Assembly (NCBI GenBank): GCA_017619445.1
Contig: JAFZSI010000006.1
Location: forward strand, 1 to 61,285
Source: Prevotella sp.
GTDB taxonomy: Bacteria > Bacteroidota > Bacteroidia > Bacteroidales > Bacteroidaceae
Direction of reading: 5' to 3'
Length of the DNA: 61,285 bases
A program made the position numbers and the translations under genes. The notes under the pieces are model-generated. The model did no database searches and was not told the DNA's origin. It worked only from the letters and a program-made list of their open reading frames with translations. Position 1 is the first letter of the stretch. Each line of letters starts with the position of its first letter. Below, piece after piece: positions 1 to 61,285 of the stretch.

Positions 1-18
1 CACACACACACACACACA
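1..18. repeat. CA dinucleotide run at window edge
   Basis: Nine CA units open the window. The tract may continue beyond the edge. It is upstream of the LRR gene; no function is visible. Confidence 0.8.
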
Positions 19-160
19 TTATTCTTTAGGATCTTTCACATGGGTAAAAAGCAGAGCCGGCGCTACGGAGCGTCGGATGAATCTTTGTGCCCCATACTCA
101 TGCTACGGAAGCGTCGGTTCTTACTGTATCCATTTTTTATTCACTAATACAAATACCACT

Positions 161-2311
161 ATGAAAAAACAATTACTATTCATTCTGATTGCGCTCCTCG
201 GCATAGCCACGGGCGCATGGGCAGACGAAGTGAAGGTGGCAGGTACGAAGGTTGACCTCAATAAGACGGGCTATGTCAATTGTGACAGCAAAAAGCTGAA
301 GTCGGGAACGGTCTATTTCGATGCCAGCAAAAGGGAACTGACACTGAATTCCGTTGAAATCGAAATGACGGGCAGCGACAACCGCGCTCTTTATGTCAAC
401 AGTTATAAACTCACTGTAAAGTTTGTTGGTTCAAACCGCCTTTATTCCAAGGACTCGAATGCAATATATGGCAACGGGTGTGAGCTTACTCTTGTTGGCG
501 ATGGTAATGGGCAGACAAATTATTTGGAGAGTGTGGACAAAGAAACCATCTATTTAAAAAACTGCCCTACGACGATTGGAGGTACTTTTGACATCAAAGC
601 CACAAACAGCTACGGCATAAATACCAACTACTCCAATAGCAGCTCTTTGTACATACAATATGCCAACATCAAGTGTTATGGCAAAAAGCGCAGCGTTAAG
701 GAACTGAATTTTTTGTCAGTCTTGGGCGACTGCAATCTGACGTTTTCACAGGGTACTTCGGTCAACACATTCGAGAAACTAGGTACTATTAAACTATATG
801 GCAAGGCAGACATCACCTCTCCTGATAATGTGTATTTCGATGCTGACAAAAAGACGCTCTGTTCGCTGCTCCATCCCGACGGTGTTGGCGGAACTATACA
901 GTTCAAGCCGCAGGCCCCGTCAATCAAAGACGACTCCAAAGATTTTCCTGACGCGAAATTCCGGGAGGCGCTGAAACAATTTGACACGGAGGCATCGAAT
1001 AGCAACCTTGACGGTTATCTGAGCACATTGGAGAGGTATGAGATAAAAGATCTTACTATGAGAAATAAAGGTATTACCTCACTTACGGGTGTCAGTTATT
1101 TGTATAATCTGCGCTCGCTCAGTTGTGAGACAAATGCGTTGTCAAGTCTTGATTTGTCAAAAAACGGGAAACTAACTACACTCGCTTGTACAAATTGCGA
1201 CCTTACTTCCCTGAAAGTATCATCTACTAACGTGGACTTAGAAGTTATTTATTGTTATGACAACAAACTTCGCGGGCAGAAAATGAAGGACTTTATCGCC
1301 AGTCTTCCAAATGTAATAGAATCGTATTCTGGCTGGGGTATTCTGTGTGTTTACGACTATGACAGTGATTCTGAACAGAATGCAATAGAATATGCAGATG
1401 TCTTAGTAGCGCAGAATAAAGGATATAAAGTCTGTGCACGTAAAAACGGAAGTATTATTGAATGCAATAGTGCCATGGGCTCTAATGGCATAGCTATTGA
1501 CAGCAGTCACTTCCCCGACGACAAGTTCCGCAAGGTAGTGAAGAACTATGATATCGACGGCAGCAACTCGCTTACCGACGACGAAATAGCAAAAATCACA
1601 GACCTTGACCTGTACAATAAGTCTATCTACAAGCTCGATGGCATAGAGTATCTTACAGAACTGAAGACTATCGACTGCAGATTGAATAACCTGACATCGA
1701 TTGACCTTTCAGGCAACAAGAAACTCCAGAAACTCGACTGCTCTTCTCAGCGCGATGCTTTGAAGACACTGATACTGCCTGCGTCGATACAAACTTTGAA
1801 CTGTAGTGACAATTCGAGTCTCGGAACACTTAACCTTTCGGCTTGTATCAACCTGCAGGAACTGCGCTGCCATGACTGCGGCCTCACCTCGCTACTCGTG
1901 GCTCCCGGAGCCTATGGTCTGAGGACTATTTACTGCTATAACAATAAACTGCGCGGAAACGGAATGCAAAACTTCTATGGCAGCCTTCCTAATTTCCTCG
2001 CTGCCTACGGTTTGTTCTTAGGAAATCTGTATGTAGCCAATGGTGATTCGGGTAAGGAACAGAATGAGTTGTCTGCCGACTGGTACAGTAATTTCTATGC
2101 AAAAGGATGGTTCTCCTGGGGCTTCGTAAACTCCAACTGGTATGATCTTGCCAGTTATTTCGCAGTTCTAGCATCTCTTGGCATCTCCGATGATATGACC
2201 ATCGACCCGACCGACAGCCGTTATTACTCGCTTGACGGTAAGCGTATCGACGGCAAGCCTACTCAGAAGGGCGTTTATATCCACAACGGCAAGAAGGTTG
2301 TGGTGAGATAG
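161..2311 (+). CDS. secreted leucine-rich-repeat surface protein
   Basis: A 716-residue protein with a signal peptide (start MKKQLLFILIALLGIATGAW). I chose this start over the in-frame ATG at 77 because the signal peptide begins here. Two blocks of LRRs (about residues 300-420 and 500-640) have Bacteroidota-type units such as LTSIDLSGNKKLQKLDC. Each block is preceded by an EF-hand-like acidic stretch (DIDGSNSLTDDE near residue 490), which could bind calcium. The C-terminus (YYSLDGKR, then a basic KKVVVR end) resembles tails common on Prevotella secreted proteins and may be a secretion or anchoring signal. A role in binding host or glycan ligands is inference. Exact ligand unknown. Confidence 0.8.
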   Translation: MKKQLLFILIALLGIATGAWADEVKVAGTKVDLNKTGYVNCDSKKLKSGTVYFDASKRELTLNSVEIEMTGSDNRALYVNSYKLTVKFVGSNRLYSKDSNAIYGNGCELTLVGDGNGQTNYLESVDKETIYLKNCPTTIGGTFDIKATNSYGINTNYSNSSSLYIQYANIKCYGKKRSVKELNFLSVLGDCNLTFSQGTSVNTFEKLGTIKLYGKADITSPDNVYFDADKKTLCSLLHPDGVGGTIQFKPQAPSIKDDSKDFPDAKFREALKQFDTEASNSNLDGYLSTLERYEIKDLTMRNKGITSLTGVSYLYNLRSLSCETNALSSLDLSKNGKLTTLACTNCDLTSLKVSSTNVDLEVIYCYDNKLRGQKMKDFIASLPNVIESYSGWGILCVYDYDSDSEQNAIEYADVLVAQNKGYKVCARKNGSIIECNSAMGSNGIAIDSSHFPDDKFRKVVKNYDIDGSNSLTDDEIAKITDLDLYNKSIYKLDGIEYLTELKTIDCRLNNLTSIDLSGNKKLQKLDCSSQRDALKTLILPASIQTLNCSDNSSLGTLNLSACINLQELRCHDCGLTSLLVAPGAYGLRTIYCYNNKLRGNGMQNFYGSLPNFLAAYGLFLGNLYVANGDSGKEQNELSADWYSNFYAKGWFSWGFVNSNWYDLASYFAVLASLGISDDMTIDPTDSRYYSLDGKRIDGKPTQKGVYIHNGKKVVVR

Positions 2312-2313
2312 TT

Positions 2314-2438
2314 TTTCCGACAGAGAGCTTTCGACAGAGAGACAAAGAGATTTTATTCTGTAGAGAGAAAAAGGTGGAAAAACAATCAGTTGAAAAAATA
2401 CTTCTCCCTGTCTCTCTGTCAAAACAACTCTCTGTCGA
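2314..2438. repeat. long imperfect inverted repeat after the LRR gene
   Basis: The left arm (about 2314-2350) and right arm (about 2402-2438) are near reverse complements over about 37 bp. Each arm holds two copies of the word GACAGAGAG or its complement, so the arms are themselves internally repeated. The loop is about 50 bp. It starts three bases after the LRR stop codon and could end or protect that transcript. Confidence 0.65.
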
Positions 2439-2448
2439 AACAAGAAAT

Positions 2449-2482
2449 CCGCCCGTCATACCGAATGGGGTATGGCGGGCGG
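2449..2482 (-). terminator. intrinsic terminator of the RNase G gene
   Basis: A 14-bp stem (CCGCCCGTCATACC with GGTATGGCGGGCGG, one G-T pair) and a 6-base loop lie 35 bases past the rng stop. Read on the minus strand it is followed by a T-rich stretch (TTTCTTGTTT). Confidence 0.75.
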
Positions 2483-2517
2483 AAGTGTTGTTGAGGGTTG
2501 TGACCTTGGGTTACGTG

Positions 2518-4092
2518 TCACTTTGTTTCTTGTTCCTCTTTCATGTCGATGAACTGTTTCTTGCTGTCGTAGAACTCGTATTGCAAGAAGGCCATCTTCT
2601 GTGAGGGAATCACGCGAACACCTATTCCGTATTTCATCTGCCATCTGCGTTTGAGGCTTACGAAGCCCTGGTTGATGTAGGCAGCCACGTAGGGGTGGAC
2701 GTGCAGGTAGAATTTCTTTACTCCAATCTTGTTGACCAGTTGGTCAATCTTACGTTCGAGCTGGTCGGTGAAAAGAATGCTCGACTTGATGGTACCTTTA
2801 CCGAAGCAGGTGGGGCAGGTTTCCTCGACGTTGACGTCCATGGCGGGACGCACTCGCTGGCGGGTAATCTGCATGAGTCCGAACTTGGAGAGCGGCAGGA
2901 TGTTGTGGCGTGCGCGGTCCTTCTGCATGTTCTTGCACATGCGCTCGTAGAGCATCTGGCGGTCTTCTGCGAGGTTCATGTCGATGAAATCGACGATGAT
3001 GATGCCTCCCATGTCGCGCAGTCGCAGCTGTCGTGCCAGCTCGTCGGCGGCTCCGAGGTTCACGTCGAGTGCGTTGGCCTCCTGTCCGTTCACTCCGCGT
3101 GTGCGGTTGCCGCTGTTCACATCCACCACGTGCATGGCCTCTGTGTGCTCGATGATGAGATAGGCCCCATGCTTGTAGTTGATGGTTTTTCCGAAGCTCG
3201 ACTTAATCTGCTTGGTGATGTTAAAATTGTCAAAGATGGGCACATTGCCTTTGTACAGCTTTACGATGTCTGCCTTTTCAGGGGCTATGAGTGTGACATA
3301 CTCCTTGACCTCGTTGAAGACCTGCTCGTCGTTGACGTAAATATTCTCGTAGGTTGGGTTGAACAAGTCGCGCAACAAGGCAACGGCGCGGCTGGTTTCT
3401 TCGAACACGAGCTGTGGTCTCTTGGTTGTTTTCTGTACTTTGGTAATGGCGTCCTCCCATCGCTTGAGCAGGACTTTGAGCTCTGAGTCGAGCTCTGCCA
3501 CGCGTTTGCCCTCAGCCACTGTTCGCACGATGACACCGAAGTTGCGTGGCTTGATGCTCTGTATGAGCTGTTTGAGGCGTGCGCGCTCCTCGCCGCTTTT
3601 GATTTTGGACGAGACAGAAACTTTATCGTTGAATGGCACAAGCACCAGGTATCGCCCTGCGAAGCTCAGTTCGCCCGTCAGTCGCGGCCCTTTGGTGGAA
3701 ATGGGTTCTTTTACGATTTGCACCAGCACCTCCTGATCCTTTTGCAGGGTCGTTGCCACTGTTCCGTCTTTTTTCAGGTCGGGCAGGCGTGATGCCTTTG
3801 AGAAGGGATAAAGTTTCTTTCGGTCGCTCTGTACCTGTTTGAGATACTTTTCGTAAGAGTTGAACTGGTTTCCTAAGTCAAGATAGTGGAGAAAAGCGTC
3901 GCGTTCGAATCCTACATCCACGAAACTGGCGTTCAGTCCTGGCATCAGTTTTTTTACTTTTGCCACATAGATGTTTCCAACGGAGAAAGATGCTGAGCGG
4001 GGCTCAGTCTGATACTCTACCAGATTTTTGTCTTCCAGCAGCGCAATCGAAATCTCTTTCTCCTGGACGTCAATTACTACTTCGCTGGTCAT
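2518..4092 (-). CDS. rng: ribonuclease G (RNase E/G family)
   Basis: A 524-residue endoribonuclease involved in 16S rRNA 5' maturation and mRNA decay. I start it at MTSEVVIDVQEKE, the conserved N-terminus of the Bacteroidota family; a 41-residue upstream extension is open but unlike the family. An S1-like RNA-binding domain occupies about residues 35-120. The catalytic core contains VVDVNSGNRT and, near residue 350, the metal-binding IIVDFIDM. The zinc-link motif CPTCFGKG follows at about residue 405. It lies downstream of HU and a 29-residue basic protein on the same strand, possibly one transcript. Confidence 0.95.
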   Translation of the reverse strand: MTSEVVIDVQEKEISIALLEDKNLVEYQTEPRSASFSVGNIYVAKVKKLMPGLNASFVDVGFERDAFLHYLDLGNQFNSYEKYLKQVQSDRKKLYPFSKASRLPDLKKDGTVATTLQKDQEVLVQIVKEPISTKGPRLTGELSFAGRYLVLVPFNDKVSVSSKIKSGEERARLKQLIQSIKPRNFGVIVRTVAEGKRVAELDSELKVLLKRWEDAITKVQKTTKRPQLVFEETSRAVALLRDLFNPTYENIYVNDEQVFNEVKEYVTLIAPEKADIVKLYKGNVPIFDNFNITKQIKSSFGKTINYKHGAYLIIEHTEAMHVVDVNSGNRTRGVNGQEANALDVNLGAADELARQLRLRDMGGIIIVDFIDMNLAEDRQMLYERMCKNMQKDRARHNILPLSKFGLMQITRQRVRPAMDVNVEETCPTCFGKGTIKSSILFTDQLERKIDQLVNKIGVKKFYLHVHPYVAAYINQGFVSLKRRWQMKYGIGVRVIPSQKMAFLQYEFYDSKKQFIDMKEEQETK

Positions 4093-4220
4093 TTTCTCTT
4101 GTCTCTTGAAGTTTTGTTTCTTGTTCAGTGGTCTTGGCAAGGTGTTTGAGGCAGAAACGGTTGTCTTTCGTTCGTGGAGTCCGTGAAACCGGTTGTCGGC
4201 CCGGTCCTTGCCCATTTACG

Positions 4221-4250
4221 CATAAGAGCAAGTGATTACTTGCTCTTATG
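4221..4250. other. perfect 13-bp hairpin over the stop codon of the small basic gene
   Basis: CATAAGAGCAAGT pairs perfectly with ACTTGCTCTTATG around the loop GATT. The stem covers the last codons and stop of the 29-residue gene. No T-tract follows on the minus strand, so it is not a standard terminator. It may be an RNA processing or stability element between this gene and rng. Confidence 0.7.
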
Positions 4251-4325
4251 TCTGTTCTTTCTCAGTCTCTTTTTACGCTTGTGCGTGGCCATCTTGTGAC
4301 CCTTTTTCTTTTTTCCGTTTGGCAT
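4236..4325 (-). CDS. 29-residue lysine/arginine-rich protein, probable ribosome-associated protein (AURKAIP1/COX24-like)
   Basis: Translation gives MPNGKKKKGHKMATHKRKKR followed by LRKNRHKSK. More than half the residues are basic. The KxxTHKRKKRLRK pattern resembles the C-terminal domain of mitochondrial ribosomal protein mS38, known as the AURKAIP1/COX24 domain, which also occurs in very small bacterial ribosomal proteins such as mycobacterial bS22. It sits between HU and rng, fitting a translation or RNA context. The family assignment is from memory of the motif; binding to the ribosome is inference. Confidence 0.7.
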   Translation of the reverse strand: MPNGKKKKGHKMATHKRKKRLRKNRHKSK

Positions 4326-4394
4326 AGCCTTAAAATGTTAAATGGTTTATGAATGTATGTTGTTTTTTCTCGTTCACAGGCTCGCAGGCTCGGC

Positions 4395-4673
4395 TTATTC
4401 GCCCTTCATCTTAGCCACGAAGCTCTTGGCGGGCTTGAAGCTGGGGAAGTCGTGTGCCTCAATCACAATTGTGGTGTTCTTCGAGATGTTGCGGGCAGTC
4501 TTTTCAGCGCGGTGCTTCACCACGAAGCTGCCGAATCCACGCAGATATACATTCTCTTTCTCGAGAAGACTGTTTTTAATGCTCTCCATGAAAGCCTCAA
4601 CGGTGGCTGCTACGTCTTTTTTCGCAATGCCGGTTGCATTGGCTATCTCATTGATAATGTTCGCTTTAGTCAT
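4395..4673 (-). CDS. hup: HU-family DNA-binding protein
   Basis: A 92-residue nucleoid protein starting MTKANIINEIANATGIAK. The ATG at 4673 is chosen over an upstream in-frame codon because it matches the family start and leaves about 45 bases after the promoter. It has the HU dimerisation helices and the arm motif near RGFGSFVVKHR, followed by a proline-containing beta arm (HDFPSFKPAKSF). HU bends DNA non-specifically and works as a dimer. Downstream on the strand are the 29-residue protein and rng. Confidence 0.93.
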   Translation of the reverse strand: MTKANIINEIANATGIAKKDVAATVEAFMESIKNSLLEKENVYLRGFGSFVVKHRAEKTARNISKNTTIVIEAHDFPSFKPAKSFVAKMKGE

Positions 4674-4718
4674 TGTTCTAATGTTAATGTTTATAGGGTT
4701 CTTATTAATTTCGGAGTG

Positions 4719-4726
4719 CAAAGATA
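4719..4726 (-). promoter_or_regulatory. -7 promoter element of HU gene
   Basis: The minus strand reads TATCTTTG, the Bacteroidota -7 consensus TAnnTTTG, with TTTTC 19 bases upstream in place of the usual TTTG. The leader would be about 40 bases. Confidence 0.7.
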
Positions 4727-4901
4727 CGAGTTTTTGCCGTGATACGAAAATTTATTTGTGTTTTTTTACAAAAATAGTGCAAATTAAGGAGTTATGCAGC
4801 GCAAAGGTTGCTTTTTCTCGCCCTTTATGAGCCTTTTCCAGCCCCGATTGATGCTTTTTCCACGCTTGCCGGTGCTACTCTTGCCGTGAGCATAAGTTCA
4901 C

Positions 4902-4985
4902 CTCATACATGCATTTGTTTTCATAAACCTGCACTTTGTAATCGTAAACCAATGCTTTACGACCACAAAGCATTGCTTTACATTC
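4902..4985 (+). repeat. 21-bp tandem array, site A left (4 units)
   Basis: Units start at 4902, 4923, 4944 and 4965, exactly 21 bp apart. The clearest unit (4944-4964) begins GTAAACCAATGCTTTAC, an inverted repeat GTAAA-N7-TTTAC. The last unit runs directly into AAATTCTCTAG, half of a TCTAGA-centred palindrome. The same family occurs near 15.9, 28.4 and 34.7 kb. The stretch 4727-4901 holds nothing else I recognise. Confidence 0.7.
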
Positions 4986-4996
4986 AAATTCTCTAG

Positions 4997-5163
4997 CCTG
5001 AAATATTCATGGAGTTATCGGGAGTTAACGGAAGTTATCGCGGTCTGCGACCGCTCAGGGAGTTAACTGACAATAGTTCAGCATATGTCCGCTAACTTCC
5101 GTTAACTTCCAATGAATTCGCAGAATTCATATAACTCCAGATAACTCCCGTGAATAATGTAAG
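4997..5163. mobile_element. palindromic MITE-like element flanked by CTAG
   Basis: This 167-bp non-coding segment is bounded by CTAG at 4993-4996 and 5164-5167. Its two halves are imperfect reverse complements: the left holds ATATTCATGGAGTTATC and GGAGTTAACGGAAGTTA, the right their near complements. The right half has an extra palindromic insert containing GAATTCGCAGAATTC. Outside the CTAGs lie AAATTCT and AAAATTT, which rejoin into the palindrome seen intact elsewhere, suggesting insertion at CTAG with a 4-bp duplication. No transposase is present. Confidence 0.5.
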
Positions 5164-5220
5164 CTAGAAAATTTCATAATAACTCCCAACGTTGTTCTCG
5201 CCATGTTTAGAACGGCAATC

Positions 5221-5261
5221 ACAAAGTACGGCTTTACGTTCAGATTTTCTAGAAAATTCGG
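5221..5261 (+). repeat. 21-bp unit plus TCTAGA palindrome, site A right
   Basis: ACAAAGTACGGCTTTACGTT matches the last unit left of the MITE-like element. It is followed by the palindrome ATTTTCTAGAAAAT (5244-5257). The block ends just before the mutY stop codon. Confidence 0.6.
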
Positions 5262-5270
5262 GGCTAAAGT

Positions 5271-6290
5271 TCAGAGTTGTTGCAGCAGCCTTTCAATCAG
5301 GCGCGGCAAAGCGTAGTGCTGTATGTCGCATTCGTCAATCCACACGTAGTCTTCGGGCAGTTGAGGCTTCTCGTGCAGGTTGGCCACGTAGAAATCGGCA
5401 GTGATGGCCTGGTGGGTGAGCACGTGGCGGACGTTTTTTGCGCGCAGGCTCACTTCGCCGTTGATTTCGGGCAGGACATGCGCGGCGGTGTTCATGCTGT
5501 CGTGGGTGAGCAGCGGTTCCCACAGCCCTTGCCAGATGTCGCCCTGGCCTCGCCTGTGCAGGGCCGTCTTTCCGTTGTGGCGGAGGTAGAAATAGGTGAG
5601 GTGGCGCGTCCTTACCTTCAGCGTCTTTTGCTTCACGGGCAGCGAGGCCGTGGTTCCCGTGCGCAGCGCGTGGCAAGTCTCGGCCAGCGGACAGGCCGCG
5701 CAGCGCGGCGACTGAGGCGTGCACACCAGAGCGCCGAAGTCCATCATTCCCTGGTTGAAGGCCGCCGCCTGATTTTTTGGCAGCAGACTGTTGGCCAGGG
5801 CGGTGAAGGTTTTCTTGCCCTCGGTGGTGTTGATGGGGGTGTCGATGCCGAAGTGGCGGGCGAGCACCCTATAGACATTGCCGTCAACCACGGCCGCATC
5901 CACTCCGAAGGCGATGGAGGCAATGGCCGCCGCCGTGTAGTCGCCCACGCCCTTGAGCTTGCGGATGGCTTCGAGCGTGTCGGGAAACTGTCCTTGCTGG
6001 CATATCTGTTTTGCAGCGCCGTGCAGGTTGCGCGCGCGGCTGTAGTAGCCCAGCCCTTGCCATTCGCGCAGCACCTCGTCCTCGGTGGCATCGGCCAGCT
6101 TTGCGACGGTAGGCCACCGCTGCATGAACCGCTGCCAGTAGGCCTGACCCTGCTGAATGCGCGTCTGTTGCAGGATTACCTCGCTGAGCCAGATGGCATA
6201 CGGGTCTTTGGTTTCGCGCCAGGGCAGGCTTCGCCCGTTGTGCGCGTACCATATTAAAATAATATTGGCGAATGAAGGGTTGGAAGACAT
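5271..6290 (-). CDS. mutY: A/G-specific adenine DNA glycosylase
   Basis: A 339-residue base-excision repair enzyme that removes adenine mispaired with 8-oxoguanine. The HhH-GPD domain covers about residues 25-170, with SEVILQQTR (catalytic Glu) near residue 37, the helix-hairpin-helix LKGVGDYTAAAI, and VDGNVYRVLAR (catalytic Asp). The iron-sulfur ligands follow as C-x6-C-x2-C-x5-C (CTPQSPRCAACPLAETC). The C-terminal third is the NUDIX-like 8-oxoG recognition domain. Length is normal. The promoter lies only eight bases before the start codon, so the mRNA is probably nearly leaderless. Confidence 0.96.
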   Translation of the reverse strand: MSSNPSFANIILIWYAHNGRSLPWRETKDPYAIWLSEVILQQTRIQQGQAYWQRFMQRWPTVAKLADATEDEVLREWQGLGYYSRARNLHGAAKQICQQGQFPDTLEAIRKLKGVGDYTAAAIASIAFGVDAAVVDGNVYRVLARHFGIDTPINTTEGKKTFTALANSLLPKNQAAAFNQGMMDFGALVCTPQSPRCAACPLAETCHALRTGTTASLPVKQKTLKVRTRHLTYFYLRHNGKTALHRRGQGDIWQGLWEPLLTHDSMNTAAHVLPEINGEVSLRAKNVRHVLTHQAITADFYVANLHEKPQLPEDYVWIDECDIQHYALPRLIERLLQQL

Positions 6291-6298
6291 AATCGGTG

Positions 6299-6329
6299 CA
6301 AAGTTACGGCAAAACGAGAGAACTGCAAA
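6299..6329 (-). promoter_or_regulatory. promoter of mutY
   Basis: On the minus strand TTTG (6329-6326), a 19-bp spacer and TAACTTTG (6306-6299) match the Bacteroidota consensus exactly. Only eight bases separate the -7 box from the mutY ATG. Confidence 0.85.
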
Positions 6330-6334
6330 AAGAA

Positions 6335-6519
6335 AAACGGTTTTCTTTTTGCTTTTCGCTCACTTCTTTGTTTCCTTTGACTGTCGTCGAAGGTACTTTC
6401 GTTCGGAAAAGCAAAGAAAAACAAGTTTTCCTTTGGCTTTTCGCTCACTTATTGGATAAAATCTTCACGCTCGGCAAAGAAAACTAGCATTCTTTGCCCT
6501 CGCTTAATCAGATTTTTCG
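6335..6519 (+). repeat. promoter-hairpin repeat array, locus 1 (partly decayed)
   Basis: Two decayed units of the 84-88 bp family precede the His-rich gene. The first keeps TTTTGCTTTTCGCTCACTTC and GAAGGTACTTTCGTTCGG, but its -7 box reads TTTCCTTTG. In the second the -7 region is replaced by TTGGATAAAATCTTCACGC. The third -7 box (6520-6527) is intact. A hairpin GGCAAAGAA / TTCTTTGCC lies at 6473-6498. Confidence 0.7.
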
Positions 6520-6527
6520 TACCTTTG
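6520..6527 (+). promoter_or_regulatory. -7 element of the His-rich gene
   Basis: TACCTTTG ends eight bases before the ATG at 6536. The nearest upstream TTTG is 23 bases away, slightly long. The transcript would have a leader of only a few bases. Confidence 0.65.
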
Positions 6528-6535
6528 TCGCGAAA

Positions 6536-6892
6536 ATGAATGTAAATCGCAGAAGGATTCTTTCGGCCCGGCTGTTGCTGGCTGTGTTTGTCGGCATGCT
6601 GGCGCTTTCTTCGCTGCATCATCATGAGCATGCCGCGCAGGTAGGCGACAATTGCTACAACTGTCACCACCATCTGCCTCATGCCGGCCATTTGTCGGGA
6701 GCTTCTGCCAGTTTTCACCAATGTGTGCTCTGCCAGTTTCAGAGCCTCCCTTATGTCCAGCCGGGTGTTGTCTTGTTGTCAGCACCGTCGTTCTGTCTTC
6801 ATGAGCGGACGGGTATGGTTTGTGCCATGCTCTTTGGCAGTCACGCATTCATTCATTCCACGCGCGCCCCTCCGTCGCTGCTGTTGCTTTAG
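6536..6892 (+). CDS. secreted histidine-rich protein, probable metal-binding
   Basis: A 118-residue protein with a basic start (MNVNRRRILSARLLLAVFVG) and one hydrophobic segment, so exported or membrane anchored. Histidine clusters follow: LHHHEHAAQ, then CYNCHHHLPHAGH, then FHQCVLCQF. The CxxC and HHH groups suggest Zn, Cu or Co binding. The next gene is a TonB-dependent receptor whose mature N-terminus is also His-rich, so the two probably act in metal acquisition. Small His-rich proteins of this kind often precede receptors in Bacteroidota. No catalytic domain is seen; function is inferred from composition and context. Confidence 0.75.
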   Translation: MNVNRRRILSARLLLAVFVGMLALSSLHHHEHAAQVGDNCYNCHHHLPHAGHLSGASASFHQCVLCQFQSLPYVQPGVVLLSAPSFCLHERTGMVCAMLFGSHAFIHSTRAPPSLLLL

Positions 6893-7048
6893 TTTTTCTT
6901 ATACCTTATTGTATTATAACTGGTTGACGTGAGCCTTTTCCTCAGTTCTCCAGCGTTGTTCATGCCCTCCGTCCTATGGTTGCGGCAGTTGTATAATGCA
7001 ATGGGGTGTGATGTCTAATCCATTATTAATCAACAAGTAACAGTGAGA

Positions 7049-9202
7049 ATGAAGAAAACATTCATTTCGCTGCTGTTCATGGGCATGAGCCTCAGTATGG
7101 CAGCTCAGTCGGCCATTACGGCCGACACCACCGCCCATCACCACGAGACGGGCGAACTCTACCACAAACACATGATGATTGGCGAGATTGTGGTCTCGGG
7201 TGTCACTGGCGACACCAAGCTCAAGCACTCCACGGTGCCCGTGGCCGTGCTCACACGCCAGCAGTTGCAGGCCGTAGCCTCCACCAATATTATCGACGCC
7301 ATCAGCCACCAGCCGGGCATCTCGCAGATTACCACCGGCAGTGGCATCTCGAAGCCCGTCATCCGCGGACTGGGCTACAACCGCATCGTCACCGTGCACG
7401 ACGGTGTGCGGCAGGAAGGACAGCAGTGGGGCGACGAGCACGGCATAGAGATTGACGGTCAGGGCATCAGCCAGATTGAGGTCATCAAAGGCCCGGCCAG
7501 TCTGATGTATGGTTCCGACGCGCTGGCCGGCGTGCTGGTGCTGCGCAGCGACGGTGCCTTGGCCGAGGGCGAGATGAAGGCTTCGGTGAGCACCGAATAC
7601 CAGACCAACAACGGGTTGTTTGACTATTCGCTGGCGTTTGGCGGCAACAAGCAGGGCTATGTGTGGAACTTGCGCTACAGCGACAAATATGCCCATACCT
7701 ATAAAAACAAATACGACGGCTACGTGCTGGGCTCGCAGTTCAGCGAGCGCGCCCTGTCGGCCATGATTGGACAGAACCGCCACTGGGGCACGCAACGCCT
7801 GTTGCTGAGCTACTTCCATCTGACTCCAGGCATTGTTGAGGGTGAGCGCGACGCACAGGGACGCTTTGTCATTGCCGCAGAGGATGAGGACGATGAGCCC
7901 CGCATAGCCACCGAAGACGAACTGCGGCAGTATGGCAAGTTGGCACCTTTTCAGCAGGTGCGCCACTATCGTGCAGTGCTCGACAATATGATTTACCTGC
8001 CCGTGGGCTCGCTGCGCGCTGTCGTCGGCTATCAGCAGAACCGCCGTCAGGAGTATGAGGAAGAGGACGAGTGCGGCCTCGACTTCAAACTGCACACCGT
8101 GAACTACAGCCTGGCATGGCGGCTGCCCGAGTTCAGCGGATGGAAAATCAATACTGGCGTCAACGGCATGTACCAGCGTTCGCAGAACCTCGGCGACGAG
8201 TATCTGATTCCGGCCTACAGCCTGTTCGACGCTGGCGTATATGCCACCGCCAACTATGCCGTCGGTCGCTGGACACTGACGGGCGGTCTGCGTTTCGACA
8301 ACCGCCATCTGCACAGCTATGCCCTTGAGGGCCGCTTCAACCGTTTGTCGCGCAACTTCAGCGCGCTGTCGGGCAGTGTGGGAGCTGTGCTCGAACTGAC
8401 CGAGAACTGGCATGTTAGGTTCAATGTGGCCCGCGGTTTCCGTGCGCCCAACCTCAGCGAACTGGGCAGCAACGGCGAGCACGAGGGCACGCTGCGCTAT
8501 GAGATTGGTAACCCACAGCTGAAACCCGAATACAGCCTGCAGGGCGATGCCGGAATAGATATGCAGACTGAGCACATGAACCTGCAGCTGGGGCTCTTCG
8601 TGAACAATGTCAGCAATTTTGTCTATGCCCACCGCAACGACGCGCTGGCCGTGCCCGATTTGGAGGAGGGGCTTGCCACCTTTGTCTATACCCAGGGTAA
8701 TGCGCGGTTAGTAGGTGGAGAGGCCAGCCTCGACATTCACCCCGTAGAGAGGATTCACTGGCAGAATGCGTTCAGCATAGTGAATGCGCGGCTGCTTCAT
8801 CAGCCAGAGGAGAGCCGCTGGCTGCCGCTCACACCACCTGCCCGATGGACTTCAGAACTGAGCTACGACCTGTTGCCGGCGGGAAAGACGTTTGGCAATG
8901 TTTTTGTGAAGGTGGGTGTGGCGCACAATTTCAGGCAGAACCATTTCTATGCTGCCTACGACACCGAGACGGCCACTCCGGCCTACACATTGTTCAGCGC
9001 ACAGGCGGGTACCGACGTAAGGCTGGGGCGCAACACGAAGATAAGTGTCTATCTGACAGGCGAGAACCTGACCAACTGCGCCTACCAGAACCACCTGAGC
9101 CGACTGAAATATGCTGAGGCCAATGCTGCCACGGGCCGCACGGGTGTCTATAACATGGGACGCAACGTGGTGATGAAAATTGTTGTGCCGCTGATGTTTT
9201 GA
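7049..9202 (+). CDS. TonB-dependent outer-membrane receptor, probably for a metal or metal complex
   Basis: A 717-residue receptor with a signal peptide (MKKTFISLLFMGMSLSMAAQ). I start at the ATG at 7049, not the GTG two codons earlier. The mature N-terminus carries HHHETGELYHKHMM. The plug domain (about residues 45-160) includes PVIRGLGYNRIVTVHDGVRQ and IEVIKGPASLMYGSDALAGV. The remainder is a beta-barrel ending in a hydrophobic strand. There is no carboxypeptidase-like N-terminal extension, so it is not SusC-type. The nearby His-rich protein suggests a transition metal rather than a glycan. Substrate unproven. Confidence 0.88.
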   Translation: MKKTFISLLFMGMSLSMAAQSAITADTTAHHHETGELYHKHMMIGEIVVSGVTGDTKLKHSTVPVAVLTRQQLQAVASTNIIDAISHQPGISQITTGSGISKPVIRGLGYNRIVTVHDGVRQEGQQWGDEHGIEIDGQGISQIEVIKGPASLMYGSDALAGVLVLRSDGALAEGEMKASVSTEYQTNNGLFDYSLAFGGNKQGYVWNLRYSDKYAHTYKNKYDGYVLGSQFSERALSAMIGQNRHWGTQRLLLSYFHLTPGIVEGERDAQGRFVIAAEDEDDEPRIATEDELRQYGKLAPFQQVRHYRAVLDNMIYLPVGSLRAVVGYQQNRRQEYEEEDECGLDFKLHTVNYSLAWRLPEFSGWKINTGVNGMYQRSQNLGDEYLIPAYSLFDAGVYATANYAVGRWTLTGGLRFDNRHLHSYALEGRFNRLSRNFSALSGSVGAVLELTENWHVRFNVARGFRAPNLSELGSNGEHEGTLRYEIGNPQLKPEYSLQGDAGIDMQTEHMNLQLGLFVNNVSNFVYAHRNDALAVPDLEEGLATFVYTQGNARLVGGEASLDIHPVERIHWQNAFSIVNARLLHQPEESRWLPLTPPARWTSELSYDLLPAGKTFGNVFVKVGVAHNFRQNHFYAAYDTETATPAYTLFSAQAGTDVRLGRNTKISVYLTGENLTNCAYQNHLSRLKYAEANAATGRTGVYNMGRNVVMKIVVPLMF

Positions 9203-9272
9203 GTGTCGGACAAGGAAGCGAAGTTAATTTGTGAGATTGTGAAATAGTAAAAATGTAAAATCGTAAAAATCT

Positions 9273-9304
9273 TTTGGTTTTTCTCTCACTAAATTGTACC
9301 TTTG
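9273..9304 (+). promoter_or_regulatory. promoter of the metallophosphatase gene
   Basis: TTTG (9273-9276), a 20-bp spacer and TACCTTTG (9297-9304) fit the Bacteroidota consensus. Confidence 0.85.
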
Positions 9305-9337
9305 CAGGTGCTTAGCTACTGACGGCTAAGCTCCTGC
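9304..9337 (+). other. 5'-UTR hairpin at the transcription start
   Basis: GCAGGTGCTTAGC pairs with GCTAAGCTCCTGC (12 of 13 positions) around an 8-base loop. It begins at the end of the -7 box and ends 13 bases before the start codon, so nearly the whole leader is folded. It could cap the mRNA against decay or affect initiation. Confidence 0.7.
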
Positions 9338-9350
9338 AACTGTTAGGAAG

Positions 9351-10061
9351 ATGGACGAACTGCTGATTATCCCCGATGTGCATGGCCGCAGCTTTTGGAA
9401 AGAGGCCGTGACGGCCAGGGAATATGACCGTATCATATTCCTGGGCGACTATGTGGACCCGTATCCGCAGGAGGGCATCAACACCGAGATGGCCTACAAC
9501 GTGCTGTTCGACATTCTCGACCTGAAACGGGCCGAGCCCGAGCGCGTTGTGCTGTTGTGGGGCAACCACGACCTGCACTATTACTCCGACTTCTTCCGCC
9601 AGTATGCGGGTGGCAGCCGTTTCGACCATGATTATGCCGACACGTTCCATTATTTGTTTGAAACCTACCAGCATCTTTTTCAGATGGCCGATGAGTGTGT
9701 CGTGGGCAACAAACACTATCTGTTCACCCATGCCGGTGTGGTGCCTGTGTGGTATGAGGAGAACCGCGAGGTGGTGGGCGAGCTGAACGCCGAGAACCTC
9801 AACCGCCTGCCCACGTCGTATCAAGGCATGAGGTCGCTGATGTGCGTGGGTGCTGTGCGCAACGGCAATTCATCGGTGGGCAGCCCAGTATGGGCCGACC
9901 TGTTTGAGATGATGGCTTCTGAACCCCTTGAGGGCTTCTATCAGATTTTTGGCCACAGCCGCCAGAAACCCGGGCGTCCGAAAATCATGGACCACTGGGC
10001 ATGTATTGACTGCCAGCGGCCTTTTATCCTTGACAGCCGGGGCCTTTTTATCGTTAAATGA
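9351..10061 (+). CDS. calcineurin-like metallophosphoesterase
   Basis: A 236-residue phosphatase with all core metal motifs: DVHGR at residue 9, GDYVD at residue 31, GNHD near residue 69, and HAG near residue 128. A later GHS fits the last ligand. These coordinate a dinuclear metal centre that hydrolyses phosphoesters. There is no signal peptide, so it is cytosolic. The arrangement resembles PPP-type protein phosphatases and diadenosine tetraphosphatases; which substrate it uses cannot be read from sequence. A beta-barrel gene follows after 11 bases. Confidence 0.85.
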   Translation: MDELLIIPDVHGRSFWKEAVTAREYDRIIFLGDYVDPYPQEGINTEMAYNVLFDILDLKRAEPERVVLLWGNHDLHYYSDFFRQYAGGSRFDHDYADTFHYLFETYQHLFQMADECVVGNKHYLFTHAGVVPVWYEENREVVGELNAENLNRLPTSYQGMRSLMCVGAVRNGNSSVGSPVWADLFEMMASEPLEGFYQIFGHSRQKPGRPKIMDHWACIDCQRPFILDSRGLFIVK

Positions 10062-10072
10062 CGTGTGACTAA

Positions 10073-10786
10073 ATGAAAGATTTGAGATTTCGAGTTTTTT
10101 CCATATTGCTGGTGCTTGGCTGCCTGTCGGCCACGGCTCAGGAGAAGGTGGAGTCGGTACTGTCTTCCGATCTGGTGAGTCAGTATATTTGGCGCGGCAT
10201 GCACATGGGCGGAGTCAGCCTGCAGCCTGAGCTGGACTTGGGGTGGAAAGGGCTGAGCCTGATGGTGAGCGGCAACGTGGGGCTCGTGAATGCCGACGAT
10301 GTGCAGGAAATAGATGTCAACCTTTCTTACACCACGGGCGGACTGACGCTGGGAGTCGTGGATTATTGGAGCGACACCACTGACTCGCACTATTTCAATT
10401 ATGGCTCAAAGGATACGAGCCACGTTTTTGAGGCTATATTAGGCTATGACTTCGGTGTGGTGAACGCCATGTGGCAAACCAATTTCGCTGGATGTGACGG
10501 GCTTGACAGCAAAGGGCGGCGAGCTTACTCATCATATTTTGAGCTGACGGCACCATTTAGTCTGGCAACCTGCGAGTGGGAAGCATCACTGGGCATTGTT
10601 CCGTGGGGCACCACGTATTATAAGACTTCCGAGTTCTCGGTGACCAATGTCAGCATCAAGACCATGCGCGACATAAAAATCACCGACCACTTCTCGTTGC
10701 CAGTGTTCGCTCAGTTCATTGGCAATCCAAGCTCGAAGTGTGCCTACTTCGTGTTTGGCATCACCCTCAGAGTGGGCAAAATCTGA
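10073..10786 (+). CDS. outer-membrane beta-barrel protein of unknown function
   Basis: A 237-residue protein with a signal peptide cut after SATAQ. The mature part has alternating polar/hydrophobic strands with aromatic girdles (SQYIWRGMHMGGVSLQPEL) and ends in a strand FGITLRVGKI, typical of a small barrel. The opening after cleavage (SxDxxxxYxWRG) resembles the TorF-type putative porins. It is likely cotranscribed with the phosphatase 11 bases upstream. Substrate unknown. Confidence 0.75.
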   Translation: MKDLRFRVFSILLVLGCLSATAQEKVESVLSSDLVSQYIWRGMHMGGVSLQPELDLGWKGLSLMVSGNVGLVNADDVQEIDVNLSYTTGGLTLGVVDYWSDTTDSHYFNYGSKDTSHVFEAILGYDFGVVNAMWQTNFAGCDGLDSKGRRAYSSYFELTAPFSLATCEWEASLGIVPWGTTYYKTSEFSVTNVSIKTMRDIKITDHFSLPVFAQFIGNPSSKCAYFVFGITLRVGKI

Positions 10787-10828
10787 TTGCTACTTTTTAA
10801 CAGGCAACACTTTTGTAAAGAATAATCT

Positions 10829-11272
10829 ATGAAGCAATTGCTGAACTTGTGTCTTTTTGTGCTTGCATTGACCTTTGGGTGTCAAGGCACATGTAAGCAG
10901 TCTTTGGCATTTACTGCAAACGTCAGAGTCCAAGAGCGGACAGCGATTTTGGCAAATGGATTGACCAGCAATCAGACTGATCGCGACCGGCTTACCGACG
11001 GTGTTCATGCCATCAAGCACGAATCGCAAGAGGCAACCATTTCCGATGGGCAGCATGCCCATCGCATCTGTTATTCGCGCCCTCAGCGGTTGTTGCCGGC
11101 TCATTCTGTGAAACCCGACCGTTTGTCAACACGGTTGCAAGTGTTTTCTTCCCGAAGTATTCACTCTTTTTTGTTTCTTAGCGGCAGGATTCGGCGCAGT
11201 GAAAGTGCTCCGTTTCAGTCGTTTGCCTCAAACGCGTATTATGTTTATGCTTTGAGGCGCATTCTTTGTTAG
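10829..11272 (+). CDS. small exported protein ending in YYVYALRRILC
   Basis: A 147-residue protein with an N-terminal hydrophobic segment and a possible lipobox (TFGC at residue 18). The middle is polar, low in recognisable motifs and rich in Arg, Ser and His. The end, NAYYVYALRRILC, is a pattern I associate with an uncharacterised family of small Bacteroidota proteins (YYxYxLRxI-hydrophobic-C). The conserved tail suggests a functional C-terminus. No role can be assigned. Confidence 0.55.
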   Translation: MKQLLNLCLFVLALTFGCQGTCKQSLAFTANVRVQERTAILANGLTSNQTDRDRLTDGVHAIKHESQEATISDGQHAHRICYSRPQRLLPAHSVKPDRLSTRLQVFSSRSIHSFLFLSGRIRRSESAPFQSFASNAYYVYALRRILC

Positions 11273-11331
11273 CGTTGTTTGTTTTTTCTTATTCCTATAG
11301 ATTTTTTACAAACAACAAAAACAAACAAAAT

Positions 11332-11727
11332 ATGCCAAGTTTTAATAATTTGGAGATGGCTGCTGCTCTCTCCAACGACAATCGTATTAGTATAAAGAAA
11401 GGATTCCTTGGAATTGGTACCAAGGCTGTTTATCAACCCACACAAAGCGCGCTACGTGTGATTATTAAAGAGTACAATGCCGACAACGGCCTGCGTATTG
11501 AGAAACTGCTCAACACTTCTGCAGAGAAACTGGCCGCAGAGGTTGAGCGTTGTCGAGATATTCAAGACGCGCAAATTGGTAACATGCATCTGGAGGTGTG
11601 TGCGAGCCGCGACGGTCAGTTTGTGGCTGCTCAGTTGTTCCGGTTTGTAGATTTCAAGTATCAGGCAGTAACGAGCCTGAGAACGTTCGAAGGCAACGAC
11701 GCTGGAATAATGTCTGTACTGCTCTGA
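11332..11727 (+). CDS. conserved cytosolic protein of unknown function
   Basis: A 131-residue soluble protein. I start at MPSFNNLEMAAAL; an upstream in-frame extension runs through A/T-rich leader sequence and is unlikely. It is mixed alpha/beta with no membrane segment. An amphipathic helix (EKLLNTSAEKLAAEVERCR) is followed by strands around HLEVCASRDGQFVAAQLF. No catalytic motif is seen. A strong terminator follows 25 bases after the stop, so it ends its own transcript. Confidence 0.65.
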   Translation: MPSFNNLEMAAALSNDNRISIKKGFLGIGTKAVYQPTQSALRVIIKEYNADNGLRIEKLLNTSAEKLAAEVERCRDIQDAQIGNMHLEVCASRDGQFVAAQLFRFVDFKYQAVTSLRTFEGNDAGIMSVLL

Positions 11728-11752
11728 TTTTCTCTGTTTGCACAGAAAATCA

Positions 11753-11813
11753 AATCCCCCCTTCTTCGGGGCAGACTATTCTGTTTGGCCTGTCTCAAAA
11801 AGAAGGGGGGATT
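11753..11813 (+). terminator. 14-bp terminator stem between convergent genes
   Basis: AATCCCCCCTTCTT (11753-11766) pairs perfectly with AAGAAGGGGGGATT (11800-11813). The loop is 33 bases. It lies between the plus-strand unknown gene and the minus-strand kinase gene and could serve both. Confidence 0.7.
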
Positions 11814-11861
11814 CTTTGGGAACTGAGATGATGCGGGCTCCTTTTTGGGGGATTGTATGGT

Positions 11862-12482
11862 TTATCCCATGGGGAAGAGTCCGTAGAGGTTGGCGTCAAT
11901 CATGTCGGTGATGGTCTGGAAGTCGTGCGGATTGTTCTCAAACTTCACGTTGTCGCCGTCAACAATGATGAGGTTGCCCTTGTATGTTCCAATCCACTCC
12001 TCATAACGTTTGTTGAGTCCCTCCAGGTAATCCAGACGGATGGTCTGCTCGTAGTTGCGGCCACGTTTCTGAATTTGTGCCACGATGTTGGGAATGCTCG
12101 AACGGATGTAGATGAGCAGGTCGGGCAGTTTGACGAGCGACATCATCAGGTCGAACAAGTCGCGGTAGTTCTCGAAGTCGCGGTCGCTCATTTTACCCTG
12201 TCCGTGCAGGTTGGGCGCAAAGATGCACGCGTCCTCGAAGATGGTGCGGTCCTGAATGATACACTCCTGACTTTTAGATATTTCCACCACTTCCTTGAAA
12301 CGCTTGTTGAGGAAGTAAATCTGCAAGTTGAACGACCAGCGCTCCATATCCTCATAGAAATCTGCGAGGTAGGGGTTGTTGTCAACCGGCTCGAAACGTG
12401 GTGTCCAGCCATACCGTTTGGCAAGCATCCTTGTGAGCGTTGTCTTGCCGCAACCAATGTTTCCTGCTACTGCTATGTGCAT
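11862..12482 (-). CDS. deoxynucleoside kinase (copy 1)
   Basis: A 206-residue kinase that phosphorylates deoxynucleosides in salvage. It has the P-loop GNIGCGKTTL at residue 7, the DRTIFED catalytic region near residue 84, the LID-type KRGRNYEQ near residue 145, and the C-terminal NLYGLFP. Length fits bacterial dGK/dAK/dCK enzymes. A clear paralog lies immediately upstream on the same strand. Which base each prefers cannot be told here; paired kinases in other bacteria can form dAK/dGK heterodimers. Confidence 0.9.
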   Translation of the reverse strand: MHIAVAGNIGCGKTTLTRMLAKRYGWTPRFEPVDNNPYLADFYEDMERWSFNLQIYFLNKRFKEVVEISKSQECIIQDRTIFEDACIFAPNLHGQGKMSDRDFENYRDLFDLMMSLVKLPDLLIYIRSSIPNIVAQIQKRGRNYEQTIRLDYLEGLNKRYEEWIGTYKGNLIIVDGDNVKFENNPHDFQTITDMIDANLYGLFPMG

Positions 12483-12536
12483 ATTCTTATTTGGTTTAGT
12501 GTTTATTGTTGGGTGATTAGTGATTAGTGCAGCGTC

Positions 12537-13157
12537 TTATCCGGGGAACAGTCCGAACAGCTGCGCGTCGATGCGATCTACAATGCTGGCGAAGTCCTTG
12601 CGGTTGTTCAGGAAGTCGATGCTATCCACATCGACCACCATCAGCCGGCCTTTGTATTTGTTGAACACAAAGTCCTCGTAGCATTTGTTCAGGTTTTCCA
12701 GATATTCCAGTTTGATGGTCTGCTCGTAGTCGCGCCCACGTTTCTGGATGTTGGCCACCAAGTGGGGAACGCTTGCCCGGAGGTAAATCATCAGGTCGGG
12801 TTGCCGCGCCACGTACATCATCATGTGGAACAGCTCCATGTAGGTGTCGAAGTCGCGGTCGCTCATGTTGCCCATGGCCTTGTTGGTGGCTGCGAACACA
12901 TAGACGCCCTCGAAGATGGAGCGGTCCTGGACGATGGTTTCCTCTGAGCGTGCAATGTCGAGCAGGTCGCGGAAGCGCTGTTTCAGGAAATAGACCTCCA
13001 GATTGAACGACCACCGCGCAATGTCCTTGTAGTAGTCGTCCAGATACGGGTTGTAATCTACGGCCTCGAACTTTGGTGTCCATCCGTAGTGTTTCACCAG
13101 TAGGTTGGTGAGTGTGGTTTTTCCGCTGCCTATGTTTCCGGCTATGACGATGTGCAT
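12537..13157 (-). CDS. deoxynucleoside kinase (copy 2)
   Basis: A 206-residue paralog of the downstream kinase, of equal length, with P-loop GNIGSGKTTL, DRSIFEGVYVF in place of DRTIFEDACIF, and the LID KRGRDYEQ. The shared ending LFGLFP/LYGLFP shows tandem duplication. The active-site differences (EGVY versus EDAC) suggest diverged base specificity. A 54-base gap separates the two, so one transcript is likely. The promoter is about 70 bases upstream. Confidence 0.9.
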   Translation of the reverse strand: MHIVIAGNIGSGKTTLTNLLVKHYGWTPKFEAVDYNPYLDDYYKDIARWSFNLEVYFLKQRFRDLLDIARSEETIVQDRSIFEGVYVFAATNKAMGNMSDRDFDTYMELFHMMMYVARQPDLMIYLRASVPHLVANIQKRGRDYEQTIKLEYLENLNKCYEDFVFNKYKGRLMVVDVDSIDFLNNRKDFASIVDRIDAQLFGLFPG

Positions 13158-13228
13158 TTTTCCTGGTTGTGAAATACTTATATGCAGGGAGAACCATGAG
13201 TTTCTGTTTCACCCTGCTGTTAATGGTG

Positions 13229-13236
13229 CAAATATA
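13229..13236 (-). promoter_or_regulatory. -7 element of the kinase pair
   Basis: The minus strand reads TATATTTG about 70 bases before the ATG at 13157. No TTTG is seen at the ideal distance, so the match rests on the -7 box. Confidence 0.55.
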
Positions 13237-13348
13237 GTGTTTTTCGTTCAAAATGTGGTCCTTAATTGTCTTAAAAAACCAAAAACCGCCACATTACCTT
13301 CTTTGTTCATGCTTGATAGAAGAAATTCGAAAATAATCGCTTTTTTCT

Positions 13349-13637
13349 TTTGCTTTTCACTCACTTCTTCGTACCTTTGACTGTCGTCGAAGGTACTTTC
13401 GTTCGGAAAAGAAAAGAAAAACAAGTTTTCCTTTTGCTTTTCACTCACTTAATCGTACCTTTGATAGCCGTCGAAGGTACTTCCGTTCGGAAAAGAAAAG
13501 AAAAAAAAACGCTTTTTTCTTTTGCTTTTCACTCACTTAATCGTACCTTTGATAGCCGTCGAAGGTACTTTCGTTCGGTAAAGAAAAGAAAAAAACGCTT
13601 TTTTCTTTTGCTTTTCACTCACTTAATCGTACCTTTG
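13349..13637 (+). repeat. promoter-hairpin repeat array, locus 2 (four promoters)
   Basis: Four complete cores TTTG-N19-TACCTTTG occur, with -7 boxes at 13372, 13456, 13544 and 13630 (periods 84, 88 and 86 bp). In each of the first three, GTACCTTTGA forms a hairpin with TCGAAGGTAC just downstream. An A-rich/T-rich hairpin (AAAAGAAAAGAAAAA with TTTTTTCTTTTG) follows. The fourth -7 box drives the PurF-like gene. The rest of 13237-13348 shows nothing else. Confidence 0.85.
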
Positions 13638-13730
13638 CAGTCGAAAAAGAAAAAGACTGCTGGCCGCACGGTGAAAGAGAGACACTCGCGGCAGGACAGA
13701 ATCTTCAATATGAATATAATTTTTTAAGGT

Positions 13731-15164
13731 ATGGGTGGCTTTTTTGGAACGATTTCCACTAAAAACTGTATTAGCGACCTGTTTTATGGTACCGACTACA
13801 ATTCGCATCTCGGTACCAAGCGTGCGGGTCTTGTCACTTTCGACCGCGAGCACGGTTTCTGCAGGTCTATTCACAGTTTGGAGCGCAATTATTTTCGTTC
13901 AAGGTTTGAAGACGAACTGGATAACTTTTTCGGCTGTCAGGGAATAGGCGTCATCAGCGACACCGACCCGCAGCCCATCATCGTTAACTCGCACCTGGGC
14001 CGTTATGCCGTGGCCACAGTGGCAAAAATCAACAATATCAGACAGATTGCCGACGACCTGATGGCGCAGCGCATGCACTTCAGCGAGATGTCGGCCAACA
14101 AAATCAACCAGACCGAGCTGGTGGCCCTGCTCATCAACATGGGCAACTCGTTTGTGGAGGGCATCAACCTGGTTTATAAGAAGATTGAAGGCTCGTGCTC
14201 GATGGTCATACTCACCGAGGACGGCATCATAGCCGCGCGCGACTTTCTCGGGCGCACCCCCGTGGTGCTGGGAAAGAAAGCGGATGGCTACGCCGTGACG
14301 AGCGAGACTTCCGCATTTCCGAATCTTGACTTCAAGGTTGTGCGCGACCTGGGGCCTGGCGAGATAGTCAAGCTCCACACCGACCGCATCGAGGTGCTCC
14401 AACAGCCCTTCAAGCGCAAGCAGATATGCTCGTTCCTCTGGGTATATTACGGTTTCCCGTCGAGCGACTACGAGGGAATCAACGTGGAGGCCGTGCGCGA
14501 GGCCAACGGCAAGGCTATGGGCGAGCAAGACGAAACGCCCGTGGACTGCGTGTGCGGCATTCCCGACTCGGGAGTGGGCATGGCGTTGGGCTATGCCGAG
14601 GGCCACAAGGTTCCCTACAAGCGTGCTGTGCTGAAATACACGCCCACGTGGCCGCGCAGCTTCACACCGGGAAGCCAGACGCGGCGCAGCTTAGTGGCAA
14701 AAATGAAACTGATACCCAACAGCGCCATCCTTAAAGGGCAGCGCATTGCCTTCTGCGACGACTCTATCGTGCGCGGCACGCAGCTGCGCGACAATGTGCG
14801 CACCTTCTTTGAGTATGGTGCCAAGGAGGTGCACTGCCGCATTTCGTGTCCGCCCTTAGTCTATGGCTGTCCGTATATTGGGTTCACCACGTCGAAAACC
14901 GACTTGGAGCTCATCACGCGCCAGATAATCAAAGACTTTGAGGGCGACGACCATATCAATCTGGACAAGTATGCCACCACCGACTCGCCCGAATATACGC
15001 GCATGGTGAACGAGATTGCCCGCCGACTGGGACTCTCGTCGCTGAAATTCGCTAAACTGGAGTCGCTCGTCGAGGCCATCGGACTGCCCAAGTGTGACGT
15101 GTGCACCCACTGTTTCGACGGTTCGAGCTACTGCCACGAGCAGGACGGACAGGAGTGGTTCTAA
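13731..15164 (+). CDS. amidophosphoribosyltransferase-like protein lacking the catalytic N-terminal Cys
   Basis: A 477-residue PurF homolog. PurF makes phosphoribosylamine from PRPP and glutamine, the first step of purine synthesis. The C-terminal phosphoribosyltransferase domain is intact, with the PRPP loop IAFCDDSIVRGTQLRD near residue 345. The glutaminase domain normally begins Met-Cys, the Cys being the nucleophile, but here it begins MGGFFGTIS. No upstream start restores Cys. The protein may use ammonia or a partner, or have another role. A C-rich tail (CDVCTHCFDGSSYC) is present. The leader is 93 bases and begins with a GCAGTC / GACTGC hairpin. Confidence 0.85.
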   Translation: MGGFFGTISTKNCISDLFYGTDYNSHLGTKRAGLVTFDREHGFCRSIHSLERNYFRSRFEDELDNFFGCQGIGVISDTDPQPIIVNSHLGRYAVATVAKINNIRQIADDLMAQRMHFSEMSANKINQTELVALLINMGNSFVEGINLVYKKIEGSCSMVILTEDGIIAARDFLGRTPVVLGKKADGYAVTSETSAFPNLDFKVVRDLGPGEIVKLHTDRIEVLQQPFKRKQICSFLWVYYGFPSSDYEGINVEAVREANGKAMGEQDETPVDCVCGIPDSGVGMALGYAEGHKVPYKRAVLKYTPTWPRSFTPGSQTRRSLVAKMKLIPNSAILKGQRIAFCDDSIVRGTQLRDNVRTFFEYGAKEVHCRISCPPLVYGCPYIGFTTSKTDLELITRQIIKDFEGDDHINLDKYATTDSPEYTRMVNEIARRLGLSSLKFAKLESLVEAIGLPKCDVCTHCFDGSSYCHEQDGQEWF

Positions 15165-15219
15165 GTTTTCAATAACCAATAAACAATAACCAATAACCTC
15201 ATATCTAAATAAGAGTATT

Positions 15220-15681
15220 ATGAAACTTGTAATTAATTCCTACGATGAGTTTGCTGCCCACTTAGGCCAGGAACTCGGACATTCGGAGTGGCTGACAGTC
15301 GATCAGGAGCGCATCAACCTGTTTGCCGACGCCACGCTCGACCACCAGTGGATTCATGTCGATACCGAGCGCGCCGCAACCGAAAGTCCCTACAAGAGCA
15401 CCATTGCTCACGGCTATCTGACGCTCTCGCTGCTGCCCTATATGTGGGACCAGATTATCGACGTGCGCAACATCAAGATGCTGGTCAACTATGGCATGGA
15501 CAAAATGCGGTTCGGACAGCCCGTCATCACAGGCAGCCGCATCCGTCTCGTCACCAAACTGCACAACATTCAGAACCTGCGCGGCATCTGCAAGGCCGAA
15601 ATAGAATTCAAAATAGAAATCGAAGGCCAGCGCAAGCCCGCTCTCGAAGGCATTGCCTCGTTCCTCTATTACTTTCTGTAA
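15220..15681 (+). CDS. MaoC-family (hot-dog fold) dehydratase-like protein
   Basis: A 153-residue single hot-dog domain. The hydratase motif appears as DATLDHQWIHVD (Asp and His of the active site) followed by IAHGYLTLSLL. This family adds or removes water on enoyl-CoA or related thioesters, as in PhaJ. There is no signal peptide. It follows the PurF-like gene by 55 bases on the same strand, but no pathway link is visible. Substrate unknown. Confidence 0.85.
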   Translation: MKLVINSYDEFAAHLGQELGHSEWLTVDQERINLFADATLDHQWIHVDTERAATESPYKSTIAHGYLTLSLLPYMWDQIIDVRNIKMLVNYGMDKMRFGQPVITGSRIRLVTKLHNIQNLRGICKAEIEFKIEIEGQRKPALEGIASFLYYFL

Positions 15682-15717
15682 GTTGCACTTGCCCCTGCGG
15701 GCATTTGCTCCTCCGTT

Positions 15718-15761
15718 GCTATGCTTCGCAATGCCGCAACCTTTGCATTGCGAAGCATAGC
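15718..15761. other. perfect 17-bp hairpin downstream of the MaoC gene
   Basis: GCTATGCTTCGCAATGC (15718-15734) pairs perfectly with 15745-15761 around a 10-base loop. It could terminate the MaoC transcript, although no T-tract follows on the plus strand. Confidence 0.75.
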
Positions 15762-15817
15762 GCGTTGTTCTGCCGCTACGGTTTCCCGGGCTGTTTTTCC
15801 ATACCCACAGTTTACGG

Positions 15818-15925
15818 TCAAATTTTCTAGAGAATTTGAATGTAAACCTTCACTTTACGTTCGTAAAGTAATGCTTGGCGTTCGTAAAGCAATACTTGGC
15901 GTATTTAAACCTTATGTATGGCATT
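15818..15925 (+). repeat. TCTAGA palindrome and 21-bp array, site B
   Basis: A 22-bp palindrome (15818-15839, core ATTTTCTAGAGAAT) is followed by units at 15842, 15863 and 15884, each 21 bp, plus a decayed fourth at 15905. The units start GTAAACC or GTAAAG and contain CTTTACG or CTTGGCG. No gene lies within 15682-16194; this array, the hairpin, the relic at 15988 and a terminator account for it. Confidence 0.75.
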
Positions 15926-15987
15926 CTCCATTGATACTCTCTGGCTGTAAATGCAATTCTTGTGAGGGGCAGACCCAATTTTGTGCA

Positions 15988-16058
15988 CAATTTGAATAAA
16001 TACTTCACACTCGGCAAAGAAAACAAGCTTTCTTTGCGCTCGCTTACTCAGTATTTTG
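15988..16058 (+). repeat. relic of the promoter-hairpin repeat, locus 4
   Basis: The sequence from TACTTCACACTCGGCAAAG to GCTCGCTTACTCAG closely matches 6460-6511 at locus 1, including a hairpin GCAAAGAA / TTCTTTGC. No intact -7 box or plus-strand gene follows. Confidence 0.6.
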
Positions 16059-16126
16059 TGCACAGTTTTTTCGATTTTAACATTTGACGGGCGTCGTCGT
16101 TCAGAGTGAGGCGTGGGAAACGAACG

Positions 16127-16168
16127 CAACGGCGGCGACAGGACGTGGTGTGCCTGTCGCCGCCGTTG
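16127..16168 (-). terminator. 16-bp perfect stem after the aldo/keto reductase gene
   Basis: CAACGGCGGCGACAGG pairs perfectly with CCTGTCGCCGCCGTTG around a 10-base loop, 27 bases past the stop codon. It probably ends the Tat operon transcript. Confidence 0.75.
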
Positions 16169-16194
16169 TGGTTGTTGAATTGGGGTGGGAGGGT

Positions 16195-17616
16195 TTATGC
16201 CTCTTTCTTTTCTTCTTCCTCTTCCTTTCCGAAGGTGCCGCGCCTGAGCTGCTCCACGAACTCGCTGATGCGGGCCAGTTCCTGCGGGATGCGGATGTTC
16301 TGCGGACAGTGGGGCTGGCACTGGCCGCACTGGATGCAGTGGTCGGCCTGGCGCAGGCGGGGCACGCTGCGGTCGAGTCCGATGAGATACTTGCGGCGCA
16401 GGCTACGGTATTCCGGATCCTGTGCATCTTGCGGCAGGATGCCCTCGTTCTTGCACTTGTTGTAGTGTACGAAGATGGCGGGAATGTCTATGCCGTAGGG
16501 GCACGGCATACAGTATTTGCAGTCGTTGCAGGGAATATTCTGCAGTCCGACGAGCTTTCGTGCAATGTCGGCTTCCAGGAATTGCTGCTCTTCTTTGGTC
16601 AGCGGCTGCAACGGGCAGTAGTTCAGCAGGTTGTCCTTGAGATGCTCCATGAAGGTCATGCCGCTGAGAACGGTGAGCACTCCCTCGGGTGTACCGGCAT
16701 AACGGAAGGCCCACGAGGCGACGCTCTTCTGCGGGTCGCGCCGTTTGAGCTCGCGCATGATGAACTGCGGCAGGTTGGCCAGTCGTCCGCCGAGCAGCGG
16801 CTCCATGATGACGGCGGGAATGCCGCGCTTCTGCAGTTCGGCGTAGAGATAGCTGGCATCGGTGTTGTCTTTGTTTATCTCGTTGGCAAAATCCCAGTCA
16901 ACGTAGTTGAGTTCAATCTGCACGAAGTCCCACTTGTACTTGTCGTTCATGGACATCAGGTAGTCGAACACGGCAATCTCGCCATGATAGGAGAATCCCA
17001 GGTTGCGTATGCGTCCTGCCTTGCGCTCCTCAACGAGGTAGTCGAGCATGCCATTGTCCACATAGCGGGCGTTGAAAGCTTCCATGCCTCCGCCACCGAT
17101 GGCGTGCAGCAGGTAGTAGTCGATGTAGTCCACCTGCAGTTCTTTCATCGAGTTGTGGTACATTTCAATGGAGGCGGCACGCGTTTGTGTGTCGGGGCTG
17201 AAGTTCGAGAGTTTGGTGGCCACGAAGTATTTGTCGCGCGGGTAGCGGTGCAGCGCAACGCCCGTGCAGTGCTCAGACTGTCCACGGCAGTAGGCTGGCG
17301 ACGTGTCGAAGTAGTTCACACCGTGCTCAATGGCATAATCCACCTGCCGGTTAATCATTTCCTGGTCGTATTCTTCTTTTCCGTCGATTTGTGGCAGGCG
17401 CATCATGCCGTAACCCAAGAGCGACACTTTGTCCTTGGTTTTTGGATTCTCGCGGTAGGTCATTTTGCCTGTTGGCGGCTCCACCTGCTTTTTATAGTCG
17501 TCTTTTATTTCTTCCTCGGCCTTGCTCTTACAGCCTGTAAGGGCAACGGTGGTGGTGGCTGCGCCCGCTCCTACAAGTTGTAGGAATCTGCGGCGCGATA
17601 TATTCTTTTCTTTCAT
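16195..17616 (-). CDS. Tat-exported lipoprotein aldo/keto reductase with two 4Fe-4S motifs
   Basis: A 473-residue protein with a textbook Tat signal (SRRRFLQLVG at residue 7) followed by a lipobox (ALTGC near residue 28), so it should be folded in the cytosol and anchored outside. The aldo/keto reductase barrel covers about residues 60-340 with the active-site residues in FDTSPAY, VATKL and YYLLHA. Two ferredoxin clusters follow: CNDCKYCMPCPYGI and CIQCGQCQPHCPQNI. It is the last gene of a run with a polyferredoxin, TatC and TatA. The redox partner is probably the polyferredoxin; substrate unknown. Confidence 0.88.
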   Translation of the reverse strand: MKEKNISRRRFLQLVGAGAATTTVALTGCKSKAEEEIKDDYKKQVEPPTGKMTYRENPKTKDKVSLLGYGMMRLPQIDGKEEYDQEMINRQVDYAIEHGVNYFDTSPAYCRGQSEHCTGVALHRYPRDKYFVATKLSNFSPDTQTRAASIEMYHNSMKELQVDYIDYYLLHAIGGGGMEAFNARYVDNGMLDYLVEERKAGRIRNLGFSYHGEIAVFDYLMSMNDKYKWDFVQIELNYVDWDFANEINKDNTDASYLYAELQKRGIPAVIMEPLLGGRLANLPQFIMRELKRRDPQKSVASWAFRYAGTPEGVLTVLSGMTFMEHLKDNLLNYCPLQPLTKEEQQFLEADIARKLVGLQNIPCNDCKYCMPCPYGIDIPAIFVHYNKCKNEGILPQDAQDPEYRSLRRKYLIGLDRSVPRLRQADHCIQCGQCQPHCPQNIRIPQELARISEFVEQLRRGTFGKEEEEEKKEA

Positions 17617-17661
17617 CTTTCTCTTCCTTTTTTCTTGATTCTATATCTCCTTCATTCATGC

Positions 17662-19170
17662 CTATACCTCCTTATGCACTTCGTGGCCTTCCACATAGAT
17701 GGCCGAGAAGGGGCGGGCGGGGCAGAGGTTCTCGCAGGCTCCGCAGCCTATGCAGCGGCTTTCGTTGACGGCGGGCACGTAGGCCGACTCCTCGTCGTCT
17801 GGGTTGGACGGCACCATCTCGATGGCACCAACGGGACAGTGGCGTGCGCAGTTGCCGCATTCCACACCGTCGGTGAGGGGTATGCAGTTTTTCTTAATCC
17901 ATACGGCGTGGCCTATCTGTGTTGAAGACTTGTCCTCATGGCTGATAGGACGAATGGCTCCGGCGGGGCATACCTCCGAGCAACGGTTGCACTCGGGGCG
18001 GCAGTAGCCCAATTCGTAGGACATGATGGGCTGCATGAACGTGCTAAGGTCGTTGGAGGGCCGCAGCACTTGGTTGGGGCATTCCGACACGCACAGCTGG
18101 CAGGCGGTGCAATGGCTGGCCATGTTGTGGGCGCTCAGCGAGCCTGGCGGCGTGATGGGCGTCTGGCGCTTAGGAGCCACTTTGTCTTGTATCACGGCCA
18201 GTCCGCCATCCACTTTCTTCTTGTCCTGAGCCATGGCGGCAGTTGTGGCCAAGGCTGCGCCTACCAGGAAGGCGCGCTTGCCTGAATCAACGTCGGCGGG
18301 ATTGGAAGCCTTGGATTCTTTAGACTTTGTTGAGTCTTTAGCTTTCTTTGGGATAATTGGCCCAGGTGCATAGCTGAGTGCGCCGAACTTGCATTTTTCT
18401 ATGCAGTTGCCGCAAGCCACACACCGGCTGTAGTCAACCGCGTGCGATTTATAGTCTATGCACGACGCCTTGCAGTTTTTGGAGCACAGCGAGCAGTCGC
18501 GGCATTTCTCGGTGTCGAAACGCACCTTGAACCATGAGAAACGGGCAAAGAAACTCAACACGGTGCCAACGGGGCAAATGGTGTTGCAATAGGTGCGCCC
18601 GCCCAACCAGGCCAGGAGCGCGACGACGATGAGTGTGGCGATGGCAACGCCCAACACCAGCCCCATGGCGGGAACCACGGTCTCAACACGGTAGAATGCA
18701 TAGCTGTCAATACGTTCGGCAACGGCTGCCAACAGGTTGTTGCCCACTTTCCAGATGGGTTGGAAAATGGCGGTGGCAATGCGCCCGTAAGCAGAGTAGG
18801 GGGCCAGCAACTGGACAACAGAGCTCACGCCCGCCACGATGGCCACAACCATCACGCCGAGCATGGTGTAGCGCAGCCATGAAACGGCTTTCGAGTAGCT
18901 GTACTTGTTTTTCTTGCGCCGCAGACGGGCGATAACGTCCTGAAACACACCCAGTGGACAGATGACCGAGCAGTAGATTCGCCCGAAAATCAAGGTCAGC
19001 ACCACAAGGGCGATAATGACGATGACGTTCAGAGCCAATACTGCGGGCAGGAACTGAATTTTTGCCATCCAGCTCAGCCAGTGGTGCAGCGTTCCTGTAA
19101 AGTCGAGGAACATCAGGGTGATGGCCACGAAGAAGATGGTGGCCAATGCGATTCTGGTTTTTCTTAGCAT
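17662..19170 (-). CDS. NapH/NapG-like membrane polyferredoxin fusion
   Basis: A 502-residue protein. The N-terminal 200 residues hold several membrane helices and two CxxxCP motifs (CSVICPLG, CNTICPVG), as in NapH/CcoG-type quinol oxidases. Two ferredoxin-type groups follow (CRDCSLCSKNC, CVACGNCIEKC). After a polar linker comes GKRAFLVGAALATTAAMAQ, which looks like an internal Tat-type signal. The C-terminal part has four more Cys groups (CTACQLCVSECP, CNRCSEVCP, CGNCARHCP, CIGCGACENLCP), as in NapG. It could pass electrons from quinol across the membrane to the Tat lipoprotein reductase. Fusion of NapH and NapG is inferred from motif order. Confidence 0.85.
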   Translation of the reverse strand: MLRKTRIALATIFFVAITLMFLDFTGTLHHWLSWMAKIQFLPAVLALNVIVIIALVVLTLIFGRIYCSVICPLGVFQDVIARLRRKKNKYSYSKAVSWLRYTMLGVMVVAIVAGVSSVVQLLAPYSAYGRIATAIFQPIWKVGNNLLAAVAERIDSYAFYRVETVVPAMGLVLGVAIATLIVVALLAWLGGRTYCNTICPVGTVLSFFARFSWFKVRFDTEKCRDCSLCSKNCKASCIDYKSHAVDYSRCVACGNCIEKCKFGALSYAPGPIIPKKAKDSTKSKESKASNPADVDSGKRAFLVGAALATTAAMAQDKKKVDGGLAVIQDKVAPKRQTPITPPGSLSAHNMASHCTACQLCVSECPNQVLRPSNDLSTFMQPIMSYELGYCRPECNRCSEVCPAGAIRPISHEDKSSTQIGHAVWIKKNCIPLTDGVECGNCARHCPVGAIEMVPSNPDDEESAYVPAVNESRCIGCGACENLCPARPFSAIYVEGHEVHKEV

Positions 19171-19188
19171 AATGTTTTTGTATTGGTT

Positions 19189-19986
19189 TTATTGTTTTGA
19201 GACTTGATTATTTTGGTTGTCCGACTCCCGGTTGGTGATGGCCACAATGGCGATGCTTGCCTCATAGAGCAGCCAGATGGGTAGTGCGACGACAAGTAGC
19301 GTGAAGGCGTCAGTGGTTGGAGTGATAATGGCGGCTATCACAAGAATGATGACAACAGCATGACGACGCGTCTGGCGCATGAAGCTGGCTTTCAAAACGC
19401 GCATCATGGCCATCAGCCAGCACACAACAGGCAGTTCAAACACCACGCCCATCACGAAGCTCATGCCAATGAGTGTGTCCATATACGACTGCAAGGTGAG
19501 CATGTTTCTCACATCGGGGCTCACCTGATAGGTGCCCAAAAACCGCACCGTAAGCGGAAAGATGAGAAAATAGTTGAGCAGCGTGCCGATGATGAACATG
19601 GCATAGGCTGCACCTACAATGCGCGTGGCATAATGACGCTCGCGGTCGTAGAGTGCTGGCGAGACGAAGCGGAACAGCTCGTACAGCACGTAGGGCGAAG
19701 CAATCAGCAGACCGGCATAGAGTGCGGTCTTCATGTGAAACATGAACTGCTCGGTGAGCCCTGTGTTCATCAGGTTGATGGAGAACGGCTCAACACCCAA
19801 CAGGCGGTAGCTGATAAAGTCACTGCTGCGCGGAGCCAGCACGATGGCAAACAGCTGGTTTTTGAAACAGAAAGCCACCATGCCCAGTACCACCGTCACT
19901 ACCAGTATCCTGATGATGCAGCCCCGCAACTCGTCAAGGTGCTCCCAGAACGTGGCAGTGGCATTGCCCTGTGAGTTCTCTTTCAT
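19189..19986 (-). CDS. tatC: Sec-independent protein translocase subunit TatC
   Basis: A 265-residue inner-membrane protein with six predicted helices. It has the N-terminal [14 protein letters not shown] typical of TatC, which receives twin-arginine signals, and the conserved FELPV region near residue 165. Its start codon overlaps the tatA stop by four bases (ATGA), so the two are translationally coupled. The next two genes downstream include a Tat substrate. Confidence 0.95.
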
Positions 19987-20195
19987 TCGGCTACTCTGTT
20001 GCCTTTATCGTCTTTTTTGTCGTCCAGTTCTTTCAGGTCGTCGATTTCGTTCATTCCGTCCTTGAAGCTTTTCACGCCTTTGCCAAGGCCTTTCATCAGT
20101 TCAGGAATCTTCCTGCCTCCGAAGAGCAGCAGGATAATCAAGGCCACCAACAGTATTTCCTGTGTGCCGAGTCCAATGAATAATAAGTTGTTCAT
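19983..20195 (-). CDS. tatA: twin-arginine translocase subunit TatA
   Basis: A 70-residue protein with one N-terminal helix ([17 protein letters not shown]), the hinge [20 protein letters not shown] and a charged tail, as in TatA/E. No TatB is present here, so this looks like a minimal TatAC system in which TatA does both jobs. It overlaps tatC by four bases. Confidence 0.95.
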
Positions 20196-20277
20196 ATTTG
20201 TTTTTGTTGTTGATTCTTTGTTGTTTCTCTATTTGTTTCTTTGTTTGTTCCTCCATTCTTTTTTCGCTTGCAACCGT

Positions 20278-20748
20278 TTAGCTGTCTTCATCGGCCGATG
20301 TGTTGGAAGGCTTCTCTTTTCGCCTGTTCATCCGGTGCAACACAAAGTTCATGGCTTCCAGTCCGATGAGCACCAGCAGCGTTGCCACCGATGCCAGCAC
20401 ATACATGCCTGAGCCGCAGGCCAGTCCGATGGCGGCCGTCACCCATACACCCGCAGCCGTGGTGAGTCCTTTCACGGCGTGTTTCTGAATCATGATGGTG
20501 CCTGCACCAATAAAACCGATGCCCGACACCACCTGTGCTGCTACGCGCGACGGGTCGAGCCTCACCGTACCCACCTGCAACACTTCGTTGAACCCATACA
20601 TTGACACAATCATGAACAGCGCACTGCCCAGCGCCACAAGGAAATGGGTGCGGAAACCTGCTTCTTTCGAGCGGTATTCGCGCTCCAGTCCGATGGCTCC
20701 GCCTAAGAGTGCCGCAACTACGATTCGGAGAATGAATTCAATGTTCAT
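20278..20748 (-). CDS. MgtC/SapB-family membrane protein
   Basis: A 156-residue protein with about four membrane helices. It has the family pattern RIVVAALLGGAIGLEREYR at the N-terminus and SGIGFIGAGTIM near residue 75. MgtC proteins support growth at low magnesium and modulate the F-type ATPase in some pathogens; most family members are untested. The C-terminal tail is short and charged, without the ACT-like domain of longer members. It lies 82 bases before tatA on the same strand. Confidence 0.88.
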   Translation of the reverse strand: MNIEFILRIVVAALLGGAIGLEREYRSKEAGFRTHFLVALGSALFMIVSMYGFNEVLQVGTVRLDPSRVAAQVVSGIGFIGAGTIMIQKHAVKGLTTAAGVWVTAAIGLACGSGMYVLASVATLLVLIGLEAMNFVLHRMNRRKEKPSNTSADEDS

Positions 20749-20761
20749 GGGTGTGTGTTAG

Positions 20762-20801
20762 TGGGAATGATGGGAGTGATGGGAGTGATGGGAGTGATGG
20801 G
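20762..20801. repeat. 9-bp tandem repeat
   Basis: The word GGGAGTGAT or a close variant is repeated four times between the DUF4251 gene and the mgtC-like gene. It may vary in copy number. Confidence 0.75.
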
Positions 20802-20805
20802 GACG

Positions 20806-21324
20806 CTATCGTGTCTCCAGTTTCATTTGACCGTTGAAGCTAATTCGCTCTCGTTGTCTTGACTGCACCTCGACGGACGATTTTCCGTTGCTGAATACCT
20901 CGATAAGGTAATAGAATTCGTCTTCATCGTTGCGCAGGTAAAACTGCATCACGGTTCTTCCTTTCTTGTCGGTGCCTATTGTCTTTTCAAGGATTGGTGC
21001 GGCGAATGAGAGCCCTTTGCCGCCCCCGTAAGGAATGTTGTATGCCCGTCCGAAGTAGGGCAGGTGCGAGTAGAGCGAGTCACCCTGAATCTTCACCTCG
21101 TAGCCATAGTCAAGATGCTTTGAGGTTCCGCGCAGAGGGTACATCATGTCCACTTCAATCACGAAGCGCATCTCGCTGATGTGCTGCTGCACCTCTGCTG
21201 CCGCCTGGTCTTCTCTTTCCTGTCGTGACAGGCTAGAGGTGGCGCAGGCAGCCAACAAACCCGTTATTACCCATGCCGCTATGGCCAGCGCAGGAATATG
21301 CAAATAATGTGTTGTCCGTTTCAT
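20806..21324 (-). CDS. DUF4251 lipoprotein
   Basis: A 172-residue protein with a signal peptide and lipobox (LLAAC near residue 27). The region RFVIEVDMMYPLRGTSKHL followed by GDSLYSHLPYFGRAY is the core of DUF4251, a family largely confined to Bacteroidota. The rest is beta-rich. Function of the family is unknown; it should sit on the periplasmic or outer face of a membrane. It faces away from the repeat array at 21.5-21.7 kb. Confidence 0.85.
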   Translation of the reverse strand: MKRTTHYLHIPALAIAAWVITGLLAACATSSLSRQEREDQAAAEVQQHISEMRFVIEVDMMYPLRGTSKHLDYGYEVKIQGDSLYSHLPYFGRAYNIPYGGGKGLSFAAPILEKTIGTDKKGRTVMQFYLRNDEDEFYYLIEVFSNGKSSVEVQSRQRERISFNGQMKLETR

Positions 21325-21501
21325 GTTGCAATGCGTTTTTGATGGTTGTCAGACAGATAGTGAAAGTGCATGAACAGCCTTTCTTCGCCACAAATTTACG
21401 AAATAGTTTTATTATTACCACTTTTTTTGTTGAAAAAAAGCGTTTTTGACACCATTTGGGCATATTTTTAAGTCATTTTGTTGGTCTTGGAAGCTGTTTT
21501 T

Positions 21502-21679
21502 CTGAGACTTTGGCTTTGCCGAAGCTACTTTCGTTCGCAAAAGTAAAGAAAAACACGTTTTCCTTTTGCTTTTCGCTCACTTCTTCGTACCTTTGACTAT
21601 TGTCGAAGGTACTTTCGTTCGGAAAAGAAAAGAAAAACAAGTTTTCCTTTTGCTTTTCGCTCACTTCTTCGTACCTTTG
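21502..21679 (+). repeat. promoter-hairpin repeat array, locus 3
   Basis: Two intact promoter cores (TTTG-N19-TACCTTTG, -7 boxes at 21588 and 21672, 84 bp apart) are preceded by a decayed unit whose -7 region reads GACTTTGGC. GTACCTTTGA and TCGAAGGTAC pair as at locus 2. The remainder of 21325-21501 holds no gene. Confidence 0.85.
21649..21679 (+). promoter_or_regulatory. promoter of the nucleoside hydrolase fusion gene
   Basis: TTTG, 19 bp, TACCTTTG, ending 25 bases before the ATG at 21705. It is the last unit of the repeat array. Confidence 0.85.
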
Positions 21680-21704
21680 CACTTATAACAATATAACACT
21701 TATT

Positions 21705-23651
21705 ATGAAAAAGCCATCCACAATGAAAAACATTCAGCAATCCGCCGTGCTGACGGCGGTTGCAGCATTTTTAGTATGCCTGAGTGCCTGTAAGACTCAA
21801 ACCGTGGCAGAGAAGCCTGTAGTCCTGACGGAGCAGAAACCACAGCCGGTGCAGATGATTCTCGACTCAGACTTCGGCAGTTCCACCGACGACTTGTTTG
21901 CCCTGATGATGCTCAACCACTACATCGACGACGGGCTGGTTGACCTTAAAGGCATCATCGTTGACCGTGAAGGCGAGAAAAACGCCGGTGTGGTGGACAT
22001 CTTCAACACCTACTACGGCCATCCCGATATTCCCGTAGGCTTAGAGCGAAACGGCGTGAAGAATCCGCGCTGCTTTATTCCCTACAACGGCATCTGCGAC
22101 CTCACCGACGCGCAGGGCCGCCCGTTGTTCCGCCGCTCGCTGAATACCAGCCAGCTGCCCGACGGCTACAAACTCTATCGCCATTTGCTCAGCAAGGCTG
22201 ACGACCATTCGATGGTCATTGTGGCCATCGGTTTTGCCACTACGCTCGCCCAGCTCATGGAGTCGGGTCCCGATGAGTATTCCCAACTTAGTGGCCTCGA
22301 CCTGTTTGGCCAGAAAGTAAAGGCGGTCTATATTCAGTCGGGCCGTTTTGAGGCCGGTGACAGCCTCTGTGGCTACAACATGCGCGCCGCCTCGAAACAA
22401 TCGGCTGTCTTCTACGACAAACTGCCCAAGAACGTCGATCTTGTCATGTCGCCCAGCAACATCGGCGATGCCATGGACTATGTGCCGCGCGACGTGCTCA
22501 CCGACCTTTCATACACGGGCATCAACCCCATCAAGGCCGTCTATACCAACTACACTTGTGACACGGGGCAGCGCATGTGGGACACCAACTGTCTGGTCAA
22601 CGCCGTCATGGGCGACGGGCAATATCATCTTTCGCCGCGCGGATTTGTCACCTTTGTTGATAAAGGCCAGGAGTCACTCATGCTGTTCAAACCCGACCCT
22701 AATGGCAACGCCCGCTACCAAGTGCCTGGTGACAGCTATTTCAATCAGGAAAAACTCATGGACATCCGTCGTCACACACGCATCAACAACTATCCCGCTG
22801 CCTACACCATTGAGTGTCCGCAGCCACAACTCATTGGCGACGGAGCCGTTGAATGGGCAAAGCCGAGGCTCGGACAGCTCATCGACAAGTATTTGGCCAG
22901 TGCCGGCAACAAACTCGACCCCGACGAGGTGAGGGCCATGCTCAGACCGATAGGCTACATCGGCAGCAATGCACCCGACTACACCCAGGCCGAGCAGATG
23001 GTCACCGACACCATCTACTCCGTCATGCTGCAACGCGCACTCAAGCGGGGCAACACCGACCTTGTCATCATTACCGGACCGCCTGCCAGCGGCAAGAGCA
23101 CCGCCGCCCGCAAAATGAACCTCAACAAGGCAGGACTGGTTTATGACGCTGCACTCACCGACGGCAACAGCCTTGAGCAAGCCGTGGCCAAGGCCAAGAG
23201 CATGGGCATGAAGAAGATAACCATTATGATGGTATATAACGACTTGCTCACCTGTTTCAAGAACGCTGTCAACCGGGGCAAAACTCAGTGGCGGTTCACC
23301 GGCATCGATGAGCTCATTACTGCCTTCCGCGGCAATGCCGGCAAGATAGAGCACATTCAGCAGCAGTATCCCGAAGTGGAAATCATTCCCATTGACTGTT
23401 CGAATAATCAGGGCGTGAAACGCGTAAGCCTTGCCGATGCTGCCAAATGGAAATACAATGTTGATGAGAAGGACATTCACGAGGTGCTTGCCTATGCGCT
23501 CGACGAAATTAACAGCGGCGAGATAAGCGGCTCAGAGATTCCTGCAGCCGTGGGCGACATCATGGCCGTGCCAAATCTCGGCGCAAGCAACATTCAGTTG
23601 GCACAACAGTTGAATGCGAAAGTGCGCGAGATTACCCAGGAAGCAAGGTAA
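21705..23651 (+). CDS. lipoprotein fusing a nucleoside-hydrolase-like domain to a zeta-toxin-like P-loop domain
   Basis: A 648-residue protein with a signal peptide and lipobox (CLSAC near residue 28); an ATG six codons later is also possible. Residues about 50-400 form a nucleoside-hydrolase-type domain with the calcium-binding pattern DSDFGSSTDD, a longer-spaced variant of the usual DTDPGIDD. From about residue 445 a P-loop domain begins: DLVIITGPPASGKSTAARKM, then a strand ending VYDAALTDGN and IMMVYNDLLTCFKNAVNRGK, resembling zeta-toxin/UNAG-kinase proteins. An ATP-type domain on an exported lipoprotein is unexpected. A nitroreductase gene follows after 64 bases. Confidence 0.8.
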   Translation: MKKPSTMKNIQQSAVLTAVAAFLVCLSACKTQTVAEKPVVLTEQKPQPVQMILDSDFGSSTDDLFALMMLNHYIDDGLVDLKGIIVDREGEKNAGVVDIFNTYYGHPDIPVGLERNGVKNPRCFIPYNGICDLTDAQGRPLFRRSLNTSQLPDGYKLYRHLLSKADDHSMVIVAIGFATTLAQLMESGPDEYSQLSGLDLFGQKVKAVYIQSGRFEAGDSLCGYNMRAASKQSAVFYDKLPKNVDLVMSPSNIGDAMDYVPRDVLTDLSYTGINPIKAVYTNYTCDTGQRMWDTNCLVNAVMGDGQYHLSPRGFVTFVDKGQESLMLFKPDPNGNARYQVPGDSYFNQEKLMDIRRHTRINNYPAAYTIECPQPQLIGDGAVEWAKPRLGQLIDKYLASAGNKLDPDEVRAMLRPIGYIGSNAPDYTQAEQMVTDTIYSVMLQRALKRGNTDLVIITGPPASGKSTAARKMNLNKAGLVYDAALTDGNSLEQAVAKAKSMGMKKITIMMVYNDLLTCFKNAVNRGKTQWRFTGIDELITAFRGNAGKIEHIQQQYPEVEIIPIDCSNNQGVKRVSLADAAKWKYNVDEKDIHEVLAYALDEINSGEISGSEIPAAVGDIMAVPNLGASNIQLAQQLNAKVREITQEAR

Positions 23652-23715
23652 CAGAATCGTAGTCGCAACCGTTGAAGTAAAAACCAATTAACCATAAAAA
23701 CCAACCAAAAACTGT

Positions 23716-24345
23716 ATGAAAAAAGAATTATTGGCAGCTGTGGGCCTATTGTTGATGGCCAGCTGCATGACGGCTCAGGAGCTGCGCACACTGCCGCAGC
23801 CGAAAACCGATGAAGTGAAAATGACACTTATGGACGCGCTGCGCCAGCGCAGTTCGGTGCGTGAGTTTGATGCTAACCGCGCGGTTGACGACCAAACGCT
23901 GGCCAATGTGCTTTGGGCTGCTTGTGGCATCAGCCGCCCCGAGAGTGGCAAGATTACTGCCGCCTCGGCCATGAACGCGCAGGACATTCAGGTCTATGTG
24001 TGCACGGCGCAGGGTGCATGGCTGTGGCAGCCCAAGGAGAATGCGCTGCAGAAAGTCTGCGACAAGGATTTGCGTCCTGCCATCGCCGCGCGGCAGGAGT
24101 CGGTGGCTGCTGCGCCCGTTTCCCTGGTGCTGGTCAGCGACCAGAGCAAGTTTGGTGGCCGTGGGCCGGGCGAGTCATTTGGATGTATGGATGTGGGCTA
24201 CGTCAGCCAGAACATCTATCTGGCCTGTACGGCCATGGGGCTGAAGACCGTGGCCCGTGCCATGATGTTCAAGGATGAACTTATTGAGGGACTGAAACTC
24301 AATGAGAAACAAATGCTTATGCTGAATCACCCCATTGGTTATTAG
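23716..24345 (+). CDS. exported nitroreductase-family protein
   Basis: A 209-residue protein with a signal peptide (MKKELLAAVGLLLMASCM) and possible lipobox MASC. The body is the flavin-binding nitroreductase fold: ALRQRSSVREFD (FMN phosphate contacts), LANVLWAACGISRP, and C-terminal NIYLACTAMGLKTVA and MLNHPIGY. This SagB-like shorter type is often exported in Bacteroidota. The usual role is NAD(P)H-dependent reduction, which raises the question of its electron source outside the cytosol. It follows the hydrolase fusion on the same strand. Confidence 0.85.
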   Translation: MKKELLAAVGLLLMASCMTAQELRTLPQPKTDEVKMTLMDALRQRSSVREFDANRAVDDQTLANVLWAACGISRPESGKITAASAMNAQDIQVYVCTAQGAWLWQPKENALQKVCDKDLRPAIAARQESVAAAPVSLVLVSDQSKFGGRGPGESFGCMDVGYVSQNIYLACTAMGLKTVARAMMFKDELIEGLKLNEKQMLMLNHPIGY

Positions 24346-24448
24346 TCCCCCTGCCCCAGTGGGGGGAAAGGAGAGAAAACTTCACACAGAGGAACAGAGG
24401 TTAAGGAGAACTAATGGAACTCTGATAACTCTGTACCTCTGTGTGAGA
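24346..24448. repeat. small G/C hairpin and a 24-bp imperfect inverted repeat
   Basis: TCCCCC and GGGGGGA (24347-24367) form a short hairpin just after the nitroreductase stop. Then 24380-24403 and 24425-24448 are near reverse complements (TTCACACAGAGG against CCTCTGTGTGAG). It probably terminates the nitroreductase transcript. Confidence 0.55.
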
Positions 24449-24465
24449 AAGAGGAGAGAGGAGAG

Positions 24466-24507
24466 AAAAAAGAGCTGCGAGTTTTTCGACTCGCAGCTCT
24501 TTTTTTG
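24466..24507. terminator. bidirectional terminator
   Basis: AGAGCTGCGAGT pairs perfectly with ACTCGCAGCTCT around TTTTCG, with an A-run before and a T-run after. It serves the aspartase gene on the minus strand and the nitroreductase side on the plus strand. Confidence 0.9.
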
Positions 24508-24508
24508 T

Positions 24509-25924
24509 TTATTTCATTTTGAACTTATGCGGGTTAAGCATGTTCTTCGGGTCGAGGGCATTGTCGAGCTCCTCCTGTGTCATCAGTTTCTGCTCAAGCA
24601 CAATGTCATACACCGAGCGGTTGGTCTGCAGTGCTTCCTTGGCCACCTTGGTGCAGGTCTTGTAACCGATGTAGGGATTCAGGGCGGTGACGATGCCGAT
24701 GGAGTTCTTCACCATCTCGTAGCAGCGCTCCTTGTTGACGGTGATGCCGAGGATACATTCTTCGGTAAGTGTCTCAATGGCGTTCTTCAGCCACCACAGG
24801 CTTTCGATGAGCGACTCGGTGATGACGGGCTCCATCACGTTCAACTGCAGCTGGCCGGCCTCGGCGGCGAAGCATACGGTGGCGTCGTTACCGATAACCT
24901 TGAAGCAGACCTGATTGACTACCTCGGGAATAACAGGATTCACCTTGCCAGGCATGATGCTCGAGCCGGGAGCCTTCGGAGGAAGGTTAATCTCGTTAAG
25001 ACCACAACGCGGACCAGAGGCCATCAGTCTGAGGTCGTTACAAATCTTGGAGAGTTTGATGGACAAACGCTTCAATGCCGAAGAATAGCTTACGTAGGCA
25101 CCGGTATCGGGAGTGGCTTCCACGAGGTCGCTGGCTGAAACGAATGCCTCGCCCGTCAGTTTGCTCAAATTGGCAGCACAGAGTTTGGCAAAGCCGGGAA
25201 CGGCATTCAGGCCTGTACCGATGGCCGTGCCGCCCATGTTAATCTCGTGGAGCAACTTCACGTTGCGCTCAAGGTTGAGAATCTCTTCCTCAAGGTTGTT
25301 GGCGTAGGCGTTGAACTCCTGTCCGCTGGTCATGGGAACGGCATCCTGCAACTGGGTGCGGCCCATCTTGATGACGTCCTTGAATTCCTCGCCCTTGTAG
25401 CGCAGGGCGCTGATAAGACCTGTGAGGGCTGCCACCAGACTCTTGTTCATGCGGATAAGGGCCAGGCGGATAGTCGTGGGATAAACGTCGTTGGTTGACT
25501 GTCCGCAGTTGCAATGGTCGTTGGGCAGACAGTGCTGGTAGTCGCCTTTCTCGTAACCCATGATTTCGAGTGCGCGGTTGGCAATCACCTCGTTGGCATT
25601 CATGTTGACCGAGGTTCCTGCGCCGCCCTGCATCATGTCGATGGGGAAGTTGTCGTGGTGTTTACCGTCGATAATCTCGCGGCAGGCCTGAGAGATAGCC
25701 CCTGCAATTTCATCGTTGATAACGCCAAGCGTGTGGTTCGTCTGAATGGCAGCCAGTTTCACGTATGCGATGGCAATAATGAAGTCGGGATACATCGACA
25801 TCGTCTTGCGCGAGATGTGATAGTTGTTGATACCACGTTGTGTCTGTACGCCATACAATGCGTCGGCTGGTACTTTGAGCTCACCCAAGAGGTCGCTCTC
25901 TATTCTGAATTTCTGTTCTGACAT
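24509..25924 (-). CDS. aspA: aspartate ammonia-lyase
   Basis: A 471-residue enzyme converting aspartate to fumarate and ammonia. The superfamily signature GSSIMPGKVNP lies near residue 317, and QGGAGTSVNMNANEVIANRA near residue 99 is the aspartase/fumarase block. Aspartase rather than class II fumarase is favoured by neighbours: asparaginase and a C4-dicarboxylate transporter on the same strand. Fumarate would feed fumarate reductase. It is the last gene before a strong terminator. Confidence 0.93.
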   Translation of the reverse strand: MSEQKFRIESDLLGELKVPADALYGVQTQRGINNYHISRKTMSMYPDFIIAIAYVKLAAIQTNHTLGVINDEIAGAISQACREIIDGKHHDNFPIDMMQGGAGTSVNMNANEVIANRALEIMGYEKGDYQHCLPNDHCNCGQSTNDVYPTTIRLALIRMNKSLVAALTGLISALRYKGEEFKDVIKMGRTQLQDAVPMTSGQEFNAYANNLEEEILNLERNVKLLHEINMGGTAIGTGLNAVPGFAKLCAANLSKLTGEAFVSASDLVEATPDTGAYVSYSSALKRLSIKLSKICNDLRLMASGPRCGLNEINLPPKAPGSSIMPGKVNPVIPEVVNQVCFKVIGNDATVCFAAEAGQLQLNVMEPVITESLIESLWWLKNAIETLTEECILGITVNKERCYEMVKNSIGIVTALNPYIGYKTCTKVAKEALQTNRSVYDIVLEQKLMTQEELDNALDPKNMLNPHKFKMK

Positions 25925-25998
25925 AGTTGTTATTATTGTTAAATTATCAATTATTAATTCTTGTTTCTCGAATTCGTATTATTCGTTCAATTCGTTGT

Positions 25999-27171
25999 TT
26001 AGAACATCGGCAGTTGCCAGATGTAACCGATTGAGATGCGGTTGGTGCTGTAGTCGTCAACGCCGTAGTGCTTTGCACGGTCGGTGTAGCTGTAGTGACG
26101 GCCCACGTAGGTGAGGAAGAAGTGCAGGTTGCTGTTCTTCAACGGATAGAACTCGATGCCTGCGAGATAGCCTAAGGCTGTGCGATACTTGCCTTTTTCT
26201 ATCGAACCGTTTGCTTTGGAGAATCCTTCGTTCTCAAGCATTCCCTTGACGAAGAAATTCCAATTCGGGTTGAAGCGATACTGTGCCTTCGTGACAAATG
26301 ACAGATATTCTGCATTGTTCTGATGACCACCATGCGCATTGTTGCCTACGATGCCAGAAACGATGCCCTCGCGGTCGATGCCCTCACGCATGTACATCAC
26401 ATCGAAGAAGGCGTTGAATTTGTCAACAGTAACCTCGTTGCCCAGTGCAATGTAGTGGCTCTGGTTGCTCTTGGCCTGACTCATCAGAGAGTAACTCCAG
26501 CGTGTTTTAAACACACCGCCGAAATCGCCGTTCCAGTTGACGGTGTAAACCAGGGGCACCTTCGACTGCTCGTAGCCATCGCCATACATGTCGCTCATGC
26601 TGGCACTACGGCTGTCGAGCACCTGTAACTGCAACTGATGGCTGGGGTTGAGCTGGAACTGGAAGTTGGCACCCGTGAGGAAGTTGCTCATATAGTCCAC
26701 CATGTCGGAATACTCGTAAATCTCAATGGGGTTGAGGTCGAATTCCATACCGCCGTATGCAGCACATTGCTTACCAAGGAACATGGAGAAATTGTCGCTC
26801 ACATTGACGCCGATGCCAGCCACGTCAATAGACGATGCGGGCATGTTGTCTATGCCGTCAGGAGCAGGCGAGTTGTTGCGGTTCAGACGCTGGCGCCAGC
26901 GGAAAGAGAATGTTTCGTTGATGTTTCCCTTTGCCTCGATACGGAGCTGTCGCATGTTGAACTTGGCGTTCTGGAACTCACCGTCGGCCTGATTCATGTC
27001 GAAACTGTTGTTCATGTTGAGCAGGAAATGGAAGTTGTCCTGTTTCTTCTCAATCTTCGTCACTTTCTCGAACAGAGATTCCTCACCTGCCGAAGCGTCC
27101 TTGTCCTGCTGTGCCATGATGGTTGCGGGCACGAAGAGCAGGGCTAATATGATATATTTCTTCATAGTCAT
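25999..27171 (-). CDS. porin-like outer-membrane barrel
   Basis: A 390-residue protein with a signal peptide (MTMKKYIILALLFVPATIMA). After a short coiled region (VTKIEKKQDNF) the body is a series of amphipathic strands with many aromatic residues, ending in TNRISIGYIWQLPMF with a terminal Phe, the usual outer-membrane assembly signal. It resembles phosphate-selective porin O/P-type proteins. Its place between asparaginase and aspartase suggests it admits amino acids or dicarboxylates, which is inference. The start may be two codons later. Confidence 0.75.
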   Translation of the reverse strand: MTMKKYIILALLFVPATIMAQQDKDASAGEESLFEKVTKIEKKQDNFHFLLNMNNSFDMNQADGEFQNAKFNMRQLRIEAKGNINETFSFRWRQRLNRNNSPAPDGIDNMPASSIDVAGIGVNVSDNFSMFLGKQCAAYGGMEFDLNPIEIYEYSDMVDYMSNFLTGANFQFQLNPSHQLQLQVLDSRSASMSDMYGDGYEQSKVPLVYTVNWNGDFGGVFKTRWSYSLMSQAKSNQSHYIALGNEVTVDKFNAFFDVMYMREGIDREGIVSGIVGNNAHGGHQNNAEYLSFVTKAQYRFNPNWNFFVKGMLENEGFSKANGSIEKGKYRTALGYLAGIEFYPLKNSNLHFFLTYVGRHYSYTDRAKHYGVDDYSTNRISIGYIWQLPMF

Positions 27172-27215
27172 AGAATTATAATGTTATAGGTGATTGAATG
27201 GTGTTCTTGTGCCGA

Positions 27216-28265
27216 TTAATACTTCTGGAAATACTTCTGAATCTCCTGCCAGTCGCGCGTCTTGGTAAGAGCCAGCATGAGCAGCACGCGCGCCTTCTGC
27301 GGGTTGAGGGTCAGGGCAGCCACGAAATGATACTTGGCATCGTCAACCTCACCGTTGAGGCAGGTGGGGCCTGTCGGACAGCGGCTTGAGCGCACCACGT
27401 TGATGCCTTTCTGGCGTGCTTTCAGAGCAACATCGAACACATCCTTGTAGAAATTGCCGTCGCCCACACCAGCCAGCACAATGCCGTCGTAGTTGGCGTC
27501 AACAAAAGCCTGCATGGGCAGGGGAGAGCAGTTGGCGTAGCCATATACGATGCCGACCTTGGGCAGCTCGGTCAGGTTGTCAACGCTGAACTCGCTCTTG
27601 GTGGTGTGCACGTTGTTGATGTCGCGGTTGTAGATGGCCTCACCGTTATATACGTAGCCCACTTTGCCGTAGTTGGCACTCTGGAAGGTGGCCACGTCGG
27701 TGGTGTGCATCTTGATGACATCCTTGGCGTCGAGCAGCAGGTTGTTCATGCAGCACATCACGCCACGTCCCTTCGATGCGGGGCTGGCAGCTGCTGCCAC
27801 GCCGTTGTAGAGGTTGGCAGGACCGTCGGCACTGATGCCTGTAGAGGGGCGCATGGAGCCCACCAGAATCACGGGTTTGTCGCTCTTCACCGTCAGGTTG
27901 AGGAAATAGGCCGTTTCTTCCATGGTGTCGGTGCCGTGGGTAACCACTACGCCGTCATAGTCTTCGTTGTTGAGAAGTTCGTTGATGCGCTTGGCCAGTT
28001 TGAGCCACACCTCGTCGTTCATGTCCTGCGAGCCGATGTTCACAAGCTGCTCGCCGCTGATGTCAGCCAGGTAGAGCATTTGGGGCACGGCGTCGATGAG
28101 CGTCTGCACACCCACCTGTCCGGCGCTGTAGGCTGATGATGTAGAGGACTCGCTAACGCCGGCGATGGTGCCGCCCGTTGCGATGATGCGAATCTTTGGC
28201 TTAGCCACAATGTTTACTGATACCAACAGTGCCAGGAGCACCATAATGTTACGCAATGTTTTCAT
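27216..28265 (-). CDS. ansB: type II (periplasmic) L-asparaginase
   Basis: A 349-residue enzyme hydrolysing asparagine to aspartate and ammonia. A signal peptide (MKTLRNIMVLLALLVSVNIV) places it in the periplasm. Both active-site motifs are present: IIATGGTIAG at residue 27 (first Thr) and VVTHGTDTMEETA near residue 107 (second Thr, Asp). The product aspartate can be taken up by the Dcu transporter encoded upstream and converted by the aspartase downstream. Confidence 0.95.
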   Translation of the reverse strand: MKTLRNIMVLLALLVSVNIVAKPKIRIIATGGTIAGVSESSTSSAYSAGQVGVQTLIDAVPQMLYLADISGEQLVNIGSQDMNDEVWLKLAKRINELLNNEDYDGVVVTHGTDTMEETAYFLNLTVKSDKPVILVGSMRPSTGISADGPANLYNGVAAAASPASKGRGVMCCMNNLLLDAKDVIKMHTTDVATFQSANYGKVGYVYNGEAIYNRDINNVHTTKSEFSVDNLTELPKVGIVYGYANCSPLPMQAFVDANYDGIVLAGVGDGNFYKDVFDVALKARQKGINVVRSSRCPTGPTCLNGEVDDAKYHFVAALTLNPQKARVLLMLALTKTRDWQEIQKYFQKY

Positions 28266-28378
28266 AATTTTGTTTGTTTAAGGGTTAATTGAATGGGTTG
28301 TTTTTGTTTGCGATTATTGTTTGTTGTTTCTGAGTCTTAATGCCTCGTTTCGTCGGGCTGTGGTCTGATGCCATTTTT

Positions 28379-28526
28379 TCATTACCACGCTTTGTTTCTG
28401 AATTCTCTAGATAATTTCACCGTAAACCGATGCTTTGTTTCCGTAAAGTGCTGCTTTGTTTTCGTAAACCTATGCTTTACGATTGTAAAGCGTTGCTTTA
28501 TTCATAAATTCTTTAGAAAATTTGAC
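28379..28526 (+). repeat. 21-bp array bounded by two TCTAGA-type palindromes, site C
   Basis: Four clear units start at 28422, 28443, 28464 and 28485, exactly 21 bp apart, and a decayed one at 28379. Two begin GTAAACC and two GTAAAG, alternating. The left border is GAATTCTCTAGATAATTTC and the right border AAATTCTTTAGAAAATTTG. This is the most complete copy. The rest of 28266-28588 is A/T-rich leader with nothing recognisable. Confidence 0.8.
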
Positions 28527-28588
28527 GATAATGGGATTGTTTGTTTATTTCCAGCTTTTGCTTTGCTGTTGCCAAGTGGCTCGCTGCA

Positions 28589-29935
28589 TCAATAGAGGAA
28601 GGTGATGATGAGATAGCCTACGCCTATGGAGACAAAGGTGGTGATGAAGCCTGCCAGCTGGAACGAGTGGTTGAGCACATACTTGCCGATGCGCGTGGTG
28701 CCCGTGGTGTCGAAGTTGATGGCGGCCACCTCGGTGGGGTAGTTGGGGATGAAGAAATAGCCGTTCACGGCGGGGAACATGGCAACGAGTGCCATGGGCG
28801 GAATGCCAAGGCCAATGCCCAACGGATAGAGTGTGCGCACGGTGGCAGCCTGCGAGAACAGCATGATGCTCATGAAGAACAGGGCCACGGAGAACAGGAA
28901 CGGATACTGGGTGACGATGTCGGCGATGTGGCTTTTGAAGAACTCCAGGTTGCCGTTGAAGAATGTGTCGCCCATCCACGCGATACCGAAAATACTTACC
29001 ATGGCGTTCATGCCTGCGCCGAACACGTTGCCGGTGACCGCTTTCTTCACGTCGGCCTTGCCCACGAGCAGAATCAGGGCGGCGATGGACATCATGATGA
29101 TTTCTATGCACTCGGGCATGGCAAGCGTGGTTTCCTTGCCGTCAACCACAAACGAGGGACGCAATGAGGGAACGCTGCCGAACAACACCACGAGGAACAC
29201 GCCCAAAAGGAATGCAATGACCGAATACTTGGCGCGGGGGTTGGGGTGGCTCTCCATCTGGTGCATCTTCTGTGCCTCAAGCTCGGGGTTGATGAGCCCC
29301 TCGCGCACGCGGCGCTGATACTCGGGGTCGTCGTCAAGCTCCTTGCCAACGTGGTTCTGTACGAACGAGGCAACGAGAATGGCGATGAGCGAGGCGGGAA
29401 TGCACACCAGCATGATGTCTTTCAGCTCGATGCCCTTGCCGCCAAGCAGGTCGGTGGAGATGATGGCTGCCGTGGCCGCAGACACAGGGCTGCCCGTAAT
29501 GCCCAGCGAGGCTGCGATGGTGGCCACTGTCATGGGTCGCTCGGGGCGGATTTTGCTGTTCTTGGCAATCTCCGAGATGATGGGCAACAGTGAGTAGGAC
29601 GTGTGGGCAGTGCCGGCCACGAGGCAGAACAGCCAAGTGGTGAGCGGGCCGTAATAAGTGATGTGGTCGGGGTGCTTGCGCAGGAATTTGGCTGCCAGGC
29701 CTACCAGATAGTCCAGACCTCCTGCGGCCTGCAAGGCTGCTGCCGCGGTGATGACGCTCACGATGATGAGCATCACGTCGATGGGCAACTTGCCGGGCTG
29801 AAGGCCGAACAGGAAAACAAGAATGAAGACGCCAACCATGCCGTAGATACCCAGTCCGATGCTGCCCACACGGGCACCAATGAAGATGAGCGCCAGCACG
29901 ATGGCCAATTGCAGAAGAATGATTGCCGTTGCCAT
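28589..29935 (-). CDS. dcuA/dcuB: anaerobic C4-dicarboxylate transporter (Dcu family)
   Basis: A 448-residue inner-membrane protein with 10-12 helices. Family marks include the N-terminal LALIFIGARVGSIGLGIYG and IRPERPMTVATIAASLGITG near residue 135. Dcu carriers exchange aspartate, fumarate or malate for succinate. Here it heads a run with asparaginase, porin and aspartase, fitting aspartate uptake with succinate export during fumarate respiration. DcuA versus DcuB type is not resolved. Confidence 0.92.
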   Translation of the reverse strand: MATAIILLQLAIVLALIFIGARVGSIGLGIYGMVGVFILVFLFGLQPGKLPIDVMLIIVSVITAAAALQAAGGLDYLVGLAAKFLRKHPDHITYYGPLTTWLFCLVAGTAHTSYSLLPIISEIAKNSKIRPERPMTVATIAASLGITGSPVSAATAAIISTDLLGGKGIELKDIMLVCIPASLIAILVASFVQNHVGKELDDDPEYQRRVREGLINPELEAQKMHQMESHPNPRAKYSVIAFLLGVFLVVLFGSVPSLRPSFVVDGKETTLAMPECIEIIMMSIAALILLVGKADVKKAVTGNVFGAGMNAMVSIFGIAWMGDTFFNGNLEFFKSHIADIVTQYPFLFSVALFFMSIMLFSQAATVRTLYPLGIGLGIPPMALVAMFPAVNGYFFIPNYPTEVAAINFDTTGTTRIGKYVLNHSFQLAGFITTFVSIGVGYLIITFLY

Positions 29936-30065
29936 AAGTTTTGATTTAAGGTTTTAGGTTTGAAGTTTGAGCGTTGCGGCTGCGCCGGGGGCGCAGCCTA
30001 CGATTGAACTTGTGTTTTTGTTAATTGATTGAAGGTGGTTAACATGTAGGTTGGTGTTTCGCTGG

Positions 30066-30073
30066 CAAAGATA
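30066..30073 (-). promoter_or_regulatory. -7 element of the dcu gene
   Basis: The minus strand reads TATCTTTG, 130 bases before the dcu ATG. No good -33 TTTG is seen at the usual distance. Confidence 0.5.
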
Positions 30074-30211
30074 GGGTGTTTTGGCCAAACACTCTTTACA
30101 AAAAAGAAAACAGAATTTGTAAAAAACGAACTAAATGATGAAAAACGCGAAAAAATAGCCGAAAAAGCGATTTTTTAGGCCCCGTTTGGTCAGTTTCTCG
30201 CAAAAAAATGC

Positions 30212-30219
30212 TATATTTG
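30212..30219 (+). promoter_or_regulatory. -7 element of the AraC-type gene
   Basis: TATATTTG ends 13 bases before the ATG at 30233; a TTTG lies 23 bases upstream. Confidence 0.6.
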
Positions 30220-30232
30220 CATTGTAATTACT

Positions 30233-31138
30233 ATGAGCATTGCCATGAAGACTAAACTATACACATTGCCTGAATTTGCAAAACGCTATCAGCTGCCCGA
30301 TGTCTATGGGGCATCGGTTGCCTGTTTTGACTCCAATCAGGGCTTGTTGGACAGTCTTGAGCGCGGTGCGCTGTCGGCCAACTTCTATTCCATCATTCTG
30401 ATGATTTACGGAAGTGCCGACTACAGCATCAACGGCCATGCCGTTCATGCCGAAATGCACGACATGCTGGTGCTGCCTCCTTACGCCGTGCTGCGCTACC
30501 TTGGTTGCAATTCGCGTGCGGCGGGTGCCCACCTGTTGGTTGAGGCTTCTTATTTTGAACAAATCCTTGCCATTGACGAACAGCTGCGCGGCACCATTCC
30601 CATTGAGATTTTCCTTACCATACCTCTGTTCAGTCTCGACGAGGTGAAGGCGGCGGAGCTTTATCAGCACTATGAGCAACTGCGCAAGGCCATCCATCAG
30701 CCACATATATATAAAGGTGAGATGGTGAAGTATCTTGTTCACATCATGCAGCTGTTCCTGGCCGAGCAGCTTTATGGTGGCAACGTTTCCACGCACGACC
30801 TGAAGCACAAGGAGAACATCTTCAAGATTTTCATTTACCTTGCCTCGCAGAATTTTCGCCGCGAGCGGCAGGTGAAGTTCTACGCCGATAAACTCAACAT
30901 CACTTCTACCTATCTGTCGCGCACCGTGCGCGAAATAAGCGGCAACACGGTTTATGGCTATCTCTCCAGTTTCCTTTACAACGAAGCCTGCAAACTGCTC
31001 AAGACCACTTCGAAAACTGTCGGAGAGATTGCTGATGAACTGTCGTTCAACGACCAGTCGGCTTTTACCAATTTCTTCAAGTCGAAGTCGGGCATATCGC
31101 CGTTGGCTTACCGTGCCGGGAAGCCTGGCACCACGTAA
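30233..31138 (+). CDS. AraC-family transcriptional regulator
   Basis: A 301-residue regulator. The N-terminal part is a cupin-like sensing domain (about residues 20-150). The C-terminal 100 residues hold two helix-turn-helix units: VKFYADKLNITSTYLSRTVR, and later TVGEIADELSFNDQSAFTNF. It is divergent from the dcu gene with about 300 bases between, so it may control the asparagine/dicarboxylate run or the pentose genes; neither is shown. An alternative start is four codons later. Confidence 0.9.
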   Translation: MSIAMKTKLYTLPEFAKRYQLPDVYGASVACFDSNQGLLDSLERGALSANFYSIILMIYGSADYSINGHAVHAEMHDMLVLPPYAVLRYLGCNSRAAGAHLLVEASYFEQILAIDEQLRGTIPIEIFLTIPLFSLDEVKAAELYQHYEQLRKAIHQPHIYKGEMVKYLVHIMQLFLAEQLYGGNVSTHDLKHKENIFKIFIYLASQNFRRERQVKFYADKLNITSTYLSRTVREISGNTVYGYLSSFLYNEACKLLKTTSKTVGEIADELSFNDQSAFTNFFKSKSGISPLAYRAGKPGTT

Positions 31139-31218
31139 TGAGCATCGGAACAGACACACGACCCACGGGCAACAATCTGTTTTGGTGGTTGAACGTCTGT
31201 TGAAAAATGTACAAATAC

Positions 31219-31257
31219 AAAAAAGACTGCCAATGCAAACGATTGGCAGCCTTTTTT
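31219..31257. terminator. bidirectional terminator
   Basis: AAAAAAGACTGCCAAT and ATTGGCAGCCTTTTTT pair (one mismatch) around GCAAACG between the convergent AraC-type and rpiB genes. Confidence 0.88.
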
Positions 31258-31266
31258 GTTTGAGTT

Positions 31267-31710
31267 TTATTTCTGCACGGGAATCTTGTCAACGCGGCGC
31301 TGATGGCGTCCGCCCTCGAAAGCTGTGCTGAAGTATTCGTCCATAATCTTCTCGGCCATAGCCTCGTCGATGAAGCGTCCGGGCATCACGAGCACGTTGG
31401 CATCGTTGTGCTGGCGAATGAGGTGAGCTATTTCGGGAATCCAGGCCAGTCCGGCGCGAATACTCTGATGCTTGTTGAGCGTCATGCTGATGCCTTCGCC
31501 TGAGCCACATACGGCAATGCCCGGATACACCTCGCCGTTCTCAATGCCCTCGGCCAGTGCGTGGCCGTAGTCGCTGTAGTCGCACGACTCCTCGCTGTAG
31601 GTGCCATAGTCCTTGTAAGCATAGCCGTGCTCCTCCAGATACTTGAGCACATATTGTTTAATGGCGTAGCCAGCGTGGTCGCTGGCTACTCCTACGGTCT
31701 TTACTTCCAT
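31267..31710 (-). CDS. rpiB: ribose-5-phosphate isomerase B
   Basis: A 147-residue enzyme interconverting ribose 5-phosphate and ribulose 5-phosphate. I start at the ATG giving MEVKTVGVASDHAGY; an upstream TTG is open but less likely. SDHAGYAIK is the phosphate-binding start, and GIAVCGSGEGISM holds the catalytic Cys. It lies just downstream of transketolase, so the two probably form a non-oxidative pentose phosphate operon serving the arabinose locus nearby. Confidence 0.95.
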   Translation of the reverse strand: MEVKTVGVASDHAGYAIKQYVLKYLEEHGYAYKDYGTYSEESCDYSDYGHALAEGIENGEVYPGIAVCGSGEGISMTLNKHQSIRAGLAWIPEIAHLIRQHNDANVLVMPGRFIDEAMAEKIMDEYFSTAFEGGRHQRRVDKIPVQK

Positions 31711-31761
31711 AATTGTCAATTTTCAGTTATCAATTGTCAATTATCAATTCTCAATCGTCGA

Positions 31762-33774
31762 TTATGCTAAAAGCTTCTTTACTTGTTCGTAAACATTCTG
31801 TCCGGTGTAGCCCAGCTTCTCGTCAAGCACCTTGTAGGGAGCGGAGAAGCCAAAGCTTTGCAGACCCCAAACGCATCCGTCGCCGCCAACGAGACCTTCA
31901 AGTGTGACGGGCAGACCTGCGGTGAGTCCGAACTTCTTCTTGCCACAGGGCAGCACAGCCTGCTGGTATTCCACGGGCTGTGAGCGGAACAGTCCTTCGG
32001 AGGGAACGCTCACGATGCGCACCTTCACGCCGTCCCCGCGCAGCAGCTTGGCGCCAGCCTCAAGTGTAGAAACTTCAGAGCCGCTTGCCAGCATGATGAC
32101 ATCGTAGTCCTCGTCGCTTCCGGCCACCACGTAGGCACCCTTTTCGGCCTGGTTGTAGTCGTTGCCTTCGGGCAGCATTTCGATGTTCTGACGCGAGAAG
32201 ATGAGAGCCGTCGGTGTGGCGGTGTTCTCCATAGCCATGCGCCAGCATACGGTGGTTTCCTCAGCGTCTGCGGGGCGAACAACGAGCATAGAGTTGCGGC
32301 CGTGATGGTTCTTCAGCTTCTCCATCAGGCGGATTTGTGCCTCCTGCTCAACGGGCTCGTGAGTAGGTCCGTCCTCACCTACGCGGAATGCGTCGTGAGT
32401 CCAGATGAACTTCACGGGCAGCTCCATGAGGGCGGCCATGCGCACGGCGGGTTTCATGTAGTCAGAGAACACGAAGAAGGTTCCGCAAGCGGGGATTACA
32501 CCACCGTGCAGTGCCATGCCTATACAGCAGCATGCCATGGTGAGCTCGGCCACGCCAGCCTGGAAGAATGCGCCGGTGAAGTCGCCGCGAACAATGTCGT
32601 GGGTTTTCTTCAGGAATCCGTCGGTCTTGTCGCTGTTGCTCAAGTCGGCAGAGGCGCAAATCATGTTGGGCACCTGCTCGGCCAGTACGCTGAGAACGGT
32701 AGCCGAGGCACCGCGTGTGGCTGCACCAGCTTTCTGCTCAACCTTGCTCCAGTCAATGACAGGAGCCTTGCCGCTGAACCAGTCTTCCAGCTGCTGTGCC
32801 TGTACGGGATGTCCCTTTGCCCACTCGGCCTTCTCGGCCTTGCGCTCGGCGCAGATTTTCTTCAGTTCCTCGGCGCGCTTGGCATAGAGCTCCTGCACTT
32901 CGGGGAATATCTGGAAGGGATTCTCGGGATCAGCACCAAGATTCTTCATGGTCTGTACGAAGTTGTCGCCTCCGAGTGGAGCGCCGTGTGTGGCGCAATT
33001 GCTCTCGTAGCTGCTGCCGTCGGCTTTGCGGGCACCCTTGCCCATGACGCAGTGACCGATGATGAGGCTTGGACGTTCCTTTTCTGCCTGAGCCATCTTG
33101 ATGGCATCGCGAATCTGGTCAACGTCGTTGCCGTCAATCTTCTGCACAAACCATCCCCAAGCCTCATATTTCTTGGCGGTGTCCTCGGTGGTCACCACTT
33201 CGGTGCGGGTGGAGAGCTGAATGTCGTTGGCATCGTAGAACATGATGAGGTTGTCCAGGCCCAGGTTTCCGGCAATACGGCCAGCACCCTGTGAGATTTC
33301 CTCCTGCACGCCACCGTCAGAGATGTAGGCGTAGATGGTTTGGTTCATCACGTTGCCTAAGCGGGCTTTGAGAAACTTTGCGGCGATGGCAGCACCCACA
33401 GCAAAGGTGTGGCCCTGTCCAAGGGGACCGCTGGTGTTCTCAATGCCGCGAGCCAGTTCGCGCTCGGGATGGCCGGGCGTTACGCTGCCCCACTGGCGCA
33501 GGTTCTTCAGGTCTTCCAGCGTGAACTTGCCGATGAGACAGAGCTGGCTGTAGAGCATAGGAGCCATGTGGCCCGGGTCGAGGAAGAAGCGGTCGCGTCC
33601 TTCCCACTCAGGATTCTCGGGGTCATAAACCAGGAACTCGCTGTAGAGCGTGTTGATGAAGTCAGCGCCACCCATGGCACCTCCAGGATGACCAGACTTT
33701 GCTTTTTCTACCATTGACGCAGCCAGGATACGGATGTTGTCGGCTGCGAGATTCATGATTCTGTTGTCGTTCAT
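31762..33774 (-). CDS. tkt: transketolase
   Basis: A 670-residue thiamine diphosphate enzyme moving two-carbon units between sugar phosphates. The N-terminal AKSGHPGGAMGGADF and PGHPE are typical, and the ThDP-binding part follows at about residue 150 (ISDGGVQEEISQGAGRIAGN). The pyrimidine domain includes THEPVEQ, and the C-terminal domain is complete. Length is normal. It is followed by rpiB after 51 bases. Confidence 0.96.
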   Translation of the reverse strand: MNDNRIMNLAADNIRILAASMVEKAKSGHPGGAMGGADFINTLYSEFLVYDPENPEWEGRDRFFLDPGHMAPMLYSQLCLIGKFTLEDLKNLRQWGSVTPGHPERELARGIENTSGPLGQGHTFAVGAAIAAKFLKARLGNVMNQTIYAYISDGGVQEEISQGAGRIAGNLGLDNLIMFYDANDIQLSTRTEVVTTEDTAKKYEAWGWFVQKIDGNDVDQIRDAIKMAQAEKERPSLIIGHCVMGKGARKADGSSYESNCATHGAPLGGDNFVQTMKNLGADPENPFQIFPEVQELYAKRAEELKKICAERKAEKAEWAKGHPVQAQQLEDWFSGKAPVIDWSKVEQKAGAATRGASATVLSVLAEQVPNMICASADLSNSDKTDGFLKKTHDIVRGDFTGAFFQAGVAELTMACCCIGMALHGGVIPACGTFFVFSDYMKPAVRMAALMELPVKFIWTHDAFRVGEDGPTHEPVEQEAQIRLMEKLKNHHGRNSMLVVRPADAEETTVCWRMAMENTATPTALIFSRQNIEMLPEGNDYNQAEKGAYVVAGSDEDYDVIMLASGSEVSTLEAGAKLLRGDGVKVRIVSVPSEGLFRSQPVEYQQAVLPCGKKKFGLTAGLPVTLEGLVGGDGCVWGLQSFGFSAPYKVLDEKLGYTGQNVYEQVKKLLA

Positions 33775-33843
33775 AAATAATGATAATTATGTGTTAGTGT
33801 TACTATTATTTCCCGATATTAGGTGTATGAACCTAAATCCCTG

Positions 33844-33851
33844 CAAAAATA
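33844..33851 (-). promoter_or_regulatory. -7 element of transketolase gene
   Basis: The minus strand reads TATTTTTG, about 70 bases before the tkt start. No clear -33 element. Confidence 0.5.
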
Positions 33852-33915
33852 CAAAATAAATTCCATAATTGAGCCATTTCAACAGTTATAATTCCTTTAT
33901 TTCATTATTTATTTT

Positions 33916-33923
33916 TATCTTTG
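33916..33923 (+). promoter_or_regulatory. -7 element of the HU-like gene
   Basis: TATCTTTG ends 47 bases before the ATG at 33971, within an A/T-rich divergent region. Confidence 0.6.
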
Positions 33924-33970
33924 CAGAAGATTAACTGAAAACCACCTGAAAAATAACCTCAAAGAAGCCT

Positions 33971-34591
33971 ATGCCACGCAAGACAGACGGAATGATTTTC
34001 GAGCTACATAAGCGTCCTACCACAGGCAGCGACGGGAAACCGCTGCTATATGCCCGCCCTGAGTCGGGCATGAAAAAGAAAACGGACGACCTTGACCGCT
34101 TCTGCACGCTCTATCGCGGTTTGCGGCCCGGCGAGATGAGCCGTCTGTTCGACTGCTTCATGGAAGTGGCGGCCCAGTGGCTTGCTGAGGGCTACCGAAT
34201 AGAGACGCCAGTAGGCTCGTTTGCGCCGCGACTGCGTCTCAACGGCGACTTCACCGACCCCAACGATGTGCACGGGCGCGACGTGTCGTTTGCCGGAATC
34301 GACTTTCTTCCCTCCAAGCGGTTTGTTGAGGCCATCGGTGAAAATCTCTGCGGATTCCGCAAAAGCCCGCGCCGCATGGGAACTGCTCAGATGCAGGACG
34401 TGGAAGCGATGGAGAGGGCGTTGCGCCAAAGCCTCCATAACGGTTACATCACCGTGCGCAACTTTCAGAAACACAGCGGATTGAGCAACAAATCGGCCAA
34501 CCGCTATTTGCATCGTCTCTGCGAGGGCGAGCATCCCAGACTGCGGAAAGAGAAGGAAGGAAACACGCTTCACTTCTTCCCGAACGACTGA
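33971..34591 (+). CDS. HU-like DNA-binding protein with an extra C-terminal domain
   Basis: A 206-residue protein. About residues 40-130 look like the HU/IHF-related fold of Bacteroidota: GEMSRLFDCFMEVAAQWLAE, then PVGSFAPRLRL and FLPSKRFVEAI. This matches HU arrangement but is more divergent than hup. The last 65 residues form a likely winged helix: LHNGYITVRNFQKHSGLSNK, ANRYLHRLCE, LRKEKEGNTLHFFPND. Such proteins are usually annotated only as DNA-binding. A nucleoid or regulatory role is inferred. Confidence 0.75.
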   Translation: MPRKTDGMIFELHKRPTTGSDGKPLLYARPESGMKKKTDDLDRFCTLYRGLRPGEMSRLFDCFMEVAAQWLAEGYRIETPVGSFAPRLRLNGDFTDPNDVHGRDVSFAGIDFLPSKRFVEAIGENLCGFRKSPRRMGTAQMQDVEAMERALRQSLHNGYITVRNFQKHSGLSNKSANRYLHRLCEGEHPRLRKEKEGNTLHFFPND

Positions 34592-34642
34592 TACGAGTCC
34601 AATGCTCAACAAGTGAAGAAGCGAGCACTACAATAAACAGAT

Positions 34643-34672
34643 ACGCCCGTGGCATGAATTTGCCGCGGGCGT
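34643..34672 (+). terminator. terminator of the HU-like gene
   Basis: ACGCCCGTGGC and GCCGCGGGCGT pair (one G-T) around an 8-base loop, followed by a T-containing stretch (GTCCGTTTATTG). Confidence 0.6.
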
Positions 34673-34704
34673 GTCCGTTTATTGTCACGGGCGTGTCGGC
34701 GCCC

Positions 34705-34788
34705 GTAAACCATTGCTTTGTTCCTCCAACGCCATGCTTTGTGCTTCCAACGTCGTACTTTGTGCCAGTGGAACAAAGGTTTACGCCG
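34705..34788 (+). repeat. 21-bp array, site D
   Basis: Units at 34705, 34726 and 34747 are 21 bp apart (GTAAACCATTGCTTTG, CCAACGCCATGCTTTG, CCAACGTCGTACTTTG). An inverted end ACAAAGGTTTACG (34774-34786) closes the array. No TCTAGA palindrome is seen here. The rest of 34592-34894 holds a terminator and short GC hairpins. Confidence 0.65.
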
Positions 34789-34894
34789 CGCAAAAGCAGA
34801 TTCCTTCATGTGTCGTTGCCTCATAGACGGATGAGGCCCTGCAGCGGGCAGCAAAACAAGAAACTTCTTTTTTCAAAAAATAACATTCATTTTC

Positions 34895-34925
34895 TTTGCC
34901 GTTCAGTATTAAATAATTATCTTTG
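34895..34925 (+). promoter_or_regulatory. canonical promoter upstream of the 36-codon ORF and plug lipoprotein
   Basis: TTTG, exactly 19 bp, TATCTTTG. The expected transcript starts near 34931, about 19 bases before the small ORF and 143 before the plug gene. Confidence 0.85.
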
Positions 34926-34948
34926 CATCAGCCAATTAACCAACAAAG

Positions 34949-35059
34949 ATGTTTTGCGGCATTTATGATAAGCACGTGAAAAGACCGCCATGCGGGGTTA
35001 GCAGTTCAGGAAGTTGTAAACTTCGGGCTGTCCTGCTGTCGGGCGAATCGAAAAACTAA
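34949..35059 (+). CDS. putative 36-residue leader or small peptide
   Basis: The ORF starts at the first ATG after a strong promoter and begins MFCGIYDKHVKRPPCGVSSS, ending LSGESKN. It has three Cys and a basic middle, with no signal peptide. It ends 13 bases before the plug lipoprotein start, close enough for translational coupling. The RNA within it can fold (GAAGTTGTAAACTTC at 35010-35024). It may be a real small protein, a regulatory leader peptide, or simply open sequence. Confidence 0.4.
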   Translation: MFCGIYDKHVKRPPCGVSSSGSCKLRAVLLSGESKN

Positions 35060-35072
35060 AATAGATTACAAG

Positions 35073-35522
35073 ATGATGAGTCTCAAAAAAAGTGCATTCC
35101 TTGTTCCGGTGCTTCTTGCTATGACGGCCTGCGGAACGACTGGCGATAAACAGCCGAGAGCTGTTGATATAGGCTATGGTCAGGCAAAAAATGAGAGCCT
35201 GCCCTATGCCGTCTCTACACTTGAAATGAAAGAGGTGGATAAGACGAGCTACACTACTATCTATGATTACCTTGAGGGGCGCGTGCCAGGTGTCCAGGTA
35301 GTCAAGACCGGTACGGCTACGGCTTCTGTCTATATCCGCGGCGTCAGCACCATCAACGGCTCGCCCGATCCGTTGTTCGTTGTTGACGGTGTCACGGTGA
35401 GCGACATCTCGTACATCAATCCCCGCGATGTAAAGAGCGTCACCGTGCTGAAGGATGCCTCGGCTGCCATTTACGGTGTCAACGGAGCCAATGGGGTCAT
35501 CGTCATCAAATTGAAGAGATAG
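35073..35522 (+). CDS. lipoprotein with a stand-alone TonB-receptor plug domain
   Basis: A 149-residue protein with signal peptide and lipobox (MTAC near residue 20). Most of the mature part is a SusC-type plug: YDYLEGRVPGVQV, YIRGVSTINGSPDPLFVVDG, IKLKR at the end, and SVTVLKDASAAIYGVNGANG in between. There is no barrel downstream; the protein ends right where the plug does. The full SusC plug motif order is kept, so it is not a random fragment. It may dock with another receptor or act as an assembly factor. Confidence 0.8.
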   Translation: MMSLKKSAFLVPVLLAMTACGTTGDKQPRAVDIGYGQAKNESLPYAVSTLEMKEVDKTSYTTIYDYLEGRVPGVQVVKTGTATASVYIRGVSTINGSPDPLFVVDGVTVSDISYINPRDVKSVTVLKDASAAIYGVNGANGVIVIKLKR

Positions 35523-35545
35523 GGGAGAGGATATTTCAGGAGAAA

Positions 35546-35581
35546 ATAAAGCTGCCGGCATGTTTGTGCCGGCAGCTTTAT
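35546..35581. terminator. bidirectional terminator, 15-bp perfect stem
   Basis: ATAAAGCTGCCGGCA pairs perfectly with TGCCGGCAGCTTTAT around TGTTTG, between the convergent plug and arabinofuranosidase genes. Confidence 0.88.
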
Positions 35582-35601
35582 GTTTGTTTGGGAAACATCT
35601 G

Positions 35602-37191
35602 CTATTTGATGTTGAGTACAACCAACGATTTGGCAGGAACCTTCACCGTGACAACGCCCTTCTTCAGTTTTGCGTCCTTGAAGTCGGCGGGAGCCACTTT
35701 GTTGGGGTTCTTGAAGTCGTTGTAGTCGGCCACGTTCTTCGAGGTGAGGATGCGGCCGCTGACGCTCTTGGCATTGAATCCGTCGATGTTGAAGTCGATG
35801 GTCTGGTCCTTGTCAAGGCTGACGTTGGTGATGGCAAGGATGATGCTGCCGTCCTTGGTCTTGGCTGCCGATGCAGAGAGCATGGGGCAGGGGCGATAGC
35901 CGGCATCCTTGGCGTTGGCCTTCTCCTTGAAGTAAGCCTTGCTCACCTGCATCACCTCGCTTTCGAGGTCAACAGGCAAATAGGTTGCCTCCTGGAACGG
36001 GGTGTACATCTGGAACACGTGGTAGGTGGGTGTGAGCACCATGTGGCCTGTGCCCTCCTGGTCGGTGAGAATCATCGACTGGAGCACGTTCACCACCTGG
36101 GCGATGTTTGCCATCTTCACGCGGTCGGTGTATTTGTGGAACACGTTAAGCGAGAGCGAGGCCACGAATGCGTCGCGCAGGGCATTCTGCTGGTAGAGGT
36201 GTCCGGGAACTGTGCCGGGCTCCTCGTCCCACCAAGTTCCCCACTCATCAACGAGCAGGCCCACCTTGCCCTCGGGGTCTTTCTCGTCCATGATGGCCTT
36301 GTGCTTCTGGATGACCTCCTCAATTTCGAGGCACTTGCCCAATGCCCAGTAGTACTGGTCGTTGTCGAACTTGGTAGCCGAGCCTTTAGAGCCGTCCCAG
36401 CCCGAGCAGGTGTAGTAGTGGAGCGAAACACCCTGCATACGGTCGCCAATCTTGTCCATCAGCACCGTTGTCCAGGTGTAGTCATAGTCGCTGGCACCCG
36501 AGGCAATGCGATAGAGGCGGTTCTTGCCCTGGTCGCGCAGGTAGGTGTTGAACTTGCGGTACTCGTCAGAGTAGTACTCCGGTGTCATATTACCACCGCA
36601 GCCCCAGGCCTCGTTGCCGATGCCGAAGTATTTCACCTTCCAAGCCTTGTCGCGTCCGTTGGCACGGCGCAGGCGAGCCATGGGCGTGTCGCCGTCGCTG
36701 GTCATGTATTCCACCCACTGAGCCATTTCCTTGACGGTGCCCGAACCAACGTTGCCGCTGATGTAGGGCTCGCAGTCGAGCATCTCGCAGAGGTTCAGAA
36801 ACTCGTGCGTACCGAACGAGTTGTCCTCAATGGTGCCGCCCCAGTTGTTGTTGCGCAGCGATGGGCGCTTGTCCTTGGGGCCAATGCCGTCCATCCAGTG
36901 GTAGTCGTCGGCAAAGCATCCGCCGGGCCAGCGCAGCACGGGAACCTTCAGGGCCTTGAGGGCCTCGAACACGTCTTTGCGGTAGCCGTTGATGTTGGGA
37001 ATCTGAGAGTTCTCGCCCACCCACAGGCCGCCGTAGATGCAGCTGCCCAGATGCTCGGAGAACTGTCCGTAGATTTCGCGATTGATTTTTGCGCCAGCCT
37101 TGTCGGCATGAACGGTTGCCTTCACGTTGTCGGCTGCCATCATTGACAGCGAGCAGACGGCAAGTGTCAGTAACAAAAATATTTTCTTCAT
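35602..37191 (-). CDS. exported GH51 alpha-L-arabinofuranosidase
   Basis: A 529-residue enzyme releasing L-arabinose from arabinan or arabinoxylan side chains. I start at [20 protein letters not shown], the signal peptide. [11 protein letters not shown]-type sequence ([18 protein letters not shown]) and [14 protein letters not shown] are GH51 marks. The acid/base Glu lies in [12 protein letters not shown] and the nucleophile in [15 protein letters not shown]. The C-terminal part is the beta-sandwich. It is the last gene of the arabinose run, directly after araB. Confidence 0.93.
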
Positions 37192-37222
37192 GTCTGTTTT
37201 GTTTGTGTGATACGGTTTGTTT

Positions 37223-38812
37223 TTATGCTTTGTTGTCAACGGCAGCCTGCTCGATGGGCAGACACTGCTTGTAGTTGGCGATGTATTTCTCGAAGCCTGC
37301 AATGTCCTCGGCAGTGGGAGCGATAGACACGCCCGTATTGCCTGCGAAGACAACATCCTCAAGATAGTCGGCCAGATTCTTTCCGTTCTTGTTAATCAGG
37401 TAGCCGGCCAGCAGTGCGATACCCCATGCACCACCTTCTCCGGCAGTTTCCATGACGCTGATGGGGCTGTTGAGGGCGGCAGCGAGCATGCGCTGACCCA
37501 CTCCGGGCGTCTTGAAGTAACCTCCGTGACCGGTGATGCGGTCCACGCGAATCATCTCGTCCTTGAACAGAATGTCGTTGCCAATCTTCAGCACACCAAT
37601 GGCACCGTAGAGGTGGGCGCGCATGAAGTTTGCCAGGTTGAACTTGTCGTTGGCCGAGCGGACAAACATCGGGCGACCCTCGGCAAGTCCTGTCACAGGC
37701 TCGCCGCTCACGTAGTTGTAAGCCATCAGTCCGCCGCAGTCGGCATCGCCTTCGAGTGCCTTGTTGAACAGCTTGCCGTAGAGTTCGTTCATATCCACCT
37801 TGATGCCAAGCATTTGTTGGTATTCCTTAAAGAGTCCCACCCACGCGTTGATGTCGCTTGTGCAGTTGTTGCAGTGCACCATGGCCACCAGTGAGCCGTC
37901 GGGTGTGGTCACCATGTCAATCATTTCGTAGGGTTTGCTGAGCGGTTTCTCCAGCACAATCATTGAGAACGACGAAGTGCCTGCGCTGACGTTACCCGTG
38001 CGTTGCTTCACGGCGTTGGTGGCAACCATGCCAGTGCCTGCGTCGCCCTCGGGAGGACAAACGGGGCATCCGGGTTTCAGATGTCCGCTTACGTCGAGCC
38101 GCTTGGCACCCTCGGGTGTCAGGAATCCTGCGTTCTCGCCTGCGTTCAATGATTTGGGCAGAATGTCGAGCAGTTTCCACGAGAAGCCCTTCGGGGCAAT
38201 CAGTTCGTCGAACTTGCGCACCATCTCAGCGTCGTAGGTCTTGGTGGCGGGATCGACGGGAATCATTCCCGAAGCGTCGCCCACGCCGAGCACGAACTGA
38301 CCCGTCACCTGCCAGTGAACATAGCCTGCCAGGGTGGTCAGGTATTTGATGTCAGCAACATGTTCCTCGTTGTCGAGAATGCACTGGTAGAGGTGGCTGA
38401 TGCTCCAGCGAAGCGGTATGTTGTAGTTGAACAACGCAGAGAGCTCTGCGGCGGCCTTGCCCGTGTTGGTGTTGCGCCAGGTGCGGAAAGGCACCAGTAT
38501 CTGCTGCTGCTCGTTGAATGCCATATAGCCGTGCATCATGGCTGAGAAGCCGATGGCGGCAAGTGCCTCAATCTCGCAGTCATACTGGCTGAGCACATCC
38601 TTGCGAAGCTCTGCGTAGCAGTCCTGCAGGCCATACCAAACAGCCTCGGTGCTGTAGGTCCACAGCCCGTCAACAAGTTGGTTTTCCCACTCGTGCGAGC
38701 CTTGTGCAATGGGCTTGTTCTCCTCGTCGATGAGAACTGCCTTGATGCGGGTAGAGCCAAACTCGATGCCGAGAATGGCTTTACCTGCTTCGATGGTTTG
38801 TTTGGCTGTCAT
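37223..38812 (-). CDS. araB: FGGY-family carbohydrate kinase, L-ribulokinase
   Basis: A 529-residue sugar kinase. It opens with [15 protein letters not shown] (ATP phosphate binding) and includes [28 protein letters not shown] and [10 protein letters not shown], with a C-terminal [15 protein letters not shown]. The FGGY fold does not define the substrate, but its place one base after araA and before the arabinosidase makes L-ribulose the likely substrate, giving L-ribulose 5-phosphate. Confidence 0.9.
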
Positions 38813-38813
38813 G

Positions 38814-40355
38814 TTACTTGAGGGCTTTGTTCAACATGTAGTAGATTTCGTTGTTCTGAAGCTGCTGCTTGAAATCGTAGGTCTTCGTCTCCTTGTTAAT
38901 CTTGACGTACTCGATGCCAACCATTTCGGCGAAGTCTTCCCAGTACTCCTCGGTGATGTCGTAGGAGAAGGCACTGTGGTGGGTACCGCCGGCAAGGATC
39001 CAGGCGGCAGCACCAATCTCGAACGTGGGCTGGGGGATCCACAGGGCTGAGGCCACAGGGAGGTTTGGCATGGGCTTCGGCTCGATGCACTCCACCTCCT
39101 GAGAGATGAGACGGAAACGGTTGCCGAGGTCTACGACAGTAGCCTTGATACCAGCACCGGTCTTAGAGGTGAACACGAGGCGGGCGGTCTGCTGCTTGCG
39201 GATACCGATGCCAAGGAAGTGTACCTCGAGTTTGGGCTTGTCGGTAGCGATGAGCGGACAGATCTCAAGCATGTGGCTCTGGAGACAAGACGAGCGGTCG
39301 CCGGCGAAGTTGAGGGTGTAGTCCTCGAGGAACGAGCAGCCGATAGGCATGCCCTGCTGGATGACCCAAAGGGTGCGGAAGAGGCAGGCGGTCTTCCAGT
39401 CGCCCTCAGCACCGAAACCGTAACCTTCTTCCATCAGACGCTGTGAGGCCAGGCCGGGGATCTGGTCGAAGCCACAGAAGTCGGGAGCGTCGATGTCGGC
39501 ATCGCCGAGGTCGTCGAAGTTGGTGGTGAAGGCAGTAGCGCCCTCATCCTTCAGCACGCGACGCAGGGCAATCTCAGCCTTGGCAGCGTTCTTCACCTTC
39601 TGCCAGTAAACCTCTTCGCCACTCTCATCGATCTTGATGGTGTAGAGTTTCTTGTATTCCTCAACGAGGGCATCAGCCTCTGCGTCGGTGACCTTCTTGA
39701 AGTACTCCATCAGGGAAGAGACGGGGTAGTAGTCTACATGGTATCCCAGACGCTGCTCGAACTCTACGCGGTCGCCGTCGGTCACGGCTACGTTGTTCAT
39801 GTTCATACCGAACATCAGACAGCGCACGTTCTTGGCATCAGCCACACCGGCAGCTACGCGGGCCCAGACGGCAATCTGCTTCTGAGCCTTCTCGTCCTTC
39901 CAGTAACCGCAAACCACCTTACGGGCGATGCGCATACGGGTGCAGATATGACCGAACTCGATATCGCCGTGAGCACTCTGGTTCAGGTTCATGAAGTCCA
40001 TGTCGATGCTGTCCCAGGGGATTTCCGCGTTATACTGGGTATGGAAGTGGAGGAGGGGCTTCTGCAGCTGCTGCAGACCCTTGATCCACATCTTGGCGGG
40101 AGAGAAGGTGTGCATCCAGGTGATGATACCGACACACTTCTCATCATTATTGGCAGCCAACATGACCTGCTCGACTTCCTTCGAGCTGTTGGCCGTGCCC
40201 TTATAGACAATCTTTACGGGGATGTTGCCGCTGGCATTCAGGCCCTCGACCATCTCCTTTGAGTGTCCGTCGACTGCAACGACTGCATCGCCTCCGTACA
40301 GGAGCTGTGCACCAGTTACCCACCAAATCTCGTAATTATCAAATGCTTTAATCAT
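38814..40355 (-). CDS. araA: L-arabinose isomerase
   Basis: A 513-residue enzyme converting L-arabinose to L-ribulose with Mn2+. Family marks include WVTGAQLLYGG at residue 13, GIITWMHTFSPAKMWI, LHFHTQYN, and EGYGFGAEGDWKTA, with the late His in GGTHHSAFSYD. Its stop is one base from the araB start, so translation is probably coupled. Confidence 0.95.
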   Translation of the reverse strand: MIKAFDNYEIWWVTGAQLLYGGDAVVAVDGHSKEMVEGLNASGNIPVKIVYKGTANSSKEVEQVMLAANNDEKCVGIITWMHTFSPAKMWIKGLQQLQKPLLHFHTQYNAEIPWDSIDMDFMNLNQSAHGDIEFGHICTRMRIARKVVCGYWKDEKAQKQIAVWARVAAGVADAKNVRCLMFGMNMNNVAVTDGDRVEFEQRLGYHVDYYPVSSLMEYFKKVTDAEADALVEEYKKLYTIKIDESGEEVYWQKVKNAAKAEIALRRVLKDEGATAFTTNFDDLGDADIDAPDFCGFDQIPGLASQRLMEEGYGFGAEGDWKTACLFRTLWVIQQGMPIGCSFLEDYTLNFAGDRSSCLQSHMLEICPLIATDKPKLEVHFLGIGIRKQQTARLVFTSKTGAGIKATVVDLGNRFRLISQEVECIEPKPMPNLPVASALWIPQPTFEIGAAAWILAGGTHHSAFSYDITEEYWEDFAEMVGIEYVKINKETKTYDFKQQLQNNEIYYMLNKALK

Positions 40356-40390
40356 AATTGTGATATTAAGTTTTTAAGTTTATATTGCTT

Positions 40391-41101
40391 TTAATGTTTC
40401 TGTCCTTTTTGGCCGTAATAGGCGTTGGGGCCATGCTTGCGCATGTAGTGCTTCTCGATAAGCAGGGGATTCATCGTCAGGGCGGGGTTCACCGAGAAAG
40501 CGATGAAGGCCATCTTGGCGCATTGCTCCATGACCTTGGCGTTGTAGACGGCATTGTCGGGAGACGTGCCCCATGAGAAGGGACCATGGTTCTTCACCAA
40601 CACGGCAGGGGTGTGGTCGGGGTTGATCTTACGGATGTTGAGGATCTCGTCGACGATGACGTTACCCGTCTCCAACTCGTAGTTTCCCTTCACCTCTGCC
40701 TCCGTCATGTCGCGGGTGCAGGGGATGTCCTGATAGAAGTAGTCGGCATGGGTGGTGCCGATGTTGGGGATATCACGGCCTGCCTGTGCAAAGGCTGTGG
40801 CATAGGTGGAATGGGTATGTACCACACCCTGGATATTGGGGAAGGCACGATACAGAACCAAGTGGGTAGGCGTGTCGGATGACGGATTGAGGTCGCCGTC
40901 AACCACCTCACCGGTTTTGAGGTCTACCACCACCATATCGGATGCTTTCATCACGTCGTAGTCAACGCCGGAAGGCTTGATGACCACGAGGCCGTTCTCA
41001 CGGTCGATACCAGAGACGTTACCCCAGGTGAAGATCACGAGATTCTGTTTCACCAGGTCGAGATTGGCCTTGAATACTTTTTCTTTAAGTTCTTCGAGCA
41101 T
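40391..41101 (-). CDS. araD: L-ribulose-5-phosphate 4-epimerase
   Basis: A 236-residue class II aldolase-fold enzyme making D-xylulose 5-phosphate. Motifs: [20 protein letters not shown] near the N-terminus, [16 protein letters not shown] and GTTHADYF (zinc ligands), and [12 protein letters not shown]. The product enters the pentose phosphate pathway through the transketolase and RpiB encoded nearby. It is the third enzyme of the araBAD set here. Confidence 0.95.
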
Positions 41102-41116
41102 ATTGTCAGTTGTTTA

Positions 41117-41791
41117 TTATAACTTAAAATTAGGGGATTCGTTATAAGCCCGTTTGTTGAAGCGATAGAGATACGCACCGCGCTTGGAACTGGTTTTGTC
41201 CACCAATTCGGTCTTTTCAATGAAGTCCATCTCCTTGATACGCTTGCGGAAATTGCGCTTGTCGAGTTCAGCGCCGTTGACGGCTTCATAGAGGTGCTGG
41301 AGCTGGGTGAGCGTGAACAGGGTAGGGAGAAGCCTGAATCCCACGGGCTCCTGGGCCAGCTTCTGCTGCATCATCTTCCTTGCCTTGCGAATCATCTCGT
41401 TGTGGTCGGAATAGAGTTGTGGAATCTCGTTGATGTCCACCCATTTCAAACCATGTGACAAACGCAGCTCTTCATCATAGTCCTTGACGTTGATGAGAGC
41501 GTAGTATGCAATGGACACCACCCGTTCACCCGGGTCACGGTCCACATTTCCGAAAGCACCAACTTGGCGCATGAACAGGTGCCGCAGTCCGGTCAGTTCG
41601 TTGAGCGTCCGTGCGGCAGCATCATCGACACTCTCGTCGCTGGCGACGAAGCCTCCGTAGAGGCTCCACTCGCCGCGTCCGGGATCCATCTGGCGCTTGC
41701 CGATGAGGACTTTCAACTTCCCTTCATCGAAGCCGAAGATGATACAGTCTACCGACAACCAGACTTTCGCGTGTTGACTATAGTAGGTCAT
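41117..41791 (-). CDS. araR: NUDIX-type transcriptional regulator of arabinose use
   Basis: A 224-residue protein. The N-terminal NUDIX fold carries GGFVASDESVDDAAARTL, in which the box is degenerate (RT for RE and EL for EE), so it should bind a ligand rather than hydrolyse one. The C-terminal part (about 150-224) is a winged helix with DKRNFRKRIKEMDFI. NUDIX regulators of this type control L-arabinose genes in Bacteroides, with L-arabinose as ligand. It lies inside the operon it probably controls. Confidence 0.88.
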   Translation of the reverse strand: MTYYSQHAKVWLSVDCIIFGFDEGKLKVLIGKRQMDPGRGEWSLYGGFVASDESVDDAAARTLNELTGLRHLFMRQVGAFGNVDRDPGERVVSIAYYALINVKDYDEELRLSHGLKWVDINEIPQLYSDHNEMIRKARKMMQQKLAQEPVGFRLLPTLFTLTQLQHLYEAVNGAELDKRNFRKRIKEMDFIEKTELVDKTSSKRGAYLYRFNKRAYNESPNFKL

Positions 41792-41812
41792 TTTCTACTC
41801 TTAGAAGAAGTA

Positions 41813-43570
41813 TCAATAGAAGCAGCCGCAGAGGAACAGGACACCGAGTGTTCCCACAATGTCCCAAACGTCCCAGCTTTGGGCAATCTGCTTGCGATAG
41901 TCTGCTGTGAAGGTGATGGCATCCTTCTGTTCGGCTGTGGGGGCTGGCGTGAAGAACGACACGCACACCATCAGCAGAACGATGAATACCAGCAGCCAGC
42001 ACTCGAACACGAGCCAGTTGGTCTGCCAGAACCAGGCGGTGGCATCCCAGAAGGCACCGTCCATCTGTGCTGAACCTGTATCGGTGATGACGTTGGTCAC
42101 CAGGCGCAGCATACCGATGATGAAGCCACCGATGAGACCCCATTCACCTGCCTTAGGCGTAATCTTCTTAGAGAGAATACCCAATGTGAAGACGGCCACC
42201 ATAGACGGAGCCAACAGCGACTGGATACCCTGTAGGTAGCTGTAGAGGTTTCCCATACCCATCATGACAGGCAACCAGAGCAGACCAAGAATGACGACCA
42301 CGACAGTAGCGATACGGCCGACGAGTACGTAGTGGGCTTCGCTCAGACCCTTCTTCATGGGCTTGTAGAAGTCCTCGGTAAACAGCGTGGCGCACGAGTT
42401 GAAGAAGGCTGCCAGAGAGGTAACGAGGGCGCAGATGAAGCCGATGGTCACGAAACCCTTGATACCGACAGGCAGGATGCTCTTCACCATCATGGCGAAA
42501 GCACCGTCGGTGTCGTGCTGGTTGGCGATATCCATCTGGATGCCGAAGTCGCCGTATCCACCATTGGCCAGCGCCATAGCCACCATACCAGGAATCAGGA
42601 ACATAAACACGGGGAGCAGCTTGAAGTAACCGGCAGCGATGGTACCGCGACGGGCACGCTTCATCACCTCAACGTTGCTCTCGCCCTTCTGCTGACCAAG
42701 TACACGCTGAACGATGTGCTGGTCTGTACACCAGTACCAGAACCCGATGATGGAGGCTCCGATAAACACGACGAAACCAGGATACTCATGATAGAGGGGG
42801 TCGGGATTGCCAGAAGCATTGATGTCGGCCCAGTGGAACATATGAGTCGTTCCGTAACCGTCGTGAAGGGTGCTACAGAAGGCCATCATGTTTTCCCAGC
42901 CCTGAACGATACTGCCGCCGCCCAGCGTAGACAGACCAAGGAAGAGCACCGCGAATGCGCCTATAATAAGAATAGGAGTCTGGATGGCGGACATGGTCAT
43001 GACGCCCTTCATACCGCCGAACACGGTGAAGATGGCTGTGACGGCAATGAGGCCGAGGGCACCCCACCAGAAGGGCAGGCCGATGAGATACTCAAAGAAG
43101 ATACCACCAGTGAAGGCTGTCACTGAGACCTTCGTCAGGATGTAGGCCACCAGCGTGATGATTGAGAGCCACGAACCTGTGCGCTGGGTGTAGCGGAACT
43201 TCAGGAAGTCGGGCATGGTGATGATCTTGCCCATCTTGTTATTCAACAGTTGATAGAAGGGTACGAACAGCCAACCGAGAATCAGGATCATCCAGCCCTG
43301 CATCTCCCAGTGAGCCATACCAACGCCGTCCTTGGCACCAGTACCGGCGAGACCTACGAGGTGCTCAGAGCCGATATTGGCTGCGAAGATGGCCATACCG
43401 ATTACATACCAGGGTTCGCCCTTACCGAACAGATAGTCCTGAGAGTCGGCACCCTTCATTTTTTCCTTGTCTTTCTTGATGGAGCGATAGACCGCCCACA
43501 CGATGACGATGACTCCGATAGCGAGAACTAACCAGTCAAGCCATTCAAATTCATTTGAAGTCCAATTCAT
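41813..43570 (-). CDS. sodium/solute symporter (SSS family), probable L-arabinose transporter
   Basis: A 585-residue membrane protein with about 14 helices. SSS marks include IFAANIGSEHLVGLAGTGAK near residue 58 (sodium site region) and FLKFRYTQRTGSWLS, with GFICALVTSLAAFFNSCATL near residue 378. Its place between mutarotase and araR points to L-arabinose or another pentose as substrate, driven by Na+. Confidence 0.88.
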   Translation of the reverse strand: MNWTSNEFEWLDWLVLAIGVIVIVWAVYRSIKKDKEKMKGADSQDYLFGKGEPWYVIGMAIFAANIGSEHLVGLAGTGAKDGVGMAHWEMQGWMILILGWLFVPFYQLLNNKMGKIITMPDFLKFRYTQRTGSWLSIITLVAYILTKVSVTAFTGGIFFEYLIGLPFWWGALGLIAVTAIFTVFGGMKGVMTMSAIQTPILIIGAFAVLFLGLSTLGGGSIVQGWENMMAFCSTLHDGYGTTHMFHWADINASGNPDPLYHEYPGFVVFIGASIIGFWYWCTDQHIVQRVLGQQKGESNVEVMKRARRGTIAAGYFKLLPVFMFLIPGMVAMALANGGYGDFGIQMDIANQHDTDGAFAMMVKSILPVGIKGFVTIGFICALVTSLAAFFNSCATLFTEDFYKPMKKGLSEAHYVLVGRIATVVVVILGLLWLPVMMGMGNLYSYLQGIQSLLAPSMVAVFTLGILSKKITPKAGEWGLIGGFIIGMLRLVTNVITDTGSAQMDGAFWDATAWFWQTNWLVFECWLLVFIVLLMVCVSFFTPAPTAEQKDAITFTADYRKQIAQSWDVWDIVGTLGVLFLCGCFY

Positions 43571-43595
43571 TGCTTATTGTATTAATTGTTAGTGA

Positions 43596-44777
43596 TTACT
43601 TAATTGAGAATTTGTAAGTAGCGTGGCTGTAGTACTTCTCATCAGGATTCAGAGTAGGCTGAACCCATTCGGGATGATTTGGAGAGTCGGGATACTTCTG
43701 GCTCTCGAGACAGACACTCACGTGCTTGGGGTATTTGATACCGTGCTTGCGGATGATGTCTGCATCGGCACCCACGCCCTGGAAGTTACCGCTGTAGACC
43801 TGTACGCCAGGCTCGTTGGTGTACATCTCCATGAAGATACCGGTCTTCGGCGAGTAGAGGCTGGCGCAGACCTGAGTATCGTCGCCCTTACCATCCTTAT
43901 AGGTGTTCAGACAGAAGTTGTGGTCATAGCCTGTGGCATTCTGAATCTGGTCGAAGTCTGACTGGATGCTGTCGCCAATAGCGTGCGGGGTACGGAAGTC
44001 CATCGGAGTGCCTTCTACCGACTTGATCTCTCCAGTGGGGATATAAAGCTTGTCACTCGGCGTGAATTTATCAGCATTCACATAGAGCACCTGATCGTAA
44101 CCGGGTTGTGTGAAGTCACCACTCAGATTGTAGTAGTTGTGGTTGGTCTGGTTGATGATCGTTGGACGATCTGACTCAGCCTCCCAAGTCATGTCGAGGG
44201 TGTTGTCGGCAGTGACCTTGTATGTGGTGACAGCCATTACCTTGCCGGGGAAGCCGTTCTCACCATCAGCTGCTACGATCGTCAGTTTCAGGATAGAGTC
44301 GCCAATCTGCTCAGCGTCGTACACCTGATGCATCCAACCTGTGTTTCCACCACCGTGCAGGCAGTTCGGACCGTCGTTCTTCTTCAGCTGATACTCGTTG
44401 TCGCCGAGAGTGAACTTTCCTTCTTTGATACGGTTGGCATAACGGCCGACACTGGATCCGTAGTCAGAGGGACTGTTGAGGGTGTCAGCATACTGGGCGA
44501 TGTTGTCAAAGCCAAGTACAACATCCGTCGGCTTGCCATCCTTGTCGGGCACGACCAGCGACACAATTCGTCCTCCGTAGTTTGTGATGCACACTTCCAT
44601 GCCGTTGGCATTCTTCAGTGTAAAGAGCTGAACGGGCTTACCCTGGATGGTCGTGTCAAACTTGGCAACGTCTAAGCCTGATACTGTCAGTTGTGGAGCC
44701 TGCTCCTTTTTCTCACAGGCCGAGAACAGAAGTGCTGTCGCACTCAGTCCTAAAAGCATACTTTTAAGTACTTTCAT
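43596..44777 (-). CDS. lipoprotein aldose 1-epimerase (mutarotase)
   Basis: A 393-residue enzyme interconverting alpha and beta sugars. A signal peptide and lipobox (LFSAC near residue 21) place it outside the cytosol, unlike the cytosolic paralog at 47.5 kb. Active-site residues sit in GRYANRIKEGKF, NQTNHNYYNLSG (catalytic His) and the C-terminal CLESQKYPDSPNH region. It is first in the arabinose run and may prepare released L-arabinose for the symporter. Confidence 0.92.
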   Translation of the reverse strand: MKVLKSMLLGLSATALLFSACEKKEQAPQLTVSGLDVAKFDTTIQGKPVQLFTLKNANGMEVCITNYGGRIVSLVVPDKDGKPTDVVLGFDNIAQYADTLNSPSDYGSSVGRYANRIKEGKFTLGDNEYQLKKNDGPNCLHGGGNTGWMHQVYDAEQIGDSILKLTIVAADGENGFPGKVMAVTTYKVTADNTLDMTWEAESDRPTIINQTNHNYYNLSGDFTQPGYDQVLYVNADKFTPSDKLYIPTGEIKSVEGTPMDFRTPHAIGDSIQSDFDQIQNATGYDHNFCLNTYKDGKGDDTQVCASLYSPKTGIFMEMYTNEPGVQVYSGNFQGVGADADIIRKHGIKYPKHVSVCLESQKYPDSPNHPEWVQPTLNPDEKYYSHATYKFSIK

Positions 44778-44827
44778 TTCAATACGTTTTTAAGTTTAAT
44801 AATTGTTATAGCGTTTGATTTTGGGTG

Positions 44828-44858
44828 TAAAATTACAATTAATATTTGAATTATGCAA
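44828..44858 (-). promoter_or_regulatory. candidate promoter of the arabinose operon
   Basis: On the minus strand TTG, 20 bp, TAATTTTA; the last base departs from the consensus G, as might suit a regulated promoter. The leader would be about 45 bases. No AraR box could be recognised by eye. Confidence 0.5.
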
Positions 44859-44878
44859 TACTTTATCATATAAATAAA

Positions 44879-44911
44879 CGGCATAAAGTGTAAATATAAC
44901 ACTTTATGCCG
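44879..44911 (-). terminator. 13-bp perfect stem after galK
   Basis: CGGCATAAAGTGT pairs with ACACTTTATGCCG around a 7-base loop, followed on the minus strand by GTTTATTTATATG. It separates the galactose operon from the arabinose promoter. Confidence 0.75.
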
Positions 44912-44945
44912 TAATTTAACCTTTTTTGGCTAAGTTGTCGCTTCC

Positions 44946-46109
44946 TTAACAGAGTTTTCGTGAACCGTCGCCAATGACAACGTCATAAACTTTCGGTTCA
45001 TGTCCGTATTTCTCATTGAAGCGCTTTTTGGCGTCCTCGATGAACTTCTTGTAGAGGTCGTTACGCACGAGGTTGATGGTACAGCCACCAAAGCCGCCGC
45101 CCATGATACGGGAACCTGTCACACCGTTTTCCTTGGCAATGTCGTTCAGGAAATCCAGTTCTTCGCATGATACCTCATAATCCTTGGAGAGTCCTTCGTG
45201 AGTCTTGTACATCATCTCACCGACTTTCTCGTAGTCGCCTTCATTCAGGGCGTCGCAGACTGCCAGTACACGGTCTTTCTCGCCGAGTACGAACTTAGCG
45301 CGCTTGTAGTCTTCAGCACCAACCTCGTCCTTCACTTCTTCGAGTTGTTCCCAGGTGCAGTCACGTAGGGTCTCGAATTGGCCTTCCGGATGTTTAGCGG
45401 CAATATGCTTCACTACATTCTCGCAGGAACGACGACGGTCATTATAGGGTGAACCTGCCAGCTGATGCTTTACCACAGAGTCGAGGAGCACCAGACGGTA
45501 GCCATCGGGCTTGAACGGGAAATACTCGAACTCGCGACTACGGCAGTCCAAGCGCATCAGACAGCCAGCCTTGCCGAAGACAGAGGCAAACTGGTCCATG
45601 ATGCCACAGTTTACGCCGCAGTAGTTGTGCTCTGTAGCCTGACCAGCCAATGCCATATCCCATTGGCTCACTTTGTTCTCGCCGAAGATGTCGTTGAGAC
45701 CACAGGCGAAGCAGCTCTCCATGGCAGCAGAAGAAGACATGCCGGCACCCAGGGGGACATCGCCGGCAAAGGCGATATTGAAACCTTTTACGGGTACACC
45801 CAGTTTCTTCATTTCTAAAGCGATACCATAGATATAGCGGGCCCAACTGGCGCGAGGACCGTCAGGATCGGAGAGCTTGAAGTCAACACGATCCTTGAGG
45901 TCGATGGCATAAGCCATCACGGTATCTTCCGTTCCATTGGCACGCATCTCGGCCATGATGCCTTTGTCAACAGCACCGGGGAACACGAAGCCACCATTAT
46001 AATCAGTATGTTCGCCAATTAAGTTGATACGACCCGGAGAGGCATATACATTGCCCGTTTTCCCATCAAAATGCTTGATGAAACGGCTTCTTACAAATTC
46101 AATATCCAT
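44946..46109 (-). CDS. galK: galactokinase
   Basis: A 387-residue GHMP kinase phosphorylating galactose at C1. I start at MDIEFVRSRF; a longer in-frame start would overlap the upstream transporter. Motifs: GRINLIGEHTDYNGGFVFPG (galactose signature) near residue 22, PLGAGMSSSAAMESC (ATP loop) and the C-terminal GGFGGCTINLV. It is the last gene of the galactose operon. Confidence 0.95.
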   Translation of the reverse strand: MDIEFVRSRFIKHFDGKTGNVYASPGRINLIGEHTDYNGGFVFPGAVDKGIMAEMRANGTEDTVMAYAIDLKDRVDFKLSDPDGPRASWARYIYGIALEMKKLGVPVKGFNIAFAGDVPLGAGMSSSAAMESCFACGLNDIFGENKVSQWDMALAGQATEHNYCGVNCGIMDQFASVFGKAGCLMRLDCRSREFEYFPFKPDGYRLVLLDSVVKHQLAGSPYNDRRRSCENVVKHIAAKHPEGQFETLRDCTWEQLEEVKDEVGAEDYKRAKFVLGEKDRVLAVCDALNEGDYEKVGEMMYKTHEGLSKDYEVSCEELDFLNDIAKENGVTGSRIMGGGFGGCTINLVRNDLYKKFIEDAKKRFNEKYGHEPKVYDVVIGDGSRKLC

Positions 46110-46128
46110 TATATATAAATAAGGTGTA

Positions 46129-47451
46129 TTAATCAACAGGGATGTCTTTGTTCACATTCTTGCAGCCGATGAGTGCATAGTAGAACATATAGGCTACGGC
46201 CAGGAAGTAGACAAAGTAACTGGGCATATATCCGAAGATGTCTGCGAAGAAATTCTGTACTACCGGCAATACACCACCACCTACTACCATCATCATGAAG
46301 ATGCCGGATGCCTGAGCAGTGTATTTACCAAGACCTTCTGTTGCCAGGTTGAAGATGGATGCCCACATCACGGAGGTAAATAGACCGCAGAGCACAAGCA
46401 GCAGAGCCGTCAGTGGTACTGTGGTAGATGTAATCGTACCCTCCAGAATCGAGATCAACGGCATGTTGACGGTTACACTCTTAGGTGTGAAGATAGCTGC
46501 CAAGATCAGGACCATGCAGGCGAAGGTGGCAATCAACATCAACTGACGTGAAGAAACCTTAGCTGCAATAAAGCTGGAGCACAGACGTCCTACGAGCATC
46601 AGGAGCCAATACATGGCTGCCACTGCACCACCAATCGTTGCTGCATTCACAACGGCATCAGGATTTACCCATGCACCATTGGCTGATGTATCAGACAGGT
46701 AGAAATTCAGACCACCGGGGATACCCACTTCAACACCAACATAGACGAAGATAGCGATCACACCTAACAGACAGTGACGGAAGGACCATGGCGAGTGCTC
46801 AAACACCGTCTCTGCAGTAACCTTACCCATCTCAGGATCCTTGATAGGAATGAAGATAAGTGCTATAAAGGCAGCAGCGAAGACCGTCATGGCGATATAC
46901 ATGACCAGATTGACGTCAGCCATCTGTGTAGAGGCTGTCACCGTACCAATCAGTGCACCCACAAGCATCGGGGTCATCGTACCAGCAAGGGAGTTCAGAG
47001 TTCCTCCAATCATATTCAGCTGGTTACCACGGTTACCACCACCGCCAAGCAGGTTCAGCATCGGGTTCACTACAGTATTCAGGATACAGACGGAGAAACC
47101 AGAGATGAACGCACCAAAGAGATAGATGCAGAAGCCGGGGATGCCGCCCGAGAAGCCGGAGAGGTATTGGATGAGTACGCCGATAAAACCGACTGCGATA
47201 CCAATCAGGGCAGTCTTCTTGTAACCAACCTTTGTCAACATCTTTCCAGCAGGTATACCCATGAACAGATAGGCAAAGAAGTTCATGAAGTTACCCATGA
47301 TGCCGAGCACGTTAGAACCTCCGATTTCAGGCTGGTTCTTCCAGATTACACCAATTGGCGCACCAAGATTCGTTACAAACGAAATCATGGCATATAGGAA
47401 CATCATCGTAACAATAGCGATGATACTTCCATTCGTTTTTTGATTACTCAT
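46129..47451 (-). CDS. gluP: glucose/galactose MFS transporter (GluP/FucP type)
   Basis: A 440-residue membrane protein with 12 helices. Family marks are FVTNLGAPIG near residue 25, YKKTALIG, and NPMLNLLGGGGNRGNQLNMI near residue 130, as in FucP/GluP proton symporters. It lies between mutarotase and galactokinase, so galactose is the likely main substrate. Confidence 0.9.
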   Translation of the reverse strand: MSNQKTNGSIIAIVTMMFLYAMISFVTNLGAPIGVIWKNQPEIGGSNVLGIMGNFMNFFAYLFMGIPAGKMLTKVGYKKTALIGIAVGFIGVLIQYLSGFSGGIPGFCIYLFGAFISGFSVCILNTVVNPMLNLLGGGGNRGNQLNMIGGTLNSLAGTMTPMLVGALIGTVTASTQMADVNLVMYIAMTVFAAAFIALIFIPIKDPEMGKVTAETVFEHSPWSFRHCLLGVIAIFVYVGVEVGIPGGLNFYLSDTSANGAWVNPDAVVNAATIGGAVAAMYWLLMLVGRLCSSFIAAKVSSRQLMLIATFACMVLILAAIFTPKSVTVNMPLISILEGTITSTTVPLTALLLVLCGLFTSVMWASIFNLATEGLGKYTAQASGIFMMMVVGGGVLPVVQNFFADIFGYMPSYFVYFLAVAYMFYYALIGCKNVNKDIPVD

Positions 47452-47489
47452 ATTAAAAAAATAAAGTCTTTTTCAGTTTATGTTGGGAT

Positions 47490-48581
47490 TTACTCGACGA
47501 CACCGAAACGATAAATCGTCTTATGCTTGTAGGTCTGACCCGGACGGAGTATGACGCTGGGGAAATAAGGACGATTTGGTGTGTCGGGGAAGTGCTGGGT
47601 CTCGAGACATACAGCCGAGCGGTAGGGGAATGTGCAGCCGTTGGCACCCTTATAACCTGTGGCATAGTTGGCCGTGTAAAGCTGCATACCGGGTTCGGTG
47701 GTGTAGCACTCCAGTGTACGACCGCTCTTCGGATCGGTGATTTTGGCTGCAAAGCTCAGTTCACCTTCCTCACGTTTGTTGAGTACATAGTTGTGATCAA
47801 AACCTTTTCCAAACTTAATTTGCTCATGATCAGCGTTGATGTCCTGTCCGAATGGCTTTGGCTTACGGAAATCAAAGGGCGTACCTTCCACCTTCAGGAT
47901 TTCACCGGTAGGAATGGCGGTTGCATCAGTGGGCAGATAGAAGTCGGCATTGATTTCACAGATCTGGTCCTCAATCGTCGGGGTGGGGTCTGCAGTACCA
48001 GACAGAGAGAAGAAGGCGTGATGTGTCAAGTTGACAATAGTCTTCTTGTTCGTCGTGGCCAGATATTCGATCACCAGTTCGTTGAGGTCGGTGAAAGTGA
48101 ACTCCACCGTGACGTCGAGTTCGCCAGTATAACCTTCCTCACCATACGATGAGATACGATGGAGGGCCAGAGAACGGGGACCCATCTGACGGGCATCCCA
48201 TACTTTGGCGTTAAAGCCGACAGCACCACCATGGAGATGGTTTGGACCGTCGTTAAGAGCCAGCTGATAGTCTTTGCCATTCAGCGTGAACTGACCCTTG
48301 CAGATACGGTTACCCCAACGGCCAATCAAGGTAGAGAGATAAGGCTCCTTGCCGCTGGTGAGCTGTTTGATACTGTCGTGACCCTGGATCACGTTTCCTA
48401 CTTTACCGTCTTTGTCTGGCACCATGATAGCACAGATGGCACCACCATAATTAGAGATGGCTACTTCAAAACCCTTACGGTTTCTGAGGATGTACAAATC
48501 GGTTTTCTTACCATTAATGGTGGCCTGGAAGTTCTCGCGCTTCAGACCACATGCATTCGCTGTTTCTGTTGTGTTTGCCAT
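47490..48581 (-). CDS. galM: cytosolic galactose mutarotase
   Basis: A 363-residue aldose 1-epimerase without signal peptide. Motifs: NYGGAICAIMVPDKDGK, GRWGNRICKGQF, NLTHHAFFSLSG (catalytic His) and CLETQHFPDTPNRP. It shares the fold and many residues with the lipoprotein at 43.6 kb. It heads the operon galM-gluP-galK, so it supplies alpha-galactose to galactokinase. Confidence 0.94.
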   Translation of the reverse strand: MANTTETANACGLKRENFQATINGKKTDLYILRNRKGFEVAISNYGGAICAIMVPDKDGKVGNVIQGHDSIKQLTSGKEPYLSTLIGRWGNRICKGQFTLNGKDYQLALNDGPNHLHGGAVGFNAKVWDARQMGPRSLALHRISSYGEEGYTGELDVTVEFTFTDLNELVIEYLATTNKKTIVNLTHHAFFSLSGTADPTPTIEDQICEINADFYLPTDATAIPTGEILKVEGTPFDFRKPKPFGQDINADHEQIKFGKGFDHNYVLNKREEGELSFAAKITDPKSGRTLECYTTEPGMQLYTANYATGYKGANGCTFPYRSAVCLETQHFPDTPNRPYFPSVILRPGQTYKHKTIYRFGVVE

Positions 48582-48603
48582 AAATAATGCTTTTAGTTAC
48601 TAA

Positions 48604-48634
48604 CTATTTTTCTGCAAAGTAACAGAAAAAATAG
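48604..48634. promoter_or_regulatory. inverted repeat around the gal promoter -7 region
   Basis: CTATTTTTCTG and CAGAAAAAATAG flank CAAAGTAA, which reads TTACTTTG on the minus strand, close to the -7 consensus. A dyad centred on the -7 box, 23 bases before the galM start, looks like an operator. No regulator gene adjoins the operon. Confidence 0.5.
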
Positions 48635-48686
48635 CAAATAGAAGAATGAAACACCGAAAAAAATGTTTTCGATGTATTAAAAAACT

Positions 48687-50006
48687 CTAAATGCGGTTCT
48701 TTAGGAAGTCTGCGACCACATAACTGCTACCTCCAATGAACACAAAGTCGTTTTCTTTGGCTTTACTTTTGATATCTTCGTAAGCACTTACAACATTGGG
48801 ATAACTCTCGCCTTGAAGACCCAGTTGCTGGGCATAGAGTTTCAAAATATTCTCAGAAACCGCCCGATGGGTACTTGCTTTTGTGAAATAATAGATGGCG
48901 TTTTTCGGCAATAATGCCATGACACCTTCAATATCTTTATCATCGACCATTCCAAAGAGGATATGCATCTGATTGCATTGTACAGCGTTTAACTGTTCAC
49001 TCAGATATTTCCACCCCGGAAGATTATGACCTGTATCGCAAACGGTCTTAGGCTTTTCCTTCACCGTCTGCCAACGACCTTGCAGACCTGTCAGTTCACA
49101 GACATTCTTGAAACCTTCCTTGACTTCTTTATTCTGACATTCTAACTCAGGATCGCAATTGACGGGATGCATGAACCCGAGCTTTTCCAACTGTCTGACG
49201 GCATAGAGCACCGTATTCGTGTTCTTTACCTGATAATAGCCGGCCAACTCTCCGTTTAAGATGCCATAGTGCTCTGTATAATAGGTAAAGCCATTCTCCA
49301 ATGTCTTGGCTTTGCTCTCAATCACCTCAAGTCTGTCTTCAGCAAATGTAATGGGTGCATGCAGTTCTGAGGCCATGGCTTCAAAGACAGGCCGTGTCTC
49401 TGGGGTGGTCTCACCAATAATGACAGGTACATTTGACTTGATGATGCCCGCCTTTTCGAAGGCAATCTGTTCGAGTGATGTCCCTAGGAACTGGGTATGG
49501 TCCATCCCGATGTTTGTGATGATCGAAAGGATGGGTGTGATGATGTTGGTGCAGTCGAGTCTGCCGCCTAGTCCCACTTCGACAACGGCAATGTCCACAT
49601 CCTTCTCTGCAAAATACTTGAAGGCCATCGCTGTGGTTACCTCGAAGAAGGAAGGCTGAAGGGATTCAATGAATGATTTCTCTTGCTCAACAAAGTTGAC
49701 AACATACTCTTCTGGTATGGGCTGACCGTTGATTCGGATCCGTTCGCTGAAATCAACAAGATGGGGTGATGTATAGAGTCCAACCTTATAACCACACATC
49801 TGGAGAATGGCCGAGAGCGTGTGAGAACAGGATCCCTTGCCATTCGTACCTGCCACATGAATGGACAGGAATTTCTTGTGGGGATGCCCGAAATGTTCAT
49901 CCAGCGCCAAAGTGTTGTCAAGTCCCTCCTTGTAGCCGCTGGCTCCCTGCCGCTCAAACATCGGCATGGCATTGAACAGGTATTCGCACGTCTCTTGATA
50001 GGTCAT
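48687..50006 (-). CDS. folC: folylpolyglutamate synthase / dihydrofolate synthase
   Basis: A 439-residue Mur-ligase-type enzyme adding glutamate to folates. The P-loop is HVAGTNGKGSCSHTL near residue 50, followed by YTSPHLVDFSERIRING and VEVGLGGRLDCTNII. The C-terminal domain includes TVCDTGHNLPGW. It follows dnaJ by 19 bases on the same strand and may be cotranscribed with grpE-dnaJ. Confidence 0.95.
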   Translation of the reverse strand: MTYQETCEYLFNAMPMFERQGASGYKEGLDNTLALDEHFGHPHKKFLSIHVAGTNGKGSCSHTLSAILQMCGYKVGLYTSPHLVDFSERIRINGQPIPEEYVVNFVEQEKSFIESLQPSFFEVTTAMAFKYFAEKDVDIAVVEVGLGGRLDCTNIITPILSIITNIGMDHTQFLGTSLEQIAFEKAGIIKSNVPVIIGETTPETRPVFEAMASELHAPITFAEDRLEVIESKAKTLENGFTYYTEHYGILNGELAGYYQVKNTNTVLYAVRQLEKLGFMHPVNCDPELECQNKEVKEGFKNVCELTGLQGRWQTVKEKPKTVCDTGHNLPGWKYLSEQLNAVQCNQMHILFGMVDDKDIEGVMALLPKNAIYYFTKASTHRAVSENILKLYAQQLGLQGESYPNVVSAYEDIKSKAKENDFVFIGGSSYVVADFLKNRI

Positions 50007-50025
50007 AATACAGACTCTTTACAAT

Positions 50026-51186
50026 TTAACTGAAATAATTCTTGAACTTCTGGAAGATGGAATCTCTGGTCTGTTTGTCTCCTTTGAAGTTGTCGCTGTC
50101 ACGGAATGACTCAATAGCCTGTTTTTCTTCACGGGAAAGTGTTCTGGGTACGTAAACGCTGATGTTCACCACGAGGTCGCCTTTTCCACTGCCATAGCCT
50201 TGTACGGCAGGCAGACCCTTTCCACGCAAGCGGAGTGTCTTGCCAGGCTGAGTACCGTTTTCCAGCTTCACCCTCAACTTTGAACCTTCGATGGTGGGGA
50301 TTTCTATCTCACCACCCAGGGCTGCTGTGGGGAAGTCGAGTAGCAAGTTATAGATCAGGTCGTTACCATCGCGAACGAAAGTATCGTTTTCTTCCTCCTC
50401 GATGAACACCTGGATATCGCCGTTCACACCATTGTGCTTGCCGGCATTACCCTTGCCAGGTACGTTGACTACCATTCCCTCAGCCACACCAGCAGGAATG
50501 TTGATCTCAACGACCTCTTCACCTTTCTCAATACCTGTACCGCCACAGTGCTTACACTTGTTCTTTATCACCTGTCCTTCACCATTACAGGTCGGACAGA
50601 CACTCTGCTGCTGCATCATGCCGAAGATGCTCTGGGTGGTGTGGGTGATGACGCCCTGACCATGACACGTCGGACAAGTCTCCTTGCCACTGCCGGCCTC
50701 GGCACCTGAGCCGCTGCAATGAGGACAGGGAATATCTTTCCTTACCTTGAACTTTTTCGTCACACCTTTGTTGATCTCTTCGAGTGTGAGCTTCACCTTT
50801 AGGCGCAGGTCACTGCCACGGTGCTGCTGTGGACGACGTGCACCCCCACCGAATCCTCCGAAACCGTGTCCTCCGAAGATGTCGCCAAACATCGAGAAGA
50901 TGTCGTCCATGTTCATTGAGGCACCACCGAAGCCGCTGAAGTCGAAGCCTCCCCCCATGCCCGGACCATTGAAGCCGAACTGGTCGTACTGCTGACGGGT
51001 CTTCGGATCGTGCAACACATTATAGGCCTCAGCGGCCTCCTTGAATTTCTCCTCAGCTTCTTTGTCACCCGGATTACGGTCAGGGTGGTACTTAATGGCT
51101 ATTTTGCGATATGCTTTCTTGATCTCGTCTTCCGAGGCGGTCTTCTCGACCCCAAGCACCTCGTAGTAGTCTCTTTTCTGTGCCAT
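50026..51186 (-). CDS. dnaJ: chaperone DnaJ (Hsp40)
   Basis: A 386-residue co-chaperone stimulating DnaK ATPase. The J domain has [11 protein letters not shown] (HPD motif). A Gly/Phe-rich linker follows (about residues 70-125). Four zinc motifs occur in order: [32 protein letters not shown]. The C-terminal substrate domain is complete. It starts four bases after the grpE stop, so translation is coupled. Confidence 0.97.
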
Positions 51187-51190
51187 GTAA

Positions 51191-51763
51191 TTATTGTCCT
51201 ACTGCCACTTTCGCGTGGCGGATTACTTTGTCGTTTAGTTTGTATCCCTGTTGCAGACAGTCGATGACCTTGCCTTTCTTATCGTCGCCCATGCCGGGCA
51301 CCATGGCCACGGCCTCATGCACGTCGGTGTCGAAGTCGGCATTCTCTGTGTCAATCTTGCTGACACCTTGTGCTTCGAGCGTCTTCATGAATTTCTGGTA
51401 GATCAGTGTCATGCCCTCACGGAGCACTGCTGGATCATCGGTTTTCTCACCGTTCTCGATGGCACGCTCCATATCGTCAAGAATTGGCAAAATGGCCGTG
51501 ATGCATTTCTCACCGCCATTCAGGATTAGTTCGGCGCGCTCCTTTAGCGTACGCTTGCGGTAGTTCTCAAACTCAGCCACCTTATAGAGCAGCTGGGTTT
51601 TCAATTCCTCGATTTCCTTTTGAGCCTTCTCCAACGGGTCTTGCTCTTCTGATTCCTCGGCATTCTCAGAATTCTCAGTCTCTTCTGCCTCTTTGTCAGT
51701 TTCTTCAACAGGAGCCTCGTCCAGTGTCTCCTCGTCTTCGATGTTGATATCTTTTTCTGTCAT
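51191..51763 (-). CDS. grpE: nucleotide exchange factor GrpE
   Basis: A 190-residue DnaK exchange factor. I start at [12 protein letters not shown]; a longer in-frame start reaches into the ABC-F stop. The first 55 residues are very acidic. A long coiled helix follows ([15 protein letters not shown]), then [10 protein letters not shown], and the beta domain ends with [20 protein letters not shown]. It is upstream of dnaJ; dnaK is not in the window. Confidence 0.95.
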
Positions 51764-51813
51764 AATTGCGTTAATTAAATGTTTTTGCAACTCCTCTTGC
51801 AAATTTCGTGCCA

Positions 51814-53448
<1,635 letters not shown>

Positions 53449-53463
53449 TTATAATATGGGCTG

Positions 53464-53495
53464 CAAAGGTACGAATATTTTTTGAATTGTCCAAA
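53464..53495 (-). promoter_or_regulatory. promoter of the ABC-F gene
   Basis: On the minus strand TTTG, 20 bp, TACCTTTG, about 36 bases before the ATG. Confidence 0.85.
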
Positions 53496-53509
53496 TTTTC
53501 GGTGGAAAT

Positions 53510-54580
53510 CTATAATAATCCTTTCGTTGAAGGCAGTTCGTAATGGTAGATGTCGCGTTTGACGGCCATTTTCAACGAGCGTGCCAGGGCCTTGAAGATC
53601 CCCTCGATCTTATGGTGCTCGTTCTCACCCTCTGCCTTGATGTTCAGATTCATCTTCGCAGCATCGCTGAGTGACTTGAAGAAATGTAAGAACATTTCGG
53701 TGGGCATTTCGCCAATCTTCTCACGCTTGAACTCGGCATTCCATACTAACCAGGGGCGGCCTCCGAAGTCAAGTGCCACGCTACACAGACAGTCATCCAT
53801 GGGCAGACAATAGCCGTAGCGCTCGATGCCGCGTTTGTCACCCAAGGCCGTGAGGATACACTCTCCCAAGGCGATAGCCGTGTCTTCGATGGTATGGTGT
53901 TCATCCACTTCAAGATCGCCCTTGGTGTGGATTATAAGATCCATCATACCGTGCTTGCCGATCTGCTCCAGCATGTGGTCAAAGAAACCGAGACCGGTCG
54001 AGATGTCACACTTTCCGGTACCATCGAGATTCACCTTGATATGAATGTCTGTCTCCTTCGTCTTCCGGCTGACTTCTGCGATACGCTCACCGGCAAACAG
54101 TAACTCTGCTATCTTGTTCCACGACATCCATTCATCGCTCAATATCAGAGATTTGCATCCGATGTTTCGAGCAAAGGTTCGATCGGTCTCGCGGTCTCCG
54201 ATGACGTATGAATTGGCGATGTCGTACTCGGGATTATTCATGTATTTCTCTACCAACCCCGTGTTAGGTTTGCGCGTGGGTGCATTATCTTCGGGGAAGT
54301 GCGGATCGATGAGTATCTCGTCAAATGTGATGCCTTCGCCTTCAAGCGTCTGGAGGATGAAATTCTGAACAGGCCAGAAGGTGTCCTCGGGGAATGCATC
54401 CGTTCCGAGGCCGTCTTGGTTGCTGACCATGACGAATTCAAAATCCAGCTTCTCGCGGATGAAACTGAGGTTACGGAAGACGCCAGGCACGAACTTTAAC
54501 TTATCGAACGAGTCGATCTGCTCGTCGGCAGGTTCCTCTATGAGGGTGCCGTCGCGGTCGATGAAGAGAATCTTTTTCAT
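53510..54580 (-). CDS. hisB: HisB: histidinol-phosphatase / imidazoleglycerol-phosphate dehydratase
   Basis: A 356-residue bifunctional histidine enzyme. The N-terminal HAD phosphatase (1-165) has FIDRDGTL and VSNQDGLG. Its zinc loop reads [16 protein letters not shown]; compared with the C-x-H-x5-C-x-C of E. coli, all three Cys are replaced. The C-terminal dehydratase has [16 protein letters not shown] and [15 protein letters not shown], later ENEHHKIEG. It overlaps the upstream membrane-protein stop by four bases. No other his gene is in the window. Confidence 0.94.
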
Positions 54581-55452
54581 AATGCTTCTTTGTTAAATTT
54601 ATTCTTCTCCTTTTCGTGAGCTTCAACGGAGCCATACATGTAGTACAGCGGGAACAGGAAGGAGAGTATGACGTAGGCCTGGATGAATCCGATGAGCAGG
54701 AACACTAGAGCCGACATCCAGCCGATATACGACGGCATGTTGTAGGGGTCGCCATAGAGGAAACCCGTGTTCGCCTCATTACCCGCCAAGGAGAGGATGA
54801 TGGCTGGGAGTGACGTGAGGATGTAACAGACGCATCCGATAAGGGCCGTCATGAACACCACGAGGAAGATGAATCCCCAGCGGCGCAAACCCTTGCCATA
54901 GTGGCTGAAGAGGTTGCTCCAATAGCCCGCCTTATCGGCCAGCACGTAGCGCATGTTCGTATAGGTCAGTGGCAGGATGAGTGCGAAGACCAGCAGAGCC
55001 AAGATAGCGATGGATGCCAAGGCCGTGTATTCGGAGAGGTATTGGACGAGCATGATGCTCCCGAAGCTGATGAGGCAGCCTACGACCAGGCTGATGACAA
55101 ACGTGCAGAGCCAGGCGATGAGCGTCCTGACAAAGATACGGCTATCGAAGCTGTACCAGTGGGCTGACCAGCCGATGCTGCCAGTCTCCTGATGCTGTTT
55201 GAGCACGGAGAAGCCATACGTGAAAAACAAGGCGTCGATAAGGACGGTTACAGGCAGGACGATCAAAGCCGTCTGAGGCTGTAGGATCATCATCGTTCCT
55301 CCCACGCTGACCAAGGCTGCAAACACGAGGGCGGCGAGCCATGAAGCGCGGAAGATGCGTTTGAAATTCGACATATACAGACGGTATCCGGCACTGATGC
55401 AGGCTCGGCTACTGCGGTCTTTCAAAAGGATATCTTCCTGATCTTTTTCCAT
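54577..55452 (-). CDS. multi-pass membrane protein of unknown function
   Basis: A 291-residue protein with about six hydrophobic helices (for example [51 protein letters not shown]). A charged N-terminus ([18 protein letters not shown]) and a Lys-rich C-terminus suggest both ends are cytosolic. No motif is recognised. It overlaps hisB by four bases (ATGA), so the two are cotranscribed, but no functional link is obvious. Confidence 0.8.
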
Positions 55453-55472
55453 TTTCTTGCTGTTTTTGCGTG

Positions 55473-55480
55473 CAAAGTTA
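55473..55480 (-). promoter_or_regulatory. -7 element of the membrane protein-hisB pair
   Basis: The minus strand reads TAACTTTG, 20 bases before the ATG at 55452. Confidence 0.6.
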
Positions 55481-55598
55481 GTGATAATTTGCGATTTACG
55501 ATTGACGTTGGTCGATTTTCTTGCAGCAGACTACGTTAATAATTTTAAAACGTATTTAAAATGTTCCATGTTACGTGTTCATTATTCAATGAAAATTG

Positions 55599-55606
55599 TA
55601 TCTTTG
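55599..55606 (+). promoter_or_regulatory. -7 element of the oxidoreductase gene
   Basis: TATCTTTG, 28 bases before the ATG at 55635; the -33 region is poor. Confidence 0.6.
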
Positions 55607-55634
55607 CACCCAGATATATAATGGTAACGCACAC

Positions 55635-56627
55635 ATGAAGTTATTACAATGGGGATTCATAGGTTGCGGTGAGGTGACGGAACGCAAAAGCGGACCTGCC
55701 TTCAGCGAGGTGGAGGGTTCCAGTGTCGTGGCAGTGATGAGCCGCACGGAGCAGCATGCCCGCACCTATGCCGTCACCCATGGTATCAAGAAATGGTACA
55801 CGGACGCCCAGGAACTCATCGATGATCCTGACGTGAATGCCATCTATGTGTGCACACCGCCGTCAAGTCATGCCACCTATGCCATCATGGCGATGAAAGC
55901 TGGCAAGCCTGTCTATGTGGAGAAGCCGTTGGCCGCGAGCTACGATGACTGTGCCCGCATCAACCGCATCTCGGAGCAGACGGGCATTCCGTGTTTCGTG
56001 GCCTACTATCGTCGCTACCTGCCTTATTTCCAGAGGGTGAAGGAGATAGTGAAGAGCGGCCGGATCGGTCAGATCCTGAATGTTCAGATACGCTATACCG
56101 AACCCTTGCGCACTGCCGATGCCGAAGCCATCGCGAACCATCAGCCCCTGCCTTGGCGGCTGCAACCCGAGATCGCCGGTGGCGGCTACTTCTACGATAT
56201 GGCCCCTCACCAGCTCGATCTCTTGCAGGACATGTTCGGCGTGATCCTTGAGGCGCGTGGCATCTGTGCCAACCGTGGCGGCTATTACGATGCGGAGGAC
56301 TCGGTGAGCGCCTGCTTCCGTTTCGAGAACGGCGTGCCTGGCTCAGGCTCATGGTGCTACGTGGCCCATGAGAGCGCCCGCGAGGACTGCATCGAAATCA
56401 TCGGTACCAAAGGACTGGTCAGCTTCTCTGTCTTTGACTACAACCCCATCCGCCTCCAGACGAGCGACGGCGACGAGAACATCACGGTGCCCAATCCGCC
56501 CTACGTGCAGTATCCGTTGATTAAGAACGTGATTGAGCACTTGCAGGGACTGTCAGTCTGCACGTGTACCAGTAACTCTGCCACGCCTGTGAACTGGGCG
56601 ATGGACAGGATATTGGGGAAATTCTGA
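55635..56627 (+). CDS. Gfo/Idh/MocA-family oxidoreductase
   Basis: A 330-residue NAD(P)-dependent sugar-type dehydrogenase. I start at MKLLQWGFIGCGEVTERKSG, which leads straight into the Rossmann GxGxx motif; the upstream ATG overlaps the promoter. VCTPPSSHATYAIMAMKAGK and VYVEKPLAAS (the EKP motif with catalytic Lys) follow. The C-terminal domain includes GGGYFYDMAPHQLDLLQDMF. The family acts on many sugars and cyclitols; substrate unknown. Confidence 0.92.
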   Translation: MKLLQWGFIGCGEVTERKSGPAFSEVEGSSVVAVMSRTEQHARTYAVTHGIKKWYTDAQELIDDPDVNAIYVCTPPSSHATYAIMAMKAGKPVYVEKPLAASYDDCARINRISEQTGIPCFVAYYRRYLPYFQRVKEIVKSGRIGQILNVQIRYTEPLRTADAEAIANHQPLPWRLQPEIAGGGYFYDMAPHQLDLLQDMFGVILEARGICANRGGYYDAEDSVSACFRFENGVPGSGSWCYVAHESAREDCIEIIGTKGLVSFSVFDYNPIRLQTSDGDENITVPNPPYVQYPLIKNVIEHLQGLSVCTCTSNSATPVNWAMDRILGKF

Positions 56628-56633
56628 GAAAAG

Positions 56634-57494
56634 ATGAAAAGGAGTGTGACGATCATAATAGGTTTGTGCCTGGCGCTGACAATGATGGCGCAAGGCCGAC
56701 AACTGGATGCCGCAACCGCAGACAGTATCAAGATTTGCACCCTGCTCAAGAATGCCCGCCAGCTGCCTCCCGATGCCAATTTGCCGCTGTTCTTCGCCCG
56801 TGGATTTTTAGGCAAGCCCTACGTGGCTCATACCTTGGAGGTGGGTGACAAAGAACGGCTGGTGGTGAACACCCGGGAGCTGGACTGCACGACGCTCGTT
56901 GAGACGGTGACCGCCCTCACCAAGTGTGCCTATCAGAAGAAATACACTTACGGTGCCTATCGTGCCGCCCTCCAGGCCATGCGCTACCGGAATGGCAAGA
57001 TCGACAACTATACGAGTCGCATCCATTATTTCACGGAGTGGATCACCGAGAACTCCAAGACGGGCCTCGTCACGGAGATCCAGCAGCCCAATCCGCCGTT
57101 TACCGCCGTTCAGACTGTCAACGTCAACTATATGAGCCAGCATCCTCAGAGCTACAAGGCCCTGAAGGCGCATCCCGAATACGTGTCTGATATCCGACGG
57201 ATGGAACAGCGCGTAACGGGGCAGAAGTTCCGCTACATCCCCAAGGCGAGGGTAGGGCGGAGCGCTGAATTGAAGAAGGCCGTGAAAGACGGCGACATCA
57301 TCGCCATCACCTGCAACAAGGCAGGTCTCGACATTGCCCACCTCGGGTTTGCTGTCTGGAAAGACGGCAACCTGCATCTGCTCAACGCCTCGCAGTTGCA
57401 TAAGCAGGTGGTCGAGGAACCCATGACGCTTTGGCAGTATCTCCGCCAGCATCCCTCGCACACCGGTATCAGAATCATCCGAATTAACAAATAA
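56634..57494 (+). CDS. exported DUF1460 (NlpC/P60-like) amidase-type protein
   Basis: A 286-residue protein with a signal peptide (MKRSVTIIIGLCLALTMMAQ). The DUF1460 core has the probable nucleophile in RELDCTTLVETVTAL near residue 84 and the catalytic His in GLDIAHLGFAVW. RGFLGKPYVAHTLE precedes it. Structures of the family suggest N-acetylmuramoyl-L-alanine amidase or related cell-wall activity. It begins seven bases after the oxidoreductase stop. Confidence 0.85.
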   Translation: MKRSVTIIIGLCLALTMMAQGRQLDAATADSIKICTLLKNARQLPPDANLPLFFARGFLGKPYVAHTLEVGDKERLVVNTRELDCTTLVETVTALTKCAYQKKYTYGAYRAALQAMRYRNGKIDNYTSRIHYFTEWITENSKTGLVTEIQQPNPPFTAVQTVNVNYMSQHPQSYKALKAHPEYVSDIRRMEQRVTGQKFRYIPKARVGRSAELKKAVKDGDIIAITCNKAGLDIAHLGFAVWKDGNLHLLNASQLHKQVVEEPMTLWQYLRQHPSHTGIRIIRINK

Positions 57495-57504
57495 TAAACA
57501 AGAT

Positions 57505-57903
57505 ATGAAAATGGAACTACCTGATTTTATGAAGTACTCCAACAAGTTCACCCAGAAGGACTTTGTGGATAAGATTTCACGTATCGCCAAGCGTGCAGGC
57601 TCCAAACTCGTCTATGCCGCGCTGATTCTCTATTATACCCTCCAGAGCGACAAGGTGAGCAAGGCCGACAAGGCCATCATCATCGGTGCGCTGGGCTACA
57701 TGATCAGTCCGCTTGACGTCATCCCTGATGCCATCCCCATTGCCGGCCTCACTGACGACCTGGCCGTGCTGCTCTATGTGCTGAAGAAGGTGTGGTCGGG
57801 CATCGATCCCGAGATCATTGCCAAGGCCAAGGAGCGGCTCTCGAAATGGTTCGACGAGGAAGAGATCAATGAGATCCAGCATCTCTTCGACGAAGAGGAA
57901 TAA
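57505..57903 (+). CDS. YkvA-type (DUF1232) small membrane protein
   Basis: A 132-residue protein with the DUF1232 core GALGYMISPLDVIPDAIPIA followed by GLTDDLAVLLYVLKKV. The core is a hydrophobic hairpin; both ends are charged, and the C-terminus is strongly acidic (DEEEINEIQHLFDEEE). Function of the family is unknown. It lies 10 bases after the DUF1460 gene, closing a three-gene plus-strand run before a terminator. Confidence 0.88.
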   Translation: MKMELPDFMKYSNKFTQKDFVDKISRIAKRAGSKLVYAALILYYTLQSDKVSKADKAIIIGALGYMISPLDVIPDAIPIAGLTDDLAVLLYVLKKVWSGIDPEIIAKAKERLSKWFDEEEINEIQHLFDEEE

Positions 57904-57908
57904 AAAGA

Positions 57909-57938
57909 AATAACCCTCGCCGTTTGGCGGGGGTTATT
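57909..57938 (+). terminator. terminator of the three-gene run
   Basis: AATAACCCTCGCC pairs with GGCGGGGGTTATT around GTTT, followed by CTTTG, six bases after the stop codon. Confidence 0.85.
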
Positions 57939-57943
57939 CTTTG

Positions 57944-58015
57944 AGGTGCCTGGCGGATTCGAACCGCCGTAGACGGTTTTGCAGACCGTTGACTAAGCCA
58001 CTCATCCAAGGCACC
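57944..58015 (-). tRNA. tRNA-Cys (GCA)
   Basis: The minus strand folds into a cloverleaf: acceptor GGTGCCT with AGGCACC, anticodon stem-loop CGGTCTGCAAAACCG giving anticodon GCA, and T-loop GGTTCGAATCC. The discriminator is U, as expected for tRNA-Cys. CCA is not encoded. Confidence 0.95.
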
Positions 58016-58073
58016 AATCCTTAAATGCGGGTGCAAAGGTAAGCATAATAATCGATACCGCCAAATTTTTTGC

Positions 58074-58262
58074 TCAGTTTTTGTGGCAACAGCATGCTTT
58101 TTCCCGTTTTTTATCGCATATCTGCCGTTTCAGGTCGCATCCGCTGCATCCTTCGCAGAGGTTGTCCCTGTGTCTGAAGGTCTGAAAGACGCGATAGGCC
58201 CCATAGCCTACCGCCGCCGCTAGGATCACGATCACCACATATATCTGCCACTCGCTCCTCAT
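58074..58262 (-). CDS. FeoB-associated Cys-rich membrane protein
   Basis: A 62-residue protein with one N-terminal helix (IYVVIVILAAAVGYGAYRVF) and a Cys-rich tail (CEGCSGCDLKRQIC, later KACCCHKN). This matches the small proteins often encoded after FeoB, the ferrous iron transporter. No feoB lies in the window, so it is an orphan here. It follows the lipid kinase by nine bases on the same strand. Confidence 0.85.
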   Translation of the reverse strand: MRSEWQIYVVIVILAAAVGYGAYRVFQTFRHRDNLCEGCSGCDLKRQICDKKREKACCCHKN

Positions 58263-58271
58263 TCCTCGCTC

Positions 58272-59306
58272 CTACAGATTCTTCAGTTTCCGGAGCAGCA
58301 CCTTGTTGATCACCTGGAAGCGGTGCCCCTGGCGTTCGATGTCCTCGCGTACATTATTAATATTATTAAAGAAGTCGCTGAAGGCGTTGAGCAGGAAGTT
58401 GGGCTGCCCCGTGTCCTCCACCATGTCGGGATCGGTGAGGATGCGGATGCCGAGGGGCTCTATGTGCACGTCGATCTCGGGGTTGGTCATGATGGGGTCG
58501 CCGTCGTAGTGGATGGCGCCGGGCTCCTTGCGGCGGATATGGAGGTGCTTGGTGCGGAAGGTCTTGATCTTCGAGTGGCTGGGCAGCGTCTTCATAAACA
58601 AGTCGGCGGCAATCTGCGGGGCCTCGAAGGCATCGAAGGGCTCCATGATGATCACGTCCATCTCGCCGTCCTTCATCGTGGCGCCGGGGGCGATGTAGGC
58701 GTTGTTGCCGTATTGCGACGCGTTGGCGCAGGCAATGAGGAAGGCCTTGTAGCGGTGCTTGCCGTCGTCGGCCTCTACCTCATAGGTTTCGGGCTTGTAT
58801 TTCAATCCCTCCTTGAGCACGTTCTCCACGTAGGTGATCGGTCCGCGCTTGCCGCTCTGGGCGAACTTCAGCGAGATGAAGGCGTCGAAGCCCATGCCGC
58901 AGGTGCAGAAGAAGGGCAGGTCGTTGATGACGCCGTAGTCGAAGGCCTCGATGTTGCAGGCGTTGATGATGTCGAGCGCCCGCTTCAGGTCCATGGGGAT
59001 GCAGAGATGTCGGGCCAGTCCGTTGCCCGAGCCGCAGGGCATGATGGCGAGGGCGGTCTCGGTGTGTGTGAGTGCGCGCGCCACCTCGTTCACCGTGCCG
59101 TCGCCTCCCACGGCCACCACCACGTCGACGCCTCGCTCCGCACAGGCTCGCGCTATCTCGGTGGCGTGTCCGGCATAGCCCGTCAGCTGGATTTCGTAGT
59201 CATACAGCTCATGGTCCAGCCTCTTCTCGATGAGGTCGGGTATTTCATCCTTCGAGTGTGTGCCCGAGATGGGATTGATGATGAAAACGATCTTCTTCTT
59301 ATCCAT
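58272..59306 (-). CDS. diacylglycerol/sphingoid-base kinase family lipid kinase
   Basis: A 344-residue protein of the LCB5/YegS family. I start at MDKKKIVFIINPISG; an upstream TTG is open but would overlap the promoter. The ATP motifs are NPISGTHSKDE and AVGGDGTVNEVARAL, with MPCGSGNGLARHL next and the C-terminal IHYDGDPI. It phosphorylates a lipid head group. It is divergent from serine palmitoyltransferase, so a sphingoid base or ceramide is a possible substrate (inference). Confidence 0.9.
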   Translation of the reverse strand: MDKKKIVFIINPISGTHSKDEIPDLIEKRLDHELYDYEIQLTGYAGHATEIARACAERGVDVVVAVGGDGTVNEVARALTHTETALAIMPCGSGNGLARHLCIPMDLKRALDIINACNIEAFDYGVINDLPFFCTCGMGFDAFISLKFAQSGKRGPITYVENVLKEGLKYKPETYEVEADDGKHRYKAFLIACANASQYGNNAYIAPGATMKDGEMDVIIMEPFDAFEAPQIAADLFMKTLPSHSKIKTFRTKHLHIRRKEPGAIHYDGDPIMTNPEIDVHIEPLGIRILTDPDMVEDTGQPNFLLNAFSDFFNNINNVREDIERQGHRFQVINKVLLRKLKNL

Positions 59307-59315
59307 AATTATCTG

Positions 59316-59345
59316 CAAAATTACGAAAATCGGTTAATTAAACAA
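59316..59345 (-). promoter_or_regulatory. promoter of the lipid kinase gene
   Basis: On the minus strand TTG, 19 bp, TAATTTTG. Only nine bases separate the -7 box from the ATG. Confidence 0.8.
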
Positions 59346-59392
59346 GTAAATATGCAAGAAAAATAGAAAAATAGAACTTTTTTAAGAAAAAC

Positions 59393-59424
59393 TTGCACGA
59401 ATTGATAAAAATTGTGTAACTTTG
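59393..59424 (+). promoter_or_regulatory. promoter of the serine palmitoyltransferase gene
   Basis: TTG, 21 bp, TAACTTTG, 40 bases before the ATG at 59465. About 50 bases separate it from the divergent kinase promoter. Confidence 0.75.
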
Positions 59425-59464
59425 CACGCTGAAAGTAACAAAGACAAGATTTACCTATTCAGAA

Positions 59465-60655
59465 ATGGGACAATTAGAAGAGAAATTCAAGAGCTACCGC
59501 GTGCCTCAGAAGTTCATGGAGGCCGATGTCTACCCTTATTTCCGCGAGATCACGGGCAAGCAGGGTACAGAGGTTGAGATGGGCGGACACAAGGTGCTGA
59601 TGTTCGGCTCGAACGCCTATACAGGCCTGACGGGCGACCAGCGCATCATCGACGCCGCGAAGGCAGCTCTCGATAAATACGGCTCGGGTTGTGCCGGCAG
59701 CCGATTCCTCAACGGAACGCTCGATCTCCACGTACAGCTGGAGAAGGAGCTCGCAGAATATATCGGCAAGGCCGAGGCCCTCTGTTTCTCTACGGGCTTC
59801 TCCGTGAACCAGGGCGTGCTCGCCGTGGTGTGCGGCAAGGACGACTATATCATCTGCGATGACCGCGACCACGCTTCGATCGTCGACGGCCGCCGCCTGT
59901 CGTTCGCCAAGCAGCTGCACTACAAGCACAACGACATGGAAGACCTGGAGCGCATCCTCCAGACGCTGCCCCACGAGGCTGTCAAGCTGATCGTGGTCGA
60001 CGGTGTGTTCTCCATGGAGGGCGATCTGGCCAAGCTGCCCGAGATCGTTGAGCTGAAGCATAAATACAACTGCTCCATCATGGTCGACGAGGCCCACGGC
60101 ATCGGCGTCTTCGGCAAGCAGGGCAGGGGCGTGTGCGACCATTTCGGACTCACCGACGAGGTGGATCTCATTATGGGCACGTTCTCCAAGTCGCTCGCCT
60201 CGATCGGCGGTTTCATCGCCTCCGACTGGGACACGATCAACTTCCTGCGCCACAATGCCCGCTCGTATATCTTCTCGGCATCGAACACGCCCGCAGCCAC
60301 CGCTGCAGCCCTCGAGGCACTGCACATCATCCAGCAGGAGCCCGAGCGCATCGAGCGTCTGTGGAAGGTGACGAACTACGCTCTGAAGCGTTTCCGCGAG
60401 GAAGGCTTCGAGATCGGCGAGACCGAGAGCCCCATCATCCCGCTCTACGTGCGCGATGCGAACAAGACGTTCCTCATGACCGCCCTCGCCTTCAAGGCCG
60501 GCGTGTTCATCAATCCCGTCGTGCCTCCCGCATGTGCCCCGCAGGACACGCTCGTGCGTTACGCCCTCCAGGCCACGCACACCGAAGAGCAGGTGGAGCG
60601 CTCCGTCAAGGCCCTGAAGAAGATCTTCGTGGAGCAGGGGATTATTAAAGGGTAA
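59465..60655 (+). CDS. spt: serine palmitoyltransferase (alpha-oxoamine synthase family)
   Basis: A 396-residue PLP enzyme condensing serine with an acyl-CoA to start sphingolipid synthesis. Motifs: GSGCAGSRFLNGTLDLHVQL near residue 76, VDEAHGIGVFGKQGRG, and GTFSKSLASIGGF with the PLP lysine. KBL (2-amino-3-ketobutyrate CoA ligase) is very similar; SPT is favoured because Bacteroidales make sphingolipids with an enzyme of this length and N-terminus, and a lipid kinase is adjacent. The assignment between the two is not certain. Confidence 0.85.
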   Translation: MGQLEEKFKSYRVPQKFMEADVYPYFREITGKQGTEVEMGGHKVLMFGSNAYTGLTGDQRIIDAAKAALDKYGSGCAGSRFLNGTLDLHVQLEKELAEYIGKAEALCFSTGFSVNQGVLAVVCGKDDYIICDDRDHASIVDGRRLSFAKQLHYKHNDMEDLERILQTLPHEAVKLIVVDGVFSMEGDLAKLPEIVELKHKYNCSIMVDEAHGIGVFGKQGRGVCDHFGLTDEVDLIMGTFSKSLASIGGFIASDWDTINFLRHNARSYIFSASNTPAATAAALEALHIIQQEPERIERLWKVTNYALKRFREEGFEIGETESPIIPLYVRDANKTFLMTALAFKAGVFINPVVPPACAPQDTLVRYALQATHTEEQVERSVKALKKIFVEQGIIKG

Positions 60656-60691
60656 AAAGGTAAAAAAGGTAAAAAAGTAAAAAAGTATAAG
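60653..60691 (+). repeat. A-rich short tandem repeat
   Basis: GGTAAAAA or GTAAAAAA is repeated about five times just after the spt stop codon. Low complexity; nothing else is seen before tRNA-Pro except a short GATAAC / GTTATC hairpin at 60733-60750. Confidence 0.6.
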
Positions 60692-60789
60692 GGAACAAGG
60701 ATTTAATTGTTTAGAAATTTATAAGGCCGCGGGATAACGAGCGAGTTATCATTTTAGATTTAAGGTTAACAAGGTTTATTTATTTGGAG

Positions 60790-60862
60790 CGAGGTGTAGC
60801 GCAGTTGGTAGCGTTCCTGGTTTGGGACCAGGCTGTCGCAGGTTCGAGTCCTGTCACCTCGA
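60790..60862 (+). tRNA. tRNA-Pro (TGG)
   Basis: Cloverleaf with acceptor CGAGGTG / CACCTCG, anticodon stem-loop CCTGGTTTGGGACCAGG giving anticodon TGG, and T-arm GCAGGTTCGAGTCCTGT. CCA is not encoded. Confidence 0.95.
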
Positions 60863-60878
60863 CTCTATTGTTTTTCAA

Positions 60879-60910
60879 AAGGCCGTTGACTTGAGAAAGT
60901 CAGCGGCCTT
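60879..60910. terminator. hairpin over the stop codon of the XRE gene
   Basis: AAGGCCGTTGACTT pairs with AAGTCAGCGGCCTT (one G-T) around GAGA. T-rich sequence follows on the plus strand (GCTTTGTTTTT), and TTTTG on the minus strand. Confidence 0.75.
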
Positions 60911-61190
60911 GCTTTGTTTTTATATCATTGGCTACTGTGACAATCTCCTCGCCCAAGGCCGTGGATATCTTGCAGATAGTTGATAGTGTCAGGTTATGTG
61001 TTCCCGACAGCCAACGGCTCACTTCAGTCTCGGTCTTACCCAGACGTTGAGCCAGATCCTTCTGTGTCATTCCCTTGATTTCAAGGATTTCATATATACG
61101 GTTGGCAATGGCCACCGATAATTCGATTTGCTGCTTACTCTCTGGGGATATGTCTTTTCTTATCCCGTCAATTACTCTGTTCGTTTTCAT
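60900..61190 (-). CDS. XRE-family helix-turn-helix regulator
   Basis: A 96-residue protein. The HTH covers about residues 38-90: GMTQKDLAQRLGKTETEVSR with recognition helix, then WLSGTHNLTLSTICKISTAL. It resembles HigA-type antitoxins and small chromosomal regulators. No toxin ORF is seen downstream (tRNA side) or in the 95 bases upstream to the window edge. The promoter abuts its start codon, so the mRNA is likely leaderless. Confidence 0.88.
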   Translation of the reverse strand: MKTNRVIDGIRKDISPESKQQIELSVAIANRIYEILEIKGMTQKDLAQRLGKTETEVSRWLSGTHNLTLSTICKISTALGEEIVTVANDIKTKQGR

Positions 61191-61194
61191 GCTG

Positions 61195-61226
61195 CAAAAA
61201 TAAACATAAAAGTTGATTTAAGCAAA
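61195..61226 (-). promoter_or_regulatory. promoter of the XRE gene
   Basis: On the minus strand TTTG, 20 bp, TATTTTTG. The -7 box ends four bases before the ATG. Confidence 0.8.
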
Positions 61227-61285
61227 TATTGTGGTAAGAAATTGTAGATTTATTAAAACTTTCCGAAAAATGTATGGTCTTACCG

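Follow-up and report, generated by a model that had tools for sequence, protein, structure and literature searches.

The window analysed here is a stretch of 61,285 nucleotides (contig JAFZSI010000006.1) from a Prevotella sp. metagenome-assembled genome (GCA_017619445.1) that is 85% complete. Upstream of a purF-like gene it holds four exact copies of the promoter pattern TTTG-N19-TACCTTTG, which start at 13349, 13433, 13521 and 13607 and form an array spanning 13349-13637 (Table 1). The pattern occurs at 4 + 2 sites in the window, against a mean of 0.00 in 100 shuffles. Tandem Repeats Finder describes positions 13329-13637 as 3.6 copies of an 88-bp unit with 89% matches and a score of 504. The first-pass annotation had claimed four promoters in about 290 bp and a unit period of 84-88 bp; both claims are confirmed, the spacings between promoters being 84, 88 and 86 bp. 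The leader of the purF-like gene is joined to the last promoter, at 13607-13637. The gene itself scores 189.6 bits against its best family, below the cut-off of 350. This gene has one promoter of the same type in the close relative G041, and unrelated promoters in two others, G040 and G042.

Two hairpins accompany the promoters. The first, H1, is the dyad GTACCTTTGA/TCGAAGGTAC, which had been described as a 10-bp dyad at every start site. Units 1-3 do contain it, with a single T.G mismatch, but the last promoter is without a hairpin partner. Folding of two of these dyads gave a 10-bp stem with a 4-nt loop, a terminator scan listed two of the three with 11 pairs each, and the equivalents of H1 in the later units lie, by sequence, at 13455-13480 and 13543-13568. 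The second hairpin, H2, had been placed before the next promoter as an A/T-rich hairpin; the hairpin exists, but the next -33 box lies within its 3' arm. A second copy of H2 lies at 13490-13530 and a third, by eye, at about 13577-13616. The start of unit 1 is written as directly after TTTG, and its right end is its own promoter. The far upstream flank of P0 is not element sequence, and 13291-13383 scores only 48 bits with the covariance model R1 described below. No Rfam family reached its gathering score in the array; the 14 weak matches were all far below gathering scores, and on this ground a known RNA family was rejected as the identity of the array.

Table 1. Features of the array upstream of the purF-like gene, and further copies in the window
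Feature	Positions	Strand	Details
P0, read as the oldest promoter of the array	13340..13379	+	-33 TTTG 13349-13352, N19, -7 TACCTTTG 13372-13379
Unit 1, 84 bp, read as inserted	13380..13463	+	-33 13433-13436, -7 13456-13463; model R1 107 bits
Unit 2, 88 bp, read as inserted	13464..13551	+	-33 13521-13524, -7 13544-13551
Unit 3, 86 bp, read as inserted	13552..13637	+	-33 13607-13610, -7 13630-13637
Hairpin H1 of unit 1	13371..13396	+	-7 box of the left promoter pairs with TCGAAGGTAC
Hairpin H2 of unit 1	13406..13442	+	A-rich arm 13406-13420 pairs with T-rich arm 13426-13442 (contains the -33 box)
purF-like gene, 3' of the last promoter	13731..15164	+	best NCBIfam match TIGR01134 purF
Second array, two units	21501..21683	+	upstream of a 648-aa ORF; exact promoters at 21565 and 21649
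Copy with damaged right end, then a variant promoter	6256..6458	+	upstream of a 118-aa ORF
Promoter with the element spacer but without H1 (hairpin-less relative)	9221..9308	+	upstream of a 236-aa ORF; weak, 38.7 bits

Elsewhere in the window, all 10 sites of TACCTTTG are intergenic, and at least 8 of them lie inside copies of the element. The looser box TAnnTTTG occurs 41 times, at 26 intergenic sites and 15 sites in ORFs; therefore -7-like boxes exist in genes too, and no copies were seen there. A variant unit, GATAAAATCTTCACGCTCGG ... CAGATTTTTCGTACCTTTG, whose outer arms seem to be AAAATCT/AGATTTT, lies at 6459-6540 beside ordinary units, and similar ones were noticed at four other loci (L018, L022, L031 and L039). 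The window also contains two tRNA genes (Rfam RF00005), at 57944-58015 on the minus strand and 60790-60862 on the plus strand.

Is the repeated promoter a peculiarity of one locus? With the array as query, BLAST gave 54 matches in the same genome. The model R1, built from 38 units and with only rough E-values, gave 113 matches at E<=0.01, of which 8 were dropped (one partial and seven antisense to units that were counted; among the seven, C46:2666 and C58:6295 are possibly divergent promoters in their own right). The census thus comprises about 105 units in 79 arrays, of which 57 have one unit, 19 two, 2 three and 1 four. The one with four is the array at 13349-13637, where the weakly scoring oldest promoter was counted as a unit. 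Stacking is not a defining feature of the element, because 57 of the 79 arrays consist of a single unit. What the arrays share is their placement. A gene start, defined as a same-strand ORF of at least 100 aa within 260 nt, is faced by 75 of the 79 (median distance 28 nt). The reversed direction gives 41/76, and random positions give 47%; the lack of bias to gene 5' ends that would have refuted the first-pass reading is thus not observed, and the arrays do look like promoter cassettes. One of the four remaining arrays, a weak copy, lies directly 5' of the RNase P RNA (RF00010, 183 bits; L199 1099-1511, minus strand). A pattern made of the spacer and the -7 box has 72 matches in the genome, nearly all within elements, and 0 in the control.

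The genes downstream are unrelated, as seen from the N-termini of the downstream ORFs, so that the same promoter stands ahead of different genes. Among 20 downstream proteins, picked by hand and not at random, 15 score above the curated cut-off for some core gene family; a sixteenth has a CCA-adding enzyme as its best match, below cut-off. The genes tested in this way include a uridine-kinase-like gene (not thrS) and a SpoIID/LytB-domain gene (not purL). Gene names outside the 20 profile-tested proteins are presumptive, being assigned from N-terminal sequence, and the 'housekeeping' character of the downstream genes is an impression. Two unusual copies were also noticed. At C49:8913 (near 7714-7811 of L012) lies a decayed copy with the -7 box TACTTTTC. 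A stop codon precedes it, and downstream of it inspection by eye shows a hairpin resembling a terminator and no ORF; a short transcript may arise here. At about 4980-5320 of G000:C6 (L394 780-1120), a diverged relative forms three tandem units of 66 bp, with a GAAACTTTGCATAAGTTTC hairpin, CTTTCGTTCGG and CTCACTTAGTCG, in which the -7 box is no longer TAnnTTTG.

One copy of the element measures 73-88 bp. Read from the -7 box on its left, it consists of a short loop and an arm that pairs with this box (H1, where AC-nnn-GT closes the hairpin with GTCGAANNTAC); the motif TTTCGYTCGG; H2, whose A-rich arm is joined by a loop to a T-rich arm holding the -33 TTTG; the CTCRCTTAATCG spacer; and TAnnTTTG. 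The spacer and the TTTCGYTCGG motif are conserved among copies. In 67 of the 79 arrays, the last -7 box is an intact TAnnTTTG that is preceded, at 19 or 20 nt, by TTG. The consensus for sigma-ABfr in Bacteroidota is TAnnTTTG at -7 and TTTG at -33, as given in the relevant passages of PMC7366714, and the right end of the element agrees with this consensus (PMC7366714) at a spacing of 19-20 nt. The element carries its own promoter, whose activity is predicted from this match.

The arm sequences vary between loci while the pairing is kept. Doubly changed cells number 38; the shuffles, which ignore the kinship of the copies, gave 10.7 +/- 4.4 and in none of 500 cases reached 38, and controls with slid positions gave 3-9. 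This covariation covers H1 and the outer pairs of H2, and most A1 rows had been picked by sequence match to the H1 consensus, not by complementarity. Among leftmost units, 27/52 in our genome have an H1 arm that matches the -7 box on the left, where 12.5 are expected, and 16/41 in relatives, where 8.8 are; the anchor of this count sometimes takes the TTTG of the loop, which lowers the number of first-versus-arm matches. The middle arm fits the final -7 box as well, in 33/52 leftmost units compared with 18.3 expected. The RNAalifold consensus of all units has only three pairs, probably owing to leftmost -7 boxes that are relics, and R1 is therefore nearly a sequence model.

If the unit has been inserted, sites without it should be found in related species. 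The regions upstream of orthologs were compared in G040, G041, G042 and other genomes of the genus, all of them other species. In a strict test with decoy left flanks as controls, 99 ortholog pairs covered 31 arrays whose leftmost -7 box is intact; 26 of 75 arrays, in which it is not, were left out. Five of the 99 pairs show a strict empty site. They represent 4/31 arrays, those at gyrB, at an ABC transporter gene, at recF and, in two relatives, at ffh. Elsewhere the upstream sequence has mostly diverged beyond alignment and counts neither for nor against insertion. At recF, the relative runs from TTAACTTTG straight into the gene leader, while our genome has the same TTAACTTTG, then 82 bp ending in TATCTTTG, and then the leader; 55 bases match on the left and 10 on the right, and the best-scoring of 60 decoy flanks lies 53 lower. 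The matched bases on left and right are 49/8 (G041) and 28/61 (G040) at ffh, 48/26 at gyrB and 46/7 at the ABC gene, where the missing block is a two-unit array of 168 bp. Looser alignments, outside the strict passes, have the block missing at lon (two relatives), cca and holA (a two-unit array of 151 bp); at typA they do so over less sequence. A single insert is 73-85 bp long, lies at an existing -7 box and supplies a new -33/-7 promoter at its end.

The block is flanked by a -7 box left and right. The two boxes agree at many loci and differ at recF and typA, where the left one equals the box of the relatives and the right one does not; at the ABC gene it is the right copy, and not the left, that agrees with the box of the relative. 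The junction was placed after TTTG by the model alignment and was not freely fitted, and because of the box on both sides it can slide within the shared bases (4-8 bp), the range being as small as TTTG at typA and CTTTG at recF. The orientation of the blocks and their position at the -7 box fit an oriented insertion at a short target, but the junction can slide within the repeated box. In 27 comparisons with element-free relatives, the left, middle and right -7 dinucleotides agree with the relative's box 13, 11 and 16 times, where 5.0, 6.0 and 7.2 are expected; this agreement fits target choice by pairing, box duplication or template switching alike. Directly upstream of some element-free promoters in relatives (L259, L260 and L282), CATTCTT/CATCTTT heptamer-like repeats were observed.

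Hairpin and promoter are missing as one block, and the hairpin is therefore better explained as a part of an inserted element. In which direction has the change gone? At ffh the block is absent from all three close relatives, which favours gain in our genome. Among 21 species of the genus with a readable upstream region at ffh, our genome and two more distant ones, G013 and G046, carry the element, and therefore gains or losses recur. At single sites the block may instead have been lost, all relatives being other species, for instance by recombination between its two -7 boxes. Taken together, the element is most probably a non-autonomous mobile promoter that targets the -7 box, and the array at the purF-like gene three stacked copies of it on an older promoter.

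At some loci the comparison with relatives shows the block at an existing -7 box of the sigma-ABfr type, oriented with transcription; the old promoter thus remains upstream, and a complete new promoter adjoins the gene. Since the element brings its own promoter, genes could collect stacked promoters unbroken, and the last promoter of an array would be the active one, judging from its sequence. Insertion would be tolerated since the promoter is rebuilt, which would explain copies at essential genes. The fresh -7 box at the end of every copy would be a possible target for the next copy, and arrays would then enlarge by stacking and by duplication. Traces of both are found in the arrays. Among 26 pairs of neighbouring units some are near-identical, with identity up to 0.99 (the 99th percentile across loci is 0.89), and are therefore ascribed to duplication. 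Other neighbours have, by eye, different H2 hairpins within one array (C15:8744 and C64:62848), which suggests that one element landed behind another, and in several pairs of low identity the left unit is without H1. Duplication and stacking would both follow because each copy ends in a new -7 box.

Then what moves the element? It may be a hairpin-dependent enzyme or a replication event. The first possibility to consider is a spread without any enzyme, by template switching of replication between TAnnTTTG boxes with the aid of the hairpins, and we regard it as quite possible, if short of likely. Several negative results agree with it. Terminal inverted repeats of the MITE type were not found between the left end, AC-nnn-GTCGAAGGTAC, and the right end, GTACCTTTG; complementary arms exist at the ends, but the left arm is set back inward from the written junction by about 7-9 nt. 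No transposase partner was found, and no long autonomous form with the same ends among 61 left-end matches in the genome (85% complete), which all lie in short elements except two dissimilar ones (C57:49403 and C60:10707). The mixture of ancestral and other types among left and right -7 boxes, and the slippage-type duplication of near-identical neighbours, point the same way. However, internal motifs conserved across families in the order and covarying hairpins look like the recognition sites of an enzyme, and a homology of 8 bp is short for repeated copying between loci. Transfer as cargo of phages or plasmids was rejected: no match to the element was found in the plasmids or phages searched, and in viral contigs two patterns gave 0 and 1 matches.

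The other possibility is a HUH/Y1-like or other transposase that acts in trans, with the H1 arm guiding the element to the -7 box; we hold it to be possible but rather doubtful. It would account for the fixed orientation at a short target, the hairpins near the end and the excess of H1 arms that match the left -7 box in our genome and its relatives, and the arm matches the element-free box of relatives in 11/27 cases versus 6.0 expected (p=0.010). Furthermore, the element is present in 26 of the 27 genus genomes with a long Y1 protein (250-310 aa) and in 51 of the 93 others, with a Fisher p of ~2e-5, or 2e-4 for 24 clearer cases, in a by-eye count over 120 genomes for a class defined after the hits and with phylogeny uncorrected. 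Against such an enzyme, no Y1 transposase lies above the cut-off in our genome at its 85% completeness, the best match having 20.8 bits versus 23. Also, 19 long-Y1 loci from 15 genomes were selected among the hits: the element is clear at only one of them and gives weak matches (E 0.001-0.008) at three more, while many bear, by eye, other palindromes of the GGGGACAGG type. A RAYT/Y1 protein was therefore rejected as an unlikely mover, and the association between Y1 and the element is probably phylogenetic in origin. The proteins at these loci (L375-L393) are RAYT-like Y1 proteins of 251-298 aa, and many of their genes are flanked by palindromes of the type GGGGACAGG...CCTGTCCCC.

An explanation without mobility is that the hairpins and the spacer are regulator sites of housekeeping genes, in a fixed promoter architecture that is inherited vertically and multiplied by ordinary tandem duplications. 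It would suit the many core genes downstream and the conservation of the spacer and the TTTCGYTCGG motif, and some orthologous sites are in fact shared. In a test with N-terminal fragments of 49 genes of our genome, a model match was found upstream of the ortholog in 9/45 cases in G041, 4/34 in G040 and 1/35 in G042, where the nine of G041 include the purF-like gene, with a weak match and no clear unit. The sharing exceeds the rough background of 1.5-1.7% in G041 (1.7% there) and G040 and does not in G042; in the two relatives it also fits a retained regulatory element, as does the presence of the element at ffh in three of the 21 readable species. On the other side, 80-97% of the tested sites are unshared, the block is absent as a whole with its flanks and the -7 box intact, and different types of H2 are stacked within one array. 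The gyrB copy of G041 is also at odds with conserved regulator sites: the element is present there and in our genome, and the G041 copy has, by eye, largely lost its pairing but kept its final promoter. We therefore consider a fixed architecture improbable. As for the proposal that the cassettes buffer sigma factor or RNA polymerase or produce short RNAs, the exact consensus matches of the internal promoters and the decayed copy at C49:8913 speak for it, but the predominance of single-unit arrays, the gene start faced by 75 of the 79, the lack of any Rfam family at gathering score in the array, and an insertion that accounts for the structure without such roles make it very improbable.

How far does the element extend beyond this genome? 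Of 120 genomes in the genus, 77 contain it at E<=1e-6, and many of these have at least 34 matches. Among 149 genomes across the order, it was found in three besides our own, each of another family and with 8-10 matches. Four copies from those three genomes have the same anatomy with different arm sequences.

No published description of the element was found in the open-licence literature. Putative mobile promoters were reportedly described by Matus-Garcia, Nijveen and van Passel in 2012 as near-identical promoters ahead of unrelated genes in one genome. Our element resembles them in this respect; in contrast to the promoters so reported, it has a defined anatomy with two hairpins and fixed ends, an existing -7 box as its site, and stacked arrays. 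Miniature elements derived from IS200/IS605 insert in one orientation at a short target, have subterminal hairpins, and use pairing between the hairpin foot and the target. In contrast to these, no cognate Y1 gene was found here, and the element carries a full promoter that would restore the target. It is short, palindromic, extragenic and non-autonomous, like REP/REPIN sequences with their RAYT, but no RAYT lies above cut-off in our genome, and the RAYT-like loci of relatives bear, by eye, mostly another palindrome. It differs from ordinary sigma-ABfr promoters, as these are described in parts of PMC7366714, in that the spacer and upstream sequence are set by the element and not by the gene. 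The BrickBuilt MITE of Porphyromonas gingivalis is, according to the passages concerned in PMC4596501, a dispersed, intergenic element with tandem repeats and promoter activity; it has a leader and a tail with small inverted-repeat ends and a 23-nt minisatellite, and occurs in 19 copies in one strain, with promoters in both directions. Both elements are found in Bacteroidales, are dispersed and intergenic, and carry tandem repeats, with promoter activity in ours being predicted; targeting of the -7 box is not described for BrickBuilt in those passages (PMC4596501). Thus BrickBuilt (PMC4596501), together with the idea of mobile promoters, is nearest in print to our element.

It is conceivable, although we think it unlikely, that the element represents a new class of mobile elements, which homes to the single-stranded -7 region, picks its site by pairing of the arm and rebuilds the promoter on which it lands. 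If so, it would have spread through essential genes, laying down stacked promoters harmlessly, and its anatomy, seen with different arm sequences in three other genera of the order, would point to a widespread family of elements. Most mobile DNA is tolerated only where the damage is small, while this element seems to restore the core promoter on which it has landed, and such restoration would permit the occupancy of gyrB, recF, ffh, lon and the RNase P RNA. What is more, conserved promoter spacers in such genomes call for caution, for they may be copies and not regulatory sites. Strain genomes could also be read directly for the natural promoter-insertion variants that the element would supply, and the element would give one cause of tandem promoters and of fast promoter turnover in Prevotella-like bacteria.
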